A DNA stretch of 34,904 nucleotides. Origin: an uncultured Marinospirillum sp. (GTDB lineage Bacteria; Pseudomonadota; Gammaproteobacteria; Pseudomonadales; Halomonadaceae). Both the position numbers and the translations under genes were made by a program. Within the stretch, counting starts at the first letter, position 1, and each line of letters begins with the position of its first letter. Shown piece after piece: positions 1-34,904 of the stretch. The notes under the pieces are model-generated. The model saw nothing but the letters and a program-made list of their open reading frames with translations, ran no database searches and was not told the DNA's origin. Location: NCBI GenBank assembly GCA_947624795.1, contig CANQLY010000006.1:1-34904 (forward strand). The letters are read 5' to 3'.

Positions 1-2
1 CT

Positions 3-554
3 TACATAGTGTTTGGTTGGTTGCCTACCTTGCTGGTTCGGCAGGGTTACAGCGAAGCAGAAGCCGGTTGGCTAATGGGTGGCTCTATTTTAGTGCAGCT
101 TGTTTCTGCCATTGCCGCACCTTGGTTGGCTAGATTAAGCAAAGATCAGCGACCGGCGTTAATAGCAGTGCTAGGTTTAATTGGTGCGGGGCTGCTTATG
201 CTGCTGTTGGGTTCACCGGCTTGGCGTTGGCCGGGGGCTATTTTATTAGGCTTAGGGCAGGGCGGCTCGTTTAGCTTAGCCTTAACACTTATAGTGCTAC
301 GCAGCGGCAATGCCAAAATTGCAGGCGAACTGTCGGCACTAGCACAAGGCGGCGGCTACACTTTGGCAGCAATGGGGCCATTGGCGGTGGGCTTAATGTT
401 AGATGCAGGCATTGGCATTCAAGGCGTTACTTGGCTGTTGCTGGTAATTCTAGCCTTTTCAGCTTGCATGGCAATGTTTGCAGGGCGTTTGCACCGAATT
501 GAAGTCGATGACAAAGGAAAGCTAACAACCATTGACCTACGGCAGGGCTTTTAA
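3..554 (+). CDS. MFS transporter, C-terminal part (CynX/NimT-like), truncated by the window edge
   Basis: Frame is open to the window start (TAC ATA GTG TTT...); repeated hydrophobic TM segments and MFS-like GWLMGGSILVQL / LGLGQGGSFSLALTLIVLR. Confidence 0.75.
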   Translation, partial: YIVFGWLPTLLVRQGYSEAEAGWLMGGSILVQLVSAIAAPWLARLSKDQRPALIAVLGLIGAGLLMLLLGSPAWRWPGAILLGLGQGGSFSLALTLIVLRSGNAKIAGELSALAQGGGYTLAAMGPLAVGLMLDAGIGIQGVTWLLLVILAFSACMAMFAGRLHRIEVDDKGKLTTIDLRQGF

Positions 555-676
555 AAAAGTAATCACATAGTAATAGCCAAGCAAAACAAATGAATTGCAT
601 AGCTTCTATACTTCATCTATTTTGAATTACGATTTTTACCCAGAGTAATTCCTAATAAAAATGGAGCAGGTGGCGC

Positions 677-1014
677 ATGTCAGGAAACAAAGGGTTTCGC
701 ATTGCTTTAGATGACTTTGGTACGGGTTATTCAAGCCTTTCTTATTTGCGAAAATTGCCTTTATCCACACTAAAAATTGACCGTTCTTTTATTATGGATA
801 TGGGATTTGATGGCATTAGCGAAAACATTGTACAAACCATTGTGCAGCTGGCTAAAAACCTTAACCTAGATTTAATTGCAGAAGGTGTAGAAGAAGAAGC
901 GCAAGTTGAAAAACGCGTTTAATGGGCTGCAATCAGGTGCAAGGTTTTTTATATCACAAGCCCCTGCCAGAACTAGAACTGGTTCAGCTACTTAAATTAA
1001 ATCAAATAAGCTAA
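677..1014 (+). pseudogene. EAL-domain (c-di-GMP phosphodiesterase) remnant, 5'-truncated and frameshifted
   Basis: [30 protein letters not shown]...[12 protein letters not shown] is EAL-family; the C-terminal motif continues in another frame (GCNQVQGFLYHKPLPELELVQLLK, stop at 1012-1014); the N-terminal EAL motif is absent. Confidence 0.85.
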
Positions 1015-1117
1015 TAATTGAATAAGCATGCCTTATTAGATTATCCTAAAACAAAGAATTATAATATAGCCTAAATTTTATTCATGTTATTTTTTAATTC
1101 ACTTTTAAGAGAGCTTT

Positions 1118-1465
1118 ATGAAGAATTTTCCTGAACACTACAAAGAAATCGGCGCTTGGATGGGTAAATTAGGCGTTGAAATTCCTGAGGTTATGCAAGG
1201 TTTTGGTTCACTACACGCCGCTTGCTTTAAGCCTGGTGTTTTAGATGTAAAAACTAAAGAATTAGTTGCTTTAGGTATCGCTGTTAGCATTCGTTGCGAT
1301 GGCTGCATTGCGTTTCACGTACACGATGCACTAAAAGCAGGCGCAACCAAACAAGAAATTGCTGAAACTGTTTCTGTTGCCATTGTTATGGGCGGCGGGC
1401 CTTCTGTTATGTATGGCGTTGAAGCAATGCAAGCACTGATGCAGTTTGAAGAACAAGGTTTATAG
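1118..1465 (+). CDS. Carboxymuconolactone decarboxylase / AhpD-like family protein
   Basis: RCDGCIAFHVHDALKAGATKQEIAET, the CxxCxxxH motif of the AhpD-like family. Confidence 0.85.
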   Translation: MKNFPEHYKEIGAWMGKLGVEIPEVMQGFGSLHAACFKPGVLDVKTKELVALGIAVSIRCDGCIAFHVHDALKAGATKQEIAETVSVAIVMGGGPSVMYGVEAMQALMQFEEQGL

Positions 1466-1476
1466 CCTTTGACTTA

Positions 1477-1519
1477 CTCCCCCATCAAAGCCTTCAGGGT
1501 TTGATGGGGGAGCCTTTTT
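1477..1519. terminator. Intrinsic terminator between convergent genes
   Basis: 13-bp perfect stem CTCCCCCATCAAA/TTTGATGGGGGAG followed by CCTTTTTA. Confidence 0.85.
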
Positions 1520-1583
1520 AACTTACTTTCAGCGCTGCCCAACACACGAATGGGCAATGCAGACTGCTTGAATACTGCCTACC

Positions 1584-2216
1584 TCATTTACCGCCTAGCG
1601 ATTCTAAACCCACCATTCTAATTCCTGTGGCGATTAGTGCTATACCAGCTACCTTATTAACAACGTTTACAACCCAAGTTTTTAACTGCCTTCTAGCTAG
1701 TTGACCGCCCGCATAACCAAACAGAGTGTAAACCAACAAGTCAGCCAAGATGCAGGTAAACCCCATAAGCAGCAATTGAAAAGCAATCGGCTTGTTCGGG
1801 TCAATAAACTGGGGTAAAAGTGCAGCAAAATACATAAGCGCTTTAGGGTTAGCTAGGTGAACAATCAAACCTTGAGAAAAAGCCTTAGTTGCTGTTGTTT
1901 TAGTCTGCTGTGCCTTAACTTTAATAACCGCTGTTTTAGAGAAGATTGCAGAAATACCCAAGTAAAAAAGGTAAAGCACACCAAACCATTTAATAACTGA
2001 AAATATAAGGTTTGATGCCACAATTAATGACGCAATACCTGTAGCAGATAAGGCAAAAAAAAGTGCATCGGCACTAGCAACGCCTAGCACGCTAAAAAAT
2101 GCCATTTTTGCATTACTCGAAGCGCCTTGTGCTGCAACCGTAATAGCTGAAGGCCCAGGCACCAAAACAAGCATAATGGTGGTAATAAAAAAGAATATAT
2201 ATAGCTCTGCACTCAT
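1584..2216 (-). CDS. LysE/RhtB-family amino-acid exporter
   Basis: N-terminal LVPGPSAITVAAQGASSNAKMAFFSVLGVASAD and overall 210-aa TM pattern typical of LysE family. Confidence 0.9.
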   Translation of the reverse strand: MSAELYIFFFITTIMLVLVPGPSAITVAAQGASSNAKMAFFSVLGVASADALFFALSATGIASLIVASNLIFSVIKWFGVLYLFYLGISAIFSKTAVIKVKAQQTKTTATKAFSQGLIVHLANPKALMYFAALLPQFIDPNKPIAFQLLLMGFTCILADLLVYTLFGYAGGQLARRQLKTWVVNVVNKVAGIALIATGIRMVGLESLGGK

Positions 2217-2308
2217 AAAAAACCTTAAATTAATGAACTAACCTAAGACAGTATAGCCAGCTTTAATACAAGCTTGCTTAGAAACTAACAAATCAAAAGG
2301 AAAACAAA

Positions 2309-2737
2309 ATGAAGGAAAATAAAATGACAGACGACCTTTACCAAAAAGGCATCAAGAAAATTCAAGAGCTAACAGCATCACCCGATGACAACCCAACGGG
2401 CTTTATGAACATAGGTGCAGACTTTAAAGACCTAGCACCTGATTTAGAAAAATACGTGGTTGAGTTTGCCTTTGCCGGTGTTTATTCACGCCCAGGGTTA
2501 AGTAATAAGCAGAAAGTACTAACGACCATTACTGCACTTGTCGCCCAAGGCAAACCACAAATTGGTATGCACATTAAAACCGGCTTAGCCGTTGGCTTAA
2601 CCCCAGAAGAAATAGTCGGCTGCATTATGCACCTTATCCCTTATGTTGGTTTTCCTAGCGTTATTAATGCGCTAACCGTAGCTAAGCAAGTTTTTGCCGA
2701 AGAAGGGGTCGTTGTAGATACCTCAGCTTTTGATTAG
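2309..2737 (+). CDS. Carboxymuconolactone decarboxylase family protein
   Basis: LSNKQKVLTTITALVAQGKPQIGMHIKTGLAVGLTPEEIVGCIMHLIPYVGFPSVINAL, CMD fold signature. Confidence 0.85.
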   Translation: MKENKMTDDLYQKGIKKIQELTASPDDNPTGFMNIGADFKDLAPDLEKYVVEFAFAGVYSRPGLSNKQKVLTTITALVAQGKPQIGMHIKTGLAVGLTPEEIVGCIMHLIPYVGFPSVINALTVAKQVFAEEGVVVDTSAFD

Positions 2738-2757
2738 TAACTAAAAAGGTAAGCAAG

Positions 2758-3120
2758 ATGACCCAGCAAAACAACTCATTTTTTAGTAATAAACCTTGGT
2801 GGTTAAAGGCAATGGCCGTGTTAGTTATTGGCATTGTAATAGGTCGCTGGCTTACAGCAGATGAGGGTTTTGCAGTCAAGTTTACCAATGCTGACCAACA
2901 ACAAATCACCTCGATTAAGTTAGATTTTGGCAGCTCCGATACCCAATCAAGCATTCAAACTTTTCGCTTAGCTCCACAAGAATCTAGGGTGCTTTATTTA
3001 AACCACCCACTTGGCGCTGGGTTTAATGTGCTGATTACTTATGCCAACGGGCAGCAGCAAGAATTTTGTGCTTTAAAAGATAATAAGAACCCAAGACCAG
3101 AATTAAAGCTTGTGCTTTAG
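2758..3120 (+). CDS. Hypothetical protein with a single N-terminal TM anchor
   Basis: ORF 20 bp downstream of the CMD gene; WWLKAMAVLVIGIVIGRWL TM segment; no family recognised. Confidence 0.6.
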   Translation: MTQQNNSFFSNKPWWLKAMAVLVIGIVIGRWLTADEGFAVKFTNADQQQITSIKLDFGSSDTQSSIQTFRLAPQESRVLYLNHPLGAGFNVLITYANGQQQEFCALKDNKNPRPELKLVL

Positions 3121-3157
3121 CTGCTAAAAACAATACCAAAACTTTTAAAAAAATCAG

Positions 3158-3193
3158 AAAAAAAGCCCCGAACTTACTAGCTCGGGGCTTTTT
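3158..3193. terminator. Intrinsic terminator, second copy of the RND operon terminator
   Basis: AAAAAGCCCCGA-loop-TCGGGGCTTTTT; nearly identical to the hairpin at 10018-10050. Confidence 0.85.
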
Positions 3194-3214
3194 ATTATTA
3201 CTACTCTATAAAAC

Positions 3215-3437
3215 TTAATCGTGTGGAATGCCACGCTTACGATAAATCGAGTAGTAAAGCAGCGGTATGACCACCAGCGTTAGTAGGGTTGATACTAACA
3301 AGCCAAAGATTAGTGAAATGGCCAAGCCGTTAAAAATGGGGTCATCTAAGATAAAGAAGCCACCCACCATCGCTGCCACCGCGGTTAGAATAATTGGCTG
3401 GGCTCTTACGGCACTGGCTTTAATTACTTTATCTTCC
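3215..3437 (-). pseudogene. 3'-terminal fragment of an RND efflux permease (about 74 codons), duplicate of 10096-10318
   Basis: Aligns without gaps to 10096-10318 (offset 6881); 146-bp identical core; nearly all differences synonymous; shares the ...YRKRGIPHD stop. Confidence 0.95.
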
Positions 3438-3463
3438 TAGCTACCTTATAACATCCAATAAAA

Positions 3464-4900
3464 CTATTTCCTTCCTGCATTTGATAAATATCCACAATCA
3501 TTAGGTTTGTCAAATGAAGCGCTGCCATCAATATATTCACGTATCATCCGACCAACCTTTGTAATAGTAGCTTTATCAGTAGAAATAAAACCCATAGGCA
3601 TCGTTACGGGCAGCGTTTCAGGCAAAGAAAAATGGTATATGACAACGATTAACTCATCCGCTAGATGAAGTACTTCTACATTACCATCAAGGAATCCTTC
3701 AATCAGTCCTTTTGCGGAGCTGCTGTAGTTTTTAAGCTCATGCTTCCAACTATTTGCAGTGCGATTATCTTCTGGTCCTGAGAGTGGTACATACAAAGTC
3801 GGTTTATATAGGCTTTTATCTTTGGTTGATGCCTTTGTGATGAGATCGCTTAGTGCAACTAATAGTTTGTCACTTTTCCCCCAAAATGGATCTGATGGTG
3901 CAATCCATGTGAAAGAACCTCCACTCATGTCATCTGATTTGGCATTAATGCGCGAAACCAGAATTGGCGCTAAAGTAGCTTGTAAGCGGTCCCAGTTTTC
4001 TTGGCTATATATTTGACCAACAAAGGTTGCTCGAACAGATCCATTGTGTTCTTCCAGTAACTGTAAGTCTTCAATAAATCGAGGATTGACTGAATTGGTT
4101 TTTGGATCGAAAACCTTTAACGTCTCCTCATCACCAACCAGCATCATCGACTGCATTATTGCTAGAGTGTTGGGGGGTCGCTGAACCTCTGATAGTTGAG
4201 TTGCTATAAGATTATGAACAAGCTCTGAGTTACTAAGCTGATCAAAATCGTCACGTTCTACGGCTGTTCCGTCCATTCCAATTTTAAATTTTGTTGTCAG
4301 GCGTAGAGGAAAGTCACGTAACTTGTTCACCGCGTTTACAGTATAAACATATGGTCTTTCTTTAGTTTCTTGGCTCATGCTTTTTGGTAAAAAGCCATTA
4401 TCAAGTATCTGGTTAAATTGATGCTGGAAATGTTTTTCTACTAGTTTTTCACTCTTAGACGTGTTGTTGTTTTCTACACTAAGCGAAACGCCATTTCTCC
4501 AACCATCATTGATATTCTGATTACTAAAACAACTAAAACTAGCTAGATCAAATGACAGTGAAGCCCCGCTGTCTAGTACAGCTGAAAGCTGTGGAGTTTC
4601 TCCTAAATCAGTAAAATAACCTTGTGACAAGCTAGTGAGCATAATTCGCCCGTCTTCTGATAAAGTCAATTCTCCTCGCTGAACAAGGTCTGAGACTGCC
4701 TCTTCCGTTTCAAGTCGGCTCAGCCCGAAGTAAATCGATATTTGAGACTTACTCATTGGTGCTAAGTGGATAAGACGAAGTACAAACTCACGAATAAACG
4801 GCAAGCCTTTTTGAGATACGTATGAAAACTGGATGTTGAACCGCTGAGCAGGCAAAAGAAAATCAACTTCTTGGTAAGTCATTTTATTATCTATGCTCAT
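3464..4900 (-). CDS. Uncharacterised 478-aa protein with N-terminal wHTH-like segment; second gene of the putative defense cassette
   Basis: Full-length ORF; N-terminal IREFVLRLIHLAPMSKSQISIYFGLSRLETEEAVSDLVQRGELTLSEDG reads as a winged helix; start overlaps the upstream gene's stop (ATGA, 4897-4900). Confidence 0.85.
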   Translation of the reverse strand: MSIDNKMTYQEVDFLLPAQRFNIQFSYVSQKGLPFIREFVLRLIHLAPMSKSQISIYFGLSRLETEEAVSDLVQRGELTLSEDGRIMLTSLSQGYFTDLGETPQLSAVLDSGASLSFDLASFSCFSNQNINDGWRNGVSLSVENNNTSKSEKLVEKHFQHQFNQILDNGFLPKSMSQETKERPYVYTVNAVNKLRDFPLRLTTKFKIGMDGTAVERDDFDQLSNSELVHNLIATQLSEVQRPPNTLAIMQSMMLVGDEETLKVFDPKTNSVNPRFIEDLQLLEEHNGSVRATFVGQIYSQENWDRLQATLAPILVSRINAKSDDMSGGSFTWIAPSDPFWGKSDKLLVALSDLITKASTKDKSLYKPTLYVPLSGPEDNRTANSWKHELKNYSSSAKGLIEGFLDGNVEVLHLADELIVVIYHFSLPETLPVTMPMGFISTDKATITKVGRMIREYIDGSASFDKPNDCGYLSNAGRK

Positions 4901-7900
4901 GATTTCTTACCGCTCTGCTTTGTAGTAACAAATGAATACCCTGCATCGTGCCCGCGCTCGCTCATAAAATGGACTACTGTTCCCAGAGGCAGGTCTTTAT
5001 TATTGCCTTTCCACATGTCCGCATTGCCAACGATTAATAATCTGTCCATAGCTCGAGACATAGCTACGTTTATTCGATTTGGAGTCCTTAGGAAACCCGG
5101 GCTTTGACGTTTGTCTGAGCGTGTTAGGGATACAATAATGATGCGATTTTCCTTTCCTTGGTAACTATCAACGGTATCAATCTTAACAATATCTTTAAGC
5201 CCACTACTCCAGACTTCTTGGTTAAACTTCTGTCTAAGGATGCGTTTTTGCTCGGCATACATGCATATAACACCAATTGCCGCCTCATCCTTACTGACCA
5301 GCTCAGTGAGCTGTTCTAGGAAATCTCCGTTTTCTGAGATTTCTTTCAAAAGAGCGATAATTTCATCGGCTTCACATCGGTTATAAATACTACTTCCATT
5401 GCCCTGTGAGTGATTCGCTTTTGCTCCCAAGTTTGCTGTATCAAGCCATGTGACAACACTCTGCAACGCCTTAGGTGCGCTACTGTAAATATCTGGAATG
5501 CTTCGATCACCATTTCTGAGCTTACCTTTATAAAAGGTTTCAGAAACAAGATTTCCGATAGGAATAGCCATTCTGTATTGTGTTAGCAAAGCTGCGCTAA
5601 CTTGTTCGCCGTACTTAGAGTTAAATGCCCTCGCAAAGTCGCTACGCAGAACTTCATCTAGATCAGTGTGTTTACTACTTATACCTAGCTTTCTGGCTAG
5701 GGCTTGCTTGTGAGCATCCGAATACAATGGAGGCAACTGCAGATGGTCCCCAACTAGCAATACACGTTTAGCAGATTGCATTGCGATGGCTAATTCACTA
5801 GCGATTGAACGAGCGGCCTCATCGATAATTACCCAATCGTAAATATTCTCATGAATACCTATGTGTCCTTGACCTATACCTACGCAAGTCCCTGTAACTA
5901 ACTGCCTGGAACGAGCAAAAAACTCATCATAATTGACACGTTCACCTGATAGGGCGTTTTGCATATCCCTTGATATCTTGGCTAATGCTTTAACTCGTGA
6001 GGCCTCGTCAGGCCTCACTCTATAATCAGAGCATAGCTTAGATATAACTTTGTCTTTTGCATCAGAGATTCGAGTTGTTTCATCCATGAAAATGCCAAAC
6101 TGAGCAGATAGATCTTCGCGTATCGAACTGTCTAATTCTACTGCGATTTTTTTCAACTGTTTGATGTCTTCCTCATCTTTCAGGTCGTTAACACGGTAAA
6201 GAAGAGTCTCAAGATGGTCGATTTTTGAGAAGAGTTTCAATTCTGCTAGAACGACACTAGAAATAAAGTCAGAATCAAGACCTAACGCATCGCTCAGAGC
6301 TTCAACTCTGTATTTACATTCCGCATTAAAAAGCTCTCTTTTTTCAGCAGTTATTGCGTTTGAGTAAATATCTTTTAGTCCGTTCGACACCGCGCCTTCT
6401 CTGTTACTAAAACGAACAACCTCAAGTTTTGTGTCCAAGCGAGCACAGTGCGACCTTATTCGCTCTGCTGCGGTATTAACCGCTTCGTGTGACTGACTTA
6501 CCAATAAAATACGTTTTGTCTGTTGCTTCTCAACTAAGTAGTGAACAAAAGCTGCAATAAATTCAGTCTTACCTGTTCCTGGAGGGCCTTGTAGAAGAGA
6601 TAGGGGACCATTATTGGCTAGTTTTGCGAATGCGTCTCTTTGTTGAGCGTTTAGGCTGATACTGTTTCCATGTTGGTCTTCTCTGTCATAACGTGAGAAA
6701 TCATTTTCTGTCAGCTCAATACCGTACTGAGTTGCTGGTTTTTCACATGAAGGGTCAAACAAGTCCAGCAGCTCTGGCATTGCGCCTTCACGATCTAGCA
6801 AGCGTTCGAGAGCTACTTTTCTCCTGCGATATGAGGCGCGATCTTGTTTGGTGCGAAAAAAAACAGTATCACCATCTCTTAAGTGATAAGCAGATCCTCT
6901 TGTTTTTTTCAATCGTACGGCGTTTAGTGCAGAGGATTTGAGGCAGACTTCACCTAAATGTTTTTCCGCACCCTCATCATCTACAAGTATCGCCTCAACT
7001 TCATCTGAAGCACTAAATCCGCCTAATGGATCATCAATATCAGCTGAATAAGGCATGATTATCTCGCCGCCAGACTTTTGGAGAATCTCAATATCCCCAC
7101 TAAGCTCAATATTTGGAAGGGATTGTGTTTCGGTTTCGAGAATTGCACGCCAAAGCTTTGTGGTCGAGATATCTATTTCAGCCGTTGCTTGCCCCTCTTC
7201 AGCTTGTCTCTGTAATCTATCAAAGGCTTCTTTTAATTCGTTCGCAATAGCATCACTGTTTTTTTGTTCTTCATCCTGGTCTTCATTAGATTCAAGTGAT
7301 TCCGGCTCTGTTGCAAGCTTGAGTGCGCGATAAAAAGCTTCATTTTCATTTAAAATAAGCGACAATGCTGACATGTTTTGATGCTTGCCAGGGATAATCT
7401 TAATGACCGTATTTAGCTCAAACTGACTTTCATCCGCATCCGACTTACCTACCGTTGAGCGTTGCCTAGGGTTAAAACCAACGATAAGAGCTTGTTGCTC
7501 TTTGCTGTATATAGCAGAGAAAACACCTCCAATACCTGAAAATGTAACTCTTACATCAGCAGGGTTTTTATTGCTTTTTTCGACACGAACAAATAAATGC
7601 CCGTTATCAGGGAATAATGTAATAACTTCGCTTGCATTGCCTGCAACTATTTCAATTACTTCCTGATCCGTTCCTTTTTCAGCTGAAAGTAGATTTTTCT
7701 TAAAGCGACCAAGATCTTTAAAACCAAACTGAGAGTCATCTAACTCTGTCTTTGCAGCTCTAGCAATCTCAGGGAAATGTTCAGAATCTTCGCCCCAAGA
7801 TATTCCGAGGAGCTCACAAGACATCTTGATAACAGCAAAGTTGTCTCGCTCAAATGGAGTGCATCCATCAATGTTCTCAGGGCTGTACATGTGGTTCTTA

Positions 7901-9900
7901 GGTTCGTCAGCAGAGTGAGTAAAATCTGGTATATCTATTAAATAAAGGGATTGTGTTTCCTTTTCGATCATCACATTCTGAGGGTGAAGGTCGCCATGAG
8001 ATATTCCTATGCTATGCAAGTGCTCCACAGCAGCGATAAATTTTATGACCGTATCTAGTCTTTGATCATCATCAACTGCAGCCTTATCCCAGGTATCGCC
8101 ATCGACAATATCTGTTACTAAGTACAGCGCTGATGATTTCGATGCTATTCCGTAATCTCGAATTGCTGGTAAATAAGTGGGTTTTATTGAGTTAAGCTTA
8201 TCTAAGGACTTGAGAAATATGAGTATCTGGAAGTTAGATATAGATGAGCTACTTTGACCCCCACAGTCTAGCCAAGCCTTAACCATCCGTCCTTCTGAGA
8301 CATAAACTTCTTTCTCTGAAGTTTCAACAATAAAATCATTATCTTCTCGGAATAGCCGTGAATAGTTTATATCGTGTCTGTATGCATCAAGCTCAGAATC
8401 ATCAAATGTTGGAATGGTTTCGCCCGCAGGTTCCGCAAGCTTTAGAGCATGGAAAAACTCGCCTGCAGACGCGTATTTTGCAGCGACTGCATCCAATAAC
8501 ACTTCTGCATACCACTGCTCACAGCTAAGCATTTCATCCTGAATTGTTGTCAGGCTATTTGGTGAAATACGCTTGCCATTTAGCAAGTGCCAGATAATTA
8601 ACCCTAAGGCATGAACGTCTTGTTGAAATGGTGATAAGTCAGCACAATCTAGCATTTCGCGAGCTTCTGTTGCACCTACAGATAGCCCTTTGCGGTAATC
8701 ACCAACGGTACCAATTGGCTTGTGGTACGCAGATATGAAGTTTGAAAGCGCAATTTCCTTTGCGGGTGAAATCCAGAGACTATGGTCTGCAATATCACGG
8801 TGGGCGATCTTCATCTCATGCAGATCGCCAAACTTTGCTATTAGTAGTTTTGCGATGTTCAGTCGGTCGACATCAGAGAGGGTTTTACTGTACTTGCCAA
8901 TAAATTCGTTAAAGCGGAAATGACCGGGTGGTAACTCGTACACTTCACTGTATTCTGCGGTTACCTCTTCCTTTTGGAAGCTAGTAAGTGATCGTAAGCA
9001 GTGGTTGTATAGGTCTCTATTTTTATGGTTTATATATTGTAAAACTTCACGCTCACGAGAAACGATTTCAGCACGCCCCTCAGTTGTGTAAGCCTTGTTT
9101 CCCTCAATGTGCTTAAAGTTCCATATGCGAAGCAGGGCTTCAGTATTGGTTGAGATCTCAGATTTTGCTATATATTCTTTATAGGCTTTTTTCGGATGCT
9201 CAAAGATTATTTCTTTGGCCTCATAACCATCAACCCGCATAGTTTTTGGAGCGGTTTGTGGCCCTAGAAAAAGCTCATCAAAGAGAGGAAAGTCTTGATT
9301 CAATACCTGAGCGTTTGGATGTGGTCTAAATTTTGCGTTAAACATCTTTTGATCTGCGAACTTTAAAAAACTATCAAGTGAGATCGTGTGCAGCAGTTGG
9401 TTTTCTGGTAATTGACTAAAGTCTGCATCTCCTGTCATCACAACAAAGAAATGTACATGGGGTGGGTAGCCTTTGTTGGTAAACCTGTGAGTAACTCTTG
9501 ATAACTTTTTTTCAAGAGTTTGTTTTTTGACTCGGGTAACACTCACAGGTGAACGCCGCATATTTTGATTGCCTTTATACCAAGTATCGCCCTGTGCAGT
9601 TATTGGATAGTGATTCCAATCCTTCAATTCTACAATTATCACATTACAATGAGTGACAATAATTAGATCGAACTCTCCGTCATGATTTTTAGAGTCAATA
9701 AAACGAAAACCTGCGTATCCTTTCCATGGAAAGATTCCATTATCACTTTTACCAAAGCTGCTTTTTAGCTGATCTCGTAGTGATCCACCAGTGGAAATCT
9801 GTTTTGGTGATGATAATTCGATAGAAAACGCAGCTTTGATTTTATTGATGGCTGTTATTTCTTGCTCTTGCAAGCCACCATCCCAGATTTCTATTTCCAA
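4897..9900 (-). CDS. NERD nuclease-like / (pseudo)kinase / kinase-like / SF1 DNA2-NAM7-Upf1-type helicase fusion, 1667 aa
   Basis: NERD: GEFDLIIVTHCNVIIVELKDW. Kinase-like segments: HRDIADHSL and HGDLHPQNV...LIDIPDF. SF1 helicase: GPPGTGKT, VIIDEAA, LLVGDHLQLPP, DTVDSYQGKE, NVAMSRA. TTG start with AAGGA upstream. Confidence 0.9.
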   Translation of the reverse strand: MEIEIWDGGLQEQEITAINKIKAAFSIELSSPKQISTGGSLRDQLKSSFGKSDNGIFPWKGYAGFRFIDSKNHDGEFDLIIVTHCNVIIVELKDWNHYPITAQGDTWYKGNQNMRRSPVSVTRVKKQTLEKKLSRVTHRFTNKGYPPHVHFFVVMTGDADFSQLPENQLLHTISLDSFLKFADQKMFNAKFRPHPNAQVLNQDFPLFDELFLGPQTAPKTMRVDGYEAKEIIFEHPKKAYKEYIAKSEISTNTEALLRIWNFKHIEGNKAYTTEGRAEIVSREREVLQYINHKNRDLYNHCLRSLTSFQKEEVTAEYSEVYELPPGHFRFNEFIGKYSKTLSDVDRLNIAKLLIAKFGDLHEMKIAHRDIADHSLWISPAKEIALSNFISAYHKPIGTVGDYRKGLSVGATEAREMLDCADLSPFQQDVHALGLIIWHLLNGKRISPNSLTTIQDEMLSCEQWYAEVLLDAVAAKYASAGEFFHALKLAEPAGETIPTFDDSELDAYRHDINYSRLFREDNDFIVETSEKEVYVSEGRMVKAWLDCGGQSSSSISNFQILIFLKSLDKLNSIKPTYLPAIRDYGIASKSSALYLVTDIVDGDTWDKAAVDDDQRLDTVIKFIAAVEHLHSIGISHGDLHPQNVMIEKETQSLYLIDIPDFTHSADEPKNHMYSPENIDGCTPFERDNFAVIKMSCELLGISWGEDSEHFPEIARAAKTELDDSQFGFKDLGRFKKNLLSAEKGTDQEVIEIVAGNASEVITLFPDNGHLFVRVEKSNKNPADVRVTFSGIGGVFSAIYSKEQQALIVGFNPRQRSTVGKSDADESQFELNTVIKIIPGKHQNMSALSLILNENEAFYRALKLATEPESLESNEDQDEEQKNSDAIANELKEAFDRLQRQAEEGQATAEIDISTTKLWRAILETETQSLPNIELSGDIEILQKSGGEIIMPYSADIDDPLGGFSASDEVEAILVDDEGAEKHLGEVCLKSSALNAVRLKKTRGSAYHLRDGDTVFFRTKQDRASYRRRKVALERLLDREGAMPELLDLFDPSCEKPATQYGIELTENDFSRYDREDQHGNSISLNAQQRDAFAKLANNGPLSLLQGPPGTGKTEFIAAFVHYLVEKQQTKRILLVSQSHEAVNTAAERIRSHCARLDTKLEVVRFSNREGAVSNGLKDIYSNAITAEKRELFNAECKYRVEALSDALGLDSDFISSVVLAELKLFSKIDHLETLLYRVNDLKDEEDIKQLKKIAVELDSSIREDLSAQFGIFMDETTRISDAKDKVISKLCSDYRVRPDEASRVKALAKISRDMQNALSGERVNYDEFFARSRQLVTGTCVGIGQGHIGIHENIYDWVIIDEAARSIASELAIAMQSAKRVLLVGDHLQLPPLYSDAHKQALARKLGISSKHTDLDEVLRSDFARAFNSKYGEQVSAALLTQYRMAIPIGNLVSETFYKGKLRNGDRSIPDIYSSAPKALQSVVTWLDTANLGAKANHSQGNGSSIYNRCEADEIIALLKEISENGDFLEQLTELVSKDEAAIGVICMYAEQKRILRQKFNQEVWSSGLKDIVKIDTVDSYQGKENRIIIVSLTRSDKRQSPGFLRTPNRINVAMSRAMDRLLIVGNADMWKGNNKDLPLGTVVHFMSERGHDAGYSFVTTKQSGKKS

Positions 9901-9928
9901 TTTTTATTCCTTAAAAAAGTATTTCAAT

Positions 9929-9943
9929 AGCTTAACTTAAGCT
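9929..9943. promoter_or_regulatory. 15-bp perfect palindrome AGCTTAA-C-TTAAGCT upstream of the NERD-kinase-helicase gene; candidate operator
   Basis: Direct reading of the sequence, 29-43 nt upstream of the start codon. Confidence 0.4.
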
Positions 9944-9960
9944 GAGGTGTATTTCATCAG

Positions 9961-9994
9961 AGGTTGTTTTTTTCTAAACTAGAAAAAACAACCT
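9961..9994. repeat. Long near-perfect hairpin in the cassette leader (AGGTTGTTTTTTTCTA-AAC-TAGAAAAAACAACCT)
   Basis: 15-bp stem with one bulged T and a 3-nt loop, between the RND terminator and the cassette. Confidence 0.7.
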
Positions 9995-10017
9995 TATAAA
10001 AACTATTTATCTCGCAA

Positions 10018-10050
10018 AAAAAGCCCCGAATTTCTAGCTCGGGGCTTTTT
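10018..10050. terminator. Intrinsic terminator of the RND operon
   Basis: AAAAAGCCCCGA-loop-TCGGGGCTTTTT just downstream of the RND stop codon. Confidence 0.85.
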
Positions 10051-10095
10051 CATTGCGTCTCTAAAAACTACCGCTTTAAAATCTACTACTAAAAC

Positions 10096-13000
10096 TTAAT
10101 CGTGTGGAATCCCACGCTTACGATAAATTGAGTAGTAAAGCAGCGGTATGACCACCAGCGTTAGTAGGGTTGATACTAACAAGCCAAAGATTAGTGAAAT
10201 GGCCAAGCCGTTAAAAATGGGGTCATCTAAGATAAAGAAGCCACCCACCATCGCTGCCACCGCGGTTAGAATAATCGGCTGAGCCCTTACCGCACTGGCT
10301 TTAATCACCGCATCTTCCCAACAAGCGCCTTCTCGAATCGACTGGTTAATAAAGTCCACCAGCAAGATAGAGTTACGCACAATTATCCCCGCTAGGGCAA
10401 TCATGCCGATCATACTGGTTGCAGTGAATTGTGAATTAAGCAACGCATGCCCCGGCATAATGCCGATCATGGTTAAAGGAATCGGCGCCATAATCACTAA
10501 AGGCACTAGATAAGACTTAAACTGCGCTACGACTAGCATGTAAATAAGTATCATACCCACGGCATAGGCAATACCCATATCACGGAAGGTTTCGTAAGTG
10601 ATCTGCCACTCACCGTCCCATTTAATCGCTGCTGTATCGGGCCAAACTGGTTGGTTGATAAAGTATTGTTCGGGTGCATCCACTTCATCACTTAAAGTGA
10701 ACACAGCATCAAACATACCGTAAAGCGGCGAATCTAATTTGCCGGCCATATCCGCCATTACATAGTTCACTGGCAGTAAATCTTTGTGGTAAATAGAAGC
10801 CTGCCAATCGGCGGCTGTTACTTTAGCAAACTCTGACAAGCTCACTAGCTGACCTGAACGATTCCGCACGCTTAACGACAATAGTTGCGAAGCTTGGGCT
10901 TTATCGCCTTCGGATAGCTGCAAACGTATTGGCACTGGGTATTTCATTCGTTCATCGTGTAGGTAGCTCAGTTCAACCTGCCCTAAAGCGATGGATAAAG
11001 CTTCAACTAGCTGGCCTTGGGCTACGCCTAAACGCGCCGCACGGTCACGGTCTACCTGAATTAACCAACGATTAGCACTAGCTTCTAACGTGGTATCCAC
11101 ATCAATAACATCATCGGTGCCTTTAAGTAGCGTTTCTACTCTACGAGTCATCGCCGCTCTTACGGCAGGTTCTGGGCCATAAATTTCAGCAACAATCGGT
11201 GCTAAAACGGGCGGACCCGGTGGTACTTCTACCACTTTTACGTTGGCATTAAAGCGTTCACCTATGGCTTGCAAAGGCGCACGAACCGACAAAGCAATGG
11301 GGTGAGAAGCTAACTTACGATCACGACGGTCAACCAAGTTAACTTGAATATCGCCCATGTGTGGGTCTGCACGTAAATAATACTGACGCACTAGGCCGTT
11401 AAAGTTAATCGGTGCCGCTGTGCCAGCATAGGTTTGCCAGCTCATCACTTCGGGTACGGTTTCTAGGTACTCACCCAGCGCCAGCAGTACTCTTTGCGTT
11501 TCCTCAACGGGTGTGCCTTCTGGCATATCAACAATCACCTGAAATTCAGATTTATTGTCGAAGGGTAGCATTTTCATCACTACCGCTTGGAAGGCTGGCA
11601 ACATGGCCGCAGCTATGGTTAAAAACACCACCGTTACACCTAAAATAACACGGCGCTTACGGCTTTCACCCAAGAAAGGACGCATGACTTTATCGAAGAA
11701 GTTAAGCACTCGATCTTTCTTGGCTTCAGCTTTAGTATCACCTGAATCATGGCCTTCATGCTTCATTAGCTTAACGGCTAACCAAGGCGTCACTACAAAG
11801 GCAATAATGAGTGAAATCAACATACCCGCCGAGGCGTTAATGGGGATAGGGCTCATATAAGGCCCCATCAAACCCGTTACAAACGCCATAGGTAAAAGTG
11901 CAGCTATAACCGTAAAGGTTGCCAAAATGGTGGGCGCACCCACTTCATCAACGGCTTTAGGAATTATTTCTACTAGGGATTTGGTGCCTAGCTTCAGGTG
12001 TCGGTGAATGTTTTCCACCACCACTATGGCATCGTCCACCAAAATACCTATCGAGAAAATTAATGCAAAAAGTGACACTCGGTTGAGCGTAAAGCCCCAA
12101 GCCCAAGAGAAAAACAGGGTAATCGCTAGGGTAATAACCACCGCAATACCAACTATTAATGCTTGGCGCCAGCCTAGTGCCGCTAAAATAAGTAGCACCA
12201 CCGAACCTGTGGCAAACAGTAGCTTGGTAATTAAAGTATTGGATTTATCTGCCGCTGTGTAACCGTAATCCCGGGTCACTAAAACCTCAACACCTTGCGG
12301 AATCACTCGGTCTTTAAGTAGTTCTAAGCGTTCAGTAACCGCTTGAGTAATATCAACAGCGTTTTGACCCGGCTGTTTAGCGATGGCTAAAGTAACTGCC
12401 TGAGCTAACTGGCCAACAGGACGCTCACCTGCCGGTCCAAAACCAGTCATCACGCTTTGTGCTGGCACTTTGCCACCACGGGTCACTTCGGCAATGTCTT
12501 CTAAGAAAACCGGCGCACCTTCATACATGCCTACAACTAGGCGGCGCACTTCATTTATTTCACTTAATAAGCTGCCAGCCTGAACCGGTAAAGCTGTGCC
12601 ATCTTGTACTACCCAAGCTTCTTGTGACGTTGCGTTAGCAGCTTGCAAGGCTTGTTGAATGTCATTTAAAGCAAGGTTGTAACCACGCAAGCGTGATGTA
12701 TCGAAGATAACCTGCACTTCATCATTGGCACCACCTAGGGTGTAAATATCACGTGTGCCAGGAATACGTTTTAATTCTGTTTCTAAGGCATGAGCAACGC
12801 TAGTTAACTTTTCAGCAGTGAAATTAGCATCGTCACTAAAAAGCGTCAGCGCCATAATTGGTACATCATCTATGCCTTTAGCTTTAATTAAAGGCGGCAA
12901 AGTACCTAGGTTCTGCGGCAACCAATCTTGGTTGGTATACACCTGATTATAAAGACTAACCAAAGCCTCTTGGCGTGGAATACCCACATCAAACTGTACA

Positions 13001-13299
13001 GTAATTACCGCCATGCCATGACGTGAAACAGAGAACACATGCTCCACATTGGCCATTTCACTCATCACCTGCTCGGCAGGCGTGGCAATGAGGTGTTCCA
13101 CTTCAATAGGACTGGCACCGGGAAAGGCAATAAAAATATCGGCCATGGTGACGTCTATTTGTGGCTCTTCTTCTTTAGGCGTAACTACCACCGCAAATAA
13201 ACCCATCAGCATACCGGCGATTGCCAATAAAGGGGTTAGCCTAGAAGTTTGGAAAGCAGCCGCAATACGACCAGAAATCCTTAACTTACTATCGCTCAT
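10096..13299 (-). CDS. RND efflux transporter permease (AcrB/HAE1-type superfamily)
   Basis: 1067 aa, RND architecture; ILVDDAIVVVENIHRHL, GPPVLAPIVAEIYG, GIIVRNSILLVDFINQ. Confidence 0.95.
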   Translation of the reverse strand: MSDSKLRISGRIAAAFQTSRLTPLLAIAGMLMGLFAVVVTPKEEEPQIDVTMADIFIAFPGASPIEVEHLIATPAEQVMSEMANVEHVFSVSRHGMAVITVQFDVGIPRQEALVSLYNQVYTNQDWLPQNLGTLPPLIKAKGIDDVPIMALTLFSDDANFTAEKLTSVAHALETELKRIPGTRDIYTLGGANDEVQVIFDTSRLRGYNLALNDIQQALQAANATSQEAWVVQDGTALPVQAGSLLSEINEVRRLVVGMYEGAPVFLEDIAEVTRGGKVPAQSVMTGFGPAGERPVGQLAQAVTLAIAKQPGQNAVDITQAVTERLELLKDRVIPQGVEVLVTRDYGYTAADKSNTLITKLLFATGSVVLLILAALGWRQALIVGIAVVITLAITLFFSWAWGFTLNRVSLFALIFSIGILVDDAIVVVENIHRHLKLGTKSLVEIIPKAVDEVGAPTILATFTVIAALLPMAFVTGLMGPYMSPIPINASAGMLISLIIAFVVTPWLAVKLMKHEGHDSGDTKAEAKKDRVLNFFDKVMRPFLGESRKRRVILGVTVVFLTIAAAMLPAFQAVVMKMLPFDNKSEFQVIVDMPEGTPVEETQRVLLALGEYLETVPEVMSWQTYAGTAAPINFNGLVRQYYLRADPHMGDIQVNLVDRRDRKLASHPIALSVRAPLQAIGERFNANVKVVEVPPGPPVLAPIVAEIYGPEPAVRAAMTRRVETLLKGTDDVIDVDTTLEASANRWLIQVDRDRAARLGVAQGQLVEALSIALGQVELSYLHDERMKYPVPIRLQLSEGDKAQASQLLSLSVRNRSGQLVSLSEFAKVTAADWQASIYHKDLLPVNYVMADMAGKLDSPLYGMFDAVFTLSDEVDAPEQYFINQPVWPDTAAIKWDGEWQITYETFRDMGIAYAVGMILIYMLVVAQFKSYLVPLVIMAPIPLTMIGIMPGHALLNSQFTATSMIGMIALAGIIVRNSILLVDFINQSIREGACWEDAVIKASAVRAQPIILTAVAAMVGGFFILDDPIFNGLAISLIFGLLVSTLLTLVVIPLLYYSIYRKRGIPHD

Positions 13300-14341
13300 T
13301 GCTTGCCTCCATACTGGCTAAAGCAGCGGCAGGGCTAAGCACTAAACGCTCACCTTCGCCTAAACCTGACAACACTTCTAACTGCTCACCTTCACGGCTT
13401 CCTATGCGTACTTGGCGTAAACGAGGCAAGTTTTTATCATCTAAAATATAAACCGCACGTAATTCGCCACGCTGAACTAAAGCCGAAGCAGGAACCCATA
13501 AAGCCGAACGCTCGGCAACGGGTAAATTAACCTTCACCAACATGCCGGGGAATAAATCACCTTCGGGGTTTTCTAAATTCATACGCACACGGAAAGTATG
13601 CGTAGCAGGGTCTGCATAGGGGTAAAAAGTCATGCTGGAAGTTTCGAGTACACGACCTGTATCTAGCAACACTTGGGCTTCACGTTTTTCACGAGCGCTG
13701 GCGGTATAACGCTGCGGTAAAGCGACTACGACTCGTAACGCTTCTAAAGATAGGCCCGACATAAGCGGTTGACCTGGGTTAACAGAAGCGCCCACTTCCA
13801 CATGGCGTTCAGTCATAATGCCGCCGTAGGGCGCAATAATACGAGTGTAATCCATTTGTTTACGTGCTTCTGCCACACCCGCTTCGGCACGGCTCATGCG
13901 AGCTTCAGCACCACTTAGTTGGTTACGAGCTTGGTCTAGCTGGGCTTGAGAAGCGAGTTCACGCTTATAAATGCCTTCAATGCGTGCAAAGTTTTGCTTG
14001 GCATCTTTTAAGCCCGCCTGCGCTTCACGCAAACCGGCTTCAGCTTGGTTTAAACGGGCTTTTTGTTCGGTGGAATCTAGCTCAACCAACACATCGCCCA
14101 AGGCAACTGCATCGTCCACATCAAAATAAACTTTACGAACCTGACCACTGGTTTGGGCAGATACCGTGGCCTGATGCACCGCTTCTATCACACCATCTAA
14201 CTGAATTCGCTCCACTAGGCTGGCACGCTGAACCGGCTGGGTTTCCAGCGCCTGCACCTGCAGCGAGATACCAGCCAACATAGCGACAGCTAGCATCTTC
14301 CAAGAATTGTTCATCCCCATCTCTCCAGTATCAGAAATCAT
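13289..14341 (-). CDS. RND efflux periplasmic adaptor (membrane fusion protein)
   Basis: Lipoyl/coiled-coil MFP pattern: VSAQTSGQVRKVYFDVDDAVALGDVLVELD...DYTRIIAPYGGIMTERHVEVGASVNPGQPL; overlaps the RND start. Confidence 0.93.
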   Translation of the reverse strand: MISDTGEMGMNNSWKMLAVAMLAGISLQVQALETQPVQRASLVERIQLDGVIEAVHQATVSAQTSGQVRKVYFDVDDAVALGDVLVELDSTEQKARLNQAEAGLREAQAGLKDAKQNFARIEGIYKRELASQAQLDQARNQLSGAEARMSRAEAGVAEARKQMDYTRIIAPYGGIMTERHVEVGASVNPGQPLMSGLSLEALRVVVALPQRYTASAREKREAQVLLDTGRVLETSSMTFYPYADPATHTFRVRMNLENPEGDLFPGMLVKVNLPVAERSALWVPASALVQRGELRAVYILDDKNLPRLRQVRIGSREGEQLEVLSGLGEGERLVLSPAAALASMEASNER

Positions 14342-14634
14342 TGTTCACAAAAAATAGTATAAAGACTGCCAACCAATGCTTTTGCACGGTCATCAGTCAA
14401 CTTGTAGTAAATTTGCTGCCCCGAACGGCGACCTTCGATTAAACCTTGCCGCCTTAAAATACCTAAATGCTGTGACAAACTAGGTTGATGCAACCCAAGC
14501 TTGGTTTCTAACTCACCCACATTTAATTCTTCTTGGCTTAGTTGGCATAAAAGCAACAGGCGTGAAGCATGAGAGCAAGCTTGCAGCAGCCCTGAAACCT
14601 CACCCGCCTGACCTTGCATTTTGTTGATATTCAT
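14338..14634 (-). CDS. ArsR-family transcriptional regulator, BigR/SqrR-like
   Basis: ArsR wHTH LGLHQPSLSQHLGILRRQGLIEGRRSGQQIYYKL; cysteine pair in LLLLCQL and C-terminal LYTIFCEQ as in BigR-like regulators; ATGA overlap with the adaptor gene. Confidence 0.85.
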   Translation of the reverse strand: MNINKMQGQAGEVSGLLQACSHASRLLLLCQLSQEELNVGELETKLGLHQPSLSQHLGILRRQGLIEGRRSGQQIYYKLTDDRAKALVGSLYTIFCEQ

Positions 14635-14732
14635 TCGCCACCAAAACAGCTAGCATTAATATAGCAATAGATAATATACCAATACCTTAAGTACAAGCAA
14701 GCAGTGGGTGGTGAGCAAATTGAAGGTTGTTT

Positions 14733-15203
14733 TTACGCTTTTTTCTTTTTCTTAGGCACAACAACCACTTGGGTTCCAGACAAAATATCTGGCCAAGTGC
14801 GCTTGCCTTTATCAATAAACAACCAAAGAAAGCCCAAGCCCAAACAACCCCAAGCTAAAATTCCACCGACTAAACGTAAAAACGTTTGTTTAGCATTAAT
14901 GGGCTGGCCTTGGGGTGTTTGCACACGAATACGCCAAGCCAACATGCCCAGCGTTTGCCCAGCTTTGCGCCAGAAATAACCATAAAACAAAAAAGGCACA
15001 ATCCACACTAACAGCTTAAATAGAAGGTGCTCATTTGCCTCGCCATCAGTAAATGCCACCCCAATAAAACCCAGCAGCATAAAAATAGCGCCCAACAATA
15101 ACGAATCATAAACAATCGCAGCTAAACGCCTGAACAACCCTGCAAAATAAATTTCATTTAAATCAGCAAAAACGTGTGACATAACACCTTCCAATGCATG
15201 CAT
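14733..15203 (-). CDS. RDD-family membrane protein
   Basis: LFRRLAAIVYDSLLLGAIFML...GQTLGMLAWRIRV, RDD motifs. Confidence 0.85.
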   Translation of the reverse strand: MHALEGVMSHVFADLNEIYFAGLFRRLAAIVYDSLLLGAIFMLLGFIGVAFTDGEANEHLLFKLLVWIVPFLFYGYFWRKAGQTLGMLAWRIRVQTPQGQPINAKQTFLRLVGGILAWGCLGLGFLWLFIDKGKRTWPDILSGTQVVVVPKKKKKA

Positions 15204-15221
15204 TTAATTTTAAGCGAGCAC

Positions 15222-16289
15222 TTACCTAACTCGATAAATAAACCAAAAACCAAACCCAGCACAAAAACCAGCCGGAATTAATACCGCTAAAATAGGATTA
15301 AAACCCCACAGCAAAGCACTAGGGCCTAACAAATCTTGTATAAACTTAACCGACAAAGCAATCACAATGCCATGAAACACCCGTGTTCCTGCCGGCACCG
15401 AACGCAGTGGCCCAAAAGTAAAAGAAGCACCCAACAACACCACCGCAAACACCGTAACCGGCAGCAGGGTTTTTTTCCAAAAAGCCAACCAGTAATAACC
15501 GCTTTGCTGCCCCTTGTCAGCCAAATAACCGGCATATTTCCAAAGCTGGCTTAGCGGTAAATCAGCGGCAGAAAACGCTTGCAAAGCAACGTATTCCGGC
15601 GCTATGGGCAGGTTAATAACCAGCTTTTCAAAAATGGTTTCTTCTAACTTATCAGCACTAAAAGTAATGTCCCTTGCTTGCTTGAGTTCCCAGCGTTCGT
15701 CTAAATAATCGGCACGGGGCGCGGTAATCAGCTTTTTTAATGACCAATCTTCGTTTAACTCAAACACTCGAATGCCCAACAGCTGCCCGTCATCACGTGC
15801 CACGCTGATGCTATAAAAATTATTATTTTCTTTTAGCCATAAATTATGCGAAGTCACTAGGGTTGATTGGCGCTTACTATTTAACTTTTCCCAACGGTAG
15901 GTATCGGCATACTGTCCCAAGCTTGGCAACCAAAATTCACTGGCAAGCATTGCCAAAACCAACAGCAAAAACACCGGCTTGCAGGCTTGAATAATTAGCC
16001 TTGGAATGGAAACCCCTGCCGCACGCATCACCGTTAATTCACTGGTAGCAGCTAAATTACCCAAGCCAATTAGCACCCCCACCAAAATGGCGATGGGTAA
16101 AAATAAATATAAGCGATTAGGCAAACGAATTAATAAATAATAAACCACTTCAAAAAAGCCGTAATCACCCCTAAGATTATCCATTTCATCAAGCAGTGAA
16201 AAAATAATATCTAAACCCACAATCACCACAAGCACAGCCAAGGTACTTAGCAAAACAGAAGCAGTAATGTAACGCCCTAATAGCCTCAT
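15222..16289 (-). CDS. lptG: LPS export ABC transporter permease LptG
   Basis: MRLLGRYITASVLLSTLAVLVVIVGLDIIFSLLDEM...; start placed at the ATGA overlap with lptF instead of the longer track ORF. Confidence 0.93.
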   Translation of the reverse strand: MRLLGRYITASVLLSTLAVLVVIVGLDIIFSLLDEMDNLRGDYGFFEVVYYLLIRLPNRLYLFLPIAILVGVLIGLGNLAATSELTVMRAAGVSIPRLIIQACKPVFLLLVLAMLASEFWLPSLGQYADTYRWEKLNSKRQSTLVTSHNLWLKENNNFYSISVARDDGQLLGIRVFELNEDWSLKKLITAPRADYLDERWELKQARDITFSADKLEETIFEKLVINLPIAPEYVALQAFSAADLPLSQLWKYAGYLADKGQQSGYYWLAFWKKTLLPVTVFAVVLLGASFTFGPLRSVPAGTRVFHGIVIALSVKFIQDLLGPSALLWGFNPILAVLIPAGFCAGFGFWFIYRVR

Positions 16290-17344
16290 TTTTGAAACAC
16301 CCCACGTTTCCAACACAAGACCAAGCCAAGTAATAAAAAGACCGCATGAACCAACCACATGCCCGGCCAAATGGGCCATTGACCTTTATTAATGACACTT
16401 TGCAAAGACATCAAAGCCCCTAAAAAAATTAATTCCAATAACAACACCGGCAAAATAGCCATAAAGCGGCCTTGGCGAGGGTTCACCTTGGTTAAAGGCA
16501 GGGCAATAAACACCATAACTATCACCAAAGCAGGCAAACCTAAGCGCCATTGCAACTCGACTTGGGCAATTAAACGGGGGTCTGCCAACAGTTTGTTTAA
16601 AGGCAGCATAGCCACCTGCTCTTTCACACTAGGCGGCGTGTAAACACCTACACGCAAAGCATAACGCTCAAATTCTAAAAAATTACTGGTTAAATCTTCA
16701 GCGGGCAATTCATAGCGCCAGCCTTCTTCTAAAATCAAAAAACGGCTGCGTGATGTATCATTGACCTGCTGATAGGCTTGTTTGGCTAAGGCCAAGCTGG
16801 TTTTATTATTATCTGCCTGAGCAATAAACACGCGCCCTAGCAAGGTTTTATCATCGCTTAATTGGCTAACAAACACGGTTTGTTTATTAAGTTTGGTAAA
16901 CTGCCCAGGCGCTATGGATTCAAAACCGGTTTTTTCTTGCTGCTCTTGTAATAGCAGTTCACTAGCAAACTTAGCCTTAGGTGTAAGGTAAAGGCTGCTA
17001 AAAGCCGTTAAACTAGCCACCAGAACCGCTAAAAAAAACACCAACTTCATTAATTGCCTTTGGCTGACACCACTAGATTGCATCACCGACATTTCGCTAT
17101 CCATGTATAACCGGCCAAACGTCAGCATTAACGCCAATATAAAACTTAATGGAATAATCAGTTGCAGTGCATAAGGTGTATAAAAAAGAGTAAGGTAGCC
17201 TAGGATATCTAAGGAAATGCGACCCGAGGCCACCCGATCTAAAAACCGTGCAAAACGGCTACCCACGATCACCAAGAGTAAAACACTGCCGACTGCAAGG
17301 GTTGAAATAATAATTTCACGCGCAATGTATCGATAAAGAATCAA
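16286..17344 (-). CDS. lptF: LPS export ABC transporter permease LptF
   Basis: MILYRYIAREIIISTLAVGSVLLLVIVGSRFARFL...; adjacent to lptG and divergent from pepA, as is common. Confidence 0.93.
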   Translation of the reverse strand: MILYRYIAREIIISTLAVGSVLLLVIVGSRFARFLDRVASGRISLDILGYLTLFYTPYALQLIIPLSFILALMLTFGRLYMDSEMSVMQSSGVSQRQLMKLVFFLAVLVASLTAFSSLYLTPKAKFASELLLQEQQEKTGFESIAPGQFTKLNKQTVFVSQLSDDKTLLGRVFIAQADNNKTSLALAKQAYQQVNDTSRSRFLILEEGWRYELPAEDLTSNFLEFERYALRVGVYTPPSVKEQVAMLPLNKLLADPRLIAQVELQWRLGLPALVIVMVFIALPLTKVNPRQGRFMAILPVLLLELIFLGALMSLQSVINKGQWPIWPGMWLVHAVFLLLGLVLCWKRGVFQK

Positions 17345-17480
17345 ACTTAACTCCTAAAAACTTACGATGCTTTTCTTAAGTAAAGCCATTATCCTACAGG
17401 TGCAACAAGGTTGTCTTGCCAACAAATTAAAATCACACGTTAAAACAACAGCCTATTTAAAGACTTTTTATGGAGCAGCT

Positions 17481-18980
17481 ATGAACTTCAAACTGGTTAC
17501 CCAATCCCCAGCCCTTACAGAAACAGCCTGCGTGGTACTTCCTGTACTGGAGGATGGTAGCCTTACGCCAGCAGGCGAAGGTGTTGATAAAGCAACGGAA
17601 TCGTTAGTGCGTCAAATCATTGAGCGGGGCGATTTTAAGCCCAAGCTAGGTAAAACGTTTTTGATTCCTTTTGCGCCCGGCGCACAAGCCCAGCGCATTC
17701 TTTTAGTCGGCATGGGCGAACAAAGCAAGCTTAACGAAGGAAAATTTCGTAAAGCCTGCCAAGCAGCTTACGATTACCTAGCCCAGCTTAGTCTACACGA
17801 TGCGCTGCTAGTCTTAGCCGACACCCCCTTAAAAGGCCGTGATTCCAGCTGGAAATTGCGTTTAATGGCTGAAATTGCAGAAACTAGCTTTTACCGCTTC
17901 ACTGAATTTAAATCTAAACCGGCAGTAGAAGACTTCCCAGCAGAGCTAGCCTTTTATTGGCCAGACAACCAGCAAAGCACCGAAGGCGAAAAAGCCCTAC
18001 AAGTAGGCCAAGCCATTGGTCAGGGTAAAAACCTTGCACGTACTTTAGGCAACCGCCCCGGTAATGTTTGCACGCCCATTCACTTAGCAGAAACAGCCCA
18101 AGAGCTAGCAGCCAAAGATTCAACCTTTACCACCACAATTTTAGACGAAAAGCAAATGGCCGAGCTAGGTATGAACAGCCTGCTTTCGGTTGGTAAAGGT
18201 AGCGAGCAGCCACCCCGCCTTATTGTTGTTGAATACAAGGGCAGTAAAGACCCAGAAGCTGCACCCCACCTACTGTTAGGCAAAGGCATTACCTTTGATA
18301 CCGGCGGCATTAGCCTAAAGCCGGGCGAAGGCATGGATGAAATGAAGTTTGATATGTGCGGTGCTGCTAGCGTACTGGGTGTGTTAGACGTGGTTCGCCA
18401 GCTTAAGCCAAAGCTTAATCTTGTGTTTATGATTGCCGCTGCCGAAAACATGCCTTCAGGTAAAGCCAGCAAGCCGGGTGATATTTACACGACTATGTCG
18501 GGCAAAACTGTTGAAGTGCTAAATACCGATGCTGAAGGCCGCTTAGTGCTGTGCGATGCGCTTACTTATGCTGAACGCTTTAATCCAGCTAGCGTTGTCG
18601 ATATAGCCACCCTAACCGGCGCTTGCATTATCGCCCTAGGTCATAACATTAGTGCGCTATTAAGTAACAACGATGAACTAGCCGCCGCACTACTCAAAGC
18701 TGGAACCGATGCCAATGATACGGCTTGGCAGTTACCTTTGGCTGAAGAGTTTCACGAACAGCTCGATTCTAACTTTGCTGATATGCAAAACATTGGTGGC
18801 CGTCCTGCTGGCACTATTACTGCAGCCGCCTTTTTATCTCGCTTTGCAGAAAGCTACCCTTGGGCGCACCTAGATATAGCCGGTACGGCTTGGCATTCGG
18901 GTAAACAAAAAGGCGCAACAGGTCGCCCTGTTGGTTTGCTAGTCAATTACCTACTTGATTTAGAAGCCACTGGCGAATGA
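17481..18980 (+). CDS. pepA: Leucyl aminopeptidase
   Basis: M17 signature NTDAEGRLVLCDALTYAE; VGKGITFDTGGISLKPGEGMDEMKFDMCGAASVLG. Start taken at MNFKLVTQSPAL; the track ORF starts earlier at 17367. Confidence 0.95.
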   Translation: MNFKLVTQSPALTETACVVLPVLEDGSLTPAGEGVDKATESLVRQIIERGDFKPKLGKTFLIPFAPGAQAQRILLVGMGEQSKLNEGKFRKACQAAYDYLAQLSLHDALLVLADTPLKGRDSSWKLRLMAEIAETSFYRFTEFKSKPAVEDFPAELAFYWPDNQQSTEGEKALQVGQAIGQGKNLARTLGNRPGNVCTPIHLAETAQELAAKDSTFTTTILDEKQMAELGMNSLLSVGKGSEQPPRLIVVEYKGSKDPEAAPHLLLGKGITFDTGGISLKPGEGMDEMKFDMCGAASVLGVLDVVRQLKPKLNLVFMIAAAENMPSGKASKPGDIYTTMSGKTVEVLNTDAEGRLVLCDALTYAERFNPASVVDIATLTGACIIALGHNISALLSNNDELAAALLKAGTDANDTAWQLPLAEEFHEQLDSNFADMQNIGGRPAGTITAAAFLSRFAESYPWAHLDIAGTAWHSGKQKGATGRPVGLLVNYLLDLEATGE

Positions 18981-19405
18981 CCCGTGTTGACTTTTATCTG
19001 CTAGCCGAGGGCGCTGCTAGCAACCGAATGGCCTTTGCTTGTAAATTAGCAGAAACCATTTGGCGGCGTGGCCACAAGCTTTACATTCATGTGGCTAATG
19101 AGCAGCAAGCACTTGCGTTAGATGAAAAGTTATGGAACTTTAAACCTGAGGCCTTTGTGCCTCACGGTTTATTAAACGCCCACCCACCGTCACCCGTTGA
19201 AATTGGCTGGCAAGATGACCCCGGCAATCACCACGATGTATTGCTTAATCTTGACTTGAAAGTACCCACGCACTTTTCTCGCTTTCAACGGGTAGCAGAA
19301 ATCATTGACGGTGATGAAGCAGTAAAAACACCTAAAAGGGCTGACTGGAAATTCTACAAAGAAAGAGGCTACCCAGTAACAGCGCACGACCTGCGTTCTC
19401 GGTAG
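18977..19405 (+). CDS. holC: DNA polymerase III chi subunit
   Basis: MTRVDFYLLAEGAASNRMAFACKLAETIWRRGHKLYIHV; position between pepA and valS. Confidence 0.92.
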   Translation: MTRVDFYLLAEGAASNRMAFACKLAETIWRRGHKLYIHVANEQQALALDEKLWNFKPEAFVPHGLLNAHPPSPVEIGWQDDPGNHHDVLLNLDLKVPTHFSRFQRVAEIIDGDEAVKTPKRADWKFYKERGYPVTAHDLRSR

Positions 19406-19508
19406 AATCTTGCTTTAAGCAGCGTTAGCCCTGCATGGGTTTTAGTAAAAAGTTATAATCTGCGCCATCAATTCTTATTCAGCTTTACCAGCAATCTACG
19501 GAACCCTC

Positions 19509-22364
19509 ATGACCACTAAACCTGAAGCCTCTCTTGATAAAACCTATCAGCCCGCCGACATTGAACAGCGCTGGGCTAAAGAATGGGAACAACTCGGTTA
19601 CTTTCGTCCATCAGGTCAGGGCGAAGCCTTTAGCATTATGATTCCACCGCCTAACGTCACCGGCAGCCTGCACATGGGTCATGCGTTTCAAGACTCCATT
19701 ATGGATGCCCTCACCCGCTGGCAGCGTATGCAGCAAAAAAACACCCTCTGGCAAGTGGGTACCGACCACGCAGGTATCGCCACACAAATGTTGGTTGAAC
19801 GTAAAGTTGCCGCCGAAGAAGGTAAAACACGCCATGACCTAGGCCGTGAGAAATTCCTAGAAAAAGTTTGGGAATGGAAGGAAGAATCGGGCGGTAACAT
19901 TACCAACCAGCTACGCCGCCTGGGTGCTTCAGTCGACTGGGAGCGGGAACGCTTCACCATGGACGATGGCTTTTATAAAGCCGTTCAAGAGGTTTTTATT
20001 CGTTTATACGATGAAGGCTTAATTTACCGTGGCAAACGCCTAGTCAACTGGGACCCAACCCTGCACACCGCCATTTCTGATTTAGAAGTCGAAAACAAAG
20101 AACAACAGGGTAACTTTTGGCATTTCCGCTACCCACTAGCCGACGGCGTAACTACAGCAGAAGGCAAAGATTACCTAGTGGTTGCTACCACTCGACCAGA
20201 AACCTTGTTAGGCGATACCTGTGTTGCGGTTAACCCTAAAGATGAACGCTACGCTTCAGTGATTGGCAAAGACATTATTTTACCGCTGGTCGGTCGTCGT
20301 ATTCCGATTGTGGCCGATGACCATGCTGAAATGGATAAGGGTTCAGGTTGCGTAAAAATCACCCCAGCGCATGACTTTAATGACTATCAGGTCGGTAAGC
20401 GCCATAACCAGCCATTAATTAATGTGCTAACCCAAGATGCCGCAATTCGTGAAGAAGCTGAAGTTTATAATATGGATGGCAGCGCCAATACTGAGGTGGA
20501 TGCCAGCCTACCCGAAGCTTTTCATGGCCTAGACCGTTTTGTTGCCCGTAAAAGTCTCGTTGCAGCTATGGACGAACTAGGCCTGCTTGAAAAAGTAGAA
20601 CAAGTAAACAACACCCTTCCCTACGGCGACCGTTCCGGTGTCGTGATTGAGCCACTGTTAACCGACCAGTGGTTTGTAAAAATTGCACCCTTAGCCGAGC
20701 CGGCCATTAAAGCCGTAGAAAATGGCGATATTCAATTTGTACCCAAGCAGTATGAAAATATGTACTTCGCTTGGATGCGTGATATTCAAGACTGGTGTAT
20801 TTCTCGCCAACTTTGGTGGGGTCACCGTGTTCCAGCTTGGTACGATGCAGAAGGCAATATTTATGTGGCAGCCTCTGAAGAAGAAGCACGCACCAAGTAC
20901 AGCTTAGACGCATCACTTAAACTCGAACAGGATACCGACGTTTTAGACACCTGGTTCAGTTCAGGCTTATGGACGTTTGGCACCCAAGGTTGGCCGGAAC
21001 AAACGCCTGATTTAGAAACCTTTCACCCCAGCAGCGTACTAGTCACCGGCTTTGATATTATTTTCTTCTGGGTAGCACGCATGATAATGCTAACCCTAAA
21101 ATTCACTGACCAAGTGCCGTTTAAAACCGTTTATGTTACCGGCTTAATTCGTGATGATAGCGGTCAAAAAATGTCTAAATCTAAGGGCAACGTGCTTGAT
21201 CCTTTAGATATGATTGATGGTATCGACCTGCCTGCGCTGTTAGAAAAACGCACCAGCGGTTTAATGCAGCCCCAGTTAGCCGAAAAAATTGCCAAGCAAA
21301 CTAAAAAAGCCTTCCCCGATGGCATTAGCGCCCATGGTACCGATGCGCTGCGCTTCACCCTACTAGCCATGGCAAGCACTGGCCGTGATATTAACTGGGA
21401 TATGAAACGCCTAGAAGGCTACCGTAATTTCTGTAATAAAATTTGGAATGCAGCACGCTACGTACTTAGCAATACTGAAAATGAAGACTGTGGTTTAGAT
21501 GAAACAGCAGAAATTGAACTAACCCTAGCCGACCGCTGGATTATTTCACGCTTACAAGAAACCGAAAGCACCGTAACCCGCCATTTAGAAAACTACCGTT
21601 TTGACTTGGCTGCCAATGCCTTTTATGAATTTGTATGGCATGACTACTGCGACTGGTACTTAGAACTTTCTAAGCCCGTACTTTGGGATGAAGCCTCGCC
21701 TGCTGCACGTTTACGTGGCACACGCCGCACCTTGGTTAGCGTATTAGAAACTCTGTTGCGCCTTGGTCATCCTATGATGCCTTTTATTACCGAAGAAATT
21801 TGGCAGCGGGTTAAACCTTTAGCGGGCGTTGAAGGTGATTCACTGATGCTAGCAACCTGGCCAGTGGCGAATGAAGCAAAAATTGATGCCGCTGCGGTTA
21901 GCGATATTGAATGGGTGAAAGGCGTGATTTTGGCGGTGCGTGAACTGCGTGCAACCAACAACATTTCACCAGCGGTTGCTTTGCCTATTTTAATTAACAA
22001 CGCAGGCGAAGAAGACCAACGTCGTTTGGCCGATAACCGTATCTTCTTACAGAAACTTGCCAAGCTAGAAAGTGTTGAACTAGCCAGCGAACTACCCATG
22101 AGTGCCATGCACCTAGTCGGCAAAATGGAAGTGCATTTACCTTTAGCGGGCTTTATTGATAAAGATGCTGAAATTGCTCGTTTAGATAAAGAAATTGCTA
22201 AGTTACAGCAAGAGATTGAACGCACCGAAAAGAAACTCAGCAATGAAGCCTTTGTTAGCAAAGCACCAGCAGAAGTGGTTGCTAAAGAACAGGCGAAGAT
22301 AGACCAAGCCAAAGCAACGGCTAGCAAGCTAAAGGAACAGCAACAACAGCTTAAAAGCTTGTAG
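19509..22364 (+). CDS. valS: Valine--tRNA ligase
   Basis: [15 protein letters not shown] (HIGH) and KMSKSKGN (KMSKS); C-terminal coiled coil. Confidence 0.98.
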
Positions 22365-22384
22365 TCAATAAAAGCAGCGTAATA

Positions 22385-22417
22385 ACCCACGGCGACTCTA
22401 AAAAGGTGGCCGTGGGT
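22385..22417. repeat. Inverted repeat ACCCACGGC...GCCGTGGGT downstream of valS
   Basis: 9-bp perfect stem, 15-nt loop, no clear T-tract. Confidence 0.6.
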
Positions 22418-22509
22418 AGAAATGCTAGAGTGCTGAATAGAATTCTTAATTATTTTCAGCTTTAGCCGATAGGTTAGGTAGTCAATTATTAGCAGGGTGC
22501 ATATATAAG

Positions 22510-23019
22510 ATGCCTTTAACTTTTTCTTCTGACTCACTTCGTTTAGCTAGTTCTAATCAAGCTAACACCAGTAAAACCAATCAAACACAGGCTGGCACTA
22601 ACGCCTCTGCTACTAATGATTCTTTAACCAAGTCACGAGTAGCACCCGAAGACAGCGATGCCAAAAAAAATAAAAGCATTTACCTTCACTTATCTGAAGA
22701 TTCCAAAAACAAATCGCGCCTTGAAAAAAAGAAAGAAGCGATTGATAAAAGTGATTTACCCACCAAAATCAAAGACCATTTAAAAAGAATTCATGAGCTA
22801 AAAGAAGAGCTGCGTAAGCTGGAACAAGCGCTTAAAAAAGTGATGGCTAATAACAATATTTCAGAAGAACAAAAAGATTTACAGGCAGCACAAATCCAAA
22901 CCCAAATTAATGCTTTAAATAGTGCTCTTTTATCTACGATGAATAGCTTAATTGAAGATTTAAAAGAAGAGCCGTTAACAGCGGAACAAGCGTCTAGCTT
23001 TGCCGAACTGCTGCTTTAG
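22510..23019 (+). CDS. Hypothetical protein, charged coiled-coil C-terminal half
   Basis: 169-aa ORF; Ser/Thr/Asn-rich N-terminus then KDHLKRIHELKEELRKLEQALKKVMANNN; no family recognised. Confidence 0.6.
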   Translation: MPLTFSSDSLRLASSNQANTSKTNQTQAGTNASATNDSLTKSRVAPEDSDAKKNKSIYLHLSEDSKNKSRLEKKKEAIDKSDLPTKIKDHLKRIHELKEELRKLEQALKKVMANNNISEEQKDLQAAQIQTQINALNSALLSTMNSLIEDLKEEPLTAEQASSFAELLL

Positions 23020-23071
23020 CTAAGTATCTAGCTGGTCTTAAACAAAACAACTTATTAATACTAACTTGATC

Positions 23072-23100
23072 CCCACAACACCTTAAAAGGTAGTTGTGGG
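23072..23100. repeat. Inverted repeat CCCACAAC-ACCTTAAAAGGT-A-GTTGTGGG
   Basis: 8-bp outer stem with inner ACCTT/AAGGT pairing; no T-tract. Confidence 0.6.
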
Positions 23101-23141
23101 TTACTCACTTTAATAAAGCCCCATCACCACAGATGACAAGG

Positions 23142-23594
23142 TTAAAACCAGCCCTTTTTTCCTACCACATAGGTTTGCTCAAACTCTTCATCGGATTTAA
23201 GCAAGTAAATAATAAACTCTATAAACGCTACTATACTTATAATTAAAGTGGGAAAACCAAGCAGTATAAGGCCTAAAAAAAATACTAGTAGCATAATTAT
23301 GCCTTGTTTTTTGTAACCTAAATAAAACTTATGAATACCTAAGCCACCAAGAAAGAAAGCAAGGAGAGCAGCAACTAAACGTTTAGATATGCCTGAATTG
23401 TTATTTGCTACAGGAGTATCAAGAAAAATTGCCTCTGCTATTTCTTCTTTAGCAGAAAAGTCAACTAAATCACCTGCTTTGGGTAAATTCGTTCCTTTCC
23501 ATTCATTTATTTTGTAGCTATATCGGTTACCATCATCTCCAGATATGACTCCAGTACGGCTTTCTGCATTAAACTCAAGAATTTTACCTTTCAT
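23142..23594 (-). CDS. TM2-domain membrane protein with N-terminal cold-shock-like/OB-fold segment
   Basis: LVAALLAFFLGGLGIHKFYLGYKKQGIIMLL is TM2; N-terminal MKGKILEFNAESRTGVISGDDGNRYSY resembles a CSD/OB fold. Confidence 0.8.
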   Translation of the reverse strand: MKGKILEFNAESRTGVISGDDGNRYSYKINEWKGTNLPKAGDLVDFSAKEEIAEAIFLDTPVANNNSGISKRLVAALLAFFLGGLGIHKFYLGYKKQGIIMLLVFFLGLILLGFPTLIISIVAFIEFIIYLLKSDEEFEQTYVVGKKGWF

Positions 23595-23722
23595 TTTTTT
23601 TCCTTTTAAAAAAAGTATTCAAGTTTAACTTTTAGCATACAAGGCTTTTGTCCAGAAAAAAACCTTATTAGACCATGCTTATCTATTAAAATAGTAAGTT
23701 TAAAAATCAAGTAATTTAACTT

Positions 23723-25813
<2,091 letters not shown>

Positions 25814-25827
25814 TTACTAACTTAGGC

Positions 25828-27144
25828 TTAGGTTCGTCCTGCTTTTTTAGCATTCACCCGTGTTTGGTATTCAAAATCTTTAATCGTTTGGCGGTAGTGC
25901 TCAATGGTTTGCTGCGTTAAATTACTGCGTTGTTCATCTTGCAGTTCAGCACTCCAGCTTTGCTCCATTACTTTGGCCGTGGCTAGCATCCGTTCAAAAA
26001 CAGCCATGGGTAAGGGTGTATTAGGCAAGGGCATCACAAGCACCACACCGGCTGTGGTGAAATCTTCATCCATGTCTGGACTAAAGCAACCGGGTGAAAA
26101 CATATTAACTAAAGAAAAACCCAAATAAGGCTGACCATCTTTTTCTTCAACATAATGGTAAAAGCCAGTTTCACTTAGCTTCATGCCTATCATGTCCATA
26201 AATTTAGCTAGGTGATCTCCTACAAACGGCTGCTCCGCAGGCGCATTCACGTTAATGGTTAGGAAAACTTCAGAGCTACCCCAGGCATTTTTTTCTAAAT
26301 TAGCTAACAAAGCTGTACGCAAATCTCTTTCTCGCTCTTCTGAATCCATTTCAGCCATTTGATTTGACTGCTCTAATTGCTCTGCATGATCGGCATACAC
26401 TAAAGTTTCTTCTAGCTGCATTTCAAATGCTTCAACAGACTGAGTGCTATCTTCTGTTTCTGAATTTGAATCGTACTCCTCAGCTAAGCTTTCATGATTA
26501 TAATAATCCATCGCCGCTTGATCTGACTGTTCTGCTAAATACTGTGCTTCTAATGCATGATGCTCAAGCTCTTCTTTGGTTTCTTGTTCTTTGAGTGCCA
26601 AGGCTTGTGCTTTTAATTCTTGCACTTGCTGTTGTTCTGCTAGCAACCGCTTTCTTTCTTGCAGTTGTTGTAATTCCCTCTGTTTAAGCTCAATGGCAGA
26701 ACGTGAAGCCTCGGCAAAAGCCGGGTCGACAGAAAACATGCGGCGCATTTTAGCCCAAGCTAATTCTTCATCGGTTGTTTCTTCATCAGGATTGCTAAGC
26801 TCATTCACCTGCCTTGGTTCTAGCTTATTAGCAAAAGCCGCCTGCAAAGTTTCAACAGTCGGCTGCTTATTCCGTAACACAGGAATAGGATCATCATCAA
26901 AAACTTCAATTTCATCAAATAATGGATCAAGCCCCTGCTGAGAAGTTTTTCTTTTTCCCTGTTGAAAAAGACCCGGCAGCTCACGCTCTAATTCAGCTCT
27001 GCGTTCTGCTTCTTCAGGGTCTTCATAATCATCATAGTCTTCTTCATGGCTTTTATTAGCAGCCCATTTGCTATGCACAACATAAATTACTGCTGATATA
27101 AAAACCAAACCACTCAGCAGCATTAAGCCTTCTTGCCAACCCAT
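25828..27144 (-). CDS. zipA: Cell division protein ZipA homologue with extended central region
   Basis: N-terminal TM anchor, charged linker, C-terminal FtsZ-binding-like domain (EVFLTINVNAPAEQPFVGDHLAKFMDMIGMKL...); lies between smc and ligA. Confidence 0.85.
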   Translation of the reverse strand: MGWQEGLMLLSGLVFISAVIYVVHSKWAANKSHEEDYDDYEDPEEAERRAELERELPGLFQQGKRKTSQQGLDPLFDEIEVFDDDPIPVLRNKQPTVETLQAAFANKLEPRQVNELSNPDEETTDEELAWAKMRRMFSVDPAFAEASRSAIELKQRELQQLQERKRLLAEQQQVQELKAQALALKEQETKEELEHHALEAQYLAEQSDQAAMDYYNHESLAEEYDSNSETEDSTQSVEAFEMQLEETLVYADHAEQLEQSNQMAEMDSEERERDLRTALLANLEKNAWGSSEVFLTINVNAPAEQPFVGDHLAKFMDMIGMKLSETGFYHYVEEKDGQPYLGFSLVNMFSPGCFSPDMDEDFTTAGVVLVMPLPNTPLPMAVFERMLATAKVMEQSWSAELQDEQRSNLTQQTIEHYRQTIKDFEYQTRVNAKKAGRT

Positions 27145-27212
27145 ATAAACTTAGCCCTTGAACCATAAAGCTGCGAATCTTACCAATGCTAGCCACTGGT
27201 TACAGTAAAATA

Positions 27213-30200
27213 TTAGCTAGCAACCATAGCAGAAGCTTCTTCTAGATCAACACTTACCAACCTAGAGACACCCGGCTCTTGCATGGTTACCCCCATCAAC
27301 TGCTCGGCACTTTCCATCGCTTGTTTATTATGTGTTATATAAATAAATTGAATCCATTCAGACATTTCTTTTACTAAACGTGCATAACGTCCAACGTTGG
27401 CGTCATCTAAAGGTGCGTCTACTTCATCTAGCATACAAAAAGGTGCCGGATTCAATTCAAAAATCGAAAAAACTAACGCCAAAGCGGTCAAAGCCTTCTC
27501 ACCACCCGACAGTAGGTGGATTGTGGCATTTTTTTTGCCCGGGGGCCGTGCCATTATAGCAACACCTGTTTCTAAAAGGTTATCACCTGTTAGCTGTAAC
27601 CAAGCACTTCCACCCCCAAAAATGCGTGGGAAGAGTGTTTGTAAACCTTCATTAACCTTCTCAAAGGTTTCTTTAAAGCGTAAACGTGTCTCTTTATCGA
27701 TACGGCGTATGGCGGTATCTAGCGTATTCAGTGCATCTTCTAGTTCTGCATTTTGTGCATCTAAATAGTTTTTACGCTCTGCCTGCTGATCATACTCTTC
27801 AATGGCCGCAAGGTTAATAGCCCCTAACCGCCGAATTCTTGCCTGAACATCTTCAAGGTCTGCTTTCCAACGCGATTCTAGTGCATTTTCAGGCAAATGT
27901 TCCATAACTTCACGTAATGTTATTTCTAATTCACGTAACTGCTCAAGGTGGCTGTCTCGCTTAACCATTAAAGTTTGCTGATTTAAGCGCTGCTCTTCTA
28001 AAAGATTACGTAACTTATCAAGTGCTTTCTCTTGTAGGCTACGCTCTAGCGCTAACTCACGCTGCTCTTGTTGAGCTAGCTGCTGAATTTGGCGCAGTTC
28101 TTGTACTTGCTGTTCTTGGTGTTGGTGTTCTACTAACAAAATACCTAGCTGCTCACTCTGCTCATCGCCAGGTTCTCTGGCCGCTTCTAATTCAAGCAAC
28201 AGGTCTTGGTGTTTTTCCTGCTGAACTAGGCGTTGTTCAGCTAAACGCTCTAAAGCTTGGCGGCCAGCTTGTTCTTTAGTCATCAGCTGTTGTTGGCGCA
28301 ACCTTGCTTCTTGCAACGCTTGTTGGCGCAAACGCAACTGCTGGCGGCCTACTTCACGTTGCTGGCGTAAATTATCTCGCCCCTGCTGCTGGCCTTGGCG
28401 TTCTTCTAAGTTAGCTTCAACTTGCAACAAAGCCATTTGCCAAATTTCTTTATCGTCTTGTAAGTTTGCTTGCAAGGTTTGGCTTTCTTCAGCGAGTTGG
28501 GCAAGTTCTTCTTCTAGCTGTTCATTACGCTGTTGGCTATGCTGAATTTTAGCTTGCAAGCTGGCTTGTTTACTAGCCAAGGCTGCAAGTTGTGCTTGCA
28601 AGGGCCTACCTTCTTGCTGAAGTTGTTGTAACGTGTGTTCGCAGGCTTCCAAAGCGTCAAGACAGGCGGTTTCTTGAAATTGTAATTCTTCTAGCTGTTC
28701 TTCTAATAGTGCTTGGGCTTTTTCAAGGCGACGAATTTCTTGTTGCCTTGCTAACATGCCAGTGTTTTGAGCCGTCGCCGCTTGCAATAACAAGCCATCG
28801 GTAAACACCTGCTCGCCCTGTGCCGTTATAACACTCAGCAAACCCGTTAACCCTGCTTGCAGGCTTAGTGCTTCTGCCAAATTAGCGGCGGTCTGAATCG
28901 TGGCTAGCTGCTCAGCAAGGCTGGCAGGCAACTGCTGAGGGTTACGGATTTTAGCCAGCAAACTGCCGGTGGATAAGTTACTTGTTGAGGCGTTGCTTGC
29001 TGGAAAGTTCTCGGCTTGTTGATAAACCAAAAGACCACCCACGGGTAAACTAGATAAACGCTGAGCAAGGTTTTTATCCAGCGGTACTTCGCTTAACAAA
29101 GCGGCTAAGGAATTAGCTAAAGCAACTTCCACTGCTTTTTCCCAACCTGTTTCTACTTCTAATACTTTGCCTAAACGTGCCCAACTGTTTAAGCCTTGTT
29201 CTTTTAACCAAGCATCTAGTTCGGCATCTTGGCCTTCTAGCTCGGCCTGCTGTAAGGCTTCTAGTGAAGCTAAGCGGCCCTGTTGTTGCTGAAACTGGCC
29301 AGTGAGCTGATTAATTTGCTGGCGTAACTGTTTTTGTTCTTCTTGGCGTTGCAACCGCTCTTCACCTGCAACGTGTTCAGTTTGTTCTATTTGCCCTAAA
29401 CGTTCTTGAATGGCTTGTTCTTCTAAACTTAAGCTGTCTAATTCGGCTTGTTCTTGAGCAAAGCCCGCTAGGTCTTGCTGCTGGGTTTCTAAACGTCCAC
29501 GGCGCTCTGCAAGGTTTTTTAGGCTAGTTTCATGCTGCTGAATGCGGGCTTGGGCTAAAGCAGCTTCTTGTTGGTCTTTTTCTGCACCAGCTACAAAGCT
29601 ATCCCACGTTTGCTCTAATTGGTGAAGTTGTTCTTCTAGGCCATCAAGGGTTTCTTGTTCAACAGCTTCGTGTTCGGCTAATTCTTCAACTAGCGGCTGA
29701 GTTTCTGCTAGTTCTTCCTGTAACGACTTGAGTTGTTCTTGGTCTAGCTGCTTAGCGTCTTCGGCTTTGCGCTGCTGTTGGCTTAGCTGCTCTAGTTCAA
29801 ATTGTAACTGCCTTTCACGTTGTTTGCGGTGGTGCAAACCTTGTTCTAAACGGGCAATTTGTAAACTCGTTTCTGTCAGCACTTTTTGGGCAATATCTAA
29901 GGCATCGCTGGCTTGGGCTTGGCGTTCACGGCTATTTTCAAGCTGTGCTTCCCCTTGGCGTTGACTCACTAGGCAAGCTTCTTGCTGTAATTCTAACGCT
30001 ATTAGCTGTTCAAGTGTTCTGGCAAGCTGATGGTCCATTTCACGCCAATGCAAGACTGCAAGCTCTGACTTTAAACGCCGCTCATTCACTTTTAATTGCC
30101 GATAATGCTTAGCAGCGTCTGCTTGGCGACCTAGGCGTTCAAGTTGCTTGCCTAATTCTTGACGAATATCGCCTAGGCGTTCTAAGTTTTCTTGGGTGCG

Positions 30201-30755
30201 TTTTATGCGGCTTTCAGTTTCTTTGCGGCGTTCTTTGTATTTAGAAATACCGGCCGCTTCTTCAAGGTAAACACGTAGTTCTTCAGGCCGTGCTTCTATT
30301 AGGCGAGAAATCATGCCCTGTTCAATAATGGCGTAACTACGCGCCCCTAAGCCGGTGCCAAGAAAAAGATCGGTAATATCGCGGCGGCGGCACTTAGTGC
30401 CATTTAAAAGGTAGGTGGATATTGCCTCACGGGTGACGACTCGCTTAACCGATATTTCTGCGTAATCAGCGTATTCGCCGCCCATTTTACCTGAGCGGTT
30501 ATCAAAAAGAAGTTCAATGGAGGCTTGACCAACGGGCTTACGGTTTCGGGAGCCGTTAAAAATAACGTCAGTCATTGATTCGCCACGCAAATACTTGGCG
30601 GACGATTCACCCATCACCCAGCGTACAGCATCGATGACGTTAGATTTACCGCAGCCATTGGGCCCAACAATCGCCGTCATATTGCTTTTAAAACTCACCG
30701 TGGTGGGGTCTACAAAAGACTTAAACCCCGCCAATTTGATGGATTTTAAACGCAT
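27213..30755 (-). CDS. smc: Chromosome segregation protein SMC
   Basis: MRLKSIKLAGFKSFVDPTTVSF, GPNGCGKSNVIDAVRWVMGE Walker A, C-terminal LLSGGEKALTALALVFSIF and MLDEVDAPLDDANV. Confidence 0.97.
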   Translation of the reverse strand: MRLKSIKLAGFKSFVDPTTVSFKSNMTAIVGPNGCGKSNVIDAVRWVMGESSAKYLRGESMTDVIFNGSRNRKPVGQASIELLFDNRSGKMGGEYADYAEISVKRVVTREAISTYLLNGTKCRRRDITDLFLGTGLGARSYAIIEQGMISRLIEARPEELRVYLEEAAGISKYKERRKETESRIKRTQENLERLGDIRQELGKQLERLGRQADAAKHYRQLKVNERRLKSELAVLHWREMDHQLARTLEQLIALELQQEACLVSQRQGEAQLENSRERQAQASDALDIAQKVLTETSLQIARLEQGLHHRKQRERQLQFELEQLSQQQRKAEDAKQLDQEQLKSLQEELAETQPLVEELAEHEAVEQETLDGLEEQLHQLEQTWDSFVAGAEKDQQEAALAQARIQQHETSLKNLAERRGRLETQQQDLAGFAQEQAELDSLSLEEQAIQERLGQIEQTEHVAGEERLQRQEEQKQLRQQINQLTGQFQQQQGRLASLEALQQAELEGQDAELDAWLKEQGLNSWARLGKVLEVETGWEKAVEVALANSLAALLSEVPLDKNLAQRLSSLPVGGLLVYQQAENFPASNASTSNLSTGSLLAKIRNPQQLPASLAEQLATIQTAANLAEALSLQAGLTGLLSVITAQGEQVFTDGLLLQAATAQNTGMLARQQEIRRLEKAQALLEEQLEELQFQETACLDALEACEHTLQQLQQEGRPLQAQLAALASKQASLQAKIQHSQQRNEQLEEELAQLAEESQTLQANLQDDKEIWQMALLQVEANLEERQGQQQGRDNLRQQREVGRQQLRLRQQALQEARLRQQQLMTKEQAGRQALERLAEQRLVQQEKHQDLLLELEAAREPGDEQSEQLGILLVEHQHQEQQVQELRQIQQLAQQEQRELALERSLQEKALDKLRNLLEEQRLNQQTLMVKRDSHLEQLRELEITLREVMEHLPENALESRWKADLEDVQARIRRLGAINLAAIEEYDQQAERKNYLDAQNAELEDALNTLDTAIRRIDKETRLRFKETFEKVNEGLQTLFPRIFGGGSAWLQLTGDNLLETGVAIMARPPGKKNATIHLLSGGEKALTALALVFSIFELNPAPFCMLDEVDAPLDDANVGRYARLVKEMSEWIQFIYITHNKQAMESAEQLMGVTMQEPGVSRLVSVDLEEASAMVAS

Positions 30756-30784
30756 GAGTGTGGGTGCATCATTAGATCGCTCAC

Positions 30785-32005
30785 TTACAACTGCCGGTTA
30801 ATTTCTAGTTCAACTCTTTGTTGACCATTCACTTCCAGCACTTGGGTTTGTCCTTGCCAATCACCTTCTTGCGCTTGCGGCGTGCCCCCTATGGCAACAC
30901 GGGCTTGAATAACCACTTGTTTTACAGAAGAAAGGTTGTTTTGTGGCATCATCGCCTGCTGGTCGCTGAGCATAATGGTGGTGGGTAAATCACTCACTTT
31001 AATGCGTGTAGCGGCTAAGGGTGCACCGGCACCACCCACGGGCTGAGCAAACACAAACACCGTGGCACGTTGATCGGCTAACAAGCTGGCGGCATTACTG
31101 AGTGAAATAGTTACCGCAAATTGTGGGCCACTGGCAGAAAGTGGTGCCATGCCTAAACGCTCACGTACATCGGCAATGCCCTCACGTAACGATTCATCGG
31201 CATCAATGCCACTGGCTCTTGGTAATGCAGCTTCCCAATAACCCCTTGCAGCTTCCCAATCTTGCTGGTGATAAGCCGCCATGCCTAACAAGCTTAAGGT
31301 GGCTGGGTCTTTTGCATCAATTTTAAGTGCTTGGTCTATTAAGCTTTGTACCCGACCACTTAAACGCTGACCATCAACAAAATAAAGGGCTTGCGCTTGT
31401 TGGGCTAGTAGCATGGCGCTGGCCCCTTCAATGCGAATAATTTCACCTATTGCATTGGCACCTTTTTCTAAATCGCCCAAATCCAGATACACCCGTGCCA
31501 ACAAAGACCAGCCTTGCGTATCATCAGGGTTGGCTTGTACTGTGTCTTCTAAACGGCGCAATAGGCTACCAAAATCAGTGCGCCCTTCTTCAATTAACTG
31601 TTGTTGGGCATACCAAGATTCCAAACCTAAACGGCCACCAATGCGCTCATAAAGCAACAAAGAAGTACCAAGTACTGCACCAATCACCACCACCAAAGCC
31701 GTCTTTTTTAGGAAAGAACTGGGCTGCTGCCACTCTTTTTGCTGACCTACTTTAGCGTCATCTAACAGCAAATCTTCAATTTCTGCTTTCATTTGTGGGA
31801 AAGCCGCTTCTTCAACACGGCCTTCTTCTAAATCTAATTCAAGCTGGGCTGTTTTTTGTCGGTAAAGCGTAATATTGGCTAACTGGCGTGCGTGCTGCTG
31901 AGCAACTAGGTCTTTTGTTAGTTTTTCTCTGCGTAATAACGGCCAAATTAAAAACAAGGCTGTTAAAGCAGCCAATAAAAATATTCCAATCCATAAGGAG
32001 GTCAT
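30785..32005 (-). CDS. ccmI: Cytochrome c-type biogenesis protein CcmI
   Basis: N-terminal TM + LVAQQHARQLANITLYRQKTAQLELDLEEG, TPR region; follows ccmH. Confidence 0.9.
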   Translation of the reverse strand: MTSLWIGIFLLAALTALFLIWPLLRREKLTKDLVAQQHARQLANITLYRQKTAQLELDLEEGRVEEAAFPQMKAEIEDLLLDDAKVGQQKEWQQPSSFLKKTALVVVIGAVLGTSLLLYERIGGRLGLESWYAQQQLIEEGRTDFGSLLRRLEDTVQANPDDTQGWSLLARVYLDLGDLEKGANAIGEIIRIEGASAMLLAQQAQALYFVDGQRLSGRVQSLIDQALKIDAKDPATLSLLGMAAYHQQDWEAARGYWEAALPRASGIDADESLREGIADVRERLGMAPLSASGPQFAVTISLSNAASLLADQRATVFVFAQPVGGAGAPLAATRIKVSDLPTTIMLSDQQAMMPQNNLSSVKQVVIQARVAIGGTPQAQEGDWQGQTQVLEVNGQQRVELEINRQL

Positions 32006-32511
32006 CAGGATTCCTTAGTATTCGATGAAGAAGACGGGCGAGCTGAATTTATTTCTAAATCAAGAATCTGCTGAATTTTTAACTGCCGTTCTGATACAGA
32101 CATCTTTTCAGCTGCAGGGGAAGCTTGGCGGCTACGAACAAGAAAAAAGGCTAACAACAAACCTAAGACCACCAAGGCAGGCGGCAAATACCAAAGCAAC
32201 CAAGTGTCTTTACGCATGGGTGGCTCATAAAGCACATAATCACCAAAACGGTTGACCATAAACTCATAAATTTGGGCGTCGGTTTTGCCTTCTTCTAGCA
32301 GCCGATACAACTCTTGGCGCATATCGTAGGCGCTGGGCGAATTAGAATCAGCAATGCTTTGGTTTTCACACTTAGGGCAGCGCAATTTGCCACCCACATC
32401 TTTGTAACGTGTGCGGTAGCTATCATCGGTAAAATCATAAATCTCTATGGCGGCATAGCTGGTTGAGGCAAACAAAACCAGCAAAAGCACCATTAACGAT
32501 TTCTTTGCCAT
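32005..32511 (-). CDS. ccmH: Cytochrome c-type biogenesis protein CcmH
   Basis: LRCPKCENQSIADSNSPSAYDMRQELYRLLEEGKTDAQI, the LRCxxC motif. Confidence 0.95.
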   Translation of the reverse strand: MAKKSLMVLLLVLFASTSYAAIEIYDFTDDSYRTRYKDVGGKLRCPKCENQSIADSNSPSAYDMRQELYRLLEEGKTDAQIYEFMVNRFGDYVLYEPPMRKDTWLLWYLPPALVVLGLLLAFFLVRSRQASPAAEKMSVSERQLKIQQILDLEINSARPSSSSNTKES

Positions 32512-33032
32512 TTCTGCACCTCCGGCATTATCACTTGATCAACCAATTGTGGCGTAATCACACCCGCTAGGTGGTAACGAACAATGCCTTCACGGTCAAT
32601 TAAAAAGGTTTCTGGCGCACCATACACACCTAAATTAAATGCTAACTCACGCAAGCCATCTTCTTCAAAAAGCACCAGCGCATAAGGGTTACCTAGTTGG
32701 GTAAGGTAACGAAACGCCTTAGTTCGTTCATCTTTGTAATTCAAACCAATAATGGGCACACCGGCTTGCGCCATACGCACAATTTCTTCGTGTTCGTCAT
32801 AACAACTAGGGCACCAACTGCCCCAGACGTTCAACAAAAACACTTCGCCTAACAAGTCTTCACGGGTAATGATCCGATTAGGGTCATCAAGCCTTGGTAA
32901 AGCGAACTCTGGCATGGGCTTGCCAATTAAAGCCGATTCCCTTGCCGAAGGATCCATGCTTAAACCCTTGTAAAGAAATACGCCCACCAGTACAAAAATA
33001 ATCAGCGGAATAAACAGTAAAAAACGTTTCAT
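32493..33032 (-). CDS. ccmG: Thiol:disulfide interchange protein CcmG/DsbE
   Basis: VFLLNVWGSWCPSCYDEHEEI thioredoxin-like CxxC; located between ccmF and ccmH. Confidence 0.95.
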   Translation of the reverse strand: MKRFLLFIPLIIFVLVGVFLYKGLSMDPSARESALIGKPMPEFALPRLDDPNRIITREDLLGEVFLLNVWGSWCPSCYDEHEEIVRMAQAGVPIIGLNYKDERTKAFRYLTQLGNPYALVLFEEDGLRELAFNLGVYGAPETFLIDREGIVRYHLAGVITPQLVDQVIMPEVQKWQRNR

Positions 33033-34904
33033 TTATGCCTGCCCCTGATTAATAGCCGTGAGTTGCTCTTGGGCTTTTTTGCTGGAATAACGGCGGTCAG
33101 TAATGGCTAATACACCGCCCAAAGCCGCAATTAAAGCGCCCAACCACAACCAGCGCACAAAGGGCTTGTAATGCACCCGCATTGCCCAAGCATCGGCGGT
33201 TAGTTCTTCACCCATTGCCACATAAATGTCTTTTAGAAAACCCCATTCAATCGCCACCTGTGTCATGGGCATGCCACGCACGGTATAAAGGCGTTTTTCT
33301 GGCGTTAGGGTATTAATCAGCTTGCCGTTAGGGTTACGCACTTCAACAATGCCACGGTCAGCAATGTAGTTAGGCCCTTCACGGTGGGTTAGTTCTGTTA
33401 GGGTAAACTGGTAGCCTTTCACTTCAACTGGCTGGTTAATTTGCATACGCAAATCACGCTCTTCGCCATAGTTAGACACCATAGTCACGCCTAGCACAAT
33501 TAACGCCGCACCTATGTGGCCAAAGAACATACCTAAACGGCTGCGGCTAATGCCTAACCAGCCTTTTTTAGTGCGTGAAGCTTCCCACAAGTCTCTAAAG
33601 CTGGTGGTGAAAATCCATAAAACCAAGGTTAAACCTAAAGCAACGTACAAGTGCCATTCGCCATCATAAACCCAAGGTAAAACAGCAAAACCTAGCACTA
33701 GCGTGACAACACCGGCTAACCAGATTTTCTTCTTGAGTTTTTGCCACTGCATTTGTTTCCAGTCAGTTAACGGACCTAAGCCCATAAACACACCCAACAG
33801 CAGCATTAAAGGAACAAATAAGGCATTAAAATAAGGAGGACCCACCGATATTTTACCCGAGCCTAACGCATCTAAAATCAGCGGATAAAGCGTGCCGAGC
33901 AGTACCATAATGGAAGCAATTACCAAGACTAGGTTGTTGGCTAGCAGCAAAACATCTTTGGATAACAGGGAATAACTGATCCGTGCTTTTAAGTTGGGCA
34001 CCCTTAGGGCATAAACCAATAACGAAGCACCCACGGTAACTGCCAGCAAAATCAGCAGGAAGAAGCCCCGTTCAGGGTCATTGGCAAAGGCATGCACCGA
34101 GTTCAAAACGCCTGAGCGCACTAAGAAGAAGCCCACCAAACTCAGCGAGAAGGTGAAAATAGCCAGTAATAACGTCCAACTTTTAAATACGCCTCGCTTT
34201 TCAGTAATGGCTAACGAGGGCATTAAGGCCGTACCGGTTAACCAAGGCATTAATGAAGCATTTTCAACCGGATCCCAAAACCACCAGCCGCCCCAGCCAA
34301 GTTCGTAATAAGCCCACCAAGAACCTAGCGCAATACCAACGGTTAAAAACGCCCAAGCGCTGGTTGTCCAAGGACGACTCCAACGTGCCCAAGCAGAATC
34401 TAGCTGGCCCGACCAAAGGGCAGCCAAGGCAAAAGCAAAAGTGACTGCAAAACCCACGTAACCCATATAAAGAAGGGGCGGGTGAAAAATTAGGCCCGGG
34501 TCTTGTAAGAGCGGATTAAGGTCAGCACCATCTACGGGAATGCGGGGCAAAATGCGATCAAAGGGGTTGGAAGTAAAAACAACAAACAGCAGCATACCCA
34601 CGCTAATAAAGCCTAAAACAGATAAAACACGTGCCAAGACTTCAACCGGTAAACCACGGCTTAGCGATACGGCAAAAGTCCAGCCAGCTAGAATTAACAG
34701 CCACAGTAATAAAGAGCCTTCATGCGCTCCCCAAACCGCACTCAACTTATAAAACCAAGGCAGGGCTGAGTTAGAGTTAGCGGCAGTGTAAGCCAAGCTA
34801 AAGTCATCGAATAAAAAGCTAAGGCTAAGTAAAACAAAACTAATGGCTAAGAGGGTAAACTGCGCCCAAGCAGCAGGCGGCAATGCAACACAACCTTCAG
34901 GGCC
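33033..34904 (-). CDS. ccmF: Heme lyase CcmF, 5' end outside window
   Basis: WGAHEGSLLLWLLIL, GWGGWWFWDPVENASLMPWL WWD motif; frame stays open to the window end. Confidence 0.95.
   Translation of the reverse strand, partial: GPEGCVALPPAAWAQFTLLAISFVLLSLSFLFDDFSLAYTAANSNSALPWFYKLSAVWGAHEGSLLLWLLILAGWTFAVSLSRGLPVEVLARVLSVLGFISVGMLLFVVFTSNPFDRILPRIPVDGADLNPLLQDPGLIFHPPLLYMGYVGFAVTFAFALAALWSGQLDSAWARWSRPWTTSAWAFLTVGIALGSWWAYYELGWGGWWFWDPVENASLMPWLTGTALMPSLAITEKRGVFKSWTLLLAIFTFSLSLVGFFLVRSGVLNSVHAFANDPERGFFLLILLAVTVGASLLVYALRVPNLKARISYSLLSKDVLLLANNLVLVIASIMVLLGTLYPLILDALGSGKISVGPPYFNALFVPLMLLLGVFMGLGPLTDWKQMQWQKLKKKIWLAGVVTLVLGFAVLPWVYDGEWHLYVALGLTLVLWIFTTSFRDLWEASRTKKGWLGISRSRLGMFFGHIGAALIVLGVTMVSNYGEERDLRMQINQPVEVKGYQFTLTELTHREGPNYIADRGIVEVRNPNGKLINTLTPEKRLYTVRGMPMTQVAIEWGFLKDIYVAMGEELTADAWAMRVHYKPFVRWLWLGALIAALGGVLAITDRRYSSKKAQEQLTAINQGQA

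What the first reader, a model, noticed from the sequence alone, without database searches (positions are those of the whole stretch)
3464..9900. Candidate new defense system: NERD-kinase-kinase-helicase giant protein with a wHTH partner
Seen: a two-gene minus-strand operon (5004 bp + 1437 bp) joined by a 4-nt ATGA overlap and placed as an isolated insertion beside an efflux operon. The 1667-aa protein combines NERD, two kinase-like and SF1 Upf1/Dna2-type helicase segments. Established: PglW of BREX-like systems joins kinase and NERD-type domains, and Mokosh joins a Ser/Thr kinase with a COG1112-like SF1 helicase and a PLD nuclease. Inference: this cassette may be a Mokosh/PglW-like defense system in which NERD is the nuclease and the 478-aa protein is a new component. 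I cannot exclude that databases already list it.
Basis: partly seen in the sequence, partly recalled or inferred. Interest (0 to 1): 0.88.

Follow-up and report, generated by a model that had tools for sequence, protein, structure and literature searches.

The report
Mokosh type I antiphage defence operon
This gene pair is a copy of Mokosh type I, a bacterial anti-virus system that public databases already list, sitting as a mobile insert beside an efflux-pump gene; only the details of which part does the cutting add something.

Summary
The 1667-aa protein matches the PADLOC MkoA model over its whole length (2068 bits, residues 1-1663 to model 1-1603). The 478-aa protein matches MkoB (423 bits, 4-473 to 5-452). 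This is Mokosh type I, in the long-MkoA subtype; a 2023 review already lists NERD under Mokosh type I.
The pair is adjacent in 8 of 8 full-length relatives from species genomes and on plasmids. About 6% of complete E. coli genomes carry a close MkoA. Neighbours of relatives include Wadjet, Avs1, Gabija and Septu genes.
What tools add: kinase 1 is a pseudokinase in 15/15 MkoAs, kinase 2 is intact in 14/15, and NERD keeps its PD-(D/E)xK residues in 15/15. MkoB is a winged helix plus, by a low-confidence model, a PLD fold without HKD motifs. In two short-MkoA relatives MkoB carries HKD PLD domains and MkoA has no NERD. So NERD probably replaces PLD as the nuclease.
The cassette lies between ~280-300-bp direct repeats of the RND-pump 3' end; two congeners have the empty site. 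Interest is low to moderate.

The parts
4897..9900 (-). mkoA, 1667 aa (NERD - pseudokinase - kinase - SF1 Upf1-like helicase)
   Evidence: PADLOC PDLC03921 MkoA 2068.5 bits, residues 1-1663 to model 1-1603/1607
9436..9729 (-). NERD domain (aa 58-155), motif E76-x-D78 ... E91-x-K93
   Evidence: Pfam NERD 37.7 bits over cut-off 22.1; D78, E/D91 and K93 in 15 of 15 homologues
8401..9213 (-). kinase-like domain 1 (about aa 230-500), predicted pseudokinase
   Evidence: PDB kinase profile hits 327-502; R258 in place of the beta3 Lys and loss of the DFG Asp in 15 of 15 homologues, Asn of the catalytic loop lost in 14 of 15
7801..8313 (-). kinase domain 2 (about aa 530-700), catalytic residues present (K541, HGD 635-637, N642, D656)
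   Evidence: Pfam Pkinase best stretch 580-665; motifs kept in 14 of 15 homologues
5020..6654 (-). SF1 Upf1/Dna2-type helicase (aa 1083-1627), Walker A GPPGTGKT, Walker B DEAA, QYRM, VDSYQGKE
   Evidence: Pfam AAA_11/AAA_12; NAM7/Upf1 best PDB hits; motifs
3464..4900 (-). mkoB, 478 aa
   Evidence: PADLOC PDLC03923 MkoB 422.9 bits, residues 4-473 to model 5-452/454
4610..4798 (-). winged helix of MkoB (aa 35-97)
   Evidence: AlphaFold2 model pLDDT about 80 here; Foldseek hits to MarR-type winged helices, prob 1.0, rmsd 1.6-3.3
3524..4033 (-). PLD-fold domain of MkoB (about aa 290-459) without HKD motif
   Evidence: Foldseek hits NucT, Nuc, Zucchini, TrmB, MITD1, FAM83 on a low-confidence model (pLDDT 56.8); no conserved HKD motif in 15 homologues
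3158..3437 (+). left copy of the direct repeat: terminator plus 3' end of the RND pump gene (remnant)
   Evidence: 88% identity with gaps to 10016-10318, perfect identity in the middle; 97% protein identity to pump residues 994-1067
10016..10318 (+). right copy of the direct repeat: terminator and 3' end of the intact RND pump gene 10096-13299(-)
   Evidence: pump and downstream genes adjacent in congeners G007 and G006

Best explanation
The two genes are mkoA and mkoB of a Mokosh type I anti-phage system, in the long-MkoA subtype, acquired as a mobile cassette at the 3' end of an RND efflux gene. Shown by sequence: MkoA carries an intact-looking NERD nuclease, a pseudokinase, an intact-looking Ser/Thr-type kinase and a complete Upf1-like SF1 helicase. 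MkoB carries a winged helix and, probably, a PLD fold that has lost its catalytic HKD motifs. Inferred mechanism (about 0.4 likely): MkoB and the helicase form the recognition part, engaging phage nucleic acid (DNA, or RNA as Upf1-type helicases can). The pseudokinase/kinase pair holds the complex off and releases it by phosphorylation, and NERD then cuts the nucleic acid that the helicase translocates on. Which nucleic acid is cut, what is phosphorylated, and whether the cell dies are unknown.
For: Full-length matches to MkoA and MkoB. All 8 MkoB relatives in alignment A2 also match both MkoB models. The pair is adjacent in 8 of 8 full-length MkoA contigs from species genomes and on plasmids of Vibrio, Enterobacteriaceae, Acinetobacter, Pseudomonas and Moraxella. 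MkoA is in 334 of 5426 E. coli genomes. Neighbours of relatives include Wadjet JetA/C/D, Avs1a/b, GajA, PtuA-like and ZorD/DpdE-like genes, and TIR and CBASS-effector genes. Literature: NERD and PLD listed for Mokosh type I (PMC10952713); type I has helicase and PLD in separate genes plus a kinase domain (PMC11672841). Catalytic motifs. MkoB fold and HKD loss. Two short-MkoA relatives with PLDc_2 in MkoB and no NERD in MkoA.
Against: No phage assay was possible, and activity of this copy is unproven. The MkoB model is poor (pLDDT 56.8, pTM 0.51), so the PLD fold there is likely rather than certain; the profile comparison with PLD-bearing MkoBs matched only the N-terminal part. One review calls the Mokosh mechanism unknown (PMC12926258).
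Confidence: 0.88

Rival explanations
1. A new defence system distinct from Mokosh, in which NERD-kinase-kinase-helicase plus a wHTH protein form a new kind.
For: No NCBIfam equivalog and no Pfam family for the 478-aa protein. The long form differs from short-MkoA/PLD-MkoB systems.
Against: PADLOC already models exactly this long MkoA and this MkoB. The literature lists NERD under Mokosh type I. The long form is common in E. coli.
Confidence: 0.04
2. A BREX type 2 / Pgl fragment: PglW plus a partner.
For: The NERD-kinase part matches PglW (97.5 bits in PADLOC; 83.7 bits in NCBIfam). The NERD - pseudokinase - kinase order is that of PglW and some DndF proteins (PMC12839542).
Against: The NCBIfam PglW score is far below its cut-off of 990 bits. 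PglW ends in winged helices and an inactive STAND domain, not an SF1 helicase. No pglX/pglZ/brxC was seen beside it, though the rest of the window was not annotated gene by gene.
Confidence: 0.02
3. A Mokosh type I system in which MkoB still is the nuclease through a divergent PLD active site, with NERD accessory.
For: A PLD fold is predicted in MkoB, and PLD is listed for Mokosh type I.
Against: No conserved HKD motif in 15 members; E409 is invariant about where an HKD His would be expected, and the invariant residues do not include His, Lys or Asp. NERD motif residues are conserved in 15 of 15.
Confidence: 0.12
4. A decayed or house-keeping operon with no role against phages.
For: Isolated position; no other defence gene was noted nearby.
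Against: Both frames are intact and all catalytic motifs are present. The locus is absent from congeners and flanked by repeats. Homologues sit in defence islands and on mobile elements.
Confidence: 0.03

Closest known systems
Mokosh type I (MkoA PDLC03921 + MkoB PDLC03923), long-MkoA subtype
   Same: Both proteins match end to end; same gene order and pairing; NERD listed for Mokosh type I
   Different: Nothing essential; about 70% identical to E. coli/Vibrio plasmid copies, in a new host and insertion site
Mokosh type I, short-MkoA subtype (PDLC03920 + PDLC03922; loci L188, L189)
   Same: Kinase plus Upf1-like helicase in MkoA; MkoB shares the N-terminal winged-helix region
   Different: There MkoA lacks NERD and MkoB has two HKD PLD motifs; here MkoA has NERD and MkoB lacks HKD
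Mokosh type II (MkoC)
   Same: SF1 helicase similarity (116 bits)
   Different: Single protein with a C-terminal PLD nuclease, no NERD (literature)
PglW of BREX type 2 and a subset of DndF
   Same: NERD - pseudokinase - kinase module in the same order
   Different: C-terminal part is winged helices/STAND (PglW) or a P-loop core (DndF), not an SF1 helicase
MAD6 kinase of the MADS system
   Same: NERD-kinase part matches MAD6 (117 bits, residues 70-455)
   Different: Below its cut-off of 460 bits; the MAD6 model is 612 positions long, so the helicase half has no counterpart

Membership tests
Mokosh type I | MkoA: kinase domain plus COG1112/Upf1-like SF1 helicase | tested here: met
   PADLOC 2068.5 bits full length; Pkinase and AAA_11/AAA_12
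Mokosh type I | MkoB encoded next to MkoA | tested here: met
   MkoB 422.9 bits over 4-473; 4-nt overlap; 8 of 8 linked relatives
Mokosh type I | PLD-family nuclease in the second gene (definition as given in PMC11672841) | tested here: inconclusive
   PLD fold predicted in MkoB (low-confidence model) but no Pfam PLD match and no HKD motif; NERD present instead. PADLOC nevertheless models this form as MkoB
Mokosh type I | Protection against phages | not testable with these tools
   Needs plaque assays
Mokosh type II | One protein with helicase and C-terminal PLD | tested here: not met
   Two genes; MkoC match only to helicase parts, 116 bits
BREX type 2 / PglW | Score over the PglW equivalog cut-off and full-length match | tested here: not met
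   83.7 bits against cut-off 990, residues 58-443 only
BREX type 2 / PglW | NERD - pseudokinase - kinase module | tested here: met
   literature. A shared module, not membership
MADS (MAD6) | Score over the MAD6 equivalog cut-off | tested here: not met
   117.2 bits against cut-off 460

The most novel reading that the evidence does not exclude
Mokosh type I falls into two machines with interchangeable nucleases. In one, MkoB cuts through an HKD PLD domain. In the other (this one), MkoB is a dead PLD/winged-helix adaptor, and a NERD - pseudokinase - kinase cassette shared with PglW and DndF has been fused to the helicase as the cutter and its switch.
Probability: 0.5. Interest if true: 0.42.

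Novelty: new member of a known kind. Interest (0 to 1): 0.22.

Why it matters
It closes the 'new system' claim. It also gives a concrete, testable split of Mokosh type I by nuclease (NERD in MkoA versus HKD PLD in MkoB), and places Mokosh beside PglW, DndF and MAD6 as users of one NERD-kinase module. One review lists the mechanism of Mokosh as unknown. If the swap is right, one pair of point mutants in a lab E. coli would say which domain is the effector.

Tried and rejected
A new-system reading was rejected on full-length PADLOC matches. PglW/BREX was rejected on score and missing C-terminal parts. Scanning sampled genomes of the class with the MkoB model found no second full-length copy among 369, and the MkoA model rang on helicases and kinases almost everywhere, so those counts say nothing firm about prevalence. 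MkoA-like loci in G114 and G246 turned out to be a different, three-gene arrangement without PLD, so they were not used for the NERD/PLD comparison. A viral-contig scan with MkoA found no relative; an MkoB scan could not be run because no stretch was conserved enough. Profile comparison of MkoB with PLD-bearing MkoB matched only the N-terminal part. The second structure job was not used: sequence evidence for MkoA domains was already clear. The window's organism could not be named.

Full report
Observation. The two minus-strand genes are present as described: 4897-9900 (1667 aa, TTG) and 3464-4900 (478 aa, ATG), overlapping by ATGA. Pfam places NERD at residues 58-155, kinase matches in two stretches, and an SF1 helicase at 1083-1627, all above cut-off. 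A profile search of the PDB separates two kinase segments and finds Upf1/NAM7, Sen1 and Dna2 as nearest helicases.

Identity. PADLOC-DB (2023) matches the large protein to MkoA over residues 1-1663 (2068.5 bits) and the small one to MkoB over residues 4-473 (422.9 bits). These are the two genes of Mokosh type I. A 2023 review lists both NERD and a PLD-like domain under Mokosh type I (PMC10952713). Another paper gives the definition: helicase and PLD nuclease in separate genes, plus a Ser/Thr kinase domain, in type I; one fused gene in type II (PMC11672841). One review lists the mechanism as unknown (PMC12926258); a paper on Asgard archaea states that Mokosh degrades viral transcripts (PMC11291487).

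Conservation and context. The species-genome scan gave nine close MkoA relatives. In the eight not cut off by the contig end, an MkoB lies directly downstream. On plasmids, MkoA covers at least 80% of the query in 155 records and MkoB in 148; among the best-scoring rows both sit side by side. A megablast with the E. coli copy finds it in 334 of 5426 complete E. coli genomes, nearly all on chromosomes. Neighbours of relatives include Avs1a/b, Wadjet JetA/C/D, GajA, PtuA-like and DpdE/ZorD-like genes, and TIR and CBASS-effector genes. A pair about 29%/18% identical lies in a Pseudomonas phage record beside integrase genes.

Catalytic state. Across 15 MkoAs, NERD keeps D78, an acidic residue at 91 and K93 in every sequence. 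Kinase 1 has Arg at the beta3-Lys position (R258) and has lost the DFG Asp in every sequence, and the loop Asn in 14. Kinase 2 keeps the Lys, HGD, Asn and Asp in 14 of 15. All helicase motifs are present. So the order is nuclease - pseudokinase - kinase - helicase. The NERD - pseudokinase - kinase part is the module described for PglW and for a subset of DndF (PMC12839542; PMC10853773), and it scores against PglW and MAD6 below their cut-offs.

MkoB. Pfam sees nothing significant. An AlphaFold2 model from nine sequences is poor overall (pLDDT 56.8), but the winged helix is at about 80 and the C-terminal third has alternating strands and helices. Foldseek against the PDB returns PLD-fold proteins: NucT, Salmonella Nuc, Zucchini, vaccinia F13, phosphatidylserine synthases, and TrmB, MITD1 and FAM83 (PLD folds without enzyme activity, from my own knowledge), besides MarR-type winged helices. 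No conserved HKD motif is found in 15 MkoBs; the single regex match, in L025, is not shared by any other member. By contrast, two relatives with a short MkoA (L188, L189) have a MkoB with Pfam PLDc_2 and two HKD motifs, and their MkoA has kinase and helicase but no NERD. The inference is that the nuclease moved: HKD PLD in MkoB of one form, NERD in MkoA of the other. The sample of the PLD form is only two, so this is a lead, not a rule.

Insertion. The 3' end of the RND pump gene with its terminator (10016-10318) is repeated at 3158-3437, at the far end of the cassette, 88% identical with gaps and with a perfectly identical core. In congeners G007 and G006 the pump gene and the downstream carboxymuconolactone-decarboxylase-like gene are neighbours with no cassette. 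MkoA has no full-length match in the seven sampled congeners. The cassette is 40.8% G+C against 45.4% for the right part of the window. Integration at the 3' end of the pump gene, by a recombinase acting in trans or by recombination of a circle, fits; no integrase was noted in the cassette.

Mechanism. Shown: domain content, motif conservation, pairing and mobility. Inferred: the helicase with MkoB recognises and moves on phage nucleic acid, the kinase pair gates the complex, and NERD cuts. Confidence in the identity is about 0.95, in the mechanism about 0.4.

Verdict. A correct and careful reading of raw sequence, but of a known system. The remaining interest is the probable exchange of nuclease between Mokosh type I forms and the shared module with PglW and DndF.

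Noticed in passing
L171:78-6648 (G114:C1) and L172:944-7892 (G246:C20): Three overlapping genes: a separate kinase (368/465 aa), a MkoA-like helicase (1116/1143 aa, about 260 bits to short MkoA) and a 706/708-aa protein without PLD or NERD, MkoB-like only at the N terminus in one. Possibly a split-kinase relative of Mokosh.
   Followed up: partly
L053:3257-3526 (G003:C305): In another congener a truncated RND-pump 3' end also lies next to the same downstream gene with other genes on its far side, so the pump's 3' end may be a recurrent insertion site. Draft genome, could be assembly.
   Followed up: partly
L026:19346-24484 and L029:9212-14452: Pseudomonas copies of the pair lie beside sets of three recombinase/integrase-type genes plus a small TetR-annotated gene, one on a plasmid and one in a phage record: a likely vehicle for moving the system.
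   Followed up: no
window 9929-9943 and 9962-9993: A short palindrome (AGCTTAACTTAAGCT) and a 32-bp hairpin (GGTTGTTTTTTTCTAAACTAGAAAAAACAACC) lie between the pump terminator and mkoA; could be regulatory or a cassette end.
   Followed up: no
window about 680-1010, + strand: Fragment resembling an EAL (cyclic-di-GMP phosphodiesterase) domain, '[12 protein letters not shown]...', apparently a pseudogene remnant; read by eye only.
   Followed up: no
G000:C34:7153-7422: A second NERD-domain protein (open frame 277 aa) in the same genome.
   Followed up: no
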